Under the pieces are notes generated by a model. That model was not told where the DNA came from, ran no database searches, and saw nothing but the letters and a program-made list of their open reading frames with translations. The position numbers and the translations under genes were made by a program. Of a DNA stretch of 64,000 bases, positions 1 through 64,000 are shown in pieces. Source of the stretch: Halococcus salsus (GTDB lineage: Archaea; Halobacteriota; Halobacteria; Halobacteriales; Halococcaceae); NCBI RefSeq assembly GCF_009900715.1, contig NZ_JAAAJC010000001.1, forward strand, positions 423,216 to 487,215. Reading direction: 5' to 3'. Each line of letters opens with the position of its first letter. Position 1 is the first letter of the stretch.

Positions 1-807
1 GCGGTGATCCGGCTCTACTTCACCGTCTTCGCCGCCGCGCGCCTCCCGGACGGCCTCGGGCTTCCCGGCTTCGTCGGGAACTCCTATCTCTCCTTCCTCG
101 GCCCCGTCCTCTTCGCGGTGGCGGCCGCGAGCATCCTCTTCGGGGGGATCGCCGCGGTGAGTCGTGACGACTTCGACGGCGTGCTCGCCTACTCGAGCAT
201 CGGCCAGATCGGGTTCGTGGTGCTCCCGCTCGCGGTCGCCGCCACCGTCCCGAGCGTCAGGGCGCTCGGGATCGCCGCCGCGCTGGTCTACGCGCTCAAT
301 CACGCGCTCGCGAAGGCCATGCTGTTCTTCGCGAGCGGGACGGTCGGCGACGCGGTCGGGACGGTGCGTTTCGCCGAACTCGGCGGCCTCGCGAAGCGCA
401 CCCCGCTGTTCGCCATCGCGGTCCTGGTGGGGATGCTCTCGCTCATCGGTATCCCGCCGTTGATCGGCTTCTTCGGCAAGTTCCTCGTCTTCCAGACCAC
501 CGCCCACGCCGGCGCGGCCGGCGAGCCGGGTGCGGCGTTCGCGCTCGCGCTCTCGGTGGTCGGCGCGATACTCACGGTGGCCTACTTCACGCGCGCCTGG
601 AACCGTGGGTTCTGGGGTGCGGCGACCGCTCCCGTCGAGCACGGGAGCTACTCGTCGGTGCTGGTGGGTGTCGTGGTGGTGCTCGCGGCGTCGCTGGTCG
701 TCGTCGGGGTCGGCTTCGACCCGGTCTGGCGTGCGGCGAACGCCGCCGCCGACGCCACCCTCGCCCGTGGCCAGTACGTCGGCGCGGTGTTCGGGGGTGG
801 CGGATGA
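1..807 (+). CDS. mnhD: Na+/H+ antiporter subunit D (MnhD/MrpD), 5' partial
   Basis: C-terminal part, about 268 residues, of the large antiporter subunit related to complex I subunits NuoN/NuoL. The frame is open to the left edge, so the start lies outside the window. It is a polytopic membrane protein with hydrophobic segments along its whole length. The loop SRDDFDGVLAYSSIGQIGF near residue 55 and HALAKAMLFF near residue 100 are typical of the Proton_antipo_M family, where the lysine is part of the proton path. Its stop overlaps the start of the next gene by four bases (ATGA), and subunits E, F and G follow, which fixes the assignment as Mrp-type rather than complex I. Subunits A to C are presumably to the left. 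Confidence 0.93.
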   Translation, partial: AVIRLYFTVFAAARLPDGLGLPGFVGNSYLSFLGPVLFAVAAASILFGGIAAVSRDDFDGVLAYSSIGQIGFVVLPLAVAATVPSVRALGIAAALVYALNHALAKAMLFFASGTVGDAVGTVRFAELGGLAKRTPLFAIAVLVGMLSLIGIPPLIGFFGKFLVFQTTAHAGAAGEPGAAFALALSVVGAILTVAYFTRAWNRGFWGAATAPVEHGSYSSVLVGVVVVLAASLVVVGVGFDPVWRAANAAADATLARGQYVGAVFGGGG

Positions 808-1361
808 AGCGCTGGCCCGTCATCGGCGTCACGCTCGCCGTGCTCTGGCTGTTCGTCCGGGGCGTCGAACTCGGTGTGGACTACGTCCTCGGCGAGTTCG
901 TCATCGGACTCCTGATCGGCCTCCCGATCGCGTTCGTCTTCCGGCGGTTCTACGCCGAGGAGTTCGCGTTCGCGAGCACCGTCCGTGTGCTCCCGGCCGC
1001 CATCGCCTACCTCGCGCTGTTCGTCAAGGAACTCATCGTGGCGAACCTCGACGTGGTCTATCGGGTCCTCTCGCCGTCGATGCCGATCGACCCCGACGTG
1101 GTGGCGATCCCGCTCCGGGTCGAGACCGACGCCGCGGTGACGACGATCGCGAACTCGATCACCCTGACCCCGGGGACGCTCACGATGGACTACGACGAGG
1201 AGTCGAACACGCTCTACGTCCACGGGATCACCGGTAAGAACCGGTCTGGGGTCGTCGAGCCCGTCCGCCGGTGGGAGGACTACGCCCTCGTGATCTTCGA
1301 CGAGGACGCGAGTCCCGACGACACGCCGCCCCACCCACGAGGTGGTTCGCGTGGCGATTGA
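804..1361 (+). CDS. mnhE: Na+/H+ antiporter subunit E (MnhE/MrpE)
   Basis: 185-residue small subunit of the Mrp antiporter. Two hydrophobic segments lie at about residues 5-50, followed by a third around the YLALFVKELIVANLDVVYRV block, which is typical of MrpE. The cytoplasmic C-terminal domain carries the family pattern of TLTPGTLTMDYDEE followed by LYVHGI. The start ATG overlaps the stop of subunit D, and the 3' end overlaps the start of subunit F by about 20 bases, so the genes are translationally coupled. MrpE is needed for assembly and activity of the complex but does not itself carry the antiporter fold. Confidence 0.93.
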   Translation: MKRWPVIGVTLAVLWLFVRGVELGVDYVLGEFVIGLLIGLPIAFVFRRFYAEEFAFASTVRVLPAAIAYLALFVKELIVANLDVVYRVLSPSMPIDPDVVAIPLRVETDAAVTTIANSITLTPGTLTMDYDEESNTLYVHGITGKNRSGVVEPVRRWEDYALVIFDEDASPDDTPPHPRGGSRGD

Positions 1362-1641
1362 AGCGCCCGCGTTCCTCACGACCGTGATACAGGCGGGACT
1401 CGTGGTCGCGACCCTCGTGACGCTCGTGGCGGGCTATCGGGTCATCCGCGGGCCGACGACCCCCGACCGGGTGGTGGCGCTCGACACCATCGCCACCAAC
1501 GTGGTCTCGGTCGCGGTCCTGTTCGCGCTCCTGACGAATCAGGGCTTCTTCGTGAGCGTCAGCCTCGTGCTCGCGATCATCGGGTTCGTGAGCACGATCG
1601 CCGTCGCTCGCTACGTCACCGAAGGGGACATCATCGAATGA
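1342..1641 (+). CDS. mnhF: Na+/H+ antiporter subunit F (MnhF/MrpF)
   Basis: 99-residue membrane protein with three predicted transmembrane segments. The conserved YRVIRGPTTPDRVVALD stretch after the first segment is diagnostic of MrpF. The start is a GTG at 1342 inside the 3' end of subunit E; a second in-frame GTG at 1351 would give a product three residues shorter, and the sequence does not decide between them. The stop overlaps the start of subunit G by four bases. It is part of the membrane antiporter complex that exports Na+ in exchange for protons. Confidence 0.92.
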   Translation: MVRVAIEAPAFLTTVIQAGLVVATLVTLVAGYRVIRGPTTPDRVVALDTIATNVVSVAVLFALLTNQGFFVSVSLVLAIIGFVSTIAVARYVTEGDIIE

Positions 1642-2009
1642 ACACGATCCACGCAGCCATCGTCGCGGTGTTGATCGGTATCGGGTGTTTCTTCCTCGTC
1701 GTCGGGACCCTCGGTCTCGTCAGGCTGCCCGACGTCTACAACCGGATGCACGCCACCACGAAGGCGACCACCCTCGGGGCGGCCTCGTTCTTCCTCGCGG
1801 GCGTGGTCTACTTCGGGCCCGCGGCACCCGGCGGGGCGGGGCTGATCGCGCTCGTTGGGCTGGTCTTCCTCTTCATCACCGCCCCCACGGGTGCCCACGT
1901 CATCTCACAGGCCGCCGAACGGATGGGGGTCGCGTTCGCGGGCGAGGCGACCTGGCCCGACACCGGCGAATCCCGACCCGAATCACCCGGTGAGGAGGAC
2001 GAGGGGTGA
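1638..2009 (+). CDS. mnhG: Na+/H+ antiporter subunit G (MnhG/MrpG)
   Basis: 123-residue subunit with three hydrophobic segments and the family signature GLVRLPDVYNRMHATTKATT at residues 29-48. The acidic C-terminal tail (about residues 100-123) is a haloarchaeal trait. ATGA overlaps link it to subunit F upstream, and its TGA overlaps the GTG start of the next gene downstream, so ribosomes probably pass directly from the antiporter to the Agl23-like gene. It is the last antiporter subunit in this operon. Confidence 0.93.
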   Translation: MNTIHAAIVAVLIGIGCFFLVVGTLGLVRLPDVYNRMHATTKATTLGAASFFLAGVVYFGPAAPGGAGLIALVGLVFLFITAPTGAHVISQAAERMGVAFAGEATWPDTGESRPESPGEEDEG

Positions 2010-3778
2010 ACCGCGACCGACGAACCACCCTCGCGGTCGGGGTCGTCACGTTCCTCGCGCTCGTGGTTCGATTGGTCGAACTCGGCGCGCGGGTCGCCCA
2101 CCAGGACGAGGCCCGGGTGGCCTACTGGGCCTACCGCTACATGGAGAACGGGGTCTACTGGTATCGACCCGTGGTCCACGGGCCGTTCATCACCATCGTC
2201 GACAGCTGGGTGTTCAGTCTGATCGGGGCCTCCGACTTCTCGATGCGGCTCGTGGTCGCGCTGATCGGCGGCCTGCTTCCCCTCGCGGCGCTCCTCTTTC
2301 GCCGTCGGCTCCGGGATTCCGAGACCGTAGCGCTCTCGGTCGTGCTCGCCGCCGCCCCGCTGTTCGTCTACTACTCGCGCTTCTACCGCAACGACCTGCT
2401 GCTCGCGGGGTTCATGCTCGTCGCGTTCGGCTGTTTCGTCCGGGCGATCGACGACCGGCGGCCGGCCCTCGTCTACCTCGGGGTGGCCTTCTTCGCGCTC
2501 GCGTTCACCACGAAGGAGAACGCCGTGATCTACGCGGTGACGTGGGTCGGCGCGACGGCGCTGCTGGTCGACCGACGGCTCCTGATCCATCGGGTCCGCG
2601 AGGCGGATATCGGTCCGACGATCGCCGACCTGAGAGGGCGGGTTCGGTACGGGGTTCGGGAGTGGTGGCCCCACGCGGTGTTCTTGTTCGTCGAGTTCCT
2701 CGCGATCATCGTCTTCTTCTACGCGCCGCGTGGCGAGGCGGCCGGGGCCCAACCGACGGTCGGCGACACCCTCGCCGACCCCACGCTGCTCGCGGGCCTC
2801 GTTCGCGAGGCCACCCTCGGGTCGTGGACCGCCTTCGTCGGCCACTGGGGAGCGGGCAACAGCGGGTCGTACCTCTCGGCGGCGGGGGCGCTCTGGCCCG
2901 CACTGCAGACCGGGGCGCTCTTCGTGCTCGTCTTCGCGGTCGTGGGCTTCCTCCTCGATCGCTACACCGGCGAGCGCCCCCGCGACGTCGTAGCCTTCAC
3001 CTTCTACTGGGGCTTCGCGAGCGCGCTCGGCTATCCCATCGCCGTGGCGAACCCGTTCCCCTGGGAGGTGATCCACGTGGCGGTGCCGCTCGTGGTCCCC
3101 GCCGCCGTCGGGGTCGCCGCGGTCGGCCGGGTGGCGCTCCAGGGGCTCCGCGACGCCGGCGGACTCGACGCGCTTCGCGAGGGCTCACCGACGCTGAACC
3201 GGGACGCGCTCGCCGGACTCCTCGCTGGTCTCGTGCTGGTGATGGTCGCCGCCCACACCGGGCTCGCGGTCTACGACACCTCCTTCGAGAACGACCAGAA
3301 CCCCGACAACGAACTGGTCCAGTACGCCCAGTCGTCGAGCGAGATGAAACCGCTGCTCGGCGAACTTCAAGAGGTTATCCGGACGAACGACGGCACCGAC
3401 GTGCTCTACTACGGCGACAACCCCGATTTCGACGGCGACGAGCTCGCGGGGAACGAGTCCGCCGACGACAGCCCGCCGGCCGACCTCAACTGGTTCCGTC
3501 GGCTGCCGCTCTCGTGGTACTTCGAGGCCGACGGCGCGGTGTCGAACAGCACCGACGACGCCGCCGCGTTCGACCGACTGGTCCGGGGCGAGGACCGCCC
3601 GCCGATCGTGGTCGCGTTCGGCGAGACGGACTCGTGCGGGGAGTCCTACGCGAACGTGGCCGACATCGAGAGCTCGCTTTCGGGCTACGAGCGCCACGAG
3701 GTCCAGCGCTTCTCCTACGACAGCGGCTGTACGATCTCCACGATGGAGATCTACGTCGACGAGAACGCGGTGAACTGA
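2006..3778 (+). CDS. Agl23-like flippase-associated membrane protein (TIGR03663)
   Basis: 590-residue polytopic membrane protein of the family named 'flippase activity-associated protein Agl23' (TIGR03663), related to dolichyl-phosphate-dependent GT39/PMT-type glycosyltransferases. An HQDEARVAYW block at residues 32-41, just after the first membrane segment, carries the acidic pair expected for the catalytic loop of this fold. YYSRFYRNDLLLAGF and TTKENAVIY are also typical. Many membrane segments follow to about residue 420, then a soluble C-terminal domain of about 160 residues. The start is GTG, overlapping the stop of mnhG. Family knowledge points to lipid-linked sugar handling for surface glycosylation; the exact substrate is unknown. 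Confidence 0.82.
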   Translation: MNRDRRTTLAVGVVTFLALVVRLVELGARVAHQDEARVAYWAYRYMENGVYWYRPVVHGPFITIVDSWVFSLIGASDFSMRLVVALIGGLLPLAALLFRRRLRDSETVALSVVLAAAPLFVYYSRFYRNDLLLAGFMLVAFGCFVRAIDDRRPALVYLGVAFFALAFTTKENAVIYAVTWVGATALLVDRRLLIHRVREADIGPTIADLRGRVRYGVREWWPHAVFLFVEFLAIIVFFYAPRGEAAGAQPTVGDTLADPTLLAGLVREATLGSWTAFVGHWGAGNSGSYLSAAGALWPALQTGALFVLVFAVVGFLLDRYTGERPRDVVAFTFYWGFASALGYPIAVANPFPWEVIHVAVPLVVPAAVGVAAVGRVALQGLRDAGGLDALREGSPTLNRDALAGLLAGLVLVMVAAHTGLAVYDTSFENDQNPDNELVQYAQSSSEMKPLLGELQEVIRTNDGTDVLYYGDNPDFDGDELAGNESADDSPPADLNWFRRLPLSWYFEADGAVSNSTDDAAAFDRLVRGEDRPPIVVAFGETDSCGESYANVADIESSLSGYERHEVQRFSYDSGCTISTMEIYVDENAVN

Positions 3779-3779
3779 G

Positions 3780-4124
3780 TCAGTCGAGGTGTCCGTCCCG
3801 CTCGAGCAATCGCCGGAGCGCCACGCCTTCGAGTTTCGCGACGTACTCGCCGACGTCGGTGTCGGTGTCGAACCGATACATCGGGCTGTCGCCGACGTCT
3901 CGGGTCTGCTCGACGACGCCGAGTTCCCGTAGTTCGTCGATGTGGTCGTAGACGGTGCTGCGGGCGACGCCAGCGAGCCGCGCGATGTCGGTCACGTTGA
4001 GATCGGTATCCTCCTCGCCGAGCAGCGCGGCGAGGATCTTCACCCGCGCGCCGGACCCGAACAGATGGGTGAGCGGCGTGTCGTCGGCGTAGGGTTCCGT
4101 TTCGGTGTGGAGCTCCGTGGCCAT
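3780..4124 (-). CDS. Winged-helix transcriptional regulator
   Basis: 114-residue regulator with a single winged helix. Residues 20-75 contain GSGARVKILAALLG, then NVTDIARLAGVARSTVYDHI, which is a clear helix-turn-helix, followed by a wing (LGVVEQTRDVGDSPMYRF). The ATG at 4124 was chosen because the domain starts shortly after it; an upstream in-frame extension to 4196 runs through the palindrome and looks non-coding. A perfect 8-bp inverted repeat lies 24 bases upstream, so autoregulation is likely. The gene converges on the Agl23-like gene with almost no gap. The target genes are unknown. Confidence 0.85.
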   Translation of the reverse strand: MATELHTETEPYADDTPLTHLFGSGARVKILAALLGEEDTDLNVTDIARLAGVARSTVYDHIDELRELGVVEQTRDVGDSPMYRFDTDTDVGEYVAKLEGVALRRLLERDGHLD

Positions 4125-4147
4125 AACACGTGGTTTGCCGTGCAACC

Positions 4148-4168
4148 TGCTAAGCGTTTTGCTTAGCA
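4148..4168. promoter_or_regulatory. Palindromic operator candidate of the 3780-4124 regulator
   Basis: TGCTAAGC and GCTTAGCA form a perfect 8-bp inverted repeat around a 5-base spacer. It is centred about 34 bases upstream of the regulator's ATG, where a TATA box would be expected if the transcript is leaderless. It also lies 57-77 bases upstream of the divergent gene at 4225. A dimeric winged-helix protein bound here could repress its own gene and perhaps the divergent one. Confidence 0.6.
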
Positions 4169-4224
4169 AACGGTAGTGTAGCTTGAAACGACACACTCAT
4201 CCCCGATGGATATGATCGACGGAC

Positions 4225-4500
4225 ATGGAGGACTCGGAGATCAGGAACAGGGTCGTCGAGAAGCTGCTCCGAAAGCGGGTTGTCGGGTCGCACAAGAAGC
4301 GTGTCGATACCGTCACGAACTGGTTGCCGTCGCATGCACAGGGTCGTGGCGAGCAGCTGATCCGAGAGATGCTCGCGGACCGAAACGCCCCGCTCGAAGC
4401 CTACGGCGGGAGTCGGGACAACGTTCGATTGACGAGCGTTTCGGACGCCGTCGAATATCTCAAGGCCCACGACGGAAACGTCCCGTTCGGATTCGATTGA
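4225..4500 (+). CDS. Conserved haloarchaeal hypothetical protein
   Basis: 91-residue soluble protein without membrane segments. A basic N-terminal helix (VVEKLLRKRVVGSHKKRVDT) is followed by an acidic C-terminal half ending DAVEYLKAHDGNVPFGFD. I recall similar small proteins in other haloarchaea but no assigned function. It starts at ATG 4225 and is divergent from the palindrome-controlled regulator, with which it shares the intergenic region. Base composition is somewhat lower in GC than the neighbours (35 of 60 in one line counted). A nucleic-acid contact through the basic N-terminus is conceivable but not shown. Confidence 0.7.
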   Translation: MEDSEIRNRVVEKLLRKRVVGSHKKRVDTVTNWLPSHAQGRGEQLIREMLADRNAPLEAYGGSRDNVRLTSVSDAVEYLKAHDGNVPFGFD

Positions 4501-4508
4501 TTCGGCCG

Positions 4509-5666
4509 TCAGTCGAGTTCGGTCACGAGCTCGTCGGCGACCCGCGCGCCGAGGCCCGATTTGTCGCCGTCGTACTCCCTGACGCCGTTCTCGCGAACCA
4601 CGAGCGCGCGCGTTCGGTCGCTTCCCATCACGCTCGCGTCGTTGGCGACCACGAAGGCGAGGTCGACCCGTGAGAGCGTCTTCCGGGCCGCCGCGACCAT
4701 CGCCTCGTCGTCGCCGCTCGTCTCCGTCTTGAACCCGACTATCGGGAGGTCCGGGTGGGATTCACGGACCGAATCGAGCACCTTCGGGGTGGGTTCGAGG
4801 TCGAGGGTCAGCCCTTCCCGACCCGAGCGGATCTTCTCGGCACTGGCCTCGACGGTGTAGTCGCCGATCGCCGCCGCCGAGACCAGCGCGTCGGCGTTCT
4901 CGGCCGCTCCCTCGACGGCAGCTAGCATCTCGGCGGCGCTCTCGACGGGTTCGACGTCGGCGGAGGAGACCTCGGGCCCGTCGTGGACGAGGGTGACGTT
5001 CGCGCCGCGGATGTAGCACGCCCGCGCGACGGCCCGCCCCGTTTTTCCCGAGGATCGGTTCGTGAGCGTTCGCACCGGGTCGATGGCCTCCGAGGTGGGG
5101 CCGCTGGTGACCACGACGCGCCGACCTGCGAGCGGGTGGTCGTTCGCGGCGCGGGCGGTCGCGAGCGCGATGGCGTCGATCGAAGCGATCTTGGCCTTGC
5201 CCTCCTCGATCCGCGGCGGGACGAACGAGACCCCCCACGACTCGACCCGGTCGATGGCCTCGGCCACGCCGGGGTGGTCGTACATCGGCTCGTGCATCGC
5301 GGGCGCGACCACGACCGGGAGGCCCGCCCCGAGCGCCGTCGTCGCGGTCGTCGTCACGGGGGTGTCGTCGATCGCGGCCGCCATCTTCCCGACCGTGTTC
5401 GCGGTCGCGGGGGCGACCAGGAGGACGTCCGCCCAGCCGTCGCGACCGCAGAGGTCGACGTGTTCGATCCGACCCGTGATCTCCGTCACGACCGGATTCT
5501 CGGTCGCGAACTCGACCGCCCACGGGTGGACGATTCCCTGTGCACTCTCGGTCATCACCGCTCGCACCGTGGCCCCGCGCCGCCGGAGCTCGTGGGCGAG
5601 TTCCACGGTCTTCACCGCCGCGATCGACCCCGAGACCCCGAGCGCGACGTTCGCTCCTTCGAGCAT
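4509..5666 (-). CDS. coaBC: Bifunctional CoaBC (phosphopantothenoylcysteine decarboxylase/synthase)
   Basis: 385-residue bifunctional coenzyme A enzyme. The N-terminal flavoprotein half (about 1-180) has the FMN-binding GVSGSIAAVKTVELA at residues 9-23, APATANTVGKMA and the PAMHEPMYDHP loop of CoaC decarboxylases. The C-terminal half (about 185-385) is CoaB, phosphopantothenate-cysteine ligase, with GRRVVVTSGPTSEAIDPVRT and NRSSGKTGRA. The start at 5666 matches the beginning of the flavoprotein fold; the open frame extends further but crosses repeat-element sequence. Decarboxylation and ligation are successive steps from phosphopantothenate to phosphopantetheine. It converges with the gene at 4225. 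Confidence 0.94.
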   Translation of the reverse strand: MLEGANVALGVSGSIAAVKTVELAHELRRRGATVRAVMTESAQGIVHPWAVEFATENPVVTEITGRIEHVDLCGRDGWADVLLVAPATANTVGKMAAAIDDTPVTTTATTALGAGLPVVVAPAMHEPMYDHPGVAEAIDRVESWGVSFVPPRIEEGKAKIASIDAIALATARAANDHPLAGRRVVVTSGPTSEAIDPVRTLTNRSSGKTGRAVARACYIRGANVTLVHDGPEVSSADVEPVESAAEMLAAVEGAAENADALVSAAAIGDYTVEASAEKIRSGREGLTLDLEPTPKVLDSVRESHPDLPIVGFKTETSGDDEAMVAAARKTLSRVDLAFVVANDASVMGSDRTRALVVRENGVREYDGDKSGLGARVADELVTELD

Positions 5667-5739
5667 CACCCGAGTCTCCGGTCGCCGGCGGGTTATACTG
5701 TCGGTCGTGACGCGGCGGTGAACAGCCGGTGCGGTGGCG

Positions 5740-6160
5740 GTTGGGATGATGCGGCGGTGCGATGCGGATGCTGTGGCGCGCGCACGCGGTCGTGCGCGAA
5801 CGGACGTGAGCGTGCGAGCGCGAATCGGCGTGTGAGGGATGAGCACCGTAGGGAGTGAGCGAAGTGAACGACTGAGGAGCGCAGTCGGCTGGGGAGGCGT
5901 GTGGTTATCGCGGGGCGTGGCGGTGCGGAGAAGTGAGCGGCCCTTTTTAGTCCAGGTTTTTGGCGACCAGCGAGGGACCTTCGGTCCCTCGTGCCGTGCG
6001 AACGGGCGCTTCGCGCCCGTGAGCAGAGAGTGGTTAGCGAGCACAGCGAGCTAACCCGAGGAGTAAAAAAGTGGGTGCGGGAGGCGTGTGGCCTGTGCGG
6101 GGCGGTAGCGGGGCGGCGGCGGTTCTCATTTGTACCGGGCGAGTGGCGGTCGCGGGACGG
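5740..6160 (+). repeat. Modular intergenic repeat, copy A
   Basis: The 621-base gap 5667-6287 has no plausible gene; most of it is this element. It shares a 27-base block (5786-5812), a 15-base block (5834-5848) and a 31-base block (5874-5904) exactly with copy C. The core runs from 5942 (CTTTTTAGTCCAGG) to about 6075 (AAAAAAGTGGG). Inside the core are three hairpins: 5972-5990 and 6002-6020, each with a TTC loop, and 6032-6056 (GGTTAGC paired with GCTAACC). A GTACCG motif at 6132 resembles the module next to the core in copies C, D and E. Flanks 5667-5739 and 6161-6287 show nothing I can name. Confidence 0.8.
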
Positions 6161-6287
6161 TAGCGGTGCGGTATCGCCCACAGAATCGGTTAACGAGATA
6201 ACGTCAATACGAAAACCGATGAGGTTGTCCCGGACTTCCCCAGCAACGCGGGTCGAAAGCCGCGCGTTTCAGTTCGCCGTGTGAGAG

Positions 6288-7691
6288 TCAGAACCCGCGA
6301 TTCCGGCCACGACGACGCCGGATCACGACGACCGTCCCGAGCAGGACCAGCGCGACGAGCGCCGCCGCGGCGAAGATGACCTTGGCCCAGCCGACGGTCG
6401 AGGAGAGCAGGCCGCCGGCGTCCCCGGTCTCGGGGGCGGCCGTATCAGCTTCCGAACCGTCCGATGCCGCCGTTCCCGGCTCGGCTCCCGGCCGTTCGGT
6501 GCTCTCGTCCGCGGCCGTCGACCCGTTGGCTCCCGCGGCGACCCCCGTGGCGTTCGAGCCGACGGACGTGGCCGCCGTCGCGTCGGTGGTGGCCGGTGTC
6601 GCCGTGCTCGTGGCGGCGCTCCCCGGAACGGTGGTCATCGTGCGCTGGACCGAGGGTGAGTCGCTGGCCGTCACGTTCGCCGGGCCGCCGTTGCCGCTGT
6701 CCGAGAGCGCGCCGAAGACCCCGAACGCCGTGAGGTTGGCCCCCGAGACGGTGCCGCCGTCGCTCGTCGCGCCCGGCACCCGTGACCAGCTTCCCTGGCT
6801 CGCGCGCCAGAGGGTGGCCGCACCGCCGCCCGCTCCGTCGTCCATCGTCAACGAGAGCGAGGAGTCACCGGCGGCGGCGAAGGCCTCGACGTAGGCCCCA
6901 CGGTTCGCGGTGCCGGCGGGGAGCGCGGGCGGGTCGGTGATGGACCTGAACGCCACGTTCTGTGCGGTGAACGAGAGGGTGGCCGTCGAGAGTTCGAGGT
7001 TCGAGACCGTGTTCGGCCCGCGGTTACGCATCCCGTAGTAATCCCAGTTCGAGTTGTTGCGCGCGACGCTGTTCCGGACGGTGTTGTTCCCGCTCTCGCG
7101 CTCGAAGTGGATCCCCCACTTGTTCTGCACTGCGACAGCGTTTCGGACCGTGTTGTTGTGACTCATCCCGCCGACCGCGATCCCGATCGAGTTGTTGTAC
7201 GCGGTGGTATCGATGACCCGGCTCTCACCCGATTGTGCGAGCGAGACCCCCGAGATGGTGCCGTTGGCGATGACGTCCCGAACCGTGCTCTCGTCGACAC
7301 CGAGCAGGAACACCCCGACCGTCCACTCGTTCGCGTGGAGGCGCTCGACGGTGACGTTCGTGACCGGGGTCTGCGCGCCGTCGACCTCGACGCCGTGGCC
7401 CGTCCCGGTTCCCGTGACAGAGTGGCCCGCGCCGTCGAGGGTGACGTTTCCGCTCGTGACCTCGATACAGGCCTCGTCCTCGTCCGCGACGTCGCCCGTG
7501 ACGTTCTCGGTGAGGACGTATCGTCCCGGGGTGTCGATGGTGGTACACGCGTTCACCGGGGTCGCGCCGGCGGGCTGTGCGCCCGCGAGACCGACCGGGG
7601 CGACGGCGAGGGCGAGGACGGCGAGCGCCGCGAGAACGACGGCGGCAAGGGTGCTCTGACTGCGGTTCGAACCGGCGGGGAGGGCGTTCAT
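6288..7691 (-). CDS. Secreted beta-helix (NosD-like) surface protein with C-terminal anchor
   Basis: 467-residue exported protein. An N-terminal signal region (residues 14-38, ending AGAQ) leads into CTTIDTPGRYVLTENVTGD and LDGAGHSVTGTG, the start of a right-handed parallel beta-helix of NosD/PbH1 type with repeated N-N-T-V-R rungs to about residue 215. A beta domain follows, then a Ser/Thr/Ala-rich stalk (about 335-420), a membrane helix and a basic tail (VVVIRRRRGRNRGF). Unlike its two paralogues at 13390 and 19965 it lacks a PGF motif, so it is probably held by an uncleaved membrane helix rather than by archaeosortase processing. The ligand or substrate is unknown. Confidence 0.85.
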   Translation of the reverse strand: MNALPAGSNRSQSTLAAVVLAALAVLALAVAPVGLAGAQPAGATPVNACTTIDTPGRYVLTENVTGDVADEDEACIEVTSGNVTLDGAGHSVTGTGTGHGVEVDGAQTPVTNVTVERLHANEWTVGVFLLGVDESTVRDVIANGTISGVSLAQSGESRVIDTTAYNNSIGIAVGGMSHNNTVRNAVAVQNKWGIHFERESGNNTVRNSVARNNSNWDYYGMRNRGPNTVSNLELSTATLSFTAQNVAFRSITDPPALPAGTANRGAYVEAFAAAGDSSLSLTMDDGAGGGAATLWRASQGSWSRVPGATSDGGTVSGANLTAFGVFGALSDSGNGGPANVTASDSPSVQRTMTTVPGSAATSTATPATTDATAATSVGSNATGVAAGANGSTAADESTERPGAEPGTAASDGSEADTAAPETGDAGGLLSSTVGWAKVIFAAAALVALVLLGTVVVIRRRRGRNRGF

Positions 7692-7802
7692 CAGCTACCG
7701 CGTCGGTTGTGAGCGAACCCCTATCTATTTCCCGATGTCGGCCGGGTGAGCGAAACCGTCGAACACGGCAACGCTTAGGCCCCCGGCGGTCGTGACTGAG
7801 CC

Positions 7803-8315
7803 GTGAACACCATCGATATCAGCACGGTCGTCTACCTCCCGCCGGAGGAGGTCTACGACGTGCTTATCGACTTTCCGCGGTATCCGCGCTACTCGGAGCA
7901 CCTGCGTGGGGTCGACCGCCAGGGCGACGGCTCGGCGGGCACGACCTACGACCTCCACTTCGCGTGGTGGAAACTCACCTACACCGCGCGTTCGCGGGTC
8001 ACCGACACCGACCCGCCCAACCGCATCGACTGGCGGGTCGTGAAGGACATCGACGCCAACGGCCACTGGGCGGTCGAGGAGCGCGAGCCGCCCGAGGGCC
8101 GCGAGCACGCCTCGACGGTCCACTTCCGGGTCGAGTACGACACGGACTCGGTGAACCCCTCGAACTTCGACCTCCCCCGACTGGTCTCGCTGTCGTGGGT
8201 GGTCGAGAAGGTCAAACCCGTCATCGAGCGCGAGGGCCAGCGGGTCGTCGAACGCGTCGTCGCCGACATCGAGGGCGAGCGCCGACCCGTCGACCTCGAC
8301 ATCGAGACGCGGTAG
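7803..8315 (+). CDS. SRPBCC (polyketide cyclase/COQ10-like) family protein
   Basis: 170-residue soluble protein of the SRPBCC/START-like fold. TVVYLPPEEVYDVLIDFPRY at the N-terminus and the C-terminal amphipathic helix (WVVEKVKPVIEREGQRVVER) are the usual first strand-helix and closing helix of the hydrophobic-ligand pocket. The start is GTG at 7803, after a divergent gap of about 110 bases from the beta-helix gene. It converges on the CaCA exchanger gene with only two bases between the ends. A role in binding a quinone or other hydrophobic ligand is a family-level guess only. Confidence 0.85.
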   Translation: MNTIDISTVVYLPPEEVYDVLIDFPRYPRYSEHLRGVDRQGDGSAGTTYDLHFAWWKLTYTARSRVTDTDPPNRIDWRVVKDIDANGHWAVEEREPPEGREHASTVHFRVEYDTDSVNPSNFDLPRLVSLSWVVEKVKPVIEREGQRVVERVVADIEGERRPVDLDIETR

Positions 8316-8317
8316 CC

Positions 8318-9487
8318 TCAGTGGGTGGGAACGCCCGAGAGCCCGATCACGAAGACGTGATAGAGCACGATACCGATGAAGAGAGCGTAGAACAACCCCC
8401 CGACCAGGAACGGGGCGGGGTGCATCGAGTCCGTGGTGTCCCGGCGCGCCCGAACGTAGAGGATCGCGGCGCTCACGAGCGCGAGCACGGCCGAGAGGGC
8501 GTTGAGGAAGCCAGTCGTCCCCCACTGGAGGGTGAGGTCCCAGGTGGTGAAGAGGATCCCGAGGGTCACTGGTAGGGTGCCCTGAAACGCCATCGCGCCG
8601 GTGATGTTCCCGAGCGCGAGGGTGTCCTTGTCGTCGGCGATCCAGATGATGCTGTTGAACTTCTCGGGGAGTTCCGTGGCGAACGGCGCGAGCAGGAGCG
8701 AGAGGATCGCGGCGGGGATCGAGACGACCTGGTTCGAGAAGTAGCTCACCTCGCCGACGAACAGCTGTGCGCCGCCGATGATCACCGCGAGCGCGATCAG
8801 GGTCTGGAGCCCGACGGTCCAGCCGGCGGGGTCCTCGCCGCGGCCGTCGTCGTCGGTGGCCGGATCGCCACCGAGGTGCTCGACGACCCGACCGAGATAG
8901 AGGGGGTCGAGTTCCTCCTCGCCCTCGACCATGTCGTCGGCGCTGATGGTGCGGTAGAGGTAGAGGCCGTACCAGAAGACCAGGAACGCGCCGATGACGA
9001 CCGTCGCGATACCGGTGACGAACGCCGCGGCCACCGCGAGCACGTAGCCGACGAAGAAGAAGAAGAGGTCGCGCTGGGTGGACTCGTCGTTGACGTAGAA
9101 CTCGCTGCCGTGGTCGCGCCGGCCACTGAAGACCAGCACGCTCACCCCGACGAGGAACATCGCGATCGTGGCGAGCAGGAACGGGGCCCCGAGGATCGCG
9201 CCCACCCCGATGTCGCTCGCGGACTCGCTGCCCTCGCCCGAGAGGTACGCGCCGAGGATGGCGATCACGGGGATGAGGGTCTCGGGGAGCGCGGTGCCGA
9301 CCGCCGCGAGGACGCTCCCGGTGGCGCTGTCGCCGAGGCCGAGGTACTGGCCCAACCACTCGACGCCGTTGGTGAAGATCTCCGCGCCGAGCAGGAGGAG
9401 GACGAACGAACCGACGAGGAGAATCGTGTTCCCGAGAACCCCGGAGACGAGAGCAAGAGGGAGCCCGGACACGAGCACCGAAGTCAT
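8318..9487 (-). CDS. CaCA family sodium:calcium antiporter, copy 1
   Basis: 389-residue membrane exchanger with about ten transmembrane segments in two inverted halves. Alpha repeat 1 is near residues 54-75 (SATGSVLAAVGTALPETLIP) and alpha repeat 2 near 255-290 (APFATELPEKFNS, then DTLALGNITGAM); the paired glutamates belong to the cation site of Na+/Ca2+ exchangers. An acidic, Asp/Glu-rich central cytoplasmic loop joins the halves. It lies just downstream of a close paralogue at 9540, with 52 bases between them, evidently a tandem duplication. It probably exports Ca2+ using the Na+ gradient; the ion was not tested. Confidence 0.9.
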   Translation of the reverse strand: MTSVLVSGLPLALVSGVLGNTILLVGSFVLLLLGAEIFTNGVEWLGQYLGLGDSATGSVLAAVGTALPETLIPVIAILGAYLSGEGSESASDIGVGAILGAPFLLATIAMFLVGVSVLVFSGRRDHGSEFYVNDESTQRDLFFFFVGYVLAVAAAFVTGIATVVIGAFLVFWYGLYLYRTISADDMVEGEEELDPLYLGRVVEHLGGDPATDDDGRGEDPAGWTVGLQTLIALAVIIGGAQLFVGEVSYFSNQVVSIPAAILSLLLAPFATELPEKFNSIIWIADDKDTLALGNITGAMAFQGTLPVTLGILFTTWDLTLQWGTTGFLNALSAVLALVSAAILYVRARRDTTDSMHPAPFLVGGLFYALFIGIVLYHVFVIGLSGVPTH

Positions 9488-9539
9488 GGCCCCGGCTCTG
9501 CTGGGGATCGGTTAAGCGGTTTCGCTTGCGTCCGCGACG

Positions 9540-10673
9540 CTACACAGTGCTCGCACCGAGTACGAGAACGGCATAGAGCGCGAACGCCACGAACCCGACG
9601 TAGAGGACGCCACCGAGCAGGAACGGTGCGGGCCGGAGCTCGCGGCCGTCGGCCGACCGCACCCGGCGGTAGACCAGCCCGGCACTCACGAGCGCGAGCA
9701 CGGCCGAGAGGGCGTTGAGAAAGCCCGTGGTGCCCCACTGGAGGCTGAGGTCCCACGAGGTGAACAGGATCCCGAGGGTGACGGGGATGGTGCTCTGGAA
9801 GACCATCGCGCCGGTGATGTTGCCGAGCGCGAGGGTGTCGCTCCCGCGGGCCATCCAGAGCACGCTGTTGAACGTCTCGGGGAGTTCGGTCGCCAGCGGT
9901 GCGAGCAACAACGAGACCACCGCCGCCGGCACCGAGAGCACCGTCTCGGAGAAGAACTCGATCTCGGTCACGAACAGCTGCGCGCCGAGCACGATGAACC
10001 CGAGCGCCAGGAGGGTCTGGAGCCCGACGAGGAGCGAGTGGGGGTCGCTGCCGTTGTCGCGTTCGCTCTCGATACCGGCGGCTCCGAGACCCCGCTCGAC
10101 GATCTTCCCGAGGTAGTGGTCGTCCATATCGTCCCCGTCCACGAGGTCGCCGCTTCGCACGGATCGATGGACGTAGACCGCGTAGAGCCCGACGAGCACG
10201 ACCGCGATCCCGACTGAAACCAGATGGGAGGGGACGAACGCCGCGGCCACCGCGAGCACGTAGGCGAACAGGAAGACGGAGAGGTCGCGCTCGGTGGACT
10301 CGGGGGGATACCGGACCGCCTCGTCGGCCTCCCGGCGACCGGCGAAGAGGTAGGCCGATGCGCCGACGAGGAACATCGCGACCGTGGCGAGCAACAGCGG
10401 CGCGCCGAGGATCGCGCCCACGCCGATGTCGTCGGCCGCGCTGCCGCCCTGGAGGATGGCGATCACGGGAATGAGGGTCTCGGGGAGGGCGGTGCCGAGC
10501 GCCGCGAGGATCGACCCGGTGGCGCTCTCGGAGATCCCGAGGCGCTGACCGAGCCACTCGACGCCGTTGGTGAAGACCTCGGCACCGACGAGCAGGAGGA
10601 GGAACGACCCCACGAGGATCCCCGCCCGGTCGAGCGGCACCGTCGCGGCCGGGAGGGAGGGCGAAGGAAACAC
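9540..10673 (-). CDS. CaCA family sodium:calcium antiporter, copy 2
   Basis: 377-residue paralogue of the neighbouring exchanger. It has the same two alpha repeats (SATGSILAALGTALPETLIP near residues 50-69; APLATELPETFNS, then DTLALGNITGAM in the second half) and the same closing segments (STIPVTLGILFTSWDLSLQW). The central loop differs, with a shorter stretch before GLQTLLALGF. It is first in a two-gene leftward unit with copy 1. Divergence in the loop but not in the ion-site motifs suggests that regulation or affinity differs rather than chemistry. Confidence 0.9.
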   Translation of the reverse strand: MFPSPSLPAATVPLDRAGILVGSFLLLLVGAEVFTNGVEWLGQRLGISESATGSILAALGTALPETLIPVIAILQGGSAADDIGVGAILGAPLLLATVAMFLVGASAYLFAGRREADEAVRYPPESTERDLSVFLFAYVLAVAAAFVPSHLVSVGIAVVLVGLYAVYVHRSVRSGDLVDGDDMDDHYLGKIVERGLGAAGIESERDNGSDPHSLLVGLQTLLALGFIVLGAQLFVTEIEFFSETVLSVPAAVVSLLLAPLATELPETFNSVLWMARGSDTLALGNITGAMVFQSTIPVTLGILFTSWDLSLQWGTTGFLNALSAVLALVSAGLVYRRVRSADGRELRPAPFLLGGVLYVGFVAFALYAVLVLGASTV

Positions 10674-10755
10674 GGCCGAATTTCGCGTCCGAGGCGATTA
10701 AGCGATCCCATCCACGGATCGCGGGGCTTTAGCCTGCGAGACGGCTGTAGCCGGT

Positions 10756-12105
10756 ATGATCGGTATCGTCGTGAGCCGCGCCGACCGGGCGTCGAGCCAC
10801 ATCGGCGAACACCTCCGCGACCTCGCGGAGTGGACCACCGAGACGGACGACACACGGACCGACGCCGACGGTGGCGGCACCGTCTTTCGCAGACCTGGCT
10901 TCGAACTCCGCGAGTTCGACGCGCTCCACCTCGACATCGAGGGAGTCGCCGAAGCGTTCGACGACCCCGACCTCGTCGTGTTCGCCTCGAAACACGCCGG
11001 CGACACCGGACGGTTCCTCACGGCCCACCACACCGGGAACTTCGGCCCCGCGGAGTTCGGCGGCGAGGCGAACGCGTTCGCCGAGGCCGCACCGAACGTC
11101 CACGCCCGCGTCGTTCGTGCCCTCACTGCGCACGCCCCGGAGAGCTACGACGTCGGGATGGAGTGTACCCACCACGGCCCCACCGATGTGGGCCGGCCCT
11201 CGCTGTTCGTCGAGTTGGGAAGTTCGGAAGAGGAGTGGAACGACCCCGCGGGCGCGCGGGCGGTGGCGAAGGCTATCCTCGACCTCGACGGAACGGCCCC
11301 ACACCGCGAGCGCCAGGTCGTCGGGTTCGGCGGCGGTCACTACGTCCCGCGATTCGAGCGAGTAGTGAGGAAAACCGACTGGGCGGTGGGCCACATCGGT
11401 GCGGACTGGGCGTTGGACGCGATGGGTGCCGTCGAGAACCACACCGACGCCGTCGAGCGGGCCTTCGAACGCAGCGGCGCGACCCGAGCCGTCGTCGAGG
11501 GGACGAAACCCGACCTTCGGGCGGTCATTGAGGAGCTCGGTTACCGGGTAGTGAGCGAGACGTGGCTCCGCGAGACGACCGGCGTCCCGCTCGCGCTCGT
11601 CGAACACGCCGAACGTGAGCTGGGGACCGTCGACGACGGTCTCCGGTTCGGGGAGCCGGCCCGAACGGACGGCGGTGGGTTCACGGACCCAGTGGATCCG
11701 GTCGTCGACCGCCTGCCGTCGGAACTGGTGGCCGAAGTCGAGGGTATCGACCGCGAGGGCGCTCGTGAGGTCGTCGAGCGGTACGCGCTCGCGTTCGACA
11801 CCCACGAGTCGGGCACCCGCCTCGCCGACCGCGTGCTGCTCGCCAGCGGGGACGACCGCGACTCGATCGTCGACGGGTTCGCCGACCTCCTCGAACGGGA
11901 GTACGGGTCGGTCGAGCGGCGGAACGGCGACCTCGTCGTCCGTGAGACGGCCTTCGACCCGGCGGCGGCAGCGAAGCTGGGTGTTCCCGAAGGACCGAAG
12001 TTCGGGGCGCTCGCCGACGGCGAGGCGGTGACCGTCGACAGCCGGACGATACCGCCCGAGGCGGTCCACACCGAACACGTCCGTCGGCTCGCCCGTCGGG
12101 AGTGA
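10756..12105 (+). CDS. dtdA: D-aminoacyl-tRNA deacylase, archaeal type (DtdA)
   Basis: 449-residue homologue of archaeal/plant GEK1-type deacylase, which hydrolyses D-amino acids from mischarged tRNA. Diagnostic blocks are VVFASKHAGDTGRFLTAHHT and VGMECTHHGPTDVGRPSLFV in the first 150 residues, and VVGFGGGHYVPRF near residue 195. The core occupies about residues 1-270; the remaining 170 or so form the C-terminal extension I associate with haloarchaeal versions. A GGCTTTAGCC element 27 bases upstream suits a leaderless transcript. It is followed by ftsZ1, which has its own promoter. Confidence 0.92.
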   Translation: MIGIVVSRADRASSHIGEHLRDLAEWTTETDDTRTDADGGGTVFRRPGFELREFDALHLDIEGVAEAFDDPDLVVFASKHAGDTGRFLTAHHTGNFGPAEFGGEANAFAEAAPNVHARVVRALTAHAPESYDVGMECTHHGPTDVGRPSLFVELGSSEEEWNDPAGARAVAKAILDLDGTAPHRERQVVGFGGGHYVPRFERVVRKTDWAVGHIGADWALDAMGAVENHTDAVERAFERSGATRAVVEGTKPDLRAVIEELGYRVVSETWLRETTGVPLALVEHAERELGTVDDGLRFGEPARTDGGGFTDPVDPVVDRLPSELVAEVEGIDREGAREVVERYALAFDTHESGTRLADRVLLASGDDRDSIVDGFADLLEREYGSVERRNGDLVVRETAFDPAAAAKLGVPEGPKFGALADGEAVTVDSRTIPPEAVHTEHVRRLARRE

Positions 12106-12128
12106 CATTCACCGGACAGAAGGGGAAA

Positions 12129-12137
12129 GATAAATAG
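12129..12137 (+). promoter_or_regulatory. TATA box of ftsZ1
   Basis: GATAAATAG is centred 29 bases before the ATG at 12162. This spacing puts transcription start at or next to the start codon, as expected for haloarchaeal leaderless messages, and supports choosing 12162 over the upstream in-frame codon at 12147. Confidence 0.7.
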
Positions 12138-12161
12138 GCGGCGTCCGTGACTCCGACACAA

Positions 12162-13289
12162 ATGGATTCGATCATCGAGGACGCCATCGAGGAGTCGGAC
12201 GAGGGCCAGGGGAGCGGGGAGACGCCGGCCGGCGAGAAGCGGGCCGGCACGATGAGCGACGAGGAGCTCGCGGGCGTCGTCGAGGACCTCAGAACGCAGA
12301 TCACGGTGTTCGGTTGTGGTGGGGCGGGGTCGAACACGGTGACGCGGATGGCCAAGGAGGGGATCCACGGTGCGAAGCTCGTCGCCGCCAACACCGACGC
12401 CCAGCACCTCGTCGAGCAGGTCCAGGCCGACACCAAGATCCTGATGGGTCGGGATCGGACCGGGGGTCGCGGCGCGGGCTCGGTCCCCAAGATCGGCGAG
12501 GAGGCCGCGCGCGAGACGATCGAGGACATCAAGGGCGCGATCGACGGCTCCGACATGGTGTTCGTCACCACCGGGCTCGGCGGCGGGACCGGGACCGGCT
12601 CCGCGCCGGTGGTCGCCGAGGCCGCCCAGGAGGCCGGCGCGCTCACCATCGCCATCGCCACCATCCCGTTCACCGCCGAGGGCGAGCGCCGGCGGGCGAA
12701 CGCCGACGCGGGCCTCGAACGCCTCCGAGCCGTATCGGACACCGTGATCGTGGTGCCGAACGACCGGCTCCTCGAGTACGCGCCGAACCTCCCGCTCCAG
12801 GACGCCTTCACGATCTGTGACCGCGTTCTCATGCGCTCGGTGAAGGGCATGACCGAACTCATCACCAAACCCGGACTGGTCAACGTCGACTTCGCCGACG
12901 TTCGCACGGTGATGGAGAACGGCGGCGTCGCGATGATCGGCCTCGGGGAGTCGGACTCGGAGAACAAGGCTCAGGATTCGATTCGCTCGGCGCTTCGTTC
13001 ACCCCTACTGGACGTGGAGTTCACCGGCGCGAGCTCCGCGCTGGTCAACGTCGTCGGCGGCCCCGACATGAGCGTCGAGGAGGCCGAGGGCGTCGTCGAG
13101 GAGATCTACGACCGGATCGACCCCGACGCCCGGATCATCTGGGGCGCGTCGGTCGACGAGAGCTTCTCGGGCAAGATGGAGACCATGATCGTCGTCACGG
13201 GCGTCGACTCGCCCCAGATCTACGGCCGTTCGGACCTCGCCGCCGAGACTACCGGTCAGGTCGACACCGACATCGACTACGTCGAATAA
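12162..13289 (+). CDS. ftsZ1: Cell division protein FtsZ1
   Basis: 375-residue tubulin-family GTPase that polymerises at midcell. The N-terminus [12 protein letters not shown] is the FtsZ1 (not FtsZ2) type. An acidic extension of about 45 residues precedes the GTPase domain, which has [12 protein letters not shown] and the tubulin signature [12 protein letters not shown] near residue 137. The C-terminal domain ends in an acidic linker and the short tail DTDIDYVE. The neighbourhood with secE and spt5 is the usual haloarchaeal one, although a surface-protein gene now lies between. The start was chosen from the TATA spacing and the conserved N-terminus. Confidence 0.96.
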
Positions 13290-13319
13290 CCGGACTGGCG
13301 AACGGGAGCGCCCATCGGA

Positions 13320-13324
13320 TTTTT
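13320..13324 (+). terminator. Possible T-tract terminator of ftsZ1
   Basis: A run of five T residues lies about 30 bases after the ftsZ1 stop, in the 100-base gap before the convergent gene at 13390. Haloarchaeal terminators are often short T-tracts, but no hairpin is evident. Confidence 0.3.
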
Positions 13325-13389
13325 GCGTTCATCAATCACGTAGCAGCGACACCGTGGAACCGAGGGTATCGCGAGAAACCCCGGAAGGA

Positions 13390-14913
13390 TTACCGGTCGC
13401 GCCGCACCGCCAGCACGGCGGCCACGAGCAGCGCACCCAGACCAGCCACGAGGCCGAAACCCGGGCCGTCGCTCGACGAGGTCGGGCTGGCGTTCGATTC
13501 ACCCGCACCGGCGCTCGCGTTCGATTCGGTGGCCGCGGCCCGTTCGGTCCCAGCCGCGGTGGTCGAACCCGACGCCGAAACCGCCGTCGTGTCGGCGGTG
13601 TCGGCCGTCGAGACCGTCGTCGTCGGAGCCGATGACTCGGTCGGCGTTTCGGTCGCCGTCGTCGCCGTCGCGGTTCGCGTTGTGGTGGACGTTTCCGTTA
13701 CTGTCGACGTCGCAGTGGGGGTAGCTGTCGGTGCGGCGGTTGCCGTCGGTGTCGCGGTTCGAGTGGCGGTCGTGGTAGCCGTCGGTGTTGCCGTTTCCGT
13801 TGCAGTGGCCGTTGGTGTCGGGGTTGTCGCGTCGGTGGCCGCCGAGCCCGAATCGTTCGACGAACCGGTGTCAGTGGCCATGCTGGAGTCGCCGGACGAC
13901 CCCGAACCGTCCGCGGCACCGAACACCGCGACCGTCGCGGGGTGGGGGACGTCGGTCGCCGAGACAGTGTTCGCGCCGGCGTCGACCGACGAGGCGTCGA
14001 CCCCCGACCACGAGTCGCCGCCGTCGGTGCTGAAGAGCGCGAGCGAGGTCTCGTCGAGATCGCTGGCGTCGTCGTCGCTGTAGTGGATCGTCAGCGAGAG
14101 CTCGGAGCCGTCGCCGTAGTCGGTGGTCCGGACCCCGGTGCCGACGGCTTGCTGGCCCAAGGGGCCGTCACCCGGGACTGGCTCGGCGCGCGCACCGACG
14201 TTCGTTCCCGAGAGGTCGACGGTGACCGAGCCCATATCGAGGTTCGAGACGCTGGTATCCGAATCGACGCCGGGGCTGTATCGGTCGGAGTAGAAGTCCC
14301 AGAGCGCGTTCCTCGAGGCGGTGTCGTCGGTGAACTCGTTGTGGCGGCTGCCGCGCTCGATGTGGAGACCGTACTTGTTGTCGTTCGCAGCGGTCCCGGT
14401 GATGGTGTTCCCGCTCGCCTTCCGGAGTTCGACCCCGAGCGCGTTGCCGGTGGCCGTACTTCCCTTGATAGTCGTGTCGTCCGTCGAGAGGAGCGTGATG
14501 CCCTCGGTCGCGCCGGTCGTCGTACTCCCGGCGATCGTCCCGTCCTCGACGTTCTCGAACAGGATACCGCGGGTGAAGCCGGTGGTCTCGACGTTCTTCA
14601 CGGTGACTCCGGAGAGGGTCGAATCGCCCGAAGCCTCGACGCCGACCCCGGAGCTCCCACCCTCGATCGTGTGTCCGTTCCCGTCGAGGGTGACGTCGCT
14701 CGCGGCGATCCGGATACACGTCGAATCGGCCGAGAGGTCGGCGCTCAGGGTGTAGGTTCCGGGCGAGTCTATCGTGGTACACGAATCGACGGCGGTACCG
14801 GACTGCGCGCCGACGACGCCCGCACCGACGGACGCCGCCGCGACCACCACGAGCACCGCGAGGAACGTCACGCGACGGTTCGACACACGTCCCGACGACC
14901 GTGGAAGGTTCAT
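13390..14913 (-). CDS. Beta-helix (NosD-like) surface protein with PGF-CTERM signal
   Basis: 507-residue exported protein. Signal region at about residues 15-37 (ending VVGAQ), then CTTIDSPGTYTLSADL and LDGNGHTIEGG, the entry of a right-handed beta-helix with repeated N-T-I-T-G rungs to about residue 220. A beta domain follows, then a long Thr/Ala/Pro-rich low-complexity stalk (about 365-440) made of T-A-T-P-T units, probably glycosylated. The C-terminus is DGPGFG, a hydrophobic helix and RRDR, the PGF-CTERM signal recognised by archaeosortase A, so it should be lipid-anchored on the surface. ATG 14913 was chosen from a CTTATC-type TATA on the other strand at 14933-14943. Its position between ftsZ1 and secE is unusual. 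Confidence 0.87.
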   Translation of the reverse strand: MNLPRSSGRVSNRRVTFLAVLVVVAAASVGAGVVGAQSGTAVDSCTTIDSPGTYTLSADLSADSTCIRIAASDVTLDGNGHTIEGGSSGVGVEASGDSTLSGVTVKNVETTGFTRGILFENVEDGTIAGSTTTGATEGITLLSTDDTTIKGSTATGNALGVELRKASGNTITGTAANDNKYGLHIERGSRHNEFTDDTASRNALWDFYSDRYSPGVDSDTSVSNLDMGSVTVDLSGTNVGARAEPVPGDGPLGQQAVGTGVRTTDYGDGSELSLTIHYSDDDASDLDETSLALFSTDGGDSWSGVDASSVDAGANTVSATDVPHPATVAVFGAADGSGSSGDSSMATDTGSSNDSGSAATDATTPTPTATATETATPTATTTATRTATPTATAAPTATPTATSTVTETSTTTRTATATTATETPTESSAPTTTVSTADTADTTAVSASGSTTAAGTERAAATESNASAGAGESNASPTSSSDGPGFGLVAGLGALLVAAVLAVRRDR

Positions 14914-14974
14914 CGGGCTCGTTTCGAACCAGCTCTTATCAACTTCTCGATACGGGGGTGGAGAGGATGACACA

Positions 14975-14984
14975 AGATAGATAC
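14975..14984 (+). promoter_or_regulatory. TATA box of secE-spt5
   Basis: AGATAGATAC is centred 29 bases before the secE ATG at 15009. It shows that secE and spt5 have their own promoter and do not depend on readthrough from ftsZ1. Confidence 0.65.
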
Positions 14985-15008
14985 CCCTCGGGGAAGTAAC
15001 GCCCGCAA

Positions 15009-15182
15009 ATGGACATCAAATACGACCTCGGGAGCTACACTCGGGTGCTGAAGCTCGCGAGCACGCCATCCTGGGAGGAGTTCTCCCGGATCGCCCTGAT
15101 CGCCGGGGCGGGTATCGTCCTCATCGGCTTCATCGGGTACGTCATCTTCACCATCATGAACACGCTTCCGGGGCTGTTCTGA
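15009..15182 (+). CDS. secE: Protein translocase subunit SecE
   Basis: 57-residue protein with one transmembrane helix: MDIKYDLGSYTRVLKLAST, an amphipathic stretch (PSWEEFSRIALIAGAG), then the helix LIGFIGYVIFTIMNTLPGLF. This is the archaeal SecE/Sec61-gamma layout, with an amphipathic helix lying on the membrane before the single span. It stabilises the SecY channel. The gene lies one base before spt5, the usual archaeal and bacterial secE-nusG arrangement, which makes the call firm despite its size. Confidence 0.92.
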   Translation: MDIKYDLGSYTRVLKLASTPSWEEFSRIALIAGAGIVLIGFIGYVIFTIMNTLPGLF

Positions 15183-15183
15183 A

Positions 15184-15621
15184 ATGGGGATGTACGCCGT
15201 CAAGACCACCGCGAGCCAGGAACGCACCGTCGCGGACATGATCATGAACCGCGAGGAGCCGAGCGTTCACGCCGCGCTCGCCCCCGAGTCGCTCACGAGC
15301 TACGTCATGGTCGAGGCCGACGACTACGCGATCCTCGAACGCGTGATGGACGAGATCCCCCACGCCCGCAACCTCGTCCCCGGCGAGTCCTCGATCGCCG
15401 AGGTCGAACACTTCCTCTCCCCGAAGCCCGACGTCGAGGGGATCGCCGAGAGCGACATCGTCGAACTCATCGCCGGGCCGTTCAAGGGCGAGAAGGCCCA
15501 GGTCCAGCGTATCGACGAGGGCAAGGACCAGGTCACCGTCGAGCTCTACGAGGCCACCGTCCCGATTCCGGTCACCGTGCGCGGCGACCAGATCCGCGTG
15601 CTCGACAGCGAGGAACGGTAG
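15184..15621 (+). CDS. spt5: Transcription elongation factor Spt5 (NusG-like)
   Basis: 145-residue factor with an N-terminal NGN domain (residues 1-85: MGMYAVKTTASQERTVADMI and a SYVMVEADDYAILERVM core) and a C-terminal KOW domain (about 88-145: DIVELIAGPFKGEKAQVQRI). NGN binds the RNA polymerase clamp with Spt4 and raises processivity; KOW contacts ribosomes or other factors. The start ATG is one base after the secE stop, so the two genes form one transcription unit. The length matches archaeal Spt5. Confidence 0.95.
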   Translation: MGMYAVKTTASQERTVADMIMNREEPSVHAALAPESLTSYVMVEADDYAILERVMDEIPHARNLVPGESSIAEVEHFLSPKPDVEGIAESDIVELIAGPFKGEKAQVQRIDEGKDQVTVELYEATVPIPVTVRGDQIRVLDSEER

Positions 15622-15647
15622 TCCCTCGAAACGTCGAACGGAACGGC

Positions 15648-16316
15648 TCACGGAACTCCGAAGAGCGTTGAGCGCGGCCGCCAGTCGTTGATTCGTCGGG
15701 CCGTCGTCGAACCGCCCAGGGGATTTTCGTCGGTCAGCGTGACCATCACGCACTCCATCATGGTCGATATTCCCGACCACTCCACCTTCCCGCTCGACCG
15801 CACCGCGACGCTCAGACCCTGTTCGTTACAGTCGTCGACGGTGAACTCGATGTGTTCCGGCTCGTCGTTGGCGAGCCCGACGCTGACGAGGTAGTCGCCG
15901 GCGGTCGAGATGTCGATACTGACGGAGGCGTCCGATTCGAGCCGGTAGGTCTCCGCGAACGAGGCCGTCCCGGAGCTCCGTCTGCGAACGCTGACAGCGA
16001 CCGCTCGGGTGGTCTCGGCGTCGTTCCAGACCGTGAAGCCGCCCAACGACTTGCCGCTGCCGATAGTCGCCGTCGTCTGTGGCTCGTTTCGTTCCGAATC
16101 GATCCGAACGGGTTCCCATCCCTCCCCATCAGTTCCCGTCGTCGCGGGCGTGCTGGACGGCGCTTGGACGACGGTCGACTCGCTAGATGCCCGATCGCGC
16201 GCTGTGGTCGAATCGTTCGGGCTTCCACCACCACTGCCCACGCAGCCAGCGAGGCCCGCGCTCACGCCGAGCGCGAGGAACCCTCGCCGTCCGAGCCGCC
16301 CGCCACCGCGGTCCAT
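15648..16316 (-). CDS. Tat-exported lipoprotein of unknown function
   Basis: 222-residue protein. The N-terminus has a twin-arginine signal (LGRRGFLALGVSAGLAGC) ending in a lipobox, so the cysteine near residue 25 is the expected lipid-anchor site. A Ser/Thr-rich linker follows, then a beta-rich domain of about 150 residues (SLGGFTVWNDAETTRAVAVS; SVSIDISTAGDYLVSVGLAN) that looks like an immunoglobulin-like or similar sandwich. I do not recognise a family. ATG 16316 was preferred to the codon four residues upstream because AGTTTATTAC at 16339-16348 gives leaderless spacing. Confidence 0.75.
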   Translation of the reverse strand: MDRGGGRLGRRGFLALGVSAGLAGCVGSGGGSPNDSTTARDRASSESTVVQAPSSTPATTGTDGEGWEPVRIDSERNEPQTTATIGSGKSLGGFTVWNDAETTRAVAVSVRRRSSGTASFAETYRLESDASVSIDISTAGDYLVSVGLANDEPEHIEFTVDDCNEQGLSVAVRSSGKVEWSGISTMMECVMVTLTDENPLGGSTTARRINDWRPRSTLFGVP

Positions 16317-16399
16317 TCGTCGACCCACTCGATCGTCTGTAATAAACTTTCAGTCGGTAGCGGGCCTTCTCGGGGGCTATCCAAGCGGATCGAAACCCG

Positions 16400-16406
16400 C
16401 TATACG
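16400..16406 (+). promoter_or_regulatory. TATA box of the PHP-domain gene
   Basis: CTATACG is centred about 25 bases before the GTG at 16428. It supports that start and is back to back with the leftward TATA at 16339-16348 for the lipoprotein gene. Confidence 0.55.
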
Positions 16407-16427
16407 ACCGATCGCCGATCTAGGCCA

Positions 16428-17189
16428 GTGAGTCGCTCCGTCACTCGCGTCGACCCCCACGTGAAGGTGCTCGACGACCGAGTCGTGCGCCGGGCGAAAC
16501 GGTTCGGGCTCGACGTGCTGGTCTACGCGCCCCACTTCACCCGTCTGGCTGAGATCCAGGAACGGGCCGCGGCGTACACCGACGACGACCTCCTCGTGGT
16601 ACCGGCGCGCGAACTCTTCACCGGACCGTGGCGAAACCGTCGGCACGTCCTCGCGCTCGGGCTCGACGGCCCGATACCGGATTTCATCACCCTCGACGGC
16701 GCGATGGCCGAACTCCGGGCTCAAGACGCCGTGGTGCTGGTCCCCCATCCCGAATTCCTGACCGTGAGCCTCGACGAGGCCGCCATCCGTCGGTATCGCG
16801 ACGTCGTCGACGCCGTCGAGGTCTACAACCCGAAACACTGGGCGCGACACAACCGCCGAGCGCGTGCGATCGCCCGCGACCTCGACCTCCCCGTCTTCGG
16901 GTCGTCGTACGCCCACCGCCACGCCACCGTCGGCGAGGTCTGGACCGAGTTCGATACCGCCGTCGATACCGAAACCGACCTCCTCGCTGCGTTCCGCGAG
17001 GCCACACCGCGTCGGGTCCGTCACCGCACCGGACTCGTCCACGAGGTGCGTCGCCGTGCGGAGTTCGCCCACCTCGGCTCCGAGAACAGCGTGAAGAAGT
17101 TCGACCGGGTGGTTCTATCGGGAACGGAGGCGACCCATCCTCGACAGCCGGTCTACGAGGGTCGATTCGACGATATCGCGGTCTACTGA
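16428..17189 (+). CDS. PHP-domain phosphoesterase-like protein
   Basis: 253-residue protein of the PHP superfamily (metal-dependent phosphoesterase fold). The N-terminus SVTRVDPHVKVLDDRVV carries a DPH in place of the usual HxH; VVLVPHPEFL, VEVYNP and the late FGSSYAHRHATVG are the other metal-binding loops expected of a PHP barrel. It starts with GTG at 16428; an upstream in-frame extension covers the lipoprotein gene on the other strand and is not credible. It converges on ppc with a gap of nine bases. The substrate is unknown. Confidence 0.82.
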   Translation: MSRSVTRVDPHVKVLDDRVVRRAKRFGLDVLVYAPHFTRLAEIQERAAAYTDDDLLVVPARELFTGPWRNRRHVLALGLDGPIPDFITLDGAMAELRAQDAVVLVPHPEFLTVSLDEAAIRRYRDVVDAVEVYNPKHWARHNRRARAIARDLDLPVFGSSYAHRHATVGEVWTEFDTAVDTETDLLAAFREATPRRVRHRTGLVHEVRRRAEFAHLGSENSVKKFDRVVLSGTEATHPRQPVYEGRFDDIAVY

Positions 17190-17198
17190 GTCGGGGAC

Positions 17199-19922
17199 TC
17201 AGCCGGTGGTCTTCATCCCGGCGGCGATCCCCTTCACGGTGAGTCGGAGCGCGCGCTCCTCGGCCTCGGTGCGTTCGTCCTGGCGGAGGAGGTGGATCTG
17301 GAGAACGTTCAACGGGTCCACGTAGGGGTTCCGGCGGTCGAGCCCTTCGAGGAGCCAGTCGCGCCGCACGAGCGAGTCGCGGTCGGTGACCGCCGTAACG
17401 TGCTCGACGGCGCGCTCGTACTCGTCGCGGATCCGGGGGAAGAACGTCCCCGCGAGCGCTTCGTCCGCCATCCCGGCGTAGCTCTCGGCGACCTCCATCT
17501 CGGTGCGTGCGAGCGAGAGCGCGGCGTTGTCGAGGGTCGTTCGGAAGAACGGCCACTCGGCGTACATCTCGCGGAGAACCTCGACGCGCTCGGCGCGGTC
17601 GGTGATGGCGGTGCCCGTCGACCCCTCGTCGAGGTACGTTTCGATGCCGGTCCCGAGCGCGTACCATCCAGGCAAGATACAGCGCGCCTGCGTCCACGAG
17701 AATACCCACGGGATCGCCCGGAGGTCCTCGACGGTGCGCTCGCCCGACCGCGAGGCCGGCCGCGACCCGAGGTTGAGGTTCTCGATCACCCCGATCGGCG
17801 TTGCCTGGCCGAAGAACTCGACGAACCCCTCGCTTTCGAGGAGGTCGCGGTACTCCTCGCGGGCGGCGCTCGCCATCGCGTCCATCGCGTCCGCCCACGC
17901 CGCGGGAACGTCCTCCGTCGGCTGCTCGACCGCGTCGTGGCGCGCGAGGAGCTGGGCGTTCAGCATCTGCTCGAGGTTGCGCTCGGCGATCCGCGGGGTG
18001 GCGTACTTCTCGGCGATCGCCTCGCCCTGTTCGGTGAACTTGACTTCTCCTGTTACCGTACTGTTCGGCAGCGCGCGCAGCGCCTCGTTCATCGGGCCGC
18101 CGCCACGCGAGATCGACCCCCCGCGGCCGTGGAACAGCCGGAGGGAGACATCGTAGTCGGCCACTATCTCGCCGAGACGGCGCTGATTCCGGTGGAGTTC
18201 CCAGTTCGCCGCGAGGAACCCGTTCTCCTTGTTCGAGTCGGAGTAGCCCAACATGATCTCCTGGGTACCGCCACGGGCGGCGACCGCCGCCGCGTAGGCC
18301 TCGTTCTCGAACAGCGTCCCCATGATCCGGTCCGCACCGGAGAGCGCGGATTCGGTTTCGAGCAGCGGCACCACGTCCAATCCCGAATGATCCGGCAACG
18401 AGACCACGCCGGCCTGGTCGGCCAGGAAGAGGACTTCGAGGACGTGGCTCGGCTCCTCGGTCATCGAGATGCAGTAGGTGTCGATGGCGTCGGAGCCGTA
18501 CTCGCGCTCCCAGCCCGCGAGGCTCGCGAACCGTTCGAGGACCGTCCCCGTCGTGTCGGAGACCCCGTCCCGGTCGTCGACGTCGATCACTGACTCCGCC
18601 TGCAGGACCGCGTCGGTGAGGGTTGCGACCCGTTCGTTTTCGTCCATCTCCCCGTACTCGACACCCTGGCGGTCGAGGGTCTCCACCACTGCTGTCGTGT
18701 GGTTCTCGCGGTGGTCGCGCAGGTCGAGGCTCGCGAGCTGGAACTCGAAGGTCGCGACCTGGCGGCGCAGCGGGTCGACGTGAGCGGTCGCGACGGTCCC
18801 CGCGCCGTTCGCCCGGAGACTGGCCGCGAGCGCGTCGAGGTCGGCGACGAGTTCGTCGGCGTTCTCATATCCACCGGGCCGGACGTCGCCCACCCGGACG
18901 AGCCGTTCGCGCATCAGGCGGAGCTGCTGGCGGTAGGGTTCGTTCGGGTAGCGCTCGGCGGCAGTCCCGGCGATCGAGGGAAACCGCTCACGGTCGGCGG
19001 CGAGGCGGTCCTCGAAGGTCTCGTCGGTCTCGATCCGGCGGCCGTCCTGGCTCACCACCCCCGAAAGGCGTTTGAGTTCGTCGCGGTAGCGCTCGACCAC
19101 CACCGAGCGCTGCCGGTCGAGGGTCTCCGTCGTCACTGCGGGCGTGACGTAGGGGTTCCCGTCGGCGTCGCTGCCCGCCCACGACCGGAACTGGAACAAC
19201 TGGGGGATCGAGACGTCCTCGAACCGTTCGCCGAGCGCTTCCTCGAACTCGGCGTAGACTTCCCCTGTGACGTCGAACAGGGTGTTCTCGAGGTACCACT
19301 GGACGTTCCGCGCCTCGTCGCCGGGTTCCGGCCGACGGTCGCGGACCTGGGCGGTCTGCCAGAGGCTCGTGATCTCGGCGTCGATGTCGCGTTTCACCTG
19401 CGCTTCCTCGGTGTCCGTGAGGAGGCGCTCGTCGAGGGTTTCGAGGTGGCGCGTCACCGCACGGAGCTTCGATTTCACCGTCTTCCGGCGGGCTTCGGTG
19501 GGATGGGCGGTAAAAGTCGGCTCGATCAGGACGTCGTCGAGCAGGGACTCGACGGTTGCGGCGTCGACGTCGGCCGCGGCGAGTTCGTCGACCGCCGCGC
19601 CGAGGCTGTCGGCCAGCGAGCCCTCCTGAGAGGCCGACCGGATCGCGCGGATGCGCTCGCGCTCCTCGGCGAGGTTGACGAGTTCGAAGTAGCTCGTGAA
19701 CGCGCGTGCGACGGCGCTCTCGGTCGCCGGATCGAGGTCCTCCACCGTCTCGCGGAGGGGGTCACGCGAGTCGGCGTCGCCACGCCGGTAGTCGATCGCC
19801 GCGGTTCGGAGCCGCTCGACGACCTCGTAGGCGTCTGTCGATGCTTGGTCCTCGATCACGTCACCGAGTAACGCGCCGAGTTCCCGGACGTCTCGCTCCA
19901 CGGTCCGTCGATGGAGTGTCAT
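17199..19922 (-). CDS. ppc: Phosphoenolpyruvate carboxylase
   Basis: 907-residue bacterial-type enzyme converting PEP and bicarbonate to oxaloacetate, an anaplerotic step. Catalytic blocks are present in order: FTAHPTEARRKTV (catalytic His) near residue 140, EIMLGYSDSNKENGF near 560, FHGRGGSISRGGGP near 600, and the C-terminal TVKGIAAGMKTTG ending in the conserved glycine. The start ATG at 19922 was preferred to one five residues upstream because MTLHRRTVERDVRELG fits the family N-terminus. No allosteric or phosphorylation extension is seen. Confidence 0.95.
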   Translation of the reverse strand: MTLHRRTVERDVRELGALLGDVIEDQASTDAYEVVERLRTAAIDYRRGDADSRDPLRETVEDLDPATESAVARAFTSYFELVNLAEERERIRAIRSASQEGSLADSLGAAVDELAAADVDAATVESLLDDVLIEPTFTAHPTEARRKTVKSKLRAVTRHLETLDERLLTDTEEAQVKRDIDAEITSLWQTAQVRDRRPEPGDEARNVQWYLENTLFDVTGEVYAEFEEALGERFEDVSIPQLFQFRSWAGSDADGNPYVTPAVTTETLDRQRSVVVERYRDELKRLSGVVSQDGRRIETDETFEDRLAADRERFPSIAGTAAERYPNEPYRQQLRLMRERLVRVGDVRPGGYENADELVADLDALAASLRANGAGTVATAHVDPLRRQVATFEFQLASLDLRDHRENHTTAVVETLDRQGVEYGEMDENERVATLTDAVLQAESVIDVDDRDGVSDTTGTVLERFASLAGWEREYGSDAIDTYCISMTEEPSHVLEVLFLADQAGVVSLPDHSGLDVVPLLETESALSGADRIMGTLFENEAYAAAVAARGGTQEIMLGYSDSNKENGFLAANWELHRNQRRLGEIVADYDVSLRLFHGRGGSISRGGGPMNEALRALPNSTVTGEVKFTEQGEAIAEKYATPRIAERNLEQMLNAQLLARHDAVEQPTEDVPAAWADAMDAMASAAREEYRDLLESEGFVEFFGQATPIGVIENLNLGSRPASRSGERTVEDLRAIPWVFSWTQARCILPGWYALGTGIETYLDEGSTGTAITDRAERVEVLREMYAEWPFFRTTLDNAALSLARTEMEVAESYAGMADEALAGTFFPRIRDEYERAVEHVTAVTDRDSLVRRDWLLEGLDRRNPYVDPLNVLQIHLLRQDERTEAEERALRLTVKGIAAGMKTTG

Positions 19923-19964
19923 GCTACCGCTGGTCACGCCACCGGCAAAATCGTTCGTGTGCGG

Positions 19965-21029
19965 TCAATTCTGCCGACGAGCGACCAGTGCCATCGCGAG
20001 GAGGGCGACGACCGCGACCACGAGGCCGAACCCAGGCCCGTCGCCAGCGGTCGTGGTTTCGGCGGCATCACCCGTCGCGGCGGCCCCGGGTTCGTCGGTC
20101 GCGGTCGCCGTCGCGGTCCGGGTCGCCGTCGGCGTGGGTGTCGTGGTCTGGCCGGCGGGGGCGAACGTGCTCGTGTTGCCGAGCGCCGAGACGTTCGCGA
20201 CCACCACGTTCCGGTCGGTGTTGACGTAGTTCACGCCGGGCACCTGCGACCAGTTGCGTTCGTAGCCCCAGAGCCGGAGGCTGTTCTCGGTGACGTTCGC
20301 GTCCGCGACGCTCGCGTCGTCGTACCCGACGATCACCCGAATCGTGGCGTTCTGGCCCGTGCCCGCCATCCCGACGTGCTGGTCGATGGCCGTCCGGTTG
20401 GGCAGACCGCCGGGAACGCTCTCGACACCCGTCAGCGCGGCGTTCGTCGCGACGAACGAGAGCGTCGAGGTGTTCGTCTCGAAGCGCTCGGCCGCGACCC
20501 CCGAGGAGTTGGTCGTATAGAGGCTCCAGCGGTCGTTGTCGACGGCTGTGACGTTCCGGAGCGCCGTGTTCGGCGCGTCGCGCAGGAGTACGCCGTTCCG
20601 GGCGTTCGCGCTTGCGTTCACCGTTTCGAGCGAGCCGTTCGTGACGCCCTGGTAGTAGACGCCCGCGGTCCAGCCCGTCGTCGTGACGTTCCGGACGGTG
20701 ACGTTCGAGAGCCCGGTCAGGGAGTTGTTGACCTTCACGCCGACGCTCTCGCTGGCGTTCGCCCCGTTGATCGTGTGACCGTTGCCGTCGAAGACCACGT
20801 CGTCGGAGAGGATCTGGACGCAGACCGTTCGATTGCTGTCCTCGATGTCGGACGTCAGGGCGTACTCGCCGTCGTTGGCGATCGTGCGACACGAGTCGAT
20901 GGTCGTCGCGCCGTTCGTGCCGTTCGTGTCGCTCGTCGACTGTGCGCTCGCGAGCCCGCCGACGCCGGCGACCCCCACCGCGACCACGAGGAGACAAACA
21001 ACGAGACCGACCCGTCTGCCGTGATGCAT
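19965..21029 (-). CDS. Beta-helix (NosD-like) surface protein with PGF-CTERM signal, short paralogue
   Basis: 354-residue third member of the local beta-helix family. The signal region is at residues 5-25 (ending GLASAQ), then DSCRTIANDGEYALTSDI and FDGNGHTINGAN as in the paralogues, with fewer rungs (to about residue 190). A beta domain follows, then a short Thr-rich stalk and the PGF-CTERM signal (DGPGFG, hydrophobic helix, RRQN), so archaeosortase-dependent anchoring is expected. ATG 21029 was chosen because GCTATTATG at 21054-21062 on this strand gives exact leaderless spacing; that TATA also covers the alternative ATG at 21056. Confidence 0.86.
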   Translation of the reverse strand: MHHGRRVGLVVCLLVVAVGVAGVGGLASAQSTSDTNGTNGATTIDSCRTIANDGEYALTSDIEDSNRTVCVQILSDDVVFDGNGHTINGANASESVGVKVNNSLTGLSNVTVRNVTTTGWTAGVYYQGVTNGSLETVNASANARNGVLLRDAPNTALRNVTAVDNDRWSLYTTNSSGVAAERFETNTSTLSFVATNAALTGVESVPGGLPNRTAIDQHVGMAGTGQNATIRVIVGYDDASVADANVTENSLRLWGYERNWSQVPGVNYVNTDRNVVVANVSALGNTSTFAPAGQTTTPTPTATRTATATATDEPGAAATGDAAETTTAGDGPGFGLVVAVVALLAMALVARRQN

Positions 21030-21104
21030 CGTATCCGCGTCGGATCGCCGGGTCATAATAGCTGTCGGCTCGGGCTCGACGGCCACTGTTCGGGGTCGGG
21101 CGGC

Positions 21105-21593
21105 TCAGAACAGCCCGCTCGCTCGGAGCCCGTAGGCGAGGAGTCGTTGGGGGTACTCGGTGACGAGCGCCGCGGCGACCGCGAGTTCGAGCGCGGTGAC
21201 GACGAGGATCACCCCGCCCGCGAACCGGCTTCTGGTCGAGACGCCGAACGGGAAGTCGAACTCGCCGCTGTCGAACGGGTAGAAGAGCGCGATCCCGCGT
21301 TTCGAACCCAGGAGGTCGAGCGCGTAGTGGGTCGCGACCCCGATCCAGACGTACTGGAGGTTGCCGAAGTAGATCGGATAGACGAAGAAGAGCACCAGAA
21401 CCGGGAGGTTGTGGAACGTCTTCCGGTGGGTGCCGAAGGCGGTGTCGACGTCGGGAAAGAGCGCCCCGAGGGTGACGGGTACCGCGATGGCGAGGACGGC
21501 CCGGACCGTCGTGAGGTCGCCGGCGGGGTAGGTCAGAACCGCGAGCCCGATGCTCAACACCACCGCGTTGAGCACGTGGCCTTTCTTGTTCAT
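21105..21593 (-). CDS. YdjM-like membrane metal-dependent hydrolase (DUF457)
   Basis: 162-residue membrane protein of the DUF457/YdjM family ('metal-dependent hydrolase'). The signature FPDVDTAFGTHRKTFHN near residue 46 holds the Asp and His residues thought to bind metal. GVATHYALDLLGSKRGIALF carries the second H...D pair and is followed by a FYPFDSGEFDFPFG loop. About four membrane segments are visible. The start at ATG 21593 excludes a long low-quality extension. The substrate is unknown; a lipid-related role is possible from the fold's relation to phospholipase C-like proteins. Confidence 0.8.
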   Translation of the reverse strand: MNKKGHVLNAVVLSIGLAVLTYPAGDLTTVRAVLAIAVPVTLGALFPDVDTAFGTHRKTFHNLPVLVLFFVYPIYFGNLQYVWIGVATHYALDLLGSKRGIALFYPFDSGEFDFPFGVSTRSRFAGGVILVVTALELAVAAALVTEYPQRLLAYGLRASGLF

Positions 21594-21643
21594 CCGTTCG
21601 CCTCGAATCGCCCGACGTGGCGGGAATAGTAAATCGTGTCGGG

Positions 21644-22159
21644 TCAGCTCCGGCGCGAATCGAGCGCGTCGAGGGTCGCGGCGAGCGCGCGCTGCGCGCT
21701 CTTCTCCTTGATATCGTCCCGGTCCCCGTCGAAGACGTGGTGTTCGGCGGTCGCCGTCGTCCCGCCCGTGCCCCACGGGCCGGCGTAGGCCACACCGATG
21801 TACACCGTCCCGACGGGTTTCTCGTCGGTGCCGCCGTCCGGGCCGGCGATGCCGGTAGTGGAGACGCCCCAGGTGGTGTCGGCGGTGTCGCGCGCGCCAC
21901 GGGCCATCTCGATGGCCACCTTGGAACTCACCGCGCCGTGGGCGTCGAGGGATTCGCGACTCACGCCCAGCACGCCGCGTTTCGCCCGCGAGGAGTAGGT
22001 CACGAGCCCGCGGTCGAAGTAGTCGCTCGACCCCGGCACGTCGGTGAGCTTCGACCCGACGAGGCCGCCGGTACAGGATTCGGCGGTCGCGATGGTCGCG
22101 CCGGTCTCGCGGAGCGCGTCGCCGAGTCGGGCTTCGATGGGGTCGTCGGTTGCGGGCAT
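21644..22159 (-). CDS. CinA C-terminal domain amidohydrolase (PncC-like)
   Basis: 171-residue protein made of the CinA C-terminal domain only. ATAESCTGGLVGSKLTDVPG at residues 23-42 includes the catalytic serine region, and STTGIAGPDGGTDEKPVGTV near residue 100 is the second signature. In bacteria this domain is nicotinamide-nucleotide amidase (PncC), converting NMN to nicotinic acid mononucleotide in NAD salvage. The N-terminal CinA/MoaB-like domain is absent, as in stand-alone PncC. The intergenic element B lies upstream of this gene. Confidence 0.92.
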   Translation of the reverse strand: MPATDDPIEARLGDALRETGATIATAESCTGGLVGSKLTDVPGSSDYFDRGLVTYSSRAKRGVLGVSRESLDAHGAVSSKVAIEMARGARDTADTTWGVSTTGIAGPDGGTDEKPVGTVYIGVAYAGPWGTGGTTATAEHHVFDGDRDDIKEKSAQRALAATLDALDSRRS

Positions 22160-22195
22160 AGAGGGCGAACGAACCCCGGCGGCAATAGCGATCGG

Positions 22196-22505
22196 GTGCG
22201 GAGCGGATGCTGTGGCGGTGTGGCGGTGTGGGTGCTGTGGCGCGCGGCCTCCGCGCCGCCCGTCGGGCGGCGCGAAACGCTCGTGCGAGGGATGAGCGAA
22301 CGGGCGGAGCGAGTGAGCGAATCGGCTGGGGAGGCGTGTGGCGGTTGCAGTGCAGTGCGAAAGCGGTCAGCATCCGCGCGAACGGAGTGAGAGCGGTTTA
22401 CCGTGAACGAGCCGCAGGCGAGTGAGTGGCCTTTTTAGTCCAGGTTTTTGCGAGGAGTGGTTGGCGAACGGAGTGAGCCAACCCGACGAGGAAAAAAGTG
22501 GGTGG
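22196..22505 (+). repeat. Modular intergenic repeat, copy B
   Basis: The gap 22160-22505 is almost wholly this element. CGGCTGGGGAGGCGTGTGG at 22323-22341 is identical in copies A and C, and GAGGGATGAGC precedes it as in those copies. The core is 22431-22503: CTTTTTAGTCCAGG, then TTTTTGCGAGGAGTGG, hairpin 22459-22483 (GGTTGGC paired with GCCAACC), then AACCCGACGAGG and AAAAAAGTGG. On the complementary strand the core begins right after the stop codon of the SDR gene (22506), so its A-tract reads as a T-tract in that gene's 3' region. Confidence 0.85.
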
Positions 22506-23327
22506 TTAGGTTACGCGCCGAACCAGCCCGTAGAGGGTGTTCTGGACCTCGGCGGGCAGGAAACGGGCGTAGTCGGCGGCGCTCGCGAGCGGGCCGACGG
22601 GGTAGCGCGCCGGCGGGTCGGGCGAGACCGCCGCGTCGAGGATCGCGTCGGCGACCTGGTCGGGCTGGACGGTGCCGACGCCGCCGTTGAGGACGGTCCG
22701 GGCGTCCTCGAACATCGCGTAGAACGACTCGTAGGCCCCGGTGCGTTCGAGCCCGTCGAGTTCGTCGGCGGCGCGGTCGTCGAAGTCGGTGGCCACGGGA
22801 CCGGGTGCGACCACGGAGACGTGGATGCCGTAGTCCGAGACCTCGGCTCGGAGGGCGTCGCTGATGGCTTCGAGCGCGAACTTCGAGCCGGCGTAGACCC
22901 CGTTGCCGGGCGTGGCGAACCGGCCCGCGGTACTGGAGACGTTCACGATCCGGCCGACGCCGCGGTCGCGCATGTGGGGCAGAACGGCGCGGATCAGGCG
23001 GTGAGGGCCGTAGAGGTTGGTCTCGAACTGGTCGTGGACCCGTTCGGTGGGGACGTCCTCCACGGTCCCGAACTGGCCGTAGCCCGCGTTGTTCACGAGA
23101 CAGTCGATCCGCCCGGTCTCGTCGATGACCCGTTCGACGACCGCCTCGATGGCGTCGGGGTCGGTGACGTCGAGCGGGGCGGTCGCACAGCCCGCCATCT
23201 CGAGGTCCGCGACGTCCGATTCGTCGCGCGCGGTCGCGTAGACCGTCCACTCGGCTTCGAGGAACGCCTCGGCGGTCGCGCGGCCGATCCCCGACGAGCA
23301 GCCGGTGATGAGAACTGTCTTCGCCAT
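22506..23327 (-). CDS. SDR family oxidoreductase
   Basis: 273-residue classical short-chain dehydrogenase/reductase. The Rossmann motif TGCSSGIGRA is at residues 8-17, the NNAGYGQFG motif near residue 85, a catalytic Ser in NVSSTAGRF and the YAGSK catalytic pair near residues 150-155. The loop after the active site (VAPGPVATDF) is typical. The coenzyme is probably NADP(H) or NAD(H); the substrate cannot be told. Its stop codon abuts the core of repeat element B, which may supply its terminator. Confidence 0.92.
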   Translation of the reverse strand: MAKTVLITGCSSGIGRATAEAFLEAEWTVYATARDESDVADLEMAGCATAPLDVTDPDAIEAVVERVIDETGRIDCLVNNAGYGQFGTVEDVPTERVHDQFETNLYGPHRLIRAVLPHMRDRGVGRIVNVSSTAGRFATPGNGVYAGSKFALEAISDALRAEVSDYGIHVSVVAPGPVATDFDDRAADELDGLERTGAYESFYAMFEDARTVLNGGVGTVQPDQVADAILDAAVSPDPPARYPVGPLASAADYARFLPAEVQNTLYGLVRRVT

Positions 23328-23377
23328 GCAGGCATCTCTCGTCGTGGGTAGTTAACTTCCGGCGTTCCGGGCCGGCC

Positions 23378-24148
23378 TCACTCCTCGAAGTCCCGTTTGA
23401 CCTCGCCGGCGTAGGCGTCGGCGAGCCGCGTTGGTTCGGGGAGTTTGTAGCCGTCACAGAGCCGTTCGACGAGGTCCGCCGCGGTCGGCGGGCCGACGCG
23501 GTGGCCCGGGCTCACGTAGACCGGGTTGATGGTCCGGCTCCCGGAATCGTACTGGCGGGTCTGGACCGCGTAGCCGATCCGTCCGTCGGTGGTCTCCACA
23601 CGGTCGTCGGCCGCGATGGCGACCCGCGCGCCTTCGGGGAGGTCGTCGAGCGGGGAGTCGGGGGTCCCGCAGAGCAACCCCTTCGCGACCCCGATGCTCG
23701 GCAGGTCGAAAAGGAGTCCAAGATGGGTCGCGAGGCCGGCCTCGCGGTAGTGGATCCGACCGCTACCGTCGAAGACCGCGAGGTCCGGCTCGACGTCGAG
23801 GTTCGCGAACGCCGCGACGATCGCGCCCGCCTCCCGAAAGGAGAGCAGACCGGGGATATAGGGGAACTCGCAATCGACGACCGCACTCGCGCGCTCGACG
23901 ACCTCACCACCGCGGAGGGCGACTATCGCGCCGACCGCGCGGTCGTCGAGGAACGCCTGGTCGACGCCGACGATGGTCGGTGGATCCCCCGAGAGGTTCG
24001 TGAGCGTCGGGGTCGCCGAAACCGCCTCGGGATCGAAATCGAACTCGTCGGCGAACTGCGCGGTAGCGGCGACCTCGCGCTGGAGCGCCTCCATTTCATC
24101 GCGGGAGTCGGCCGGGTCGGGGAGGAATCGTGGATAGGCGGGTTCCAT
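23378..24148 (-). CDS. nfi: Endonuclease V
   Basis: 256-residue deoxyinosine-specific endonuclease. IVGVDQAFLDDRAVGA near residue 60 holds the first catalytic Asp, CEFPYIPGLLSFREAG near 95 the substrate-wedge PYIPG motif and a catalytic Glu, FDGSGRIHYREAGLATHLG near 126 the second Asp and His, and GVAKGLL the conserved Lys. It nicks DNA near deaminated adenine for repair. The start ATG overlaps the stop of the upstream rhomboid gene by one base, so the two are cotranscribed. Confidence 0.94.
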   Translation of the reverse strand: MEPAYPRFLPDPADSRDEMEALQREVAATAQFADEFDFDPEAVSATPTLTNLSGDPPTIVGVDQAFLDDRAVGAIVALRGGEVVERASAVVDCEFPYIPGLLSFREAGAIVAAFANLDVEPDLAVFDGSGRIHYREAGLATHLGLLFDLPSIGVAKGLLCGTPDSPLDDLPEGARVAIAADDRVETTDGRIGYAVQTRQYDSGSRTINPVYVSPGHRVGPPTAADLVERLCDGYKLPEPTRLADAYAGEVKRDFEE

Positions 24149-25065
24149 CAGAACGGCCCACGCCCGCGGCCGGGGCCACCCATGCCGCCGCCGCCACGGC
24201 CGCCGCCGCCGAACTGGAGCTGGTTGGGCAGGCGATACTGGTTCTTGACCCGCTGGCCGTAGGCGAGTCCCACCAGCAGTCCGACGAGGTGGGCGGCATC
24301 GGCGACGCCGGGGAAGAGCGGGACCCCGAGGATCCCGGAGACCGAGATGAGGACGTAGGCCCCAGTGAGCACCCAGATCGGGACGGGAAGCAGGAAGTAG
24401 AGGTAGACACGCAATCCGGGGTTGAGCACCGTGAGCACGCCCATGATCGCGAGCGCGGCACCGCTCGCGCCGAGGGCGGGGGTCGGGTTTCCTTGGAGGA
24501 TCGCCAGTCCCAGATAGCCCAGCCCGGCGAGGATCCCGCTGCCGAGGAAGAGCAGCGTGAAGTCACGCGACCCGATGTACTCCTCGACCAGCCGGCCGAA
24601 GAAGTAGATCACGATGCCGTTGAAGAGGAGATGGGTGAGTCCGGAGTGGGCGAAGACCGAGGTGACCCAGGTCCAGACGTAGAAGGGGTGCTGCGGCGAG
24701 ACGGTGAACACCGCGTTCCAGAGGCTCGAATTGACGGGGATCCCGATGACCGGGAAGACGAGATACTGGAACCCGAACGTGATGAACATCAGCCCGAGGA
24801 AGACGTAGGTCATGTTCCCGCGGAAGTAGCCCATCGGGCCGCCGGTGGCGGTGAGGTCCGAGAACCGTCCGCCCGAGCGCGTACCCGAGTCGTCGGCGCT
24901 CCCGTCGAAGCCGCTGTCGAAGATGCCCGACGGGTCGTTCCAGTCGTCGAGCCCCGTGCAGTCGTGGGCCTCCGGGAGCCGGTGTTCGCCGCAGAACGTG
25001 CCGCCGCAGTGTCGGCAGTGGTACGGCATGTTCTCGCTTCGCCCACACGCGTCACACGTCGCCAT
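24148..25065 (-). CDS. Rhomboid-family intramembrane serine protease with N-terminal zinc finger
   Basis: 305-residue membrane protease. An N-terminal AN1-like zinc finger (CDACGRSENMPYHCRHCG, then FCGEHRLPEAHDC) is followed by a Ser/Gly/Asp-rich linker and six membrane segments. The active-site serine lies in GASGAALAIMG and the histidine in DAAHLVGLLVGLAYG, giving the Ser-His dyad. The C-terminus is Gly-rich (GGGGRGGGGMGGPGRGRG). The start at 25065 places the finger at the N-terminus. It shares an overlap with endonuclease V downstream, with no obvious functional link. Confidence 0.92.
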   Translation of the reverse strand: MATCDACGRSENMPYHCRHCGGTFCGEHRLPEAHDCTGLDDWNDPSGIFDSGFDGSADDSGTRSGGRFSDLTATGGPMGYFRGNMTYVFLGLMFITFGFQYLVFPVIGIPVNSSLWNAVFTVSPQHPFYVWTWVTSVFAHSGLTHLLFNGIVIYFFGRLVEEYIGSRDFTLLFLGSGILAGLGYLGLAILQGNPTPALGASGAALAIMGVLTVLNPGLRVYLYFLLPVPIWVLTGAYVLISVSGILGVPLFPGVADAAHLVGLLVGLAYGQRVKNQYRLPNQLQFGGGGRGGGGMGGPGRGRGPF

Positions 25066-25305
25066 TGGTCGTGATGGGGGTCGATGCCTCAAGTCGGTTT
25101 TGGGTTCCCGACCGGAACCGACGGCACGCCGCCCGCTCCGGCAGGTCGACCATCCCGGTGCCCGTCGAAGGGTTGGGACGAGACCCCGCGACCGGCCCGA
25201 CCGTCGAAACGCCTTTCGCCCGGTGAATCCAACCGCCGAACAGACGATGTTCCCCGAACCGAGACCCGGACGACGGCTCCGCCGTCCGTCGAACGGGGGT
25301 CAGCG

Positions 25306-25749
25306 ATGAAGTCCTACGAACGAAAACAGCTCCTCGCGCGGATCGACCGCGAGGGCGCGACGATCGGGGCGTCGATCCCGGAGACCATCACCGTCGAGGG
25401 CGAGCCGCTCGAACTCCGGGCGTTCGTCTTCGAGGCGCGCTCGCGCGAGTCGGTCCCCGCCGAGGACCGCGAGGAGATCGATCTGGCCAAGCGAAACCTC
25501 CGGCGCGAACGGATCGCCCGGCGCGACAGGATCGAGGCGGGCGACATCAGTCGCGAGCGAGGCGAGGAACTCGCCGAGAGCATCATCGGGATCGACCGCG
25601 CGCTCCACGCGCTCTCGGACCTCGGCACCGCCGACATCGAGGCCGAAGCCGAGGCGCAGGAACGCGCCGACCGGAAGCGCTGGGTGTCGTTCCTCCAGCA
25701 GGCGCTCGGGAACGAGTCGGGTGGGCAACGGGCTGGAGGCCGCCGATGA
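25306..25749 (+). CDS. DUF5788 family protein
   Basis: 147-residue soluble haloarchaeal protein of DUF5788. The start MKSYERKQLLARIDREGATI fits the family; in-frame codons back to 25084 encode low-complexity residues and are not credible. The middle is strongly helical and charged (EIDLAKRNLRRERIARRDRI), suggesting a helical bundle or coiled coil. It lies just ahead of polX, 13 bases before its start, and is probably cotranscribed. The function is unknown. The 240-base gap before it shows no clear TATA box. Confidence 0.82.
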   Translation: MKSYERKQLLARIDREGATIGASIPETITVEGEPLELRAFVFEARSRESVPAEDREEIDLAKRNLRRERIARRDRIEAGDISRERGEELAESIIGIDRALHALSDLGTADIEAEAEAQERADRKRWVSFLQQALGNESGGQRAGGRR

Positions 25750-25762
25750 CCGGGGACAACCG

Positions 25763-27505
25763 ATGAGCCGCAACGACGAGGTCGCCGACCGGTTCGAGGA
25801 GTTCGCCGACCGGCTCGAAGCCACGGGAGTGGAGTACAAACCCCAGTCCTACCGCCGAGCGGCCGAGAACATCCGGGCCCATCCCGGAGCGATCGAGTCG
25901 CTCGCCGCCGAGGGCCAGGACGCCGTCGAGGCGATCGAGGGCGTGGGCGACGCGCTCTCCTCAAAGGTGGTCGAGTACGTCGAGACGGGCGAGATCGAGG
26001 AACTCGAAGAACTCCGAGCGGAACTGCCAGTGGACATGGCGGCGCTGACACGCGTCGAGGGCGTCGGGCCGAAGACGGTGGGCACCCTCTACGAGGAACT
26101 CGGGGTCGAGGACCTCGACGACCTCGAAGCCGCCGCGGAGGCGGAACGCATTCAGGAGGTCGGGGGGTTCGGCGCGAAGACCGAGGAGAACATCCTATCG
26201 GGGATCGCGTTCGCGCGGCAGGCGAGCCAGCGGTCGTTGCTCGGCGACGCACGGCCGGTCGGCGAGGACCTCAAGGAGTACGTCGTGGGACCGGAGGCCG
26301 TGGCGGAGTGTGAACTCGCGGGCTCGCTCCGGCGGTGGCGCGAGACCATCGGCGACGTCGATCTGCTGGTGGCGAGCGAGGACCCCGAACCCGTGATCGA
26401 GCGGTTCGTCGACTGGGAGCGCGCCGAGCGCGTCATCGAGTCGGGGACGACGAAGGCGAGCCTCCGGGCCAACGGCGTACGAGTGGACCTTCGCGTGGTG
26501 GTCCCCGAGGAGTTCGGCGGCGCGCTCCAGTACTTCACCGGCAGTCGCGACCACAACATCGGGTTTCGGAATCGCGCTATCGACCGGAACCTCAAAGTCA
26601 ACGAATATGGGGTGTTCGACGTGAGCGAGGTCGAAGACATCGAGGCGGGCCAGCGCGTCGGCGAGCGGGTCGCGGGCGAGACCGAGTCCGGAGTTTACGA
26701 GGCGGTCGGCCTCCCGTGGGTCCCGCCCGAACTCCGTGAGGACAGTGGCGAGCTCGCCGCCGCCGCCGACGGCGACCTGCCCGACCTCCTCGACGGGTCC
26801 GGGATCCGCGGGGACCTCCACACCCACACCGACGCCTCGGACGGAAAGGCAACCATCGAGGAGATGGTCGCGGAGGCGACGGAGTTCGGTCACGACTACC
26901 TCGCGATAACCGACCACGCGAGCGGGCCGGGGGTCGTCGCCGACACCGGCGTCGAGGACGACGACCTCCTCGACCACGCGGACACGATCCGGGAGGTCGG
27001 AGAATCAGCCGAGATCGACGTCTTCGCGGGCGTCGAGGCCAACATCGACGCCGAAGGGGGGGTCTCCGTGGAGGACGACGTGCTCGAAACCCTCGACATC
27101 GTGGTCGCCTCGCCCCACAGCGGGCTCGACGGCGACGGTACCGAGCGGATCGTCACGGCGATCGAACACCCCGAGGTGGATATCATCGGCCACCCGACCG
27201 GGCGCTACCTCAACCAGCGCGCGGGGCTCGACCTCGATTTCGAGGCGGTCGCCGGAGCGGCCGCGGAGAACGGCGTCGCGCTCGAAGTCAACGCGAACCC
27301 CCGTCGACTCGACCTCTCGGGCGGGGCGGTCCGGACCGCCATCGAGGCCGGCGCGACGATAGTCGTCGACACCGACGCCCACCGGCCGGCGAGCTACGAC
27401 CTCGTGCGGTACGGCGTCCACACCGCCCGGCGCGGCTGGGCTGAGACGGACGACGTGCTCAACGCGCGGGGCGTCGAGGGACTGCAGGCGTTTCTCGCCG
27501 AGTGA
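25763..27505 (+). CDS. polX: DNA polymerase/3'-5' exonuclease PolX
   Basis: 580-residue family X polymerase with a PHP nuclease domain, used in base excision repair. N-terminal helix-hairpin-helix region (residues 1-130: AIEGVGDALSSKV, RVEGVGPKTVGTLY, EVGGFGAKTEENI), nucleotidyltransferase core with SLRRWRETIGDVDLLVA near 195-215 (two catalytic Asp), thumb to about 335, then PHP from about 350 with GDLHTHTDASDG, AITDHASGPG, GVEANID, SPHSGLD, GHPTGR and DTDAHRP as metal-binding loops. All catalytic motifs look intact. The start ATG 25763 lies after the DUF5788 stop, and the stop overlaps the next gene by four bases. Confidence 0.95.
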   Translation: MSRNDEVADRFEEFADRLEATGVEYKPQSYRRAAENIRAHPGAIESLAAEGQDAVEAIEGVGDALSSKVVEYVETGEIEELEELRAELPVDMAALTRVEGVGPKTVGTLYEELGVEDLDDLEAAAEAERIQEVGGFGAKTEENILSGIAFARQASQRSLLGDARPVGEDLKEYVVGPEAVAECELAGSLRRWRETIGDVDLLVASEDPEPVIERFVDWERAERVIESGTTKASLRANGVRVDLRVVVPEEFGGALQYFTGSRDHNIGFRNRAIDRNLKVNEYGVFDVSEVEDIEAGQRVGERVAGETESGVYEAVGLPWVPPELREDSGELAAAADGDLPDLLDGSGIRGDLHTHTDASDGKATIEEMVAEATEFGHDYLAITDHASGPGVVADTGVEDDDLLDHADTIREVGESAEIDVFAGVEANIDAEGGVSVEDDVLETLDIVVASPHSGLDGDGTERIVTAIEHPEVDIIGHPTGRYLNQRAGLDLDFEAVAGAAAENGVALEVNANPRRLDLSGGAVRTAIEAGATIVVDTDAHRPASYDLVRYGVHTARRGWAETDDVLNARGVEGLQAFLAE

Positions 27506-27960
27506 AGCTCCTGCTCGACGCGACGTGCGGCGGACTGCGGGCCTCCCTCCGGCTGTGCGGGCACGACACGGCGTACGCGCTCGACCGCGGTATCGAGGAC
27601 GACGACCGCCTCCGTGTCCTCGCCCGGCGAGAGGACCGGACGCTCGTGACGCGGGACAGGGAGCTCGCGGCACGAACCGAGCGCTCGGTGTTGCTCACCG
27701 CACGCGAGGTGGACGACCAGCTCCGCGAACTCGCCGAAGCCGGGATCCCCCTCGACGTCGCCGACGACCCGGCGTTCTGTGGGCGGTGCAACGGGTCGCT
27801 CGACGCGATGGCGGAGACCGACTCTACCCCGGCGTACGCACCCGACCCCGCGGACCAGCGGGTGTGGCGGTGTGTCGACTGTGGGCAGTGCTTCTGGAAG
27901 GGGAGTCACTGGCGCGCGATGCGGGACAGGCTCGCGGCCGTCCCGCGCGAGGGCGGTTAA
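27502..27960 (+). CDS. Mut7-C RNase-domain protein
   Basis: 152-residue protein of the Mut7-C family, a PIN-like nuclease domain joined to a zinc ribbon. LLDATCGGLRASLRLCGHD at residues 4-22 and REDRTLVTRDRELA near residue 43 are the acidic active-site regions. The C-terminal ribbon has CGRC and CVDCGQCFWKGSHW. The start GTG overlaps the polX stop, suggesting translational coupling with this repair polymerase. It is convergent and overlaps the rhodanese gene by four bases. The RNA substrate is unknown. Confidence 0.88.
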   Translation: MKLLLDATCGGLRASLRLCGHDTAYALDRGIEDDDRLRVLARREDRTLVTRDRELAARTERSVLLTAREVDDQLRELAEAGIPLDVADDPAFCGRCNGSLDAMAETDSTPAYAPDPADQRVWRCVDCGQCFWKGSHWRAMRDRLAAVPREGG

Positions 27961-28343
27961 AACGGGGCGTCGCTGGTCGTCGTCTCGTCGCTACTCGTCC
28001 CATCGTCGCTCGTTTCGGTGGCTTCGAGGGACCGTTCGTCGTGCCACGCGGTGAGCCCGCCGGCGAGGCTCTCGACGCGGCCCTCGACGGCCGCCGAGGA
28101 CTGGAGGAGCTGCATCGCCTGGCGGCTGGCGATCCCCTTCGGGCAGACGGTCACGACGCGCTCGGCGTCAGCGAACTCCTCGGCTCGCCGGGGGATCTGG
28201 TCGAACGGCACGTTCTCGCTCCCCGGGATGTGGCCGCGGTCGAACGCGCTCGGGGAACGGATGTCGACGACGCGAACCTCGTCGCCGGTTTCGAGCAGGT
28301 CGTCGAGCTCCGTGGGCGTGATCTCGTCGTCGTCGGCGTTCAC
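27957..28343 (-). CDS. Rhodanese-like domain protein
   Basis: 128-residue single rhodanese domain. RVVDIRSPSAFDRGHIPGS is the N-terminal CH2A-like motif, and VVTVCPKGIASRQAM contains the active-site cysteine at about residue 71, so persulfide transfer is possible. The last 25 residues are a Ser/Thr/Asp tail. ATG at 28343. The sulfur acceptor cannot be inferred; no sulfur-pathway genes adjoin it. Confidence 0.9.
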   Translation of the reverse strand: MNADDDEITPTELDDLLETGDEVRVVDIRSPSAFDRGHIPGSENVPFDQIPRRAEEFADAERVVTVCPKGIASRQAMQLLQSSAAVEGRVESLAGGLTAWHDERSLEATETSDDGTSSDETTTSDAPF

Positions 28344-28427
28344 GTCCCGAGTAGCGGTCTCGTGCGAATAAACCCGGTGTTCGGTGCCGGTGTCGATCCC
28401 CTCGGCCGCTCGTTCGAGTTCTCGTAT

Positions 28428-28655
28428 TCAGTCACCACCGCCGCCGAACAGCGCTCTGAGGGTTCTTACCAGGTCGAGGAGGTTCTCGAGGGTGTTGTCG
28501 ATGCTGCGGATGAGGCCGTTCAGCCAATCGAGCTGCAGGACGGTGGCCTCCACACCGGACGCCACGTGGAGCGAAGCGGCTAGTTCGAGGTTCGTGACGG
28601 CGACGGCGACCACGACGACGGTCGCCATGCCGACCATCGCGAGAGCGGGGTTCAT
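28428..28655 (-). CDS. Small membrane or exported protein, unknown
   Basis: 75 residues: an N-terminal hydrophobic stretch (ALAMVGMATVVVVAVAV), then a predicted amphipathic helix (LNGLIRSIDNTLENLLDLVR) and a GGGGD tail. It could be a signal-anchored peptide. ATG 28655 was chosen because a TACATAC-like element lies about 30 bases upstream; the longer frame to 28700 adds a basic, unlikely prefix. It is not assigned to a family. Short length lowers confidence. Confidence 0.5.
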   Translation of the reverse strand: MNPALAMVGMATVVVVAVAVTNLELAASLHVASGVEATVLQLDWLNGLIRSIDNTLENLLDLVRTLRALFGGGGD

Positions 28656-28767
28656 CTGTCGGGCCTTTCGTCTCGTCCCGTATGTACTTCTCGGCAGCAT
28701 TCGCCGAGAACGGTGCGAGCGCGCTAGTAGGCGTGCTCGACGGCGCGACCGGAACCGTTCTCGTCCG

Positions 28768-29316
28768 CTACAGCACCCCCTCCTCGCTCGCCAGCAGCAG
28801 TCCCTCGATGGTGGCGTCGTTCGCGGGTTCGGTTCGGGCGACGTCGAGCGCCTCGTCGACCGGGAGCGACGTCACGGTCAGGAACTCGTTCTCGTCGAGG
28901 TCGCGGTCGGTCGGTGTGAGGCCCTCGGCGAGCGCCACGGCGCGGCGGTGGCGGAGCACGCCGGTGGCGACCCAGTAGTCCTCGAGCAGTGAGACACCCG
29001 AGGGTTCGTAGCCGGTCTCCTCGCGGAGTTCGCGCGCGCCGGCCGTCGTCGCGGACTCGCCGTCCTCGACGATGCCGGCGGGGAGTTCGAGACACTGCTC
29101 GCCGATCGCGGGGCGGTACTGGTCGACCATCACCAGCTCGTCGTCGGCGAGCGCCACCACCACGACCGCCGCCGGGAGTTCGGCCCAGTAGTACTTCTTC
29201 TCGCTGCCGTCGGGCTGCTCGACCAGGTCGTAGCCCCCGGTGTACCATCCCGTCTCGTACTCGGCGACCGATTCGACGACGCGCCAGTCGTGGGTCGAGT
29301 CCGCGGGGTCGTTCAT
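28768..29316 (-). CDS. NUDIX hydrolase
   Basis: 182-residue NUDIX enzyme. The Nudix box is complete: [17 protein letters not shown], then REETGY at about residues 80-102. The preceding [18 protein letters not shown] is typical of the ADP-ribose/ADP-sugar pyrophosphatase subgroup, so ADP-ribose cleavage is the likeliest activity. ATG 29316. It is separated from its neighbours by about 70-80 bases on each side. Confidence 0.93.
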
Positions 29317-29395
29317 ACCGCCCCTCCACCCGCCGAGCGCTAAACGGTGGCGTTCCCGGGGAGGCTATCGACGGTCGAGTTCGAGAGCGAGACCG

Positions 29396-29953
29396 TCAGT
29401 AGACGGCGTAGAGGAGGAGGTAGACCACGATCCCGAGCGTGAACGAGACCAGCCAGAGCGAGGCGGCGACGCGACCCACGCGGGGGTGGTTCGTCGCCGG
29501 GAGTTCGGCCACGTCGTGGGTCAGCGCGAGCAGGAGGACGTAGTAGAGCAGCGGGATACAGACGATGGCGAGCAGGATGTGGATCCCGAGGACCGGGAGG
29601 TAGACGAACTGATACACCGAGTCGGGGCCGGGGAACGGTGACGGGCCGACGAGCGAGACCCGATAGAGGTAGAGCACGAGGAACGCCACGAACAGCCCGA
29701 CCGTGACCAGCATCAGGCGTCGGTGTCGGTCGACTGCGCCGCGCCGGATCGCGCGCCAGCCGACGACGATGGTGCCGATGGCGACCGCGCTGAGGACGGC
29801 GTTCACGTGTGGAATGGCGGCGATGACCGCCTCGGGCGGGGTCGGGGCGACCGCCTCGAAGACACCGAGGACCGCCCCGAAGACCAGGGCGAGCGATACC
29901 ACCGAGAGAACACCCGTCACCGCCGGAACATGGTCGCGGGTTCGAAACGCCAT
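29396..29953 (-). CDS. DUF420 membrane protein
   Basis: 185-residue membrane protein of DUF420 (YozB-like), with five hydrophobic segments. Histidines in AIPHVNAVLSAVAIG and VDRHRRLMLV, and YLPVLGIHILLAI, match the conserved histidines of the family, which is often linked to haem-copper oxidase biogenesis genes. No oxidase genes are in this window, so the role is not supported by context. Confidence 0.9.
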   Translation of the reverse strand: MAFRTRDHVPAVTGVLSVVSLALVFGAVLGVFEAVAPTPPEAVIAAIPHVNAVLSAVAIGTIVVGWRAIRRGAVDRHRRLMLVTVGLFVAFLVLYLYRVSLVGPSPFPGPDSVYQFVYLPVLGIHILLAIVCIPLLYYVLLLALTHDVAELPATNHPRVGRVAASLWLVSFTLGIVVYLLLYAVY

Positions 29954-29983
29954 GCCGGCACCAGCAGTCGGGAGGATTTGTAG

Positions 29984-31279
29984 CTACTCATCCCACACGA
30001 AATCGCCGAACTCCGTCTGCCCGTCGCGGCGTGTTCGCGACCCGGTCGTGGCTTCGGCGTCCGTCGCGGAAGCGTGGTCGACGCCACCGTCGGCGCGACC
30101 GGGTTCGGTCCCTCGGGTCTCGAACCCGTCGAGGCTCGCCTGCTCGCCCGAAGCGAACGAGAGGTTCGAGACCCGAACCCCGAGCTTCCTGACCTCGGCC
30201 CCGCGGAACTCGCCGAGGAGGTCGAGCGCGACCTCGCGAACGAGGTCGGCGTCGGCCACGGGCCCCGGCAGCGAGCGCGCGCGGGTGTTGACGTCGAACG
30301 GCGGCGTCACGACCTTGATCCCGATGGTTCGATAGAGCGCGTTCTCGCGCTCGGCACGCTCGGCGACGGCGGTCGCGAGCCGCCGTACCCGCTCGCGTTT
30401 CGCGTCCACCTCGTCGGTGGCCTCGGTGAACGCCGACTCGCGCGAGAGGCTCTTGGGTCGGCCGACCGGCGTCACCGACCGTGTGTCCTCGCCGCGGGCG
30501 AACCGTCGGATCTCCCGGCCGCGCTCGCCGAACTTCGTGTCGAGTTTTCGGAGCGGTGTCGCCGCGAGGTCGCCCGCGGTCTCGATCCCCATCCCGCGGA
30601 GCTCGCGTGCCGTCACGGGTCCCACTCCATACACGGTCTCGACGTCGAGCGGCGCGAGGAAGCCCGCGACCTCGCCCGGCGGAATCGGCACGAGACCATC
30701 GGGTTTGTCGTGGTCGGCGGCGACCTTCGCCGCGCTCATGTTCGGCGCGACCCCGACGCTCGCGACAACCTCGACTTCGCGCTCGATCCGCTGTTTGACG
30801 TGCCGGGCGTAGCCCGCCGCGAGCGTCCGGCCATCGACGCGCTGCCACGAGGTCCGGTCGGTGACGTCGAGCGCCGCCTCGTCGATGCTCACTTCACGGA
30901 CGACGTCGGCGCAGTCGTGGAGGATCTCCCTGACCTCCTCGCTCACCGACTGGTAGTAGTCCAGGTCGACCGGTCGGTAGTGGCCCACCACTTCGTCCGG
31001 GTCCGTCGAGCTCTCGGCGCGCGGGAGGCGTTCGAGCGCGGTCGAGATGGGCTGTGCGCTCTCGATTCCATGTGATCGGGCCTCGTAGCTCGCGGTGGCG
31101 ACCGCGCCGTGGGTCTCGCCGTCCTCGTAGCCCATCCCGACCACCACGGGTTCGCCGTCGAGCGAGGGCTCGCGGCGGCGCTCGCAGGCGGCGTAGAAGC
31201 AATCCATATCGACGTGGAAGACGATCGAAGTATCGCCGTCGGCGACACCCGGCAGGCGCGCCTCCCCACGCTCGGCCAT
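29984..31279 (-). CDS. dinB: Y-family DNA polymerase IV (DinB)
   Basis: 431-residue translesion polymerase. The catalytic blocks are VFHVDMDCFYAACERRREPS near residue 20 and EVSIDEAALDV near 130, each with the expected acidic residues. VETVYGVGPVTARELRGMG is the helix-hairpin-helix of the thumb; the little-finger domain spans about 260-370. Two PIP-like motifs lie in the tail: QASLDGFE near residue 385 and QTEFGDFV at the C-terminus, suggesting PCNA binding. ATG 31279 was chosen by family N-terminus. It is divergent from the peptide at 31405, with a palindrome between. Confidence 0.94.
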   Translation of the reverse strand: MAERGEARLPGVADGDTSIVFHVDMDCFYAACERRREPSLDGEPVVVGMGYEDGETHGAVATASYEARSHGIESAQPISTALERLPRAESSTDPDEVVGHYRPVDLDYYQSVSEEVREILHDCADVVREVSIDEAALDVTDRTSWQRVDGRTLAAGYARHVKQRIEREVEVVASVGVAPNMSAAKVAADHDKPDGLVPIPPGEVAGFLAPLDVETVYGVGPVTARELRGMGIETAGDLAATPLRKLDTKFGERGREIRRFARGEDTRSVTPVGRPKSLSRESAFTEATDEVDAKRERVRRLATAVAERAERENALYRTIGIKVVTPPFDVNTRARSLPGPVADADLVREVALDLLGEFRGAEVRKLGVRVSNLSFASGEQASLDGFETRGTEPGRADGGVDHASATDAEATTGSRTRRDGQTEFGDFVWDE

Positions 31280-31333
31280 ACCGAACCGACGCCGCTCGAC
31301 ACCATGAGCTTTGGCACCCTCGCTTCGTGTGTC

Positions 31334-31348
31334 ACCGTTCGGAACGGT
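31334..31348. promoter_or_regulatory. Palindrome between dinB and a small-peptide gene
   Basis: ACCGTTC and GAACGGT flank a single G, a perfect 15-base dyad. It lies 55 bases upstream of dinB and 57 bases upstream of the ATG at 31405, in a divergent regulatory region. It could bind a dimeric regulator acting on both genes. No known operator consensus is claimed. Confidence 0.45.
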
Positions 31349-31371
31349 CCCCACCATGTGGCACCGACACA

Positions 31372-31383
31372 AAACTTATTACG
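31372..31383 (+). promoter_or_regulatory. TATA box of the 36-residue peptide gene
   Basis: AAACTTATTACG is centred 27 bases before the ATG at 31405 in an AT-rich stretch, one of the clearest promoters in the window. Confidence 0.6.
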
Positions 31384-31404
31384 AATAGATAATTACGTTG
31401 AATT

Positions 31405-31515
31405 ATGTCTGACGCCGTTTCAGCCCAGTCCCGCCCCTTCCGACGGATCCGCCGTGCGCTCTCGCTGGCCTACACGCCGGAGGAGAGCAACACCGGTCGT
31501 ATCGAGAAAAGATAG
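31405..31515 (+). CDS. 36-residue basic peptide
   Basis: The peptide begins MSDAVSAQSRPFRRIRRALS and continues LAYTPEESNTGRIEKR. It is basic, unlike most haloarchaeal proteins, which fits binding to nucleic acid or a partner protein. A strong leaderless-type promoter precedes it, and it is divergent from dinB across a perfect palindrome. I do not recognise a family. It is followed by 60 bases and then copies of the tRNA-Trp 3' end. Confidence 0.5.
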   Translation: MSDAVSAQSRPFRRIRRALSLAYTPEESNTGRIEKR

Positions 31516-31576
31516 TTCGCGAAACGACGGCATTGCTGGAGGATGGGTTTTCGGTGATGATTCGAGTCGGAAAGAG

Positions 31577-31647
31577 GGGGTCGGAGGGATTTGAACCACC
31601 TGAACGTCGCTCCCGTCGGTCGCTCGTTCCGTCGTTCAAATCCCTCC
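31577..31647. repeat. Direct and inverted copies of the tRNA-Trp 3' end
   Basis: Positions 31577-31597 repeat exactly the 21 bases at 31692-31712, which are the acceptor 3' strand and T arm of tRNA-Trp. Positions 31634-31647 are a 14-base inverted copy of 31583-31596, so 31583-31647 can also fold as a large hairpin with a loop of about 37 bases. Duplicated tRNA 3' ends are what tyrosine integrases leave behind; no integrase gene remains nearby. Confidence 0.6.
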
Positions 31648-31690
31648 GCGTTCCATGCTCGCGGCTCGCGGGATTGCTCGCCGCGAGAAG

Positions 31691-31869
31691 TGGGGTCGGA
31701 GGGATTTGAACCCCCGATCGACTGATATCTCCGGTGTGCGCCTCGGTCCTCCAGAGGGTCGTCACGGCGGGTGGTGATCAGCCGCCCGCTCTGTATATCA
31801 GTCTGGAGTTTCGTCACCGAGCGCGTTGCCTCTGGAGTCAGTCGCCATGCCTGGCTTGGCCACGACCCC
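31691..31869 (-). tRNA. tRNA-Trp (CCA anticodon) with a 105-base intron
   Basis: Acceptor stem GGGGTCG (31863-31869) pairs perfectly with CGACCCC (31692-31698); the T arm contains TTCAAAT, the discriminator is A and the 3' CCA is not encoded. The anticodon CCA is at 31833-31835, with stem ACTGA/TCAGT. The exons are 31832-31869 and 31691-31726 (74 bases together). The intron 31727-31831 follows the base after the anticodon, the usual place in haloarchaeal tRNA-Trp. It contains GTGACGA (C-like) boxes, a CTGA (D'-like) box, GACTGATAT complementary to the 3' exon anticodon stem and CCTCTGGAG complementary to the anticodon region. In known haloarchaea this intron guides 2'-O-methylation of its own tRNA. 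A GGTTTACC element about 28 bases upstream fits a promoter. Confidence 0.95.
31727..31831 (-). ncRNA. Box C/D-like guide RNA within the tRNA-Trp intron
   Basis: The 105-base intron carries two GTGACGA boxes and a CTGA box, with stretches complementary to the anticodon and the 3' side of the anticodon stem of the same tRNA. This matches the haloarchaeal pre-tRNA-Trp intron known to guide methylation of C34 and U39. The exact splice points are inferred from the tRNA fold. Confidence 0.8.
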
Positions 31870-31953
31870 GCAGGCGAAGCCAATGTCGGCGCAGGTAAAC
31901 CCATTTCGGTCTCTCGCCGGGCGGCGAGCGCGCGAAATCGCCCCACGACGAGC

Positions 31954-31963
31954 GGCTTATACG
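31954..31963 (+). promoter_or_regulatory. TATA box of the GNAT gene at 31985
   Basis: GGCTTATACG is centred about 26 bases before ATG 31985, supporting the short form of the protein. A longer reading frame to 31826 would run into tRNA-Trp. Confidence 0.6.
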
Positions 31964-31984
31964 CGATTCGGGCGTGCGACCGGC

Positions 31985-32386
31985 ATGGACTACGAACTCA
32001 CCGAGGAACCCCCGATGCCGCGCGAGTTCGTCGCGCTCCGGCGGGCCGCCGGGATGGGCGGCCGTACCATCGAGGCCGCCGAAGCGGGTCTCGGCAACGA
32101 GTGTGTCGCGGTCTCGGTCCGTACGGAGGGTGACCTCGTGGGGATGGGCCGAGTGGTCGGCGACGGCGCGACCGTCTTCCAGGTCGTCGACATCGCGGTC
32201 GACCCGGACCACCAGGGCCACGGTCTCGGACGGCGGATCATGGAGCACCTCGGCTCGTGGCTCGACGCCAACGCGCCGCCCTCCGCCTACGTCAACCTCA
32301 TCGCCAGCGAGCCGGCGTTCTACGAACGGTTCGGGTTCGAGACCTGTGCGCCCACCCTCGTCGGGATGGACCGTCCATCGGAGTGA
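31985..32386 (+). CDS. GNAT family N-acetyltransferase
   Basis: 133-residue acetyltransferase. The acetyl-CoA binding motif A is DIAVDPDHQGHGLGRRIMEH near residue 60, containing QGHGLG; YVNLIASEPAFYERFGFETC is motif B with the usual FYERFGF. The start MDYELTEEPPMPREF is fixed by the TATA box and by tRNA-Trp upstream. The substrate (small molecule or protein N-terminus) is unknown. Its 3' end runs up to the remnant regulator gene on the opposite strand. Confidence 0.9.
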   Translation: MDYELTEEPPMPREFVALRRAAGMGGRTIEAAEAGLGNECVAVSVRTEGDLVGMGRVVGDGATVFQVVDIAVDPDHQGHGLGRRIMEHLGSWLDANAPPSAYVNLIASEPAFYERFGFETCAPTLVGMDRPSE

Positions 32387-32619
32387 CGAACGTGTTCGGT
32401 AGCGACGAGAGCTTCTCGTGGATGGTCTCGGGGTCGTCGGTCTCCCCGAAGTCCACGCCCCGGTGGATCTCGGGTTTCGTGTAGGCCTTCTCGGCGTTCT
32501 CGGCCAGAAAGGCGAGTATCAGGTCCTCGTCGGTCTCGTAGTCGCCGACGGAGTCGGTTCGCGGTGTCCTCGTCGGTGTCGAACTCGCCGTCATCCCACT
32601 CGCGTTCGGTGATCGGCAT
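32387..32619 (-). pseudogene. Frameshifted, 3'-truncated small regulator remnant
   Basis: A typical haloarchaeal start MPITEREWDDGEFDTDEDT is read from ATG 32619, with a GTTATACTG TATA box 29 bases upstream. The frame then loses similarity, while a second frame continues with YETDEDLILAFLAENAEKAY, then TKPEIHRGVDFG and DPETIHEKLSSLPN, a winged-helix-like unit. A one-base change near 32545-32570 would join them. The sequence stops at the convergent GNAT gene, so the C-terminal half is missing. It is most simply a decaying gene; a sequencing error in the window would explain the shift but not the truncation. Confidence 0.5.
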
Positions 32620-32666
32620 GGTCGTTCGCACGTCGGACCATGTCAGTATAACAGAAGGTAGTCCGG

Positions 32667-32894
32667 TTATTCGCGGTCGGTGTCACTCCACTCGCAGTCC
32701 TGGCACTTCTGGCCGGTGACGAACTCCGCGATCGAGGGCATGTAGCCGACTTCGAGGACGTTGCCGCCGCACTCGGGGCAGTCCCGGTCGGCGTCCGCGA
32801 TGGGTTCGGCGTCCATCACGTCGTCGCCCTCGATGAGTTCGGCGAGGCGTTTGGGGGTGACCATCCGTCCTTCCACGACGCGGTTTTCGGCCAT
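32667..32894 (-). CDS. DUF5795 family zinc-ribbon protein
   Basis: 75-residue haloarchaeal protein of DUF5795. The start MAENRVVEGRMVTPKRLAEL leads to a zinc ribbon with CPECGGNVLEVGYMPS and CQDCEW, giving four cysteines for one metal. The small size and lone ribbon suggest an adaptor or nucleic-acid binder, but the function is unknown. It lies 32 bases downstream of the DUF5794 gene on the same strand, so the two are probably cotranscribed. Confidence 0.85.
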   Translation of the reverse strand: MAENRVVEGRMVTPKRLAELIEGDDVMDAEPIADADRDCPECGGNVLEVGYMPSIAEFVTGQKCQDCEWSDTDRE

Positions 32895-32926
32895 GTGAGG
32901 GGCTGAGGGGCTGGGGCCCTAAACCC

Positions 32927-33766
32927 TTACAGCCACGGCGCGCGGTCGGGGCCCACGTCCGACTCGTCCGCCGCCGGGTCCGCTGAGTCCGCCGCCGTGT
33001 CGTCGTCCGAGCGGTCCTCGTCCGGTTCGTCGCGGCTACGGCCGGGATCGAACGCGAGGAGTGTCGTGACCGCGAGGACGGCGAGCGCGAGCGGGGCGTC
33101 GCTGGGGACGAGCCCGAGCACCGAGAGGCCGAGCACGCCGAGCGCGACCGCGCTCCCGAAACGGAAGCGGTCGATGTGCACGGTGTCGTGGAGCCACGGG
33201 CTGGCGAGCGCGACCGAGAGCGCGAACGCGACCCCGACGGCCGCCGCGAGCGCGCCGCGGGCCACGAGTTCGAGGTCGGGCGTCACGACGAGGTGGGCGT
33301 TCGCGGGGTCGACGCTCGCGACCATGCCGAGGCCGACGATCACCGCGGGGCGGGGGAGGTACTCGCCGACCTGCGCGCTCGCGGTCTTGGCCGCGATCGC
33401 GAGGATCACCAGCGCGGCGAAGCGCTCGAAGACCGCGAGGTTCAGTAGGCTCTGTATCGTGGGCGCGAGCGCGGTCTCGACCGCCGCGAGGACGATCACG
33501 GGTATGCCGACGACGAGCGTGGTCTTGGCTCGTTCGCGGCGCGAGCCGTCCATCTCCGCGAGGACGACCGCGACCGTGGCGCTCCCGCCGAACACCAGCA
33601 AGCCGACTTCGAGGATCCCCGTGATGTCGGCGAGCGCACCCGCCAGTACCAGCGCGGGGAAGATCCCGTCGACGAGCGGGAGCGCGAGAACCGTCGCGAG
33701 GAGGCGGGCCGCGCCACCGACCTGTCGCTCGAGGCGGAGCGCGACCGGGTGTTGGGAGTGGCTCAC
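32927..33766 (-). CDS. DUF5794 membrane protein
   Basis: 279-residue haloarchaeal membrane protein of DUF5794, with about seven hydrophobic segments from residue 20 to 240. Examples are VLALPLVDGIFPALVLAG and VFERFAALVILAIAAK. The C-terminal 40 residues are an Asp/Ser/Glu-rich soluble tail. GTG start at 33766. The segment pattern suggests a transporter or integral scaffold, but no catalytic motif is recognised. Confidence 0.83.
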   Translation of the reverse strand: MSHSQHPVALRLERQVGGAARLLATVLALPLVDGIFPALVLAGALADITGILEVGLLVFGGSATVAVVLAEMDGSRRERAKTTLVVGIPVIVLAAVETALAPTIQSLLNLAVFERFAALVILAIAAKTASAQVGEYLPRPAVIVGLGMVASVDPANAHLVVTPDLELVARGALAAAVGVAFALSVALASPWLHDTVHIDRFRFGSAVALGVLGLSVLGLVPSDAPLALAVLAVTTLLAFDPGRSRDEPDEDRSDDDTAADSADPAADESDVGPDRAPWL

Positions 33767-34084
33767 GGGGAGCGATGGCCCTGCCCCGGGACCGACGGGT
33801 GGTGTGAGTCACGTCGCAAGGAGGCCCGGCCGTGCCAGGAATCCGTGACTCGCGTCGCCATGGTGAAAATAGTGTGTGCAGTGGTGGTAAATTTCGCGAA
33901 GGGCTCGGCATCGAAAGTCGTCCGACCGACGCGGCACACACTGAGCGGACTGGCGACGTCCATACACTCACTACCGTTGATACAATCATAAACGTTCTGT
34001 GAGACGCGGCCACACGAACCGTGGCGATCGATCACCTCGGTCCTCTCGGTCACCGGCGATCTCGATAGTCCGTCTTCCGGGGCT
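33767..34084. other. Intergenic, no feature recognised
   Basis: The first 318 bases of the 761-base gap 33767-34527. Its central part (about 33855-33995) is more AT-rich than the surroundings, and several stops occur in every frame pair. Short open frames exist but lack plausible composition or a promoter-start arrangement. The rest of the gap is repeat copy C. Confidence 0.4.
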
Positions 34085-34500
34085 AGTGCGGTTGCGGTGT
34101 GGTGCGGTGCGGTCGGCGGTTAGGGTGGTTGGCGCGCGCTCGCGGTCGTGCGCGAACGGACGTGAGCGCGCGACCGTGGACACTGTGCGAGGGATGAGCA
34201 CCGGAGTGAGCGACCAACGGGAGCGAACGAGGAGCGCAGTCGGCTGGGGAGGCGTGTGGCCGTCGCGGGGCGGTGTTGTGCGGGGCGGTGGCAGGGCGGA
34301 GGGGTTAGTTGTTGTACCGCGAACGAGCGGCGCGAGGTTCGACTGAAAGGAGAACCTCGGATGCGAACGGGGAACGAAGTGACCCGTGAGCGGAGGCCGA
34401 GTGAGCGGGCCGACGACCGACCACCGGGAGGGAGGAGGCTTTTGATCCACATTTTGCCAGGGAGGCCGCTTCGCGGCCGACCGTAGCAAAAGGTGGGGGT
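34085..34500 (+). repeat. Modular intergenic repeat, copy C
   Basis: It shares exact blocks with copy A at 34142-34168 (27 bases), 34189-34203 (15) and 34229-34259 (31), the last including CGGCTGGGGAGGCGTGTGG. The module TTGTACCGCG (34312-34321) matches copies D and E on the other strand. The core 34439-34500 is the second subtype: CTTTTGATCCACATTTTGCC, hairpin 34464-34478 with a TTC loop, then GCAAAAGGTGGGG. Here the outer arms CCAC and GTGG, and TTTTGC and GCAAAA, are complementary. It ends 27 bases before the start of the uracil-DNA glycosylase gene, so in this copy the core lies upstream of a gene. Confidence 0.85.
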
Positions 34501-34527
34501 TTTGTCCCCTCCCGACCCAGACCCGCC

Positions 34528-35154
34528 GTGGAAAACGTCACCGACCGCACCAGCAACCCGTTCGGGATGCGCCCGCCCTGCGAGCGGTTCGTACCGGGCT
34601 ACGGCGACGCCAACGCGGACTTCCATCTCGTCGGCGACCATCCGGGTGTTCACGGGGGCGTCGAGACGGAGGTGCCGTTCACGAACGCCGCCGGTCGCCG
34701 CCTGCTCGGGGTGCTCGCGAGCGTCGGCCTGCTCGACGACCCCGATTCCGACGCCCCCGAGGTCGAGAACCTGTACTGTTCGTACCTCCACCTCTGTGTG
34801 GCCGACGGCGAGCCCTCAGATGATTCGTACATCGACAACGAGCGCTTCTTCGACGCCGAACTCCGCGCTATCGGGGCCCACGTCCTCCTCCCGGTCGGCG
34901 AGCGCGCGACGCGGTACGTGGTCCGGAACTACACCGCCCGGACCATCGAGCCGTTCGAGATGGGGGCCCTCCACGCGACCGAGATCCGCGGGAGCGGCTG
35001 GCTCGTGATCCCCGTTCGGGACCCGAGCGAGTGGGACGGCGACGAAGCCGAACGACTCCGAGAGGCGCTCGAAACCCTGCTCGCGACCGACTACCGCCGC
35101 GAGACCGACCTCGGCCGGTTCCTCCCCGGCGAGGACACTTACTTCGTCCGGTAG
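34528..35154 (+). CDS. Uracil-DNA glycosylase family protein
   Basis: 208-residue protein resembling haloarchaeal members of the uracil-DNA glycosylase superfamily. FHLVGDHPGVHGGVETEVPF near residue 32 resembles the motif-1 region (G-D-x-P-G), and a later VIPVRDPSEWDGDEAERLRE occupies the place of the motif-2 loop, with D/P instead of the usual H-P-S. The usual family 4 Fe-S cysteines are incomplete. The start GTG lies just after repeat C. Activity on uracil is a family inference; the divergent motif 2 leaves room for another base lesion. Confidence 0.7.
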   Translation: MENVTDRTSNPFGMRPPCERFVPGYGDANADFHLVGDHPGVHGGVETEVPFTNAAGRRLLGVLASVGLLDDPDSDAPEVENLYCSYLHLCVADGEPSDDSYIDNERFFDAELRAIGAHVLLPVGERATRYVVRNYTARTIEPFEMGALHATEIRGSGWLVIPVRDPSEWDGDEAERLREALETLLATDYRRETDLGRFLPGEDTYFVR

Positions 35155-35166
35155 TAGGTATGGCGG

Positions 35167-36846
35167 TCAGTCGGCGGTCGAGTCGCCCTCGGCCGTGCGA
35201 TCCCGGAGCTCGGTCCGTCGGATCTTGCCGGTCACGGTCTTCGGGAGGTCGTCGACGAACGTCACCTCGCGGGGGTACTCGTGGGCCGAGAGCTCCTCGC
35301 GGACGTGGGTCTTGATCCCCTCGGCGAGGTCGTCGCTCGGGTCGTACCCATCGGCGAGCACGACGTAGGCCTTCACGATGTTGCCGCGCTCGGGGTGGGG
35401 TTTGGGCACCACGGCGGCCTCGGCCACTGCGGGATGCTCGCCGAGCGAGGATTCGACCTCGAACGGCCCGATGCGGTAGCCCGACGAGAGGATGACGTCG
35501 TCCGCGCGGCCCTCGAACCAGAAGTAGCCGTCCTCGTCCTGATGAGCGAGGTCACCCGAGCGATACCACCGCCCGTCCGAACCCTCGACGAAACAGGCCG
35601 CGGTCTTCCCGGGGTTGTTCCAGTACTCGGCGAAGAAGCAGGGGAAATCCCCGCGGTGGGCGATCTCGCCCGTCTCGCCGGGCGGGAGTACCTCGCCGGT
35701 CTCGGGGTCGACGATGGCGGAGTCGATCCCGGGGAGGGGTTTACCCATGCTCCCCGGCCGGATCTCCATCGTCGGGTAGTTGTTGATCACCATGTTGCCG
35801 GTTTCAGTCTGGCCGTAGGTGTCCAGTATCGTGACTCCGAGCGCGTCCTCGGCCCACTCCACGACCCCCGCCGAGAGCGGCTCGCCGATCGAGAGCGCGT
35901 GGCGCAGGTCGAGGTCCGCTTCGTCGAGGACGTCCTCGTTGGCCCGGAGCATCCGGTAGGCCGTCGGGACCGAGAACAGTACTGAAATGGGGTACTCGGC
36001 GAGGAGGGTAGCCCACTCTTGCGGACTGAACTCGCCCTCGTAGGCGAACTGACTCGTCCCCCAGAACCACGCCCCGAGGGTGTTGATCGGGCCCGTCAGC
36101 CAGCCGAGGTCGGCGGTCGACCAGTAGAGGTCGTCGTCCCGGAGGTCGACCGCGTACCGCTGGGTGGCGGCGACCCCCGCGACCCAGCGGTGTCTGTGGA
36201 GCACGCCCTTCGCCAGCCCCGTCGTCCCCGAGGTGTAGTACAGCAGTGCGTCGTCCTCGCCACTGGTCCGCACGGGGTCGTACTCGGTGCTCGCGTCGGC
36301 CATCGCACGGTCGTAATCGACGTCGCCCTCTTCGACACCCTCGCCGCGATCGACCGTGACGACCGTCTCCACCGTGGGGGCATCGGCGAGCGCGCGCCCG
36401 ACCGTCTCGCGGTTTTCGGCGGTCGTCACGACCGCCGTCGCCGCACAGTCGACGAGCCGGTAGGCGATCCCCTCCGGCCCGAAGCGCTCGTTGACCCCGC
36501 CGAAGACCGCACCGCGTTTGAGGGTCCCGACGAGCGCGACGTAATGGGCGGGGATCCGGGGGAGGTAGGTGAACACCCGGTCGCCGCGCTCGACGCCCTG
36601 ATCTTCCAACAAGTTCGCGAACCGGTTCGAGCGCTCGGCGAGGTCGTCGAACGTCAGCGTCTCGCGTTCACCCTCGACGCCGGCGTACTCCAGCGCGACC
36701 CGGCCCGACCCGTCCGCGTGGCGGTCGCAGACCTCGTGTGCGATGTTGAGTTCGTCGGGGGCGTCCCAGTCGGCGTCGTCGTAGATATCGGTCCACGAGA
36801 ACGACTCGCGCGCGGCCTCGTAGTCGGGGAGGTTGTGTGTCGCCAT
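35167..36846 (-). CDS. Acyl-CoA/acetyl-CoA synthetase (AMP-forming)
   Basis: 559-residue adenylate-forming enzyme. YYTSGTTGLAKGVLHRHRW near residue 205 is the P-loop-like A3 motif, ILDTYGQTETGNM near 335 is A5, and YRSGDLAHQDEDGYFWFEGR near 430 is A7. DDVILSSGYRIGPFEVES is the hinge region, and PKTVTGKIRRTEL near 540 contains the catalytic lysine. These show adenylation of a carboxylate followed by thioester formation with CoA. The substrate could be acetate, propionate or a medium-chain acid; the pocket residues do not settle it. Confidence 0.92.
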   Translation of the reverse strand: MATHNLPDYEAARESFSWTDIYDDADWDAPDELNIAHEVCDRHADGSGRVALEYAGVEGERETLTFDDLAERSNRFANLLEDQGVERGDRVFTYLPRIPAHYVALVGTLKRGAVFGGVNERFGPEGIAYRLVDCAATAVVTTAENRETVGRALADAPTVETVVTVDRGEGVEEGDVDYDRAMADASTEYDPVRTSGEDDALLYYTSGTTGLAKGVLHRHRWVAGVAATQRYAVDLRDDDLYWSTADLGWLTGPINTLGAWFWGTSQFAYEGEFSPQEWATLLAEYPISVLFSVPTAYRMLRANEDVLDEADLDLRHALSIGEPLSAGVVEWAEDALGVTILDTYGQTETGNMVINNYPTMEIRPGSMGKPLPGIDSAIVDPETGEVLPPGETGEIAHRGDFPCFFAEYWNNPGKTAACFVEGSDGRWYRSGDLAHQDEDGYFWFEGRADDVILSSGYRIGPFEVESSLGEHPAVAEAAVVPKPHPERGNIVKAYVVLADGYDPSDDLAEGIKTHVREELSAHEYPREVTFVDDLPKTVTGKIRRTELRDRTAEGDSTAD

Positions 36847-36913
36847 CCCCTCGAACTGGGACGGCCCGCTAATTAGGTGTATCTATCATGTCACTCGTAC
36901 TCCCACCCCCGAA

Positions 36914-37561
36914 TTACGAGAGGGGTTCGACGAGCCTCGAGAGCGCCGCCCGCGGGTCGTCGGCCTTCGCGACGCCGCTCGCGAGCAGGACGCCCTCGGC
37001 ACCCAGGTCGCCGGCGGCCGTGAGGTCCTCGCCCGTCGAGACTCCCGCGCCGCAGAGCACGTCCACGGCGTCGTCGACCGCTTCGGCGGCCGCGACCGCG
37101 TCCTCGACGATGTCCGGGTCGGCCTGGCTCACCGAGACGTCGCCGCCGATGAGTTCGGGCGGTTCGACCGCCACCGCGTCGGGGCCGAGCGCCGCCGCCG
37201 CGCCGACCTGCTCGGGGTTGTTGGCACAGACGACGGTTTCGAGGCCCGCCCGTTCGGCCGCCGCCACCGCGCCGTCGACGTCGGCGAGCTTCAGCCGTTT
37301 CTCGGAGTGGTTGATCAGCGTGCCGACCGCGCCCGCGTCCGCGACGGCCTCTGCGAGCGCGCTCCCGGTGTGGCTACCGTGTTCCACAGGGGAAACGTGC
37401 TGGGCCCACGTTTCGACCCCCGTCTCCGCGACGCGTTCGAGGTGGGCGGTCTGGGGCGCGACCGCGATACGAACGCCCGACTCTTCGGCGACCTCGTGCG
37501 CGACGGTGGCGATCTCGACCGGGTCGGCGGCGTAGGCTTTCAGGTTGACGAGAACGAACAT
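36914..37561 (-). CDS. tpiA: Triosephosphate isomerase
   Basis: 215-residue archaeal-type enzyme, shorter than the bacterial form. NLKAYA at the N-terminus contains the catalytic Lys; the electrophile His is in LINHSEKRL near residue 90; the catalytic Glu is in [10 protein letters not shown] near 138; the phosphate loop is [11 protein letters not shown] near 170. It interconverts glyceraldehyde-3-phosphate and dihydroxyacetone phosphate. ATG 37561 was chosen because [10 protein letters not shown] begins the barrel. It probably follows the MBF1 gene upstream on the same strand. Confidence 0.95.
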
Positions 37562-37628
37562 ACTAGGTGAACCCGTGCCGCCGATAAAGGTGTTTGCCGA
37601 TACGTCTCTCGGGGAGGTGTTCGCGACC

Positions 37629-38156
37629 TCAGGAGTCCTTTCGCTGGACCACGTCGCCGAGGGTGTACGCGCCCGTCGAAGCGCCGCCCTCCCACTCGGT
37701 GTCGTCGACGCCGCCCTCGGTGAGGGTGATCTCGAGCCGGCGTTCGAGTTTCGACTGGACCGAGTCGCTCGGGAGGCTCGCACCGCGTTCGAGCTTCCGG
37801 ATGAGGCTCGCCTTCTCGTTGAGCTCCTTCGCGAGCTCCTCCTGACTCAGCCCGGCGCTCTCGCGTGCCGTCCGGATCTGCTCGTCGTAGTCCTGGACGA
37901 TCTCGTCCATGTCGTCGAACATGTCGCGCCGCCGGCCGCCGCCCGACCCGCCGGCGCTCGTGGTCGAGCCCGACCCGTTCGACCCCGAGGAGCCACCCGA
38001 ATCGGTCGAGTACTTCGTGGAGGTCCCGCTCGTGGACTGCTGTTCGACCTCGGTGCCGAAGTCCGCACAGTCCCCACAGACGTCGAGCTCCGCGCCCTCT
38101 ATCTTCACCGTCTTCGGGGAAGATGTCTCCGTACCGCACATCTCACACTGGACCAT
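37629..38156 (-). CDS. mbf1: Multiprotein-bridging factor 1 homologue (MBF1)
   Basis: 175-residue archaeal MBF1-type protein. The N-terminal zinc ribbon is [10 protein letters not shown] with CGDCADFG, then a Gly/Ser linker of about 40 residues, and a Cro/C1-type helix-turn-helix near 100-160 ([38 protein letters not shown]). Archaeal MBF1 associates with ribosomes and may bridge transcription factors. GGTTTATACAC 28 bases upstream supports ATG 38156 as a leaderless start. Confidence 0.93.
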
Positions 38157-38177
38157 ACCCCGGCAAAGGGAGCCCGC

Positions 38178-38188
38178 GTGTATAAACC
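38178..38188 (-). promoter_or_regulatory. TATA box of the MBF1 gene
   Basis: On the minus strand GGTTTATACAC is centred 27-28 bases before ATG 38156, a near-ideal haloarchaeal TATA box and spacing. Confidence 0.7.
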
Positions 38189-38206
38189 GTCCGTCGCCGC
38201 TCCGGT

Positions 38207-38827
38207 TCACCGATCGGGTGTCGAAAGCGCCGCGAGCGCGTGGTAGCACCGCTGGATCGCGGTGACGTGGCCGACGACCGCGAGCACCGCGAGCAGCGCG
38301 CCGACCAGCGTGACCCCCGCCACCGAGAGGTCGACGACCCCCGAAACGAGCGTGACGAGGCCGATCAGCACGAGCCGGTCGGCGCGCCCGAGGAGCCCCC
38401 CGTAGACCCGGTCGAGCCCGACGGCCTGGGCCTGGGTACCGAGATACGAGGTCATGAACACACCCGAGACCGCCACGAGCCCCAGTACCGGTCTGTCGAC
38501 CCCGAGCGCGAGTCCGATCACGAGCACGATGTCCGCGTATCTATCGAGAACGTGGTCGAGGAAGTCGCCGGCGGGCGAGGCGGTGCCGAGCCGCCGGGCG
38601 AGCGCACCGTCGAGGAGGTCGAGCGCGCCGTTGAGCCCTACCAGCACCGCTCCTATGAGATACCACCACGAGTCACCGCCGGCGAGCCAGTAGGCGACGG
38701 CCGCCACGGCGGCGAGCACGAACGCGATGGCGCTCACGCCGTTCGGGGTCAGCCCCGCTCTCGCGGCGAGGCCGACGAACGGGTTCAGGAGCCGGTCGGC
38801 GGTCGAACGGTACTGGTCGAGGGTCAT
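38207..38827 (-). CDS. CDP-alcohol phosphatidyltransferase
   Basis: 206-residue membrane enzyme with about six transmembrane segments. The signature D-x2-D-G-x2-A-R-x8-G-x3-D-x3-D is seen as DLLDGALARRLGTASPAGDF followed by LDHVLDRYAD near residues 68-97. It transfers a phosphoalcohol between CDP-lipid and an alcohol acceptor; archaetidylinositol phosphate synthase is the most likely archaeal counterpart. It is downstream of the AK6-like kinase gene on the same strand with a 19-base gap. Confidence 0.88.
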   Translation of the reverse strand: MTLDQYRSTADRLLNPFVGLAARAGLTPNGVSAIAFVLAAVAAVAYWLAGGDSWWYLIGAVLVGLNGALDLLDGALARRLGTASPAGDFLDHVLDRYADIVLVIGLALGVDRPVLGLVAVSGVFMTSYLGTQAQAVGLDRVYGGLLGRADRLVLIGLVTLVSGVVDLSVAGVTLVGALLAVLAVVGHVTAIQRCYHALAALSTPDR

Positions 38828-38846
38828 CGGTGGGTCATGGGTGGGC

Positions 38847-39386
38847 TCAGGGCTGCTCGGCGAGCGAGTCCACGAACGAGACGGTGCCGGCGCTCGGCTC
38901 GCGCTCGCCCGCGACGACGCGCTCGATCTCGGTCGCTACCTCCTCGGGGGTTCGATCGGTCGCGTCGATCTCGTAGACCGAATCGAGGCCGTGGCGCTCG
39001 ACGGCTTCGGCGAGCACCACGTCGAGGGCCTCGCTCTCCCGATTCTCGGCCACGCTGGCGTCGGACTCGCCGCGCTCGGCCAGCCGCGAGCCGAGGTCGT
39101 CGGGATGGCACCGGAGCACGACCACTCGGTCGGCCGGGAGGAGGTGTGCGAGGTGCGATTCGACGAGTTCGGTTCCCTCGGGGTCGCGTTCGTCGAGCCA
39201 CTCCTCGACCGCGTCGAGGTCGGCGACGAGGCTGTCGCGGGTCTCGTCGGTACTGGTGGAAAAGCCCTCCTCGCGGATGACGTCGTTGAGGTGGACCACG
39301 TCGAGCGCCTCCTCAGAACCGTCTTCGAGCCGGCGCGTCGCGGTCGTCTTCCCCGTTCCGGGGGTTCCCGTGATAGCGACTCTCAT
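38847..39386 (-). CDS. AK6-type adenylate kinase
   Basis: 179-residue P-loop kinase of the Fap7/AK6 group. MRVAITGTPGTGKTTATRRL contains the Walker A motif at residues 7-15; HLNDVIREEGF and VVVLRCHPDDLGSRLAERG are typical of Fap7-like NMP kinases involved in small-subunit rRNA maturation. ATG 39386 overlaps the hisC stop by four bases, so it is translated with HisC. It may act on AMP/ADP or as a ribosome assembly factor. Confidence 0.9.
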   Translation of the reverse strand: MRVAITGTPGTGKTTATRRLEDGSEEALDVVHLNDVIREEGFSTSTDETRDSLVADLDAVEEWLDERDPEGTELVESHLAHLLPADRVVVLRCHPDDLGSRLAERGESDASVAENRESEALDVVLAEAVERHGLDSVYEIDATDRTPEEVATEIERVVAGEREPSAGTVSFVDSLAEQP

Positions 39387-40471
39387 CCCGTGACCTCGTT
39401 CAGAACCGAAACGGCGCGCTCGGTCGATTCGCGGGTACCACAGGTCACACGAACGCACTCGGGGAGACCGAAGCTCGAACAGTCCCGGACGATGACGCCC
39501 TCGCGTTTGGCGGCCTCGGCGACCGCGCTCGCGTCCTCGACGTCGACCAGCACGAAGTTCCCCGCGCTGGGGTAGGTGTGGGCGTCGAGCTCCGTCGTCA
39601 TGTACTCGCGCGACCACTCGACGGTTTCAGTAGTTTTTTCGACGTGTTCGCGGTCGTCGAGCGCGGCGAGACCGGCCCGGCAGGCCAGTGAACTCGCCGC
39701 GAACGGGGTGTTCACCCGGGTGTAGGCCTCGGCCCACTCCTCAGGAACGACGGCGTACCCCAGACGGATGCCGGCGAGGCCGTAGGCTTTCGAGAAGGTG
39801 CGGAGGACGGCGACGTCGTCGCGGGCGTCCCAACCCTCTCGACCCTCCACGAGCGCGAGCGCGCTCGGGGTGTTCGAAAACTCGCCGTAGGCCTCGTCCA
39901 CGACCACGAGTGTGTCCTCACCGGTCTCCTCGGCGATGCGTTCGATGTCGGCGAGATCCGCTTCCGTACCGGTGGGGTTGTGCGGGCTGGTGAGGTAGAC
40001 GATCCGCTCGCCGTCGTACGGATCGAGAACATTCTCCGGAGTTTGAGCGAACCCATCGGCCTTTTCGAGCGTGTAGGTTCGGACCTGCCCGTGGTGGTAG
40101 CGTGCGGTCATCGCGTAGTAGGCGAAGCCCGGCTCCGAGACCAGCACGGCGTCGCCGGGGTCGAGGAACGCACGCGAGAGATAATCCAGCGCGCCGTCGC
40201 CGCCGTTGGCGAGCCAGACCTGGGGTGAGGCGACGTCCCATCGCTCGGCGATCCGTGCCACGAGGTCGGTGTGGACGGACTTCGGGTAGGTGTGGATCGC
40301 GCTCGCGGCGTCGCGGATGGCCTCGACGGCGGCCGGGCTCGGTCCGAACGGGTTCTCGTTCGAGGAGAGTTTGACGATCCCCTCGGGGTCGAGCCCGAGT
40401 TCGCGGGCGACCTCCTCGCTCCCCCGACCCGCCGCGTAGACGGCGTGGGCCGAGAGGTCGCGTGGCTGCAT
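39383..40471 (-). CDS. hisC: Histidinol-phosphate aminotransferase
   Basis: 362-residue PLP enzyme of fold type I. KLSSNENPFGPSPAAVEAI near residue 35 is the HisC N-terminal motif; the PLP lysine is in RTFSKAYGLAGIRLGY near residue 222; SPHNPTGTEADL holds the conserved asparagine. It catalyses the glutamate-dependent amination of imidazole-acetol phosphate in histidine synthesis. No other his gene is nearby. It is the first gene of a three-gene unit with the AK6-like kinase and the CDP-alcohol transferase. Confidence 0.93.
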   Translation of the reverse strand: MQPRDLSAHAVYAAGRGSEEVARELGLDPEGIVKLSSNENPFGPSPAAVEAIRDAASAIHTYPKSVHTDLVARIAERWDVASPQVWLANGGDGALDYLSRAFLDPGDAVLVSEPGFAYYAMTARYHHGQVRTYTLEKADGFAQTPENVLDPYDGERIVYLTSPHNPTGTEADLADIERIAEETGEDTLVVVDEAYGEFSNTPSALALVEGREGWDARDDVAVLRTFSKAYGLAGIRLGYAVVPEEWAEAYTRVNTPFAASSLACRAGLAALDDREHVEKTTETVEWSREYMTTELDAHTYPSAGNFVLVDVEDASAVAEAAKREGVIVRDCSSFGLPECVRVTCGTRESTERAVSVLNEVTG

Positions 40472-40542
40472 ACCGGACCCAACGGACGGTGGGGTTTAAG
40501 CGTGCTCACACGCCCTCGTGCCGCAACCACCCTTCGGTCGCG

Positions 40543-41364
40543 CTATCGACCGCTTCCGGGCTGCGGGTCGACGTGGGGCTTCGCCATGAGCGCGTCGAGC
40601 GGCTGATCGTCTACCCAGTCGATCAGCTGGACCAACTGGTCGGCCGCGGCCTCGAAGAGCTGTTCGCCTTTCTCGGGGGTGGCATCGGTCTGGTCACCGA
40701 GCACGCCGCTCTCGGTGTTGTCGATCGCGTCGTAGAACGTCCGCGAGCCGTGGACCACCATCTCGATCTCGGTGAGGTCCGTGACCCCCTCGTCGCGGGC
40801 GCGCTCGAACTCCACTTCGTGGACGAGTTCGGGCGCGATATGCTGGATCATCGCGGTCTCCTTGGGACCGCCGTGGGGGCCGTTGTGCTCGAAGAGGTCG
40901 TCGACGAGGTCGGGGATCGAGTCGTTCCACATCCATTCGAGCGCGTAGGCGACCCCGTCGTCGCGGAGCCGACGACCGACTTCCCGGAGGTGGACGATGT
41001 TGCCCCCGTGGGCATTGACGAAGATTATCCGGTCGATGCCGTGATAGCTGAGGTTTCGCGAGAGGCTCTCGACGTAGTCCCGGAAGGCGGGCGGGTCGAC
41101 CCACATGGTGCCGTGGAACTGGCGGTGGTGGGGGCTGACCCCGACGTTCACCGTCGGGGTGCAGAGCACCTCGGCACGGTCGGCGGCCTCGCGAGCGAGT
41201 GACTCGGCGATCAGGTGGTCGGTGGCGAGCGGGAGGTGCGGGCCGTGCTGTTCGGTCGATCCCAGGGGGACGACCGCGAGCGATTCGTTCGCGACGTACT
41301 CCCCGAGGTCGGGCCACGTCTGGTCTGCGAGGTACACGTGGGAAACCGGGGGTGGCGCGCGCAT
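40543..41364 (-). CDS. Creatininase-family amidohydrolase
   Basis: 273-residue metal hydrolase. PLGSTEQHGPHLPLATDHLI near residue 35 provides Glu, His and Asp ligands, and IIFVNAHGGNIVHLREVG near 120 the N-A-H-G-G-N motif, both diagnostic of the family. Relatives include creatininase and the FAPy deformylase ArfB of archaeal riboflavin/F420 synthesis, so the substrate may be a formylamino pyrimidine or another cyclic amide. ATG 41364 is preferred to one four residues upstream. It is divergent from the aminotransferase at 41442. Confidence 0.88.
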   Translation of the reverse strand: MRAPPPVSHVYLADQTWPDLGEYVANESLAVVPLGSTEQHGPHLPLATDHLIAESLAREAADRAEVLCTPTVNVGVSPHHRQFHGTMWVDPPAFRDYVESLSRNLSYHGIDRIIFVNAHGGNIVHLREVGRRLRDDGVAYALEWMWNDSIPDLVDDLFEHNGPHGGPKETAMIQHIAPELVHEVEFERARDEGVTDLTEIEMVVHGSRTFYDAIDNTESGVLGDQTDATPEKGEQLFEAAADQLVQLIDWVDDQPLDALMAKPHVDPQPGSGR

Positions 41365-41441
41365 AACGGTATCCACTCCGGCGAGCGGCAGACGGCGCTC
41401 GGCAAGCGAACACCTTCATGTAGGGCGGTCCTCGTTCGTCC

Positions 41442-42548
41442 ATGGACCCGCTCGACCTCCGGGAGGAGATGCCGGCGCTCGACGACGTGACCTACCTCAA
41501 CACCGGTGCGGCGAGCCCCGTGCCGCGTGCCGTCGTCGAGGCCGCGACCGACGAGATCGAATACCAGTCCTACGCCGCCCCCGCCGGCGAGGGGATGTAT
41601 CCCGCGCTCTTCGACTCGCTCGAAACCTCGCGCGAGGCCGTCGCGGGCTTCCTCGGGGCCGACCTCGACGAGGTCGCGCTCACCAACTCCACCGCCGACG
41701 GCATCAGCCGGATCGCGACCGCGCTTCCCTGGCAGGCGGGCGACGTCGTCGTCAGAACCGACTGCGAGCACTCGGCTGGGATCCTCCCGTGGGAGCGGCT
41801 CCGGGACGTCTACGGTGTCGAGGTCCGCGTGCTCGAAACTCACGAGGGACGGGTCGACCTCGACGACGCGAAGACGGTCCTCGACGGGGCCGACCTGCTC
41901 TGCCTGAGTTCGATCACCTGGAATTACGGCACCCGGTTCTCGGTCGCGGAACTGACCGACATCGCCCACGACGCCGGTGCGCTGACCCTCGTCGACGCCG
42001 TCCAGTCGCCGGGCCAGGTCGACCTCGATATCACCGAGTGGGGTGCGGACTTCGCGGTCGGCGCGGGTCACAAGTGGTGCTGTGGGCCGTGGGGCGCGGG
42101 CTTCCTCTACGTCGCCGACGACGCGACCGACGCGCTCGAACCCACGCGGGTGGGCTACCGGAGCGTCGCCGCGCCGGACGACGACGCGTTCGAGTTCGCG
42201 CCGGGCGTGCGCCGGCTGGAAGTCGGCACGACCTCGCCCGCGCCGCACGCCGGTCTCCGGGCCGCGCTCGACGCCCTCGAATCGATCGGTCTGTCGACCG
42301 TCGAGGACCGTATCGAGCGGCTGACCGACCGGCTGAAGGACGGCCTCGACGACGACCGTCTCCTGAGCCCGCGCGAGTACGAGTCCGGCCTCGTGACCAT
42401 CGCTGACGACGACCCCGAGGCGACCGTCGAGCGCCTCTCGGAGGCGGGGATCGCGATCCGGTCGCTGCCGTCGCCGGCGGCGCTCCGGGCGTCGGTGCAC
42501 GTCTTCAACACGGCCGACGACGTCGATACGCTGCTCGACGCGCTGTGA
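41442..42548 (+). CDS. Class V-fold aminotransferase
   Basis: 368-residue PLP enzyme. VTYLNTGAASPVPRAVVEAA at residues 16-35 opens the fold; the PLP lysine is in FAVGAGHKWCCGPWGAGFLY near residue 210; ALTLVDAVQSPGQVDLD near 188 contains the Asp that binds the pyridine nitrogen. Such enzymes include isopenicillin-N epimerase-like, cysteine desulfurase-like and kynureninase-like members; the active site lacks an obvious desulfurase cysteine loop, so a simple transaminase/lyase function is as likely. Confidence 0.88.
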   Translation: MDPLDLREEMPALDDVTYLNTGAASPVPRAVVEAATDEIEYQSYAAPAGEGMYPALFDSLETSREAVAGFLGADLDEVALTNSTADGISRIATALPWQAGDVVVRTDCEHSAGILPWERLRDVYGVEVRVLETHEGRVDLDDAKTVLDGADLLCLSSITWNYGTRFSVAELTDIAHDAGALTLVDAVQSPGQVDLDITEWGADFAVGAGHKWCCGPWGAGFLYVADDATDALEPTRVGYRSVAAPDDDAFEFAPGVRRLEVGTTSPAPHAGLRAALDALESIGLSTVEDRIERLTDRLKDGLDDDRLLSPREYESGLVTIADDDPEATVERLSEAGIAIRSLPSPAALRASVHVFNTADDVDTLLDAL

Positions 42549-42574
42549 GGGGCGGTGTGAACGGATGACGGTAG

Positions 42575-42584
42575 TGCTAAAAGG
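42575..42584 (+). promoter_or_regulatory. TATA box of the 41-residue membrane peptide
   Basis: TGCTAAAAGG is centred about 26 bases before ATG 42606, supporting a separate leaderless transcript for this short gene. Confidence 0.5.
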
Positions 42585-42605
42585 ATCGCCTTCAACGATT
42601 CGGGC

Positions 42606-42731
42606 ATGAACCTCCCGCGATTCACGACGGTCGGTGGAGCGTATCAGTACATGATGCTACTCCTGCTGGTGCTCGCGCTCGCCTTCACGGTCCTCTTCGG
42701 CGCGATGTACTACGGCATCCTCTCGTTCTAA
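42606..42731 (+). CDS. Small membrane peptide (41 residues)
   Basis: It starts MNLPRFTTVGGAYQYMM and ends with the single hydrophobic helix LLVLALAFTVLFGAMYYG plus ILSF. The N-terminus is weakly basic and should stay inside. It has its own TATA box, a proper ATG and ends 20 bases before the convergent regulator gene. I do not recognise a family; small one-helix proteins often stabilise or regulate larger membrane complexes. Confidence 0.65.
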   Translation: MNLPRFTTVGGAYQYMMLLLLVLALAFTVLFGAMYYGILSF

Positions 42732-42751
42732 CCGCCCCGACGGCCACCGAT

Positions 42752-43522
42752 TCAGCCGTCGAAGAACTCGGTCAACCACTCCTCGAACAGCCCGACGAAC
42801 ACCGACGCGAACCCCGTGTTCGCGCTCCAGATCGCGGTCTCGGTACAGTCCTCGGTGCCCTCGCCACGCACGGCCATCAGAACGGTGTCGCCGTCGACGA
42901 TCAGGATCCGACTGCTCCGGTCGTCGGGCCCCATCTCGGCCAGGGTCGTGACCGAGGGCGTCACCACCCCCTCGATACCCTCGAACCGCTCGCGGACCGC
43001 CGGGGTCGTGCTCACGACGATGGCGGTCCCCGGGAAGCCGTCGAGCGCCGCGACGACCTCGTCGGTGACCAGCCGCTCGTCGTCGGTGCCGAACACCACG
43101 CGCCGTTCGGCCTCGCTCGCGAGTCGGACCACCCGGTCGGTGATCGCGTCCCGACCGGTGATGGTCCAGACCTCCTCGCGAGCCTCGTCGTCGTCGACGA
43201 GCTCGTTCCGAGCGGTTTCGAGGTAGCCGAACGCGCGTTCCTCGGCGTCGTCGATCCGGGCGCGGAGCCGACGCCGTGCCTCGTCGAGGTCGACCGCGCG
43301 GTACTGGATCGGTTCGGCGCGTTGGACGTCTATCAGCCCGCGCTTTTCGAGGTTCTCCGCCGCGCCGTAGACCTGCGAACGCGGGACGTCGGTGACGTCG
43401 TCGATGTCGCGGGCCGCCCCACGACCGATCCGCTGGAGCGCGACGAACACCTTCGCCTCGTAGCTCGACAGCCCGAGGCGTTTGAGCGCCGCCACCGCGT
43501 CGTCGTGGTCGGTCACGTCCAC
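42752..43522 (-). CDS. TrmB-family transcriptional regulator
   Basis: 256-residue regulator. The N-terminal winged helix (residues 1-75) contains LGLSSYEAKVFVALQRIG, RDIDDVTDVPRSQVYGAAEN and LEKRGLIDVQRAEPIQYRA, the standard TrmB DNA-binding domain. It is followed by a coiled-coil linker and a phospholipase D-like effector region (about 120-256). The start ATG at 43522 lies ten bases inside the end of the RND transporter gene, so it is probably the last gene of the surface-protein/RND unit and may feed back on it. Confidence 0.9.
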   Translation of the reverse strand: MDVTDHDDAVAALKRLGLSSYEAKVFVALQRIGRGAARDIDDVTDVPRSQVYGAAENLEKRGLIDVQRAEPIQYRAVDLDEARRRLRARIDDAEERAFGYLETARNELVDDDEAREEVWTITGRDAITDRVVRLASEAERRVVFGTDDERLVTDEVVAALDGFPGTAIVVSTTPAVRERFEGIEGVVTPSVTTLAEMGPDDRSSRILIVDGDTVLMAVRGEGTEDCTETAIWSANTGFASVFVGLFEEWLTEFFDG

Positions 43523-45963
43523 CGCTCCCAGACCACGATCACCGACGGCGTGAGGAGCATCGAGGTGAGGTAGGCGAAGAAGATCGAGAGCGCCACCACC
43601 ACCCCGAACTGCCCGAGGATCGGCGTGATCGCGAGCGCGAGCACCCCGATGCCGGTGGTGGTGGTGAGCATGCTCCCGGTGAGCGCCCCGCCCGTGCCCC
43701 TGACGGTGTCGTCGAGCGCGACGAAGACGTCCTCGCCCGACTCGTGGTACTCGTCGACGAACCGGTGGACGAAGTGCGAGGAGTAGTCCACCCCGAGCCC
43801 GATCGCGATCGAGAGGATCGTCGCGGTGAGCGCGTTGAGCGGGATGCCGAACAGCCGCATCGAGCCCGCGAGCAACGCGACCGAGGTCACGATCGGCACG
43901 AGGTTCACGAGCCCGAGCGATGGCCGGCCCTCGATGATGAAGTAGATCACCACGAGGAATATCGCCGTGACGATCAGCGCGGCGACGAGGCTCTGGATCG
44001 CCGAGACGAAGATCGCGTCCGTCACCCCCTGCAACACGATCGTCTGTCCCGTGGCGGTCGCGTCGAGCCGATATCGGCCGGCGAGGGTTCGGCCGCTGTT
44101 CGAGATCTCGTCCTGCGTGGCGTCGCTCTCGATCGAGTAGACGACCTGGGTACTCCGGTAGTCCTCGGTGATGTAGTTCAGCGCTTGCGCTCGGTAAGGC
44201 GACTCCAACAGTGCGTCGTAGACTTCGACGAGGTTGTCGTCGGGCACGCCGTCGCCGTCGACGTCGTTCCTGTCCACGAGCGCTGCGAACGACGACGACT
44301 GGTTGGCGTAGTCCCGGATGACGGTGACGATGCTGTCGGTGCTCGCCGTCCGCCCGTTCGTCACGACCGGGTCGGGCGGGTTCTCGTTGGCCCGCTGGAT
44401 GGACTCGAGCGCGGAGTCGGCGCGGAGATCACCTTCCGCGTAGACCGTCACCGAACTCCCCGACGTGGTAGCGAAGTTGTCCTCGAGGTAGTTCGAGGTC
44501 TCCGTGACGGTGTAGGTGCCCGGCGCGAACGGCTCCGGCAGCACCTCTATGTAGCCCGGCACCTCCTCCGGCGGCAGGAAGTCGTCCTGGGAGAAGGTGG
44601 TGTCGACGCCCGTCGCGTAGCCCCCTGCGACCACCGAGATCACCAGAGTGAAGACGAGCACGGCGTAGGGTGCGCGCCGGGCGGCCGAAACCCCCACCGT
44701 GAGCACGCGCCCGAGGAGGGAGCCCTCGGCCCCGAGCGGAGTGAGCCCGAACTCCGGGATGCCGTACCGGACCCGGAGGTGGTCGCCCCAGACCTTCGCG
44801 GCGGGGAGGAAGATACCGAAGATCAGGAAGGTGAAGACGATCCCGACCGCCGCCACCAGCCCGAACTGTCGGATCGGCTGGAGGCTGCTGACGCCGTTGG
44901 CGGCGAAGCCGACCACGGTGGTGCCGGTGACGATGAAGAAGGCGACGAACAGCTGGTCGGTCGCGGTCCGCATCGACTCGGTGACCGAGTACTCCTGGAC
45001 TCGCTCCTCGCGGTAGCGGTTGATGGTGTGTATCCCGAAGTCGATCCCCACCGCGAGCAGGAGGGGCGGCACCGCGATCAGCATCTGGGAGAAGGGCAGC
45101 CCGGCGAGGCCGGTGAAGCCGAAGGTCCAGATCACCGCGAACACCAGCGAGACCACCCCGAGCAGCAGGTCGATCGGGTCGCGGTAGGCGAAGATCAGGA
45201 ACACCAGGATCAGGAGCGCCGCCGCGGGCACCACGATGATCAGCGAATCGAAGATGATGTTGGTGAACTCCGCCGAGACGATCCCGCTGCCGAAGACCGT
45301 GATGTCGCTGTCGACGCTCCCCGCCATCGTACGTACGCGGGTCTGGTAGCCGGTCAGCGGGCTACTGCCGCTGGTGCCGGCCGACTCCGAGACCCCGCCC
45401 GGCACGTCGTGCGTGATGGTGCCGATCGTGGCCGAGGCCGACGCGGACTGCTCGTTGAAGTCGTTGCTGAGGAGGCTCGTGAACCCCTCGTTCTCGGCGG
45501 CGGTCCCGATCGCCGAATCGATCTCCGTTGGCGTGGCGTCCTCGATCGCGTCGATCTGGTCGTCGAGGGTCGTGGCCTCCGGGTCGAGCGTCTGCGCGAC
45601 GATCGTGGCCGCGCTCGACGTCGAAGCGACCCGGAGGTCGGGATCCCCCTCGGCCCGTTGTTGGAGGGTCAACATCGCGAGCAGCTCGTCCTTCGAGAGC
45701 ACGTTCGAGCCGCGTTGGATCAGTTGGGTGCTACCGTTGGACTCGGAGAACGTCGGCGAGAACTCCTCGTTGACGTTGTCGAGGGCGGTCTGGGCCGGGC
45801 TGTCGTCGGTGAACTGGCTCGTCCCCGAACTCGTCGAGATGTTCGTCATCCCGACCGCGAACACCGCCGTCAGCACGACGAACAGGACCACGACCGTCCG
45901 GGGTCGTTCGGTGATCCACTCGTCGGCCCAGTCGATGAGGCGCTGGTAGTCGAAGTCGGCCAT
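43513..45963 (-). CDS. RND family transporter (MMPL-like)
   Basis: 816-residue membrane protein with two halves, each of one helix, a large outside loop and five more helices. The first half includes VPPLLLAVGIDFGIHTINRY near residue 310 and the second SIAIGLGVDYSSHFVHRFVD near 725; the GxD aspartates are the expected proton relay. Extracellular loops at about 45-235 and 465-640 are Asp/Ser/Thr-rich. It probably exports a lipid or hydrophobic compound, or maintains the surface. It begins 10 bases after the surface-protein gene and overlaps the TrmB gene, indicating one operon. Confidence 0.92.
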   Translation of the reverse strand: MADFDYQRLIDWADEWITERPRTVVVLFVVLTAVFAVGMTNISTSSGTSQFTDDSPAQTALDNVNEEFSPTFSESNGSTQLIQRGSNVLSKDELLAMLTLQQRAEGDPDLRVASTSSAATIVAQTLDPEATTLDDQIDAIEDATPTEIDSAIGTAAENEGFTSLLSNDFNEQSASASATIGTITHDVPGGVSESAGTSGSSPLTGYQTRVRTMAGSVDSDITVFGSGIVSAEFTNIIFDSLIIVVPAAALLILVFLIFAYRDPIDLLLGVVSLVFAVIWTFGFTGLAGLPFSQMLIAVPPLLLAVGIDFGIHTINRYREERVQEYSVTESMRTATDQLFVAFFIVTGTTVVGFAANGVSSLQPIRQFGLVAAVGIVFTFLIFGIFLPAAKVWGDHLRVRYGIPEFGLTPLGAEGSLLGRVLTVGVSAARRAPYAVLVFTLVISVVAGGYATGVDTTFSQDDFLPPEEVPGYIEVLPEPFAPGTYTVTETSNYLEDNFATTSGSSVTVYAEGDLRADSALESIQRANENPPDPVVTNGRTASTDSIVTVIRDYANQSSSFAALVDRNDVDGDGVPDDNLVEVYDALLESPYRAQALNYITEDYRSTQVVYSIESDATQDEISNSGRTLAGRYRLDATATGQTIVLQGVTDAIFVSAIQSLVAALIVTAIFLVVIYFIIEGRPSLGLVNLVPIVTSVALLAGSMRLFGIPLNALTATILSIAIGLGVDYSSHFVHRFVDEYHESGEDVFVALDDTVRGTGGALTGSMLTTTTGIGVLALAITPILGQFGVVVALSIFFAYLTSMLLTPSVIVVWERWT

Positions 45964-45973
45964 CAGTGCTGGC

Positions 45974-48900
45974 TCACCGTCGCGACCAGACGACCCCGAT
46001 GCCGAGCACGACGAGGAGTGCCGCGAGGCCGATCATCACCGGTGCCGACGACAGCAGGCCGCCGCCGCTCGATTCGGTGGCGTCGACCGGGACGTCGTAG
46101 CTCTGTGAGAGCTGGCCAGCGTCGCTCGGCGTGTCGTACTGGAAGTCGACCGAGAGCGGGTACTGCCCCTCGCTCGCGCTCCCGGCGACGCTCACGTCGA
46201 AGCTGATCTGTTCGGTCTCACCGGGTGCGAGCCGAGCGATGTAGGCCTCGTCGTTCGAGAGCGAGAGCGGGGTGTCGGCGTAGGCCTTCGCGTTGAGGTT
46301 CGTGACGACCGTATCCCGGTTGTTGGTGACGTTGAGCGTCACGGCCTCGGAGGAGCCGATCCCGACGGAGGCGTTGGCGCGCTCGACGATGAACGAGTCG
46401 CGCTGGCCGGCGACGTCGACCTGGGTGTCGAGGCTCCCGCTCCGACGGGTGTCACCGTTCTCGTTGTCGTACTCCACGACGAACGAGAGCTGGCGCGCGC
46501 CGGATTCGGCGCTATCGGGCACCTCGATCGGGAAGGAGACGTTGGCCGACTCGCCCGGCGCGAGGCTTCCGACGGCTGCCTCGGTCTCCTGGGGGCTCAG
46601 CGATTCGCTCTGACTCTCCAACTCGACGACCGCGTTGTCGATGGCCTGTGGGCCCTGGTTCGTGACCTGCGCGGTGACGTTGCCCTCGTCACCGACCCGG
46701 AGGGTGCTCTCGACGTTCGAGAGGTCGAAGTTCTGCTCCGGATCCGGCGTCACGCCGACCGTGAACGGCCCGCCGCTCGCCTGGTCGCCGTCGGGGTCGT
46801 TGTAGGAGACCGAGGCCTGGAACGGGTAGTCACGGACGTCGGTGGTGTTGGTCGCGGTGGCGTTGAAGCTCACCGTCCGCTGGGCACCCGCCGGCCACTC
46901 GCCGACGAACGCCGTCGCGTTCGCGGTCTGGCCGAGCGTGATGTCGCCGGTGAGCGACTGGAGCGAGACGGTCGATTCGGTGGCGTTCTCGCCGTTGTTC
47001 TGGAGGGTGAGCGTGATCGGACCCTCGTCGCCGACCTGGACGTTCGAGTCGGTCGAGACCACCTCGAAGTCGTCCTCGCTCTCGCCCGGGGTCACGCCGA
47101 AGGCGAACGGTCCCGCCTGGGCCCCGTCGTCCCCCGAATCGGTGTACTGGAGCGAGGCCTGCATCGGGTAGGTCGTGCCCGCGCTGCCCGTCGCGGTCAC
47201 GTCGAACTCGAAGCTCCGTTCCTCGCCGGTGTCCCAGTCCTCGACGAACTGGGTGGCGTTCGCGGACTCGCCGAACAGCACGCCGCCCGAGAGCGACTGG
47301 AACGATACCGTCGCGTCCGTCACGTTCTCGCCGGTGTTGTTCATCACCACCGTGAGGCTGCCCTCCTCGCCGGACTGGACGTCGGTGCTGGTCGAGACCA
47401 CGTTGAAGTCGTCCTCCTGCTCGTCGATGTCGACCGTCGCCGTCAGCGCCTCGCTCCGGAGCGGGTCGCCGTCCGAGTCGTAGTACTGGACGTAGTACTG
47501 GACCTGGCGCTCGCCCGGCTCGGTCGTGTCGTTGACGAGGACGGGGAGCTCGAACGAGCTCGACTCGTCCACGTCGAGGTCGCCGAGGACGTACTCGCTC
47601 TGACGCGGCACGATGTCACGGGTGCTGTTGGGAGAGACCGTCAGCACCGCGTCGGTGGCGGCCTTCGGGCCGTCGTTCGTGATCGTGCCCGAGATGGTGC
47701 CCGAGGAGCCGACTTCGAGGTCGTCCGACACGCCGTCGAGCGAGAACTCCTGTTGGCTCTCGGGGGTGACGCCGAACGTCGCGGGACCGAGCTGGGCGGC
47801 CTCGCCATCGGAATCGTCGTAGGAGACCGAGGCCTGGACCGGGTAGGTGTCGGTGTCGGCGCTCGGGGTCGCCTGCATCGTGACCTCGATGGTTCTCGAC
47901 TCGCCGGCGTCCCAGTCGCCGACGTAGCGGGTCGCGTTCGCGCTCCGGTCGAACAGCAGGTCGGTCGAGAGCGTCTGGAGATTCACCACCGCGTCGGTCG
48001 CGTCCTCGCCGGTGTTCTCGAGGGTGACGCTGACGTTGCCGGTGCCGCCGACGGGGACGTCCGAATCCACGCCAGTCACCGAGAGGTCGTCGCTCGCCTC
48101 GTCGACCGTGACCCCGAAGGTCGAACTCGCGGACTGGGCGGCCTCGCCGTCGTCGTCCTCGTAGGAGACCGATGCCTCGACCGGGTAGTCGGCGCTATCG
48201 GCACCCGGGGCCGCCTGGACCGAGAGGTCGACCGTCCGGCTCTCGCCCTCCTCCCAGTCGCCGATGTACCGGCTCGTACTCGCCGCCTGGCCGAACAGGA
48301 GGTCGCTGGAACCCGACTGGAAGTTCACCACGGCGTCGGTCGCGTCCTCGCCGGTGTTCTCGATCGTCACCGAGACGGTGCCGGGCTCGCCGGTCGAAAC
48401 GTCCGAATCGACCGAGACGATGTCGAACTCGGCGTCGGGCGAGACCGTGCTCGCCCCGCTTCCGGCCGCAGCCTGGCTACCGCCGGCCGCGCTCGGTGCA
48501 CCCTGTGCGCTGGCACCCTGGACGCTCTGCCCCTGTGCACCCGTACTTCCCGCCGGGCTCTGTGCCGCCGCGCCTGCCGACTGGGGTGCCCCGCCGGCAC
48601 TCGCGCCGCTCGGTGCGGCCTGGGACGAGCCACCGGCCGCGGCCGGTGCCGCCCCGCTACTCGCACCCGTGGCCCCCGACGCGGTCGGTGCCGCGCTCGA
48701 CGACTCGCCCGGAGCACCTTGACTCGCGGCGCTCTGGCTCGCGGCCCCCTCCGGTGCCGCACCGCCGGTCGGGCTCGCGGAACCGCCCGACGCGCCCGCG
48801 GCTGCCGCCCCGCTACCCGCTCCGTCGGCGGCCGATGCCGTGCCCGACGACCCGGTCGATGCGTCTTCCGCGGATCCGGTGTCCCCGTCCGCACCGCTCT

Positions 48901-49546
48901 CGGCCGAGGTCGGTTCGCTCGCCGACGTGTCACCGTCCGTCGTCGCGTCCTCACCGTCGCCCGACTCGGCCTCTGACGAGGACTCGCTGGACTCGCTTTC
49001 GCCGGACTCGCTCTCGGACGACGATGTGCCGGACTCGCTCCCGCCATCCTCACTCTCGCTGGATTGGGTTTCGGACGACGTCGCGTCTTCACCGTCGCTC
49101 GACTCTGCCTCGGACGACGACTCGTCGGACTCGCTCTCACCGGATTCGGTCTCCGCGGACGTGCCGTCGTCGGACCCGCTCTCGCCCGTCGTTTCGCCCG
49201 AGGTTTCGGCGGTCGACGTTCCGTCCGTCGTCTCCGTCGTCGCCGACGTCGAGTTCGACGTGTCGTCGCCCGTCGAGCCGTTCGACGCGCTCGAATCGGT
49301 CGACTCGCTCGAATCGGCCGTGTCGGCCGAGCCGTTCGTTTCGGTCGACGCATTGTCGGTGTTCGACGCGCTCGCATCGAGCGCGTCGGTGGCGAACCCC
49401 GTCGCGTTGCGCAGCTCCGAGAGCGCCGAGTCGTTCCCCGTGGCGTTCGCGTTGGGGGCCGTGTTCGTTCCGACGACCGCGCCGCCGACGGTCCCCTGCA
49501 TCACGACGAGGCCGACGAGCACCACCGCGAGAACCGACCGCTTCAT
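45974..49546 (-). CDS. Large seven-repeat surface protein (COG1361-type)
   Basis: 1190-residue exported protein. Signal region at residues 1-23; an extremely biased Ser/Thr/Asp/Glu then Ala/Gly/Ser/Gln region at about 60-385, a probable wall-spanning or glycosylated stalk. Then seven repeats of about 105-115 residues, starting at FDIVSVDSDVSTGEPGTV, LSVTGVDSDVPVGGTGNV, FSLDGVSDDLEVGSSGTI, FNVVSTSTDVQSGEEGSL, FEVVSTDSNVQVGDEGPI, FDLSNVESTLRVGDEGNV and FIVERANASVGIGSSEAV, each a CARDB/NEW3-like beta sandwich with an N-x-G-x-x-A-T-D/E core. One C-terminal membrane helix and a short basic tail (VVWSRR) anchor it. Pairing with the RND gene suggests it is the outside partner of that exporter. Confidence 0.9.
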   Translation of the reverse strand: MKRSVLAVVLVGLVVMQGTVGGAVVGTNTAPNANATGNDSALSELRNATGFATDALDASASNTDNASTETNGSADTADSSESTDSSASNGSTGDDTSNSTSATTETTDGTSTAETSGETTGESGSDDGTSAETESGESESDESSSEAESSDGEDATSSETQSSESEDGGSESGTSSSESESGESESSESSSEAESGDGEDATTDGDTSASEPTSAESGADGDTGSAEDASTGSSGTASAADGAGSGAAAAGASGGSASPTGGAAPEGAASQSAASQGAPGESSSAAPTASGATGASSGAAPAAAGGSSQAAPSGASAGGAPQSAGAAAQSPAGSTGAQGQSVQGASAQGAPSAAGGSQAAAGSGASTVSPDAEFDIVSVDSDVSTGEPGTVSVTIENTGEDATDAVVNFQSGSSDLLFGQAASTSRYIGDWEEGESRTVDLSVQAAPGADSADYPVEASVSYEDDDGEAAQSASSTFGVTVDEASDDLSVTGVDSDVPVGGTGNVSVTLENTGEDATDAVVNLQTLSTDLLFDRSANATRYVGDWDAGESRTIEVTMQATPSADTDTYPVQASVSYDDSDGEAAQLGPATFGVTPESQQEFSLDGVSDDLEVGSSGTISGTITNDGPKAATDAVLTVSPNSTRDIVPRQSEYVLGDLDVDESSSFELPVLVNDTTEPGERQVQYYVQYYDSDGDPLRSEALTATVDIDEQEDDFNVVSTSTDVQSGEEGSLTVVMNNTGENVTDATVSFQSLSGGVLFGESANATQFVEDWDTGEERSFEFDVTATGSAGTTYPMQASLQYTDSGDDGAQAGPFAFGVTPGESEDDFEVVSTDSNVQVGDEGPITLTLQNNGENATESTVSLQSLTGDITLGQTANATAFVGEWPAGAQRTVSFNATATNTTDVRDYPFQASVSYNDPDGDQASGGPFTVGVTPDPEQNFDLSNVESTLRVGDEGNVTAQVTNQGPQAIDNAVVELESQSESLSPQETEAAVGSLAPGESANVSFPIEVPDSAESGARQLSFVVEYDNENGDTRRSGSLDTQVDVAGQRDSFIVERANASVGIGSSEAVTLNVTNNRDTVVTNLNAKAYADTPLSLSNDEAYIARLAPGETEQISFDVSVAGSASEGQYPLSVDFQYDTPSDAGQLSQSYDVPVDATESSGGGLLSSAPVMIGLAALLVVLGIGVVWSRR

Positions 49547-49577
49547 CGTTTCCCGACCTGGTCGTCGATCTCACACG

Positions 49578-49643
49578 TCACAGCCGTTCTCCTCCCGAAA
49601 CGAGGCGGGGGCTCGAGGCCCACTCCTCGACGATATTGCTCAT
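49578..49643 (-). CDS. Possible 21-residue leader peptide upstream of the surface-protein operon
   Basis: ATG 49643 opens a 21-codon frame (MSNIVEEWASSPRLVSGGER plus L) ending at TGA 49578-49580. GGCTATACC at 49669-49677 is centred 30 bases before it, which would make a leaderless message. The large surface-protein gene starts 31 bases after this frame stops and has no TATA box of its own at the usual place. The peptide could be a translated leader; chance cannot be excluded. Confidence 0.35.
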   Translation of the reverse strand: MSNIVEEWASSPRLVSGGERL

Positions 49644-49668
49644 ACTATCTTTCTACTAACAACCCCTC

Positions 49669-49677
49669 GGTATAGCC
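49669..49677 (-). promoter_or_regulatory. TATA box candidate for the surface-protein/RND/TrmB operon
   Basis: GGCTATACC on the minus strand is the only good TATA-like element before the surface-protein gene. Its position implies a message with about 100 bases ahead of the large gene's ATG, unusual for this otherwise leaderless chromosome. Confidence 0.5.
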
Positions 49678-49716
49678 CCTTCGATACCGACAAGCCGCGA
49701 GGGTCGGTGGGGACCG

Positions 49717-51564
49717 CTACTCGGTCTCGAACGTCGTCTCGGTGAGCCTGATGCCCTTGCCAGCGAGGTGGCGGAGCTGTTGGCGGGCGAAGTCCTCCTC
49801 GCGGGTGCCACGGGTCGCGAGGACGTAGAGCCGCGAGCTCCCCGTGGGACGCATCGTCCGGCCGGCGCGCTGGGAGGCCTGGCGGCGCGACCCGCCGAGG
49901 CCGGAGGCGACGACCGCGACCTCGGCGCTCGGGAGGTCGATCCCCTCGTCGCCGACCCGCGAGACGACCAGTCGGGAGCGCTCCCCGCGCCGGAACTCGT
50001 CGAACAGCCGTTCGCGTTCGGGGTGGGGGGTGTCGCCGCTGATGAACGGCACCCCCAGCGCCTCGGCGTAGCTCTCGCCCTGATCGAGCCACTCGACGAA
50101 GACGAGCGCCTTCGCGTCGGCGTGTTCGGCGAGCAGCGACCGGATGGCGTCGAGCTTCGCGGGGTTCGAGCCCGCGACCCGGCGGCGCTCGTGGCCCGTC
50201 ACGCTCGCGTACTCGTCGCGGTCGGCCTCCGATCTCCAGGGCACGAACCGGAGTTCGACCTCGGGTTCGGCGACGAAGCCCGCCTCGAAGAGTTTCGCCC
50301 AATCTGTACCGATAGGCGGGCCGATGAGGGTGAAGATCTCGGCCCCCTTGTCGTCCTCTCTCACTGGTGTGGCCGAGAGCCCGAGGCGGTGTTTGGCCTG
50401 GAGGTCGACGCTCTTGCGATAGACGGCGGCCGGGATGTGGTGGACCTCGTCGTAGACGATCAGACCCCACCGGCGCTCGTCGAAGAGCTTCCGGTGGCGC
50501 TCCATCCCGGCGGTGCGGTAGGTCGCGATCGTCACCGGTCGAATGTTTTTCTCGCCGCCGTGGTACTCGCCGATCTGGTCGGGGTCGAGGTCGGTGTGAG
50601 TGAGGAGGGCCTCGCGCCACTGGCCGGCGAGTTCGCGGCTCGGCGCGAGGACGAGTGTCTCGCCGCCGACCTCGCGCATCGCGCCCATCGCGGCCACCGT
50701 CTTCCCGCTTCCGGGGGGACCCACCAGTACGCCCGCACCCGATTCGAGGAAGCGCTCGACCCAGTCGCGTTGGTAGTCCCGGAGGTCGAGCCCGAGGTCG
50801 ATGTCGAGGTCGGCCCCGCCGTCGAGGTCGCGGAGGTCCTGGACCGGATAGCCCGCGTCGTAGAGGGTCCGTTTGATCTCGCCCTCCTTCCCCTCGACCA
50901 CCCAGCTCTCGGTATCCGAGATCGGGGCGTGGAGGTGGTCGGTGTCGAGCTTCTGACGCGCGACGTTGCCCATGAGTTCGGGGCTCTCGGCTTCGAGAAC
51001 CGTATAGTCGTCCGGGTGGGTAGTGAGCGCGAACCGGCGGGCGCGCCGCCACTGGGACTCGACCCACTTCTCGAGCTTCGGCGCGCGCTCGGGCAGCACG
51101 CTCCGCATCGTCCGAACGAGGTCGTCGACGTGGTCGTAGGGGGCCCACCAGACGTCCTCTTCCCTGATCTCGTAGATGTAGGCCCCATCACCCGACGAAT
51201 CGACGAGCGTGGCGAACTGGGTGAGCTGGGCGCGGGTGAACTGCTCGGGGTGTTCGACCACCAACTCCCGGCGGTCGGGGAAGACGACGACGTGCTCTCG
51301 GGAGACGAGGTCGGCGAACTCGCGAGGGTACCAGACTCGGGGGTCGTCGCTTACGTCGAGGCGGTCGAGGTGGCCCGACTCGACGAGCGCATCGAGCGCA
51401 TCGCTTGCCGCCGTCTGTGACCACTCCCGAACCCGCGCGACCCCGCTCGCGGTCGCCACGGGTCGGCCGAGGGTCTCGAGAACGGCCCGGAATTCGGTCG
51501 CCGAGAGGGCGCGGTCGTCGGAGGCGGACGTCCCGTCGGCTGCTTCGTCGTGCTCGTTCGTCAC
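49717..51564 (-). CDS. XPB/Rad25-like DEAD/DEAH helicase
   Basis: 615-residue superfamily 2 helicase. An N-terminal region of about 230 residues with a winged-helix-like start precedes RecA domain 1, which has YQRDWVERFLE, VLVGPPGSGKTVAAMGAM, YDEVHHIPAAVYRK and LGLSATPVREDD. RecA domain 2 has ALVFVEWLDQGESYAEALG and the arginine-finger motif QRAGRTMRPTG. Archaeal XPB works with Bax1-type nucleases in repair. GTG at 51564 was chosen because MTNEHDEAADGTSASDD fits a haloarchaeal N-terminus; the longer frame covers the VOC gene. Confidence 0.92.
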   Translation of the reverse strand: MTNEHDEAADGTSASDDRALSATEFRAVLETLGRPVATASGVARVREWSQTAASDALDALVESGHLDRLDVSDDPRVWYPREFADLVSREHVVVFPDRRELVVEHPEQFTRAQLTQFATLVDSSGDGAYIYEIREEDVWWAPYDHVDDLVRTMRSVLPERAPKLEKWVESQWRRARRFALTTHPDDYTVLEAESPELMGNVARQKLDTDHLHAPISDTESWVVEGKEGEIKRTLYDAGYPVQDLRDLDGGADLDIDLGLDLRDYQRDWVERFLESGAGVLVGPPGSGKTVAAMGAMREVGGETLVLAPSRELAGQWREALLTHTDLDPDQIGEYHGGEKNIRPVTIATYRTAGMERHRKLFDERRWGLIVYDEVHHIPAAVYRKSVDLQAKHRLGLSATPVREDDKGAEIFTLIGPPIGTDWAKLFEAGFVAEPEVELRFVPWRSEADRDEYASVTGHERRRVAGSNPAKLDAIRSLLAEHADAKALVFVEWLDQGESYAEALGVPFISGDTPHPERERLFDEFRRGERSRLVVSRVGDEGIDLPSAEVAVVASGLGGSRRQASQRAGRTMRPTGSSRLYVLATRGTREEDFARQQLRHLAGKGIRLTETTFETE

Positions 51565-51628
51565 TACGAGAACCGTGTGGGGCCGTCGGCAAACGGCTTG
51601 CGGGTGGTGAGCGGCGGGGTCGACGCGG

Positions 51629-52003
51629 TCAGCCGTCGAGCGGTTGGACGAGTTCGACGACGTGCCCGTCCGGGTCGCGGACGAAGGCCGTGCGCGCCCC
51701 GGCGGGGTCGTTGTCGGCGGGTTCCTGGACGACACCGTGGTGGTCGATCTCGGCGAACGCCTCGTCCACGCTCTCGACGGCCACCGCGAGGTGGTCCCAG
51801 GCGGTGCCCTGCTCGAACTCGGTCTCGCCGTCGGTCTCCGAGAGCTGGAGTTCGACGCCGTTGTCCGCGGCGACGTAGCGATTGGTGGTCTCGCCGTCCT
51901 CGGTCTCGAACGACCACGACTCCTCGAAGCCGAGCTCCTCGACGTAGAACTCGACCGCACGGTCGGCGTCGGCGACGTTGAGGCAGGTGTGGAGCAAGTC
52001 CAT
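51629..52003 (-). CDS. VOC superfamily (glyoxalase-like) protein
   Basis: 124-residue single-chain VOC protein. MDLLHTCLNVADADRAVEFY, LGFEESWSFET, then HLAVAVESVDEAFAEI and a C-terminal FVRDPDGHVVELVQPL complete the paired beta-alpha-beta-beta-beta modules. Metal-binding candidates are His5, the later HLAV His and the final Glu in VELV. It resembles lactoylglutathione lyase or bleomycin-resistance-type proteins; the substrate is unknown. It is upstream of the helicase gene on the same strand. Confidence 0.9.
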   Translation of the reverse strand: MDLLHTCLNVADADRAVEFYVEELGFEESWSFETEDGETTNRYVAADNGVELQLSETDGETEFEQGTAWDHLAVAVESVDEAFAEIDHHGVVQEPADNDPAGARTAFVRDPDGHVVELVQPLDG

Positions 52004-52111
52004 ACCACCACCGTGTCGACCGACCCGCATGAAGCCACCGCTCGCCACCCGGGATAGCGGCCACACGAACCGGGCGACCGGCCTCTCGACAGGTTTCGCC
52101 CCGGCGGGAAC

Positions 52112-52122
52112 GTTTATACTGT
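52112..52122 (+). promoter_or_regulatory. TATA box of the CBS-domain gene
   Basis: CGTTTATACTG is centred about 25 bases before ATG 52142 and fits a leaderless message. Confidence 0.6.
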
Positions 52123-52141
52123 CCCCGATAGATGAAGGATC

Positions 52142-52546
52142 ATGGACGATATCTTCGTCGGGCGGCTGATGTCGAGCGACCTGCACACGGTGAGCCCGGA
52201 CACGCTCGTCGAGGAGGCCGCGAACGTGATGCTCGAGGAGGGAATCGGCTCCGTGATGGTCGTCGACGGGAACAACGACCTCCAAGGGATCCTCACGACC
52301 ACCGACTTCGTCGGGATCGTCGCCGCGAGCAGCCCGAAGGCCGAGACCACGGTCGCGAAGTACATGAGCACGGACGTCATCACCACGACGGTTCAGGACC
52401 CGATCACCGAGGTCGCCGATACGATGCTCGAACACGGCTTTCACCACATGCCGGTCGTGAGCGACTCCGACGGCGTCATCGGCATCATCACCACCGCCGA
52501 CCTGACGTCGTACCTCTCGCACGTCCAGACCCCGAGCCCCTCGTAG
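52142..52546 (+). CDS. CBS-domain protein
   Basis: 134-residue protein made of two CBS repeats (about 8-62 and 72-130). Each has the fold's T-V-x-P-x-x-x-x-x-E-A-A/V core: TVSPDTLVEEAANVMLEEGI and TTTVQDPITEVADTMLEHGF, with GILTTTDFVGIV and GIITTADLTSYL as the closing strands. Such pairs bind adenine nucleotides or S-adenosyl compounds and sense energy status. No effector domain is attached, so it probably acts in trans. Confidence 0.9.
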   Translation: MDDIFVGRLMSSDLHTVSPDTLVEEAANVMLEEGIGSVMVVDGNNDLQGILTTTDFVGIVAASSPKAETTVAKYMSTDVITTTVQDPITEVADTMLEHGFHHMPVVSDSDGVIGIITTADLTSYLSHVQTPSPS

Positions 52547-52615
52547 TCGCTCCCTTTCCTCCCGTTTCTCCCACTCACACCGGGGACTTACCCTCGCCCA
52601 CACGCTGATGTCCGC

Positions 52616-53026
52616 ATGGCGAGCGGGACCTACACCCTCCTGATCGAGCTGCCGACGCCGACGACCATCGAGGTCGGTGCGCTCGGCGACCGCGCGTTTT
52701 CGCCGGGTTGGTACGCCTACACGGGCAGCGCGCTCGGCCCGGGCGGCTTCGCGCGGGTCGACCGGCACCGCGAGGTCGCCACCGGCGAGCGCGACGTCCG
52801 CCACTGGCACATCGACTACCTCCTGGGACACCCCGCGACGGTGCTCGATCGGGCCGTGACGACACCTGTGGATGCCGAGTGTGCCATCGCCCGGGCGGTC
52901 CCCGGCGAGCGTATCCCGGACTTCGGTGCCTCGGACTGTGACTGCGAGTCCCATCTGGTGTTTCACGAGGACCGCGACGTGCTCTCGGCGGGTATCGAGG
53001 CGGCACATCGGGAACACGAGTGCTGA
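52616..53026 (+). CDS. GIY-YIG nuclease family protein (DUF123)
   Basis: 136-residue protein of the DUF123 clade of GIY-YIG-like proteins. YTLLIELPTPTTIEVGALG, the GWYAYTGSALGPGGFARVDR region in place of GIY-YIG, and a late HWHIDYLLGHP match the family. C-terminal CAIARAV and the GASDCDCESHLVFHE block hold cysteines and histidines that may bind metal. Nuclease activity is not shown for most members. It converges on the MFS gene. Confidence 0.88.
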   Translation: MASGTYTLLIELPTPTTIEVGALGDRAFSPGWYAYTGSALGPGGFARVDRHREVATGERDVRHWHIDYLLGHPATVLDRAVTTPVDAECAIARAVPGERIPDFGASDCDCESHLVFHEDRDVLSAGIEAAHREHEC

Positions 53027-53069
53027 ACGACCGGAACCGACCGGAAGAAAGACGGATTCACGATGGTTC

Positions 53070-54263
53070 TCAGGCGGACTCCCGGCCGCCGAACAGCACG
53101 GCACGCGGGATATCGAGCCGGAGCAGCGCGGGCAGTGCGACCAGGACGATCCCGGCTTCGAGTACCGCGGCGGCGAGAAAGGCCGCGCCGAACCCCAGGC
53201 TATCGGCGACCGCGCCGCCGCCGACGGTCCCGACGAGGAACCCGAGGCTCCCGGCGATGTTGAACCCGGCCATCGCGGTGCCCCGGTCGTCGCTCGCGAG
53301 GTCGGTGACGAGCGCCATCGTGGCGGGGGCGACCAGCGCGCCCGCCGCGCCGAGCAACACCATCGTCGCGCCCGCGAGCTCGACCGTCGGCGCGAGATAC
53401 ACCCCCAGGATCGTCACGCCGTAACACACCGACCCGACGACCACGGGCACCAGCCGGCCGATCCGGTCGGAGAGCCGGCCTGCGGGATATTGCCCGAGCG
53501 CGAACGGCGCGAAGAAGAGCGCGAGCACCAGACCAGCCGCGCCGGCGTCGAGGTCGAAGGCCCGCCGGAAGTAGAGGGTCCCGACGAGCGCGAAGAAGCC
53601 CGCCGTGAACCGGTCCGCGAACCCGAAGGCGTACGGCAGACCGAGCGCGGGCCGGTCCCGAAGCCCGTCGAGCGCCGCCCGGATGCCGCGGCGCGTCGTC
53701 TCCGGGGCCCGGTCGGTGAGTCGGGTCGCGAGCAGCGCCACGAGACAGAGGAGGCCGGCGGCCACCACGATGGGGACCAGCGGGCCGACCGCCGAGAGCT
53801 GACCGCCGAGGGGGGCCCCGAGCGCCGTCCCGGAGCCGATCGCGATCCCCGCCGCACCCATGTTCCGGCCGTGGCCCCCCTCGAGATCCATCAGCATCGT
53901 TATCGAGAGCGAGAACGCGGCGATCGTGAAGCTCCCCTCGACGAACCGGAGGACGAGCATCGCGCCGAACCCGATGTCCGTGACCGTCGCGAGCCCGACC
54001 AGCGCGAGGTAGCTCGCCACCCCGCCGAGCGCACCCGCGACGATGAACGGCACCCGCCGTCCCGCCGCGTCGCTGGCCGCGCCCCAGACGCCCGCGAACA
54101 GCACGAAGCCGGCGTACTCGGCCCCCAGAAACCACGTCCCCGCGTCGAGCGTCGTGGTCGCGCCGAGCGCGCGCACGAGCTCCGGAACCCCCGGATAGAG
54201 CGCGACCTGACCGAAGAGGACCGCGAAGACCATCGCGGCCAGCGTCACGCGGTCGGTGTTCAT
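53070..54263 (-). CDS. Major facilitator superfamily transporter
   Basis: 397-residue membrane protein with 12 predicted helices. The conserved loop between helices 2 and 3 (GVWGAASDAAGRRVPFIVAG) and the equivalent in the second half (YPAGRLSDRIGRLVPVVVG) are the MFS A-motifs. A loop of about 30 residues separates the halves. It resembles multidrug or sugar efflux carriers; the substrate is unknown. ATG 54263 was preferred over an extension to 54350. Confidence 0.9.
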   Translation of the reverse strand: MNTDRVTLAAMVFAVLFGQVALYPGVPELVRALGATTTLDAGTWFLGAEYAGFVLFAGVWGAASDAAGRRVPFIVAGALGGVASYLALVGLATVTDIGFGAMLVLRFVEGSFTIAAFSLSITMLMDLEGGHGRNMGAAGIAIGSGTALGAPLGGQLSAVGPLVPIVVAAGLLCLVALLATRLTDRAPETTRRGIRAALDGLRDRPALGLPYAFGFADRFTAGFFALVGTLYFRRAFDLDAGAAGLVLALFFAPFALGQYPAGRLSDRIGRLVPVVVGSVCYGVTILGVYLAPTVELAGATMVLLGAAGALVAPATMALVTDLASDDRGTAMAGFNIAGSLGFLVGTVGGGAVADSLGFGAAFLAAAVLEAGIVLVALPALLRLDIPRAVLFGGRESA

Positions 54264-54350
54264 ACGTCCCGTTGTGTCGTCGTGGGTAAACCGATTCGGT
54301 GTCCGTACGGTCACTGCCTCCCGCCGTCGGTTCGCGGCGTGCCGACACAC

Positions 54351-54361
54351 GGATTTATTCC
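54351..54361 (+). promoter_or_regulatory. TATA box of the carbonic anhydrase-like gene
   Basis: GGATTTATTCC is centred about 26 bases before ATG 54383, in the divergent region from the MFS gene. Confidence 0.6.
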
Positions 54362-54382
54362 CGGTCGGACCCGCGTCCGTGC

Positions 54383-54886
54383 ATGGTCATCCGGTCGTTC
54401 GAGGGCACTACACCCACCATCCACGAGTCCGCTCGCGTCGACGAGACCGCGGTCGTCATCGGCGACGTCACGATCGAAGCCGAGGCGAGCGTCTGGCCCC
54501 ACGTCACGCTCCGCGGGGATTCGGGCGCGATCGTGGTCCGCGAGGGCGCGAACGTCCAGGACAACGCGGTCTGTCACGAGGGCTGTGCGATCGGGCCCGG
54601 GGCAACCATCGGTCACACCGCCATCGTCCACGCCGCCACCGTGGGCGAGCGCGCGATGGTCGGGATGAGTGCGACGGTCCTCGACGGCGCACACGTCGGC
54701 GAGGAGGCGCTCGTGGCCGCCGGAAGCGTCGTCACCGAAGGCACCGAGGTCCCGCCGAGCACCCTCGTCGCCGGCACGCCCGCGGAGGTCAAGACGGAGG
54801 TCGAGGACTCGCCGTGGACCCACGCCGGCGAGCACTACGTCGAACTCGCCAAACGCTACGAGCGCTCGTCCGAGCGGGTCGAGTAG
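54383..54886 (+). CDS. Gamma-class carbonic anhydrase family protein
   Basis: 167-residue left-handed beta-helix protein. Hexapeptide-type repeats (SARVDETAVVIGDVTIEAEA and later rungs) lead into the metal site: a His in DNAVCHEGCAIG near residue 63 and two in GHTAIVHAATVG near 76-81, matching the three zinc ligands of Cam-type enzymes. The C-terminal helix (WTHAGEHYVELAKRYERS) closes the trimer. Catalysis of CO2 hydration is possible but many family members lack it. Confidence 0.9.
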   Translation: MVIRSFEGTTPTIHESARVDETAVVIGDVTIEAEASVWPHVTLRGDSGAIVVREGANVQDNAVCHEGCAIGPGATIGHTAIVHAATVGERAMVGMSATVLDGAHVGEEALVAAGSVVTEGTEVPPSTLVAGTPAEVKTEVEDSPWTHAGEHYVELAKRYERSSERVE

Positions 54887-54892
54887 CGGACC

Positions 54893-55228
54893 TCACCACA
54901 TTCTGACGGCCGTGCCGAGGATCCACGTCGAGACACAGCCGGATCCGACGAGTTCGGGGAGCGCGAGGCCGCCGGGCGTCCCTGCGGCGATCCACACCGC
55001 CCAGCCGCCGACGTGGACGGCAGCGAGCGCGAGGCCGAACAGCCCCCAGCGGTGCGCCCCCGTGCGTAGGTCGCCCGCGCCGTAGCAGACGAACGCGACG
55101 GTGAACAGGAGAAAGAAGCCGACCGCGACCGTTCCGTGCTGGGGCGGTATTTGCGAGACCACTTCATGCGTGTATCGTTCCCTTGCTACATCTATCGGAT
55201 TTTCGAAGCTTCCGGCCGGTCCCGTCAT
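54893..55228 (-). CDS. Hypothetical membrane protein
   Basis: 111-residue protein with three hydrophobic segments (GTVAVGFFLLFTVAFVCYG; RWGLFGLALAAVHVGGWAVW; LPELVGSGCVSTWILG). I do not recognise a family. The start is uncertain: ATG 55228 is used, but a GTG near 55173 would also precede the first helix, and no clear TATA supports either. The gene converges with the carbonic anhydrase gene and is divergent from the cysteine synthase gene. Confidence 0.55.
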   Translation of the reverse strand: MTGPAGSFENPIDVARERYTHEVVSQIPPQHGTVAVGFFLLFTVAFVCYGAGDLRTGAHRWGLFGLALAAVHVGGWAVWIAAGTPGGLALPELVGSGCVSTWILGTAVRMW

Positions 55229-55229
55229 C

Positions 55230-55238
55230 GGTTTAGGC
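55230..55238 (+). promoter_or_regulatory. TATA box of the cysteine synthase gene
   Basis: GGTTTAGGC is centred about 26 bases before ATG 55260. It lies just outside the start of the divergent membrane-protein gene. Confidence 0.5.
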
Positions 55239-55259
55239 GTCGACAGCCAATCGAATCCA

Positions 55260-56201
55260 ATGGACGATAGCATCCTCGACGCCATCGGATCCCCCCTCGT
55301 GCGGGTCGCCTCGCCACCGGGGACGACCGTCGCCGCGAAGGTCGAATCCAAGAACCCCGGCGGGTCGGCGAAGGACCGCCCGGCGGCCGCGATGGTCGAG
55401 GCCGCGGAGGCGGAGGGGGTGCTCGAACCCGGCGACCACATCGTCGAGCCGACCAGCGGCAACACCGGCATCGGGCTGGCGGTGGTCGCGGCCGTCCGGG
55501 GCTACGACTGCACCATCGTGATGCCCGCCTCGAAGTCCGAGGAGCGCCAGCGGGTCATGGCGGCCTACGGCGCGGAGCTCGAACTCGTCGACGGCGAGAT
55601 GACCGAGGCGAAAGAGCGCGCCGACGAACTCGAAGAGGAGAAGGGGATGGTCCAACTTCGGCAGTTCGAGAACCCCGCGAACGCACAGTCCCACTACGAT
55701 ACGACCGGCCCGGAGATCCTCGACCAGGTCGGGGACCGGACCGTCGACGCGCTGGTCGCCGCGGTCGGGACGGGGGGAACCATCACCGGCATCGGACGGC
55801 GGCTCCGCGAGGCGTTCCCCGAAATGACCGTGGTGGCGGTCGAACCCGAGACCAACGCGGTGCTCTCGACCGGCGAGGCCGGCACCGACGAGTTCGAGGG
55901 GATGGGGCCGGGGTTCGTGAGCGACATCCTCGACCGCGACCTCATCGACTCGGTCGAGACCGTCGACCTCGAGGAGAGCGAAGCCGAGTGCCGACGTCTC
56001 GCGCGCGAGGAGGGGATCCTGGTCGGCCAGTCGAGCGGCGCGTCGAACCTCGTCGCCCGCCGGGTCGCGAGCCGACTGGCCGACGACGGCTCACCGGCGA
56101 CCGAACTCCGAACCGACGGCGGGGATGACGAGAAACCGCTCGTCGTCACCGTCTTCTGGGACAGCGGCGAGCGGTACATGTCGACCGGGATGTTCGACTA
56201 A
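55260..56201 (+). CDS. PLP-dependent cysteine synthase family protein
   Basis: 313-residue fold type II PLP enzyme. The PLP lysine is in ESKNPGGSAKDRPAAAM near residue 37; the substrate loop EPTSGNTGIGLAVVA near 65; the phosphate-binding GTGGTITGIG near 170; a late GQSSGASNLVA near 258 recognises the cofactor ring. These show beta-replacement chemistry on O-acetylserine or O-phosphoserine with sulfide; the precise substrate cannot be read. No serine acetyltransferase gene adjoins it. Confidence 0.93.
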   Translation: MDDSILDAIGSPLVRVASPPGTTVAAKVESKNPGGSAKDRPAAAMVEAAEAEGVLEPGDHIVEPTSGNTGIGLAVVAAVRGYDCTIVMPASKSEERQRVMAAYGAELELVDGEMTEAKERADELEEEKGMVQLRQFENPANAQSHYDTTGPEILDQVGDRTVDALVAAVGTGGTITGIGRRLREAFPEMTVVAVEPETNAVLSTGEAGTDEFEGMGPGFVSDILDRDLIDSVETVDLEESEAECRRLAREEGILVGQSSGASNLVARRVASRLADDGSPATELRTDGGDDEKPLVVTVFWDSGERYMSTGMFD

Positions 56202-56248
56202 ACTTCTCCCGACGCGGGAGCTATATGCCACGAGACCCTTCGTCCGGT

Positions 56249-56542
56249 ATGGTCGCCGTTCGGTACACCTGTCCGTGGTGTGATGCGGTCGTCACCCTCG
56301 ACCGCGACGCCGCGCTCGCCGACAAGTCCGTGACGCCGTTCGCCCTCGACGGCTGGGAGTACGCTGCGCCCTACGACGACTTCGAGGAGAGCGACGGCGT
56401 CGAGATCGTCTGTGGCGCAAGCGAGACCAACGGCGAGGGCTGTGGCGAACTGTTCTACCTCAACTTCGTGAAGTACGAGGAGGGTCGGCCGGTCGAGGCG
56501 CGAACGACGCCCGCCGACGTCTCGTTCGATTTCCTTCGGTGA
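56249..56542 (+). CDS. Small zinc-finger-like hypothetical protein
   Basis: 97-residue soluble protein. YTCPWCDAVVTLDRDAAL at the N-terminus and VCGASETNGEGCGELFYLNF near residue 65 provide four cysteines that could bind one zinc. Start ATG 56249 is supported by AGCTATATGCC about 25 bases upstream. A longer frame to 56225 crosses that TATA. The family is not recognised with confidence; the gene follows the cysteine synthase gene with its own promoter. Confidence 0.7.
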   Translation: MVAVRYTCPWCDAVVTLDRDAALADKSVTPFALDGWEYAAPYDDFEESDGVEIVCGASETNGEGCGELFYLNFVKYEEGRPVEARTTPADVSFDFLR

Positions 56543-56563
56543 AACGACGGGTTGTCCGAGGAA

Positions 56564-57592
56564 TCATGTTTCAAACTCGGAGACGACGGGCGCATGGTCG
56601 CTCACGTCGAATCCATTGACATCGGTTTCGATACCGTTCTGAATCTCGCAGGTCTTCACGTCGAACTGGTCGTCAGCGAGGAGATGGTCGAGCCGCTTGT
56701 TCGCCGGATTTCCGTTGTGAACGACGTGGGTGTGGTCGTCCATGCTACTCTTCTTGGCACCGTCTTCCGCCGACCAGTACGTATCGCGCATATCCCAGTC
56801 CGCGAGTTCCGGGTCGAAGATGTAGCTCTCGGCGTTTTTCCAGCGCTGTGAGAAGGTGAACGGTTCGGAGTCTTCGTTCGATATTCGGTAGCGGTACGGG
56901 TTCCCGTAAAACGGCCTGTTCTTTGCTTTGAGCCGGTTGCCGTCGTGAGGGACGATGGTTGGCTCTCCATCTCCGTCGAGGGTTTCCTTGAGTGGCGCAT
57001 TGAAATCGCCGCCGAGAATCACTCTTTTGTCTGTCTTCTTGTTTTGAAGGAAGACTCTAGCATACATCGTTTCGAGTGCGTTGATCTTCTCTTCCTTCCA
57101 GCCGGAGCCATGAACTATCCCGACGTTCCAGAGCTCCAGTCTTCCACTGTCAACGGTTCCGTGATTCGGTAAACGAACGTCCGATACCAGCAGTCCGTCC
57201 GGAAAGTTGGTATAGAAGTAGTTGAGCCCAACCGGTTTGCCGCTCCCACTGTTCTTGAGGTCCAGTGGGTTTCGCTCGATCGGCCACCTACTCGCCGTGA
57301 GCAGACAGTGTTTGAAGCGGCCGTTGATGTTGTGGTACGGCTGAACATCGAGGCCGAGGAGTTGGCGGTTCCAGTCGCGCGTATGAGTTACGTCGTAACA
57401 CCACTCTTCTTCGAAGAACTCGATTAGTTCGTCGAAGTGGTCGCTTCTGGTCCAATCGACGGCTTGGAGACAGAACAGGTCCGTCTCATGGTGGTGGTCC
57501 CTGAAGAACTGTTTCTGTCGCTCTATTCGGTCCGTCGACACTCCAGCGTCGCCGTTGAGGTTCCACGTCAAGACGGTGAGCTCGTTACCCAT
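56564..57592 (-). CDS. Endonuclease/exonuclease/phosphatase (EEP) family protein, unusual composition
   Basis: 342-residue EEP-fold protein. ELTVLTWNLNGDAG opens the fold, RVILGGDFNAPLKET near residue 190 and SDHAPVVSEFET at the end carry the catalytic Asp/Asn and His. The metal-binding Glu expected in the LQE motif is replaced: the sequence reads FCLQAVDW near residue 48. Composition differs sharply from neighbours: four 60-base lines counted gave 33, 36, 26 and 30 G+C, against roughly 42 or more nearby, and codons end more often in A or T. It is probably a recent import. GCTATACG at 57625-57632 could be its TATA box, with a short leader before ATG 57592. Confidence 0.85.
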   Translation of the reverse strand: MGNELTVLTWNLNGDAGVSTDRIERQKQFFRDHHHETDLFCLQAVDWTRSDHFDELIEFFEEEWCYDVTHTRDWNRQLLGLDVQPYHNINGRFKHCLLTASRWPIERNPLDLKNSGSGKPVGLNYFYTNFPDGLLVSDVRLPNHGTVDSGRLELWNVGIVHGSGWKEEKINALETMYARVFLQNKKTDKRVILGGDFNAPLKETLDGDGEPTIVPHDGNRLKAKNRPFYGNPYRYRISNEDSEPFTFSQRWKNAESYIFDPELADWDMRDTYWSAEDGAKKSSMDDHTHVVHNGNPANKRLDHLLADDQFDVKTCEIQNGIETDVNGFDVSDHAPVVSEFET

Positions 57593-57649
57593 CGATGTTC
57601 TGTCACGACGCACGTAGCAAGGCTACGTATAGCTTGGCACAGCAAACCT

Positions 57650-58534
57650 TCAGGAGTCGTCCGTCTCCCGTTCGCTCGTCGACCCCCGCTCCGCCGGCGC
57701 GCCGACGAGTCCCTCTTCGAGGTTGGTTCGTTCGGTGTCGTACTGCCCGAGCGCCGCGAGCTCGTCGGCCGAGAGGCCGGTCACGTCGTCGGTTTCGCCG
57801 ATCGCCACCCCGCTGGTGACGATCGCGCTGACGGCCTGCTCGACGGTTATGTCGACGTCGTAGACCCGGGCGCTCGGGACGTGGACCAGGAAGCCCCCCA
57901 TCACGGGATTCGGCGCGAGCGGCATGAACAAGGTTCGGAGGTCGTCGTGGTCGGCCGCCTCGTCGATCGTGTCCGGGGGTGTCGCGGTCACGAACGCGAA
58001 CGAGTAGGTGCCCTCGTTCGGGAACTCGATGAGTTTGACCTCCTGGAAGCTGCTGGTGTCGCTCTCGATCAGGACGTCGCTCATCCGGCGGAAGCTGGTG
58101 TAGACCGACCCGACGCCGGGGATGGCCTCCATCGCGGTGTGGAACCACTCCGAGAAGCCGTGCTCCGAGGAGGTGGCGTTCGCGGCGAAGCCCACGACGA
58201 GCACCAGCGCCACGAGCGCGAAGACCGTCCCGAACTCGATGAACACCGACCCGAAGGCGGGACCGAGCCCGATCGACCGGGCGAACCCCCGGACGGGTTC
58301 GTTGAGTCCGACCATCCCGGCGGCCTCGACCACCGGCGTGAGGACGTTGCTGAGGAAGTTGAGCACGAACCCGAGCACCATCATCGTGATGACGAACGGG
58401 ATGGTGAGCGCGGCCCCGCTGATGAGCCACTCCCGAACCCGCCCGACGATCCCGGTTTGGGCCGACTCGGTGTCGCGAGAGGTAGACATATCCGTCGAAG
58501 ACGGGCTTTCCCCGAAAGCGTTCTGCAATCCCAT
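57650..58534 (-). CDS. DUF502 membrane protein
   Basis: 294-residue protein of DUF502. Two hydrophobic segments (ISGAALTIPFVITMMVLGFV and FGTVFALVALVLVVGFAANA) flank a short loop; a soluble domain follows with VRGFARSIGLGPAFGSVF before it and EAIPGVGSVYTSFRRMSDVL and MPLAPNPVMGGFLVHVPSAR after it, all typical. The tail is acidic. ATG 58534 is used; 58489 (MSTSRDTESA) is possible. The function is unknown, though bacterial relatives affect the envelope. Confidence 0.85.
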   Translation of the reverse strand: MGLQNAFGESPSSTDMSTSRDTESAQTGIVGRVREWLISGAALTIPFVITMMVLGFVLNFLSNVLTPVVEAAGMVGLNEPVRGFARSIGLGPAFGSVFIEFGTVFALVALVLVVGFAANATSSEHGFSEWFHTAMEAIPGVGSVYTSFRRMSDVLIESDTSSFQEVKLIEFPNEGTYSFAFVTATPPDTIDEAADHDDLRTLFMPLAPNPVMGGFLVHVPSARVYDVDITVEQAVSAIVTSGVAIGETDDVTGLSADELAALGQYDTERTNLEEGLVGAPAERGSTSERETDDS

Positions 58535-58598
58535 GCCGGGTGGGTCGTGGCCGACTGGGCGGTGGAGTTATGGTCTCCCATGTGCTATTCGGGAGCCA

Positions 58599-59099
58599 GT
58601 GAGCGTCGATGTCACGACCAGTATCGTCGAGTCGGGCAGCGACGAGTACGTCGGTTCGGCGTGGGAGCTGAAAGAGCGCATCCGCGAGCAGGAGGGTGTC
58701 CTCAAACAGCGCCGCGGCTTCTTCACCGACGCCTACCGTCGCGCCACCGTCCACCTCCTGTTCGCCGGCGACCACGACGCCGATACGGCCGACGCGCTCA
58801 TCGGCTTCGCGGCGGTCCGCCGCGACGGCTACGTCCTCTTTCTCGCCATCGACGGCGACCACCGCGGCGAGGGCTTCGGCGGCCGCCTCATCGCCACCGT
58901 CGCCGAGGAACACGACACCGTGACCTGTCACGCCCGCGCGACCAACGAGGCCGCCGTCGCGTTCTACAAACACATCGGTTTCGAGGTCGAACGCCACATC
59001 GAACACTACTACGAGGACGGCGGCGCGGCCTACTACCTCAAACTCGGTGACCGAACCGGACTCGCCGACCGGCTCTCGGCCTTCGTCCGCGGCCGCTGA
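58599..59099 (+). CDS. GNAT family N-acetyltransferase
   Basis: 166-residue acetyltransferase. LAIDGDHRGEGFGGRLIATV near residue 90 contains the acetyl-CoA loop RGEGFG, and ATNEAAVAFYKHIGFEVERH near 118 the motif-B alpha helix; the N-terminal FFTDAYRRATVHLLFAGDHD strand region precedes. GTG at 58599 is supported by GAGTTATGG 29-30 bases upstream. Its stop is followed at once by repeat element D. The acceptor is unknown. Confidence 0.9.
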   Translation: MSVDVTTSIVESGSDEYVGSAWELKERIREQEGVLKQRRGFFTDAYRRATVHLLFAGDHDADTADALIGFAAVRRDGYVLFLAIDGDHRGEGFGGRLIATVAEEHDTVTCHARATNEAAVAFYKHIGFEVERHIEHYYEDGGAAYYLKLGDRTGLADRLSAFVRGR

Positions 59100-59405
59100 G
59101 ACCACTTTTTTTCTCGTCGGGTTCGCGAGCGCAGTGAGCGAACCACTCCTCGCAAAAACCTGGACTAAAAACCGCCGCTCAGTCGCTTCGCTCGTTCGCG
59201 GTACAACGACTAACAATTCCGCAACCGCCCCGCACAGCACCACCTCCGCCGAAGCCCTCGGGTGCGAGGTGCGAGCGAAGCGACGCACCTCGATGCGAAC
59301 GGGGAGGAACGACCCGTGAGCCGAGCGCTCGCCCTTCATCCACCAGGCCCGCAACCACCACGGGCCGCCGACCGCACCGCGGCCGGCGTTCGTCACTCGT
59401 ACCGC
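59100..59405 (-). repeat. Modular intergenic repeat, copy D
   Basis: The 335-base gap 59100-59434 is mostly this element. Two bases after the GNAT stop comes CCACTTTTTTTCTCGTCGGG, then the hairpin 59120-59144 (GGTTCGC paired with GCGAACC), CACTCCTCGCAAAAACCTGG and ACTAAAAA, ending near 59171: the complement of the copy B core. Further on are CGCGGTACAA (59197-59206), CCGAAGCCCTCGGG near 59249 and CTCGCCCTTCATCC near 59328, all shared with copy E. Positions 59406-59434 show nothing. Confidence 0.87.
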
Positions 59406-59434
59406 TCGATCGTCCGAGAAGGTCGTGCGTGTGT

Positions 59435-59959
59435 TCAGCCTTCGGCCGGGGCTTCCATCCCCTCGGTGTTGATTATCAGGGTGTTGTCGGTGTCGACGGT
59501 GCCGTCGACGGTACCCGTGATCGCGAGCTTCGACTTCGGCGTCGGACCGACCGTCACCTTGTCGCCCTCGTGGAAGTCCCGCACCGAGCCCTGGATGTGG
59601 ATCTCGGCCCGACACTTCTCGGGGTGGTGGACGCTCAGGAGGTTGATCTCCTGGACGATCAACGTCTCGACGCGCTCGCCGTTGTGGCTGAGGGGGACGG
59701 ACTCCGGTTCGTCCATCTCCTCGATGTCGAGCGCGCTGTAGGCCGCCGCCGTCGGTTTGTAGCCGCCCTTCGGTCCCGGTACCCCTTCGACCAGCTGGAG
59801 GGCTTTGAGGCTCTGCATCTGGTTGCGGATCGTCCCCGGGTTCCGGTCGACCATCTCGGCGATCGCCTCGCCCTTGACCGCGGTTTCGCTCTCCCGGTAG
59901 AGGTCGACGAGCTCCTGGAGTATCTTCTTCTGGCTGTCCGTGAGTTCGATAGATGACAT
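59435..59959 (-). CDS. Winged-helix regulator with C-terminal beta domain
   Basis: 174-residue haloarchaeal regulator. Residues 1-70 form a winged helix (SQKKILQELVDLYRESETAV, then GEAIAEMVDRNPGTIRNQMQ and LKALQLVEGVPGPKGGYKPT), reminiscent of Rrf2/HrcA-type domains. The remaining 100 residues are beta-rich with an H-H-P-E-K-C segment and DFHEGDKVTVGPTPKSKLAI, possibly a ligand-binding barrel. The start is supported by CCTTAAACC, read on the plus strand at 59983-59991 (GGTTTAAGG on this strand). The target genes are unknown. Confidence 0.83.
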   Translation of the reverse strand: MSSIELTDSQKKILQELVDLYRESETAVKGEAIAEMVDRNPGTIRNQMQSLKALQLVEGVPGPKGGYKPTAAAYSALDIEEMDEPESVPLSHNGERVETLIVQEINLLSVHHPEKCRAEIHIQGSVRDFHEGDKVTVGPTPKSKLAITGTVDGTVDTDNTLIINTEGMEAPAEG

Positions 59960-60081
59960 AAGTCCGTGTTGGTTGCAGGGTCCCTTAAACCCGACGGGTG
60001 ACCGGATGCGTAATTATCGATGAACAGGGACGAAGGGCTGCTTCTCACGACGGTTTTCGGGTTTCGTGCCCGGGATCTGGA

Positions 60082-60097
60082 CGGGATTCGAATCCCG
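60082..60097. other. Perfect 16-base palindrome resembling a tRNA T arm
   Basis: CGGGATTCGAATCCCG is self-complementary over all 16 bases and contains TTCGAAT, the usual T-loop sequence. No tRNA can be folded around it. It may be an operator for the divergent pair (59435 and 60211) or a fragment left by a mobile element at a tRNA. Confidence 0.5.
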
Positions 60098-60174
60098 AAC
60101 CAAAAATTTGAAGACGAACTTCGGGCGGGCACCCACGCCGGGACGGGAACGACCACCGGATCGGGGTGATGGGG

Positions 60175-60186
60175 ACGACTTTTACC
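60175..60186 (+). promoter_or_regulatory. TATA box of the arginase gene
   Basis: CGACTTTTACCC is centred about 29 bases before ATG 60211. It supports that start over the in-frame ATG at 60166. Confidence 0.5.
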
Positions 60187-60210
60187 CGGCGGGGGTCGAA
60201 CGCGAACGAC

Positions 60211-61107
60211 ATGGCAATCAGAACCATCGGGGTACCGATGGACCTCGGGGCCGACCGCCGCGGGGTCGACATGGGTCCCTCCGCCCTCCGATACGCGGGC
60301 CTCGCCACGGCGCTCGATTCGATCGGGCGGTCGTGTACCGACGCCGGCGACCTCTCGGTCTCCCACGCCGAGGAGCGCGACCCCGAGACCCGCGACCCGC
60401 GCGCGAAGTACCTCGACGAGATCGAATCGGTCTGTGGCCGCCTCGCCAACGAGGTCGCCGACGCGGTCGCCACGAACGACCTCCCGCTGGTGCTCGGCGG
60501 CGACCACTCGATCGCCATCGGCTCGCTCGTCGGCAGCGCCCGCGACGCCAGCCTCGGTGCGGTCTGGTTCGACGCCCACAGCGACGTCAACACCCCCGAG
60601 ACCACGCCCTCGGGCAACGTCCACGGGATGCCGCTCGCCGCCGCGCTCGGCTGGGGTTCGTTCGCCGACACGCCCTGGGCCAACGCCCCGACCCTCCGCG
60701 AGGAGAACGTCGTCCTCGTCGGGCTCCGAAGCGTCGACGACCCCGAACGCGAGCGCATCCGCGAGTCCGACGTCACCGCCTTCACGATGTCCGACATCGA
60801 CGAGCGAGGTGTGGTCGACGTCACCGAGGACGCGCTCGACATCGCCACCCGTGGCGTCGACGGGGTCCACGTCAGCCTCGACCTCGACTGGCTCGACCCC
60901 CGCCACGCTCCCGGCGTCGGGACGCCCGTGAGGGGTGGCGTGACCTACCGCGAGGCCCACTCCGCGATGGAGACCGTCGCCGAACGCGAGTCCCTGCTCC
61001 GCTCGCTCGAAGTCGTCGAGGCCAACCCAATCTTGGACTCCCACAACGAGACCGCCGAACTCGGTGTCGAGCTCGTCGCGAGCGCGCTCGGAAAGCGCGT
61101 GCTCTAA
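60211..61107 (+). CDS. rocF: Arginase family hydrolase (probable arginase)
   Basis: 298-residue ureohydrolase. The metal-binding blocks are complete: LVLGGDHSIAIGS near residue 97, WFDAHSDVNTPETTPSGNVH near 122 and SLDLDWLDPRHAPGVGTPVR near 225. The GNVHGMPLAAALG loop favours arginase over agmatinase, so hydrolysis of arginine to ornithine and urea is likeliest. ATG 60211 was chosen because MAIRTIGVPMDLGADRRG is the family N-terminus. Repeat element E starts within about 20 bases of its stop. Confidence 0.92.
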   Translation: MAIRTIGVPMDLGADRRGVDMGPSALRYAGLATALDSIGRSCTDAGDLSVSHAEERDPETRDPRAKYLDEIESVCGRLANEVADAVATNDLPLVLGGDHSIAIGSLVGSARDASLGAVWFDAHSDVNTPETTPSGNVHGMPLAAALGWGSFADTPWANAPTLREENVVLVGLRSVDDPERERIRESDVTAFTMSDIDERGVVDVTEDALDIATRGVDGVHVSLDLDWLDPRHAPGVGTPVRGGVTYREAHSAMETVAERESLLRSLEVVEANPILDSHNETAELGVELVASALGKRVL

Positions 61108-61425
61108 GAACCCCCACCTCACGCCCCACCTTTTGCTGCGCTCACTTCGTTCGCTGGCAAAATGTGGATCAAAAGCCTGCGTCACCCCACTCGCTCCGCT
61201 CGGGGGTTCCTTGGCCCGCTCGCTCCCTGCGGTCACTCGCGGTACAATTACTAACAACTCCCCGCCGCCACCGCGCAGCACCGCCGAAGCCCTCGGGCGC
61301 TCCGCGCCCTCGCCCTTCATCCGCCAGGAACCGCCCGCACCGCGACCGCGGCCGCGCCGCCACCGCAGGCCGCCGTTCGCGCCGCGGCCGCACCGCCGGC
61401 CCGGTCGTGCCGGCGGATCTCGTTG
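61108..61425 (-). repeat. Modular intergenic repeat, copy E
   Basis: The 323-base gap 61108-61430 is this element. About 18 bases after the arginase stop comes the core CCACCTTTTGC (61126-61136), a 20-base interior containing the pair GCTCACTTCGTTCGC, then GCAAAATGTGGATCAAAAG (61157-61175). It is the complement of the copy C core, second subtype. CGCGGTACAA (61238-61247), CCGAAGCCCTCGGG near 61283 and CTCGCCCTTCATCC near 61309 match copy D. The remainder is GC-rich with no gene. Confidence 0.87.
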
Positions 61426-61430
61426 GGGGG

Positions 61431-61631
61431 TTACTCGTCGAGTTCGAACGCGATCTCGACCTCGACCTGGTACTCGCGCTCGCCCGGGTCGCCGATCTCG
61501 ACCCCGAGGTTCTCCGTCGTCGCCCACTTCACGTCGTTGAGGGTCTCCTCGGCGCGGTCGATCGCGGCGTCGGTCGCGGCCTCGAAGCTCTCCTCGCTGG
61601 TACCGATCATCGTGATCTTCTTGTAGACCAT
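61431..61631 (-). CDS. Dodecin (flavin-binding protein)
   Basis: 66-residue dodecin, a dodecameric flavin store. [20 protein letters not shown] at the start and [13 protein letters not shown], then [14 protein letters not shown], give the beta-alpha-beta-beta fold; the Trp at about residue 36 stacks on the flavin, as in the halobacterial protein. ATG 61631 lies a few bases after the site implied by ATTAAATAT at 61660-61668. A longer frame to 61883 lies in the glutamate dehydrogenase gene and is not real. Confidence 0.94.
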
Positions 61632-61684
61632 CGCGCCCTCGATTGGAGACGTGGGGGCATTAAATATCCGCTCCGCGACGGCCG

Positions 61685-62941
61685 TCAGGGGAAGTTGCCG
61701 GCCTCGTCGTAGGCGTCGATGAGCCGCGAGAGCCCGACGACGTAGGCCGCCGTCCGGAAGCTCGGGAGCCCGCGCTCCTCGTAGGTCCCGACGAGGTCCT
61801 CGAACGCCTCGACCATCACCGTCTCGAGCTCGTCGTTGACGCGCTCCTCGCTCCAGTAGAACCGCTGGCGGTTCTGGACCCACTCGAAGTACGACACCGT
61901 GACGCCGCCGGCGTTCGCGAGCACGTCGGGGAAGACCGCGACGTCACGGTCACTCAACACGTCGTCGGCCCGCGGCGTGAGCGGCCCGTTCGCGCCCTCC
62001 ACGATGACCTCGGCCTCGACCTCCTCGGCGAGGTCGCGGTTGATCGCGTTCTCGAGCGCGGCCGGAATGAGGAGGTCGACGTCGAGGGTGAGGAGCTCCT
62101 CGTCGGTGAGCTGCTCCTCGACGTCGGGTGCGCCGGTGACGCTCCCGGTCTCGGTCTTGTGGTCCCTGACCGCCTGGGGGTCGAGGCCGTTCGAGTTGTA
62201 CACTCCACCGCTCGAATCGGAGACCGCCACGATGCTCGCGCCCTCCGCTTCGAGGAGTCGGGCCGCGATCGCGCCGACGTTGCCGTAGCCCTCGACCGCG
62301 ACCGTCGCGCCGTCGAGGTCGATGTCGAGGTAGTCGAACGCCTCGCGTGCGGTGAGCATCACTGACCGACCCGTGGCCTCGACCCGTCCCTCGCTCCCGC
62401 CGGATTCGAGCGCCTTGCCCGTCACGACGCCCGGCGCGGTGGTGTTCTCGAGGGTCTCGTAGGTGTCCTTCAACCAGTTCATCTCGCGCGGGCCGGTGTT
62501 GACGTCGGGTGCGGGAATGTCGACGTCGGGCCCGACCACCCGCCGAAGTTCCGCGGCGAACGCCCGCGTGAGCCGCTCGATCTCCCCCTCGGAGAGGTCG
62601 TCGGGATCGACCGCGATACCGCCCTTCCCACCGCCGTAGGGGATGTCGACCATCGCGCATTTGTAGGCCATCCAGCCCGAGAGCGCCTTCACCTCGTCAC
62701 GCGTGACGTTCGGGTGATACCGGAGCCCGCCCTTGTACGGCCCGCGGTCGCCGTTGTACTGCGAGCGGAAGGCCTCGAAGGTAGCGAGCGAGCCGTCGTC
62801 GCGTTCTATCGAGAGCGTGGTTTCGAGCACGCGTTCTGGGTGTTTGAACCGGTCGAGAACCCCCGAGGAAACGTCGAGGACCGCGGCGGCGTCGTCTATC
62901 TGTTCGTGGAGGCTCTCGAAGGGGTTCACGTCCTCGGACAT
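61685..62941 (-). CDS. Glutamate dehydrogenase (Glu/Leu/Phe/Val type)
   Basis: 418-residue hexameric dehydrogenase. The active-site block [20 protein letters not shown] and [20 protein letters not shown] at about residues 75-115 includes the catalytic lysine; [20 protein letters not shown] near 205 is the coenzyme loop. The carboxyl end ([20 protein letters not shown]) is standard. It reversibly converts glutamate to 2-oxoglutarate and ammonia. A second member of the family lies at the right edge. CCCTTAACAG at 62965-62974 on this strand fits a leaderless start. Confidence 0.94.
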
Positions 62942-63012
62942 CTTCTAGTCGATCGTCGAGACGCCTGTTAAGGGCGTCGAATGAATATCATGGTTATAGT
63001 ATAATGATCTGA

Positions 63013-63852
63013 TTACGCCTCGGCGGCGCGCGCTCGCTCGACCACCCGCTCGGCCTGCGCGATGAGCGGCGCGTCGACCATCTCGCCGTCGACGCGGAAC
63101 ACCCCGCGACCCTCGTCCGCGGCCCGGTCGCGGGCGTCGAGCACGCGTTCGGCCCACTCGACCCGCTCGGGCGTCGGCGTGTAGGCGTCGTTGACGACGG
63201 CGACTTGCGCTGGATGGATCACCATCTTGCCGTCGTAGCCGAGCCCCGCCCCAAACGCGGTCTCCTCGGCCAACCCCTCGCCATCCTCGATCGCGGTGAA
63301 GACGATGTCGACCGCGTCGACCCCGGCGGCGCTCGCCGCGAGCACGACCCGCTCGCGCGCGTAGAGCACTTCGGTTCCTTCGGGGGTCCGCGTCGCCCCG
63401 ATGTCGGCGGCGAGGTCCTCGGCCCCGAAACAGACCGCCGTCGTCGGGTCGGCGGCGGCGATCGCCGGAGCCGCCAGTACACCCTCTGCGGTCTCGATCA
63501 GCGCGAATATCGGGCGACCGGCGTCGTGCTCGGAGAGCACGTCGGCGACCCGTTCGACGTCCGCCGCGGAGCCGACCTTCGGGCACATCACCGCGTCAAG
63601 GCGTGGGTCGCCCCGAAGGACGACGTCGAGGTCCGCCTCGACTCCTTCTGCGGTGACCCGAACGCACACCTCACAGTCCGGATCGAAGTCCGACGTCAGA
63701 ACGTCGTTGACCGCCTCGCGGGCCTCGGCCATCCGTTCGGGCGCGACCGCGTCCTCCAGGTCGAAGACGACGACGTCCGCCCCGGTCGTCGGGGCCTTGC
63801 GGAGCATCTCGGGACGGTCACCCGGCGTGAACAGCACGCTTCGCCTAGCCAT
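63013..63852 (-). CDS. HpcH/HpaI-family CoA-ester lyase (CitE-like)
   Basis: 279-residue TIM-barrel lyase. SVLFTPGDRPEMLRKAPTTG at the N-terminus, VVVFDLEDAVAPERMAEARE near residue 27, FALIETAEGVLAAPAIA near 115 (metal-binding Glu), CFGAEDLAADIG near 141 (Asp) and GYDGKMVIHPAQVAVVNDAY near 202 are the CitE/malyl-CoA lyase motifs. The absence of CitD and CitF genes argues for a stand-alone malyl-CoA or methylmalyl-CoA lyase or thioesterase. It lies between two glutamate dehydrogenase genes on the same strand. Confidence 0.9.
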   Translation of the reverse strand: MARRSVLFTPGDRPEMLRKAPTTGADVVVFDLEDAVAPERMAEAREAVNDVLTSDFDPDCEVCVRVTAEGVEADLDVVLRGDPRLDAVMCPKVGSAADVERVADVLSEHDAGRPIFALIETAEGVLAAPAIAAADPTTAVCFGAEDLAADIGATRTPEGTEVLYARERVVLAASAAGVDAVDIVFTAIEDGEGLAEETAFGAGLGYDGKMVIHPAQVAVVNDAYTPTPERVEWAERVLDARDRAADEGRGVFRVDGEMVDAPLIAQAERVVERARAAEA

Positions 63853-63891
63853 GTCGGAGAACAGTGGACGGGTGACGTTAATCTACGGGCT

Positions 63892-64000
63892 TCAGGGCCA
63901 GAGGCCGCGCGCGCCGTGAGCCGCACCGACGCGTCGGAGCCCGACGATGTAGGCGGCCTCGCGCCACGTCGCGCCGTCGTGGGTCTCGAACGCCTCGCGG
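63892..64000 (-). CDS. Second glutamate dehydrogenase, C-terminal fragment (runs off window)
   Basis: The last 35 codons of a gene entering from the right edge. The frame reads EAFETHDGATWREAAYIVGL, then RRVGAAHGARGLWP and a TGA stop at 63892-63894. This matches the closing helix of Glu/Leu/Phe/Val dehydrogenases, where W-R-x-A-A-Y-x-x-G-L-x-R is conserved and aligns with [13 protein letters not shown] in the gene at 61685. It is therefore a paralogue. The rest is outside the window. Confidence 0.85.
   Translation of the reverse strand, partial: REAFETHDGATWREAAYIVGLRRVGAAHGARGLWP

Follow-up and report, generated by a model that had tools for sequence, protein, structure and literature searches.

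Tail-flanked hairpin repeats at the 3′ ends of haloarchaeal tRNA genes, a probable family of small mobile elements

Introduction

Integrating DNA is well known to target the 3′ ends of tRNA genes, and repeats found there in direct orientation are routinely read as attachment sites. We asked what such a repeat stands for at the tRNA-Trp gene of Halococcus salsus. The gene lies in a stretch of 64,000 nt (the window), in which a sequence-only reading had found the end of the tRNA repeated nearby and had considered that a tyrosine-recombinase element might have left it, as a deletion scar or as what remains of an attachment site. Here, we report that the tRNA-Trp repeat is an ordinary member of a widespread haloarchaeal tRNA-locus repeat family, not a scar. 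The units of this family share one architecture, are specific for their host tRNA, are spread over tRNAs and over the class, are gained and lost with exact tail junctions, and stack. The family is apparently undescribed so far: no earlier description was found in the open-access literature, and with subscription journals mostly outside that search an older report may exist.

Results

The repeats at tRNA-Trp are the stems of one hairpin unit

The tRNA-Trp(CCA) host gene (31691–31869, minus strand, as are all features of this locus) carries a 105-nt intron. It was missed by ARAGORN at default settings, found once introns were allowed, and scored 45.6 bits with the Rfam tRNA model RF00005. The tract that gets duplicated is the tail of the tRNA, nt 53–73, which starts at G53 in the T loop and ends at the discriminator (31691–31711), where agreement has a sharp class-wide boundary. 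Immediately 3′ of the discriminator base lies hairpin 1 (HP1; 31657–31690), which folds and is kept in a genome of the same genus (G002) without the remainder of the unit. It is followed by an inverted arm complementary to the tail copy (31634–31648, by repeat comparison and fold), by a core of subtype A that forms the foldback tip (31597–31633) and has related cores in the genus, and by a direct copy of the tail (31576–31596) that agrees at 20/21 positions, with the discriminator A changed to C. The whole unit, as delimited by tail scan and by RNA and DNA folds, is thus a 94-nt interior plus the tail copy (31576–31690).

The exact 21-base repeat that had been read from the sequence (31692–31712 and 31577–31597) stands, and anchored on the tRNA it becomes the 20/21 copy of nt 53–73. 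The repeat pair has 96% identity over 24 nt; on the two strands of the window the 21-mer is found at these two places and nowhere else, and the chance of an exact copy ≤300 nt away is ∼1e-10 at the window base composition. The inverted copy, claimed as 14 bases at 31634–31647, was recovered as 18 nt with 94% identity (31631–31648). Since the tail copy and the inverted arm pair with each other to form a foldback, the repeats first noticed are two stems of one unit. The hairpin that had been proposed is borne out by the folding of the 115-nt stretch 31576–31690, with a z-score of -6.28 as RNA and -5.93 as DNA (0/200 shuffles as good in either case).

For nine loci and for the window stretch, tRNA models were the only Rfam matches that reached gathering score; SNORD15 matched the opposite strand far under its cut-off and was rejected. 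A plasmid search (PLSDB) returned a single Natrinema record, covering the tRNA part only. This match (CP031304.1:611570–611746, in a 987-kb Natrinema thermotolerans plasmid record) has 89% identity to the tRNA-Trp region of the window, and no feature of the PLSDB gene table, which is without RNA genes, lies there. Elsewhere in the window, an ARAGORN tRNA-Arg call (6927–7019) was taken as a false positive because its T arm is absent and the Rfam tRNA model does not report it in its own genome.

Ten genomes of the genus were compared at tRNA-Trp. A tail copy (≥17/21) was present in 6 of the 10; G009 has a copy with an indel, G003 has the arm without the copy, G002 and G007 have no copy, and the cores vary between species. 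The sequence-only reading was to fall if all relatives shared the arrangement and none ever had an element, and on this point the outcome is mixed: no large element was seen in the 10 genomes (∼1.5 kb to either side, contig ends permitting), and the arrangement itself is not universal. In G002 an HP1 remnant occupies the place of the unit of the window genome (G000), and this looks like a deletion within the unit, not a never-filled site. The G004 flank past the copy aligns with the G007 flank past the tRNA (44/60).

The same layout lies behind many tRNA genes and carries the tail of its host

A weak second match to the window, found in its own genome by similarity search, has the same order of tRNA tail, hairpin 1, inverted arm, core and tail copy behind tRNA-Met, with tRNA-Met T-arm sequence. 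In the genus the layout was also found behind tRNA-Val, Lys, Thr, Leu, Phe, Cys, Arg, Ser, Tyr and Glu, and cores related to the subtype A core of tRNA-Trp lie 3′ of tRNA-Lys, tRNA-Thr and tRNA-Met.

The tRNA flanks of four genomes were then read: G000, G002, and two syntenic sisters from another family of the same order (G010 and G016); a few listed tRNAs of G002, G010 and G016 are outside this set. A match of ≥17/21 located ≤350 nt downstream of a tRNA was scored as a copy of its own tail. Such copies were counted 3′ of 12/48 tRNA predictions in G000, 12/43 in G002, 20/44 in G010 and 22/42 in G016, or 64/177 in total once two tandem tRNA-Leu artefacts (L074 and L305) were removed. The 177 predictions include a few spurious ones, among them a ‘Ser(CGA)’ misprediction inside an Ala array (L252), which was kept in the tail counts (177 predictions, 90 units). 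Tails of other tRNAs were found downstream in 18 of 5148 pairs (G000 5/1574, G002 5/1222, G010 7/1234, G016 1/1118). Upstream of the tRNA, own tails numbered one in G000, two in G010 and none in G002 or G016, and these three matches appear to be overlapping predictions.

The tail copy was identical to the tRNA (21/21) in 60 of the 90 units, and the acceptor strand plus discriminator in 74. Unit interiors had a median of 101 nt (range 22–323, n = 90). An inverted arm matching at ≥9/13 positions was present in 74/89 units vs. 15.4 expected from shuffles, and at ≥10/13 in 62/89 vs. 2.8 (one unit <40 nt was left out of the arm test). The remaining 15/89 arms are weak (<9/13), which counts against the explanation that we favour below. 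The arm flanks fit the T stem and acceptor end of their own tRNA, with a summed score of 466 vs. 373.7 (sd 8.8) for permuted tails (0/300 permutations as high). Terminal inverted repeats were absent, with a mean of 2.85/12 matches vs. a null of 2.89 (89 of the 90 interiors, ≥50 nt; the shorter one omitted). From their lengths (22–323 nt) and stop-free runs (107 codons at most), the 90 interiors showed no integrase gene or cargo between the repeats. Judged by length, no gene-carrying unit was found when own-tail copies were sought across all available flanks of the four genomes.

Units stack: five lie behind tRNA-Ser(TGA) and four behind tRNA-Gly(GCC), both in G016. The tRNA 3′ end had been suspected to be a repeatedly used insertion site, and that part of the sequence-only reading proved right. 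Some arrays, e.g., at Asp(GTC) and Gly(GCC), are plain tandem duplications. A polarity with the newest unit nearest the tRNA fits Val(GAC) and Ser(GGA) but is contradicted at Leu(TAA), and it is not claimed.

We also observed a second unit type, with a shorter tail copy (∼13 nt, the T-stem 3′ strand plus the acceptor) and an AGTCCC...GGGACT foldback ahead of it, in G016 at Arg(CCT) (L291, +193 and +413) and in G010 at L319 (+53) and behind Ala(GGC) (L252, +233). Separately, a 20/21 tail copy without a foldback lies at +500 after tRNA-Gly(TCC) in G000 (L034) and G002 (L235).

Interiors are shared between different tRNAs

Comparison of the 90 interiors revealed 172 homologous pairs between different tRNAs at E 1e-6; clusters were built by single linkage, and cluster 1 has one misjoined member. 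In the best cases the homology spans from the first base past the discriminator to the last base ahead of GTTC. The second unit behind Val(CAC) in G010 and the second behind Leu(TAG) in G016 share 92.6% identity across 122 of their 124/125 nt, and their tails are host-specific. In G016, unit 3 of Lys(TTT) and units 1 of Arg(CCG) and Arg(TCT) have a common HP1 and core; the differences lie mainly in the arm and tail, each of which is like its host. Units of this cluster were not found behind the same three tRNAs in G010.

The cores are subtypes of unequal length that MAFFT misaligned, so patterns and scripts were used instead. One core type, scanned in named genomes, gave at least 128 matches in at least 120 stretches. 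Among the 128 matches listed, 119 lie on the same strand ≤500 nt 3′ of a tRNA (110 of them ≤200 nt), covering at least 26 tRNA kinds. Seven of the other nine are ≤200 nt from the end of the available stretch, and two are true orphans. The tail was 21/21 in 80 and ≥17/21 in 115 of the 119 tRNA-linked matches listed. The 80 core-match titles listed are all haloarchaeal, one being a MAG named just to Euryarchaeota; these names and the sequence character are the grounds for calling the class haloarchaea. Among the laboratory haloarchaea, Haloferax sulfurifontis carries a unit. In 114 of the 119 matches listed (four below 17/21 and one at the edge were omitted), agreement between the tRNA and the copy was 89–99% at nt 62–73, dropped to 59% at the next base and was 30–53% beyond; nt 53–61 are forced by the pattern. 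Compensatory changes were found in the foldback tips, with 141/145 standard pairs across 29 distinct 13-nt loops; shuffled tips gave a mean of 114.6 standard pairs and a maximum of 125.

Distribution in the class, the phylum and viruses

A generic pattern, GATTYGA-N20–50-GTTCRAATC, had a match in 238 of the 242 class genomes; its reversed form had none (0/242). The pattern also picks up tRNA-Ser(CGA) genes and chance matches, and 238/242 therefore counts genomes with a match, not proven units. Because the reversed pattern does not preserve tRNA-like sequence, other members of the phylum are the better control: the pattern was present in 23/24 haloarchaea (G000 and G010–G032) vs. 13/124 others in a phylum sample. 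Reading of 30 pattern loci gave 20 with a matching same-strand upstream tRNA, 2 tRNA-Ser genes, 6 chance-like matches in other sequence and 2 hairpins with no same-strand tRNA in the available stretch (L090 and L093).

In viral contigs, the core-specific pattern was found in one contig, next to a tRNA-Glu. A virus-borne element was considered and rejected: among the 80 generic-pattern viral stretches listed (of at least 120 in total), the tRNA-associated ones are mostly tRNA-Ser genes, L131 excepted.

Units are gained and lost at the tail junctions

A site was scored as clean when the post-tRNA sequence of one genome follows the tail copy in the other. Between G010 and G016, filled/empty junctions were clean at 4 of the 24 orthologous tRNA loci with a unit in either genome, with identities over 60 nt of 97% at Glu(CTC), 97% at Val(GAC), 93% at Arg(CCG) and 92% at Phe(GAA). 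Glu(CTC) is the simplest case: the tRNA is bare in G016, and in G010 an 81-nt interior and a 21/21 copy stand at exactly the same point. Many orthologous tRNAs of this pair have a unit in one genome alone or have different cores. Between G000 and G002 no clean junction was found (0/12 loci), and this counts against our preferred explanation. Each single filled/empty case is explained by either insertion or exact loss between the tails; the shared cores, however, require gain somewhere.

At tRNA-Arg(TCT) of G016 (L297), the tRNA departs from its G010 counterpart at four T-arm positions, and three downstream copies are identical or nearly so to the G010 tRNA tail. Tail copies can therefore be fossils that are not constantly converted by the tRNA, and the exchange of the tail at this locus is easier to explain by a recombination-delivered tail than by target duplication alone. 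The middle tail behind Leu(TAA) of G016 is similar to that of Leu(TAG).

Integrated elements at tRNA ends leave a different mark

In G016 (contig C1), a ∼55-kb island separates tRNA-Arg(TCG) (1166485) from its unit (1221367; L337:3311), which adjoins the tRNA in G010. Its boundary carries 14 bp of the tRNA end as a direct repeat and has no foldback. Genuine elements thus use tRNA ends too, but leave another mark. The units are, like attachment remnants, bounded by a direct repeat of the tRNA 3′ end; their ends differ from those of this real integrated element (one island examined).

A second displaced tRNA end, also unlike the tail copies of the units, lies upstream of and within L030 (G002:C5:84332–84395): a tRNA-Val 3′ half, starting from the anticodon loop, is followed by a hairpin unit, and the arrangement resembles the distal end of an integrated element. 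At L339:9653 (G171), L363 and L415, hairpin units occur with no tRNA in the available upstream stretch, and these are candidates for displacement by islands.

Discussion

We consider, with a probability of about 0.6, that the units are small, non-autonomous and non-coding mobile hairpin repeats that insert at haloarchaeal tRNA 3′ ends and duplicate the tail of their target. The host tail on both sides, the interior common to different hosts and the break at the discriminator argue for insertion with target duplication. The interior of ∼100 nt (HP1, tail-complementary arm and variable foldback core) would be placed directly 3′ of the discriminator base through a staggered cut of ∼21 bp at the tRNA end, a spacing that may reflect two DNA turns, and a fresh copy of nt 53–73 would arise downstream, much as targets are duplicated by transposases, casposases and in CRISPR adaptation. 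The arm would then be matched to the new host, either through quasi-palindrome correction templated by the hairpin or because selection favours arms that sequester the spare tail, which if left free could misfold the precursor tRNA. Loss of a unit would follow from recombination between tail copies. No protein was found to be encoded by the units. Several points count against this explanation: insertion is read from the filled/empty sites and the tail pattern, with no enzyme, excised circle or movement seen; clean junctions are few (4/24 and 0/12 loci); the tRNA-Trp locus of G002 looks like a deletion; the unit ends have no inverted repeats; the tail was exchanged at Arg(TCT) of G016; and same-locus recombination with donor DNA of other species could spread the units without transposition.

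That last point leads to an alternative that deserves a hearing, although we judge it clearly less probable. The tail and interior might form one cassette, a circle or transferred DNA, that enters another cell's copy of the same tRNA by homologous or site-specific recombination at its T loop or tail, with rare moves between tRNA kinds followed by gene conversion of the tail. The flanking tails would permit excision and re-entry, tandem duplications do exist (Asp(GTC), Gly(GCC)), the middle tail at Leu(TAA) of G016 resembles Leu(TAG), and the Arg(TCT) tRNA of that genome has a new tail while its three copies are nearer the tail of the sister species. Yet a circle from another tRNA would bring the wrong acceptor strand into its host, and one core is found at ≥26 tRNA kinds with host tails; for these shared cores an element-borne tail is disfavoured on that ground, although Arg(TCT) shows that exchange occurs. 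The copies at Arg(TCT), moreover, were not converted by the tRNA. It seems rather unlikely that the hairpins are a host-useful trailer RNA. Selection would then keep them for a part in 3′ processing of the tRNA, in ending transcription or as a small RNA, and local duplication and shuffling would act alongside. The same-strand position of all tabulated cases, the compensatory changes in the core, the presence of the pattern in 238/242 class genomes and the coincidence of the unit edges with the tRNA 3′ processing site would suit such a role. The units are, however, patchy and fast-changing, G010 and G016 orthologues often differing in unit presence or core; 113 of the 177 tRNA predictions are without a unit; and the exact copying of the acceptor strand and discriminator is left unexplained.

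The deletion scar or attachment-site remnant, from which this analysis started, has become very improbable. Such elements do leave a direct repeat of the tRNA 3′ end, and archaeal integrases prefer tRNA 3′ ends (PMC8371274). Against it stand the Arg(TCG) island of G016, whose 14-bp terminal core has no arm beside it, the cores common to units at ≥26 tRNA kinds with the tail of each host, and the occurrence of the core in one viral contig of the collection, beside tRNA-Glu. A purely local origin, in which template switching or slippage duplicates the tail and makes the foldback afresh at each tRNA with no element involved, is scarcely credible: T arms are near-palindromic and some arrays are plain tandem duplications, but HP1 and core are homologous across different tRNAs and families of the class. 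These shared interiors contradict template switching as the origin, yet it may explain the adaptation of the arm.

Several known systems resemble the units in part. The E. coli tyrT repeats (rtT RNA) are tandem units behind a tRNA, each with the tRNA 3′ end, at one locus; a host-matched arm at each tRNA is a feature of the haloarchaeal units and is not known from tyrT. CRISPR arrays and casposons have a short duplicated repeat at a fixed anchor, and casposons, which integrate at tRNA ends, duplicate their target. As in CRISPR arrays, units of ∼100 nt are split by a duplicated short repeat at an anchor, but what lies in between belongs to hairpin families that units have in common and is not a foreign spacer. 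Integron attC sites are imperfect foldbacks whose variable tip is enclosed by short inverted boxes, beside an anchored insertion point. The likeness seen is one of shape; the boxes of the tRNA units are T-arm sequence, and no integrase or cargo was seen. With respect to MITEs, terminal inverted repeats are absent, and target-site duplication is present as a pattern (21/21 in 60/90 units, clean empty sites at 4/24 loci).

The SMR-A and SMR-B repeats of Haloquadratum walsbyi, as described in PMC3119063, are ∼80–110 bp long and non-coding and have a strong target preference, SMR-A targeting palindromes of IS605-type elements; their mobilisation is called ‘enigmatic’ by the authors. By that account SMRs end in inverted repeats, leave their target unduplicated and insert into other elements. 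The tRNA units share their small size, non-coding nature, haloarchaeal hosts and target preference, but lack terminal inverted repeats, lie between tail copies and sit at tRNA 3′ ends. In the group of palindrome-associated elements (PATEs) and IS200/IS605, PATEs leave the target unduplicated and have no tie to tRNA genes (PMC3119063). PATEs are likewise non-autonomous with hairpins near their ends; the tRNA units differ from this group in showing tail duplication. With tRNA-targeting integrases (PMC8371274) the units have in common the tRNA 3′ end as site, the direct repeat and the restored tRNA gene; they differ in having neither integrase nor cargo, in their inverted arm and in one core at ≥26 tRNA kinds. 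In Methanopyrus kandleri, a palindrome lies right behind many tRNA genes (PMC5217627); it is a short fixed motif, and neither a tail copy nor a host-matched arm is described there.

A more specific version of mobility is nucleic-acid-guided insertion, in which the arm would recognise a single tRNA by pairing with its tail, over the T-arm half and in part the acceptor end, direct insertion there and duplicate the target each time. We regard this as distinctly unlikely; if it were true, tRNA genes would anchor growing arrays of units in nearly all haloarchaea.

In haloarchaea, then, a large share of the direct repeats at tRNA ends belongs to this hairpin family and not to attachment sites, and automatic island calls from tRNA-end repeats will be misled. 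The family poses the question of how one hairpin is matched to many tRNAs, and which enzyme duplicates exactly nt 53–73. Sister genomes with filled and empty sites make the mechanism testable in ordinary laboratory haloarchaea.
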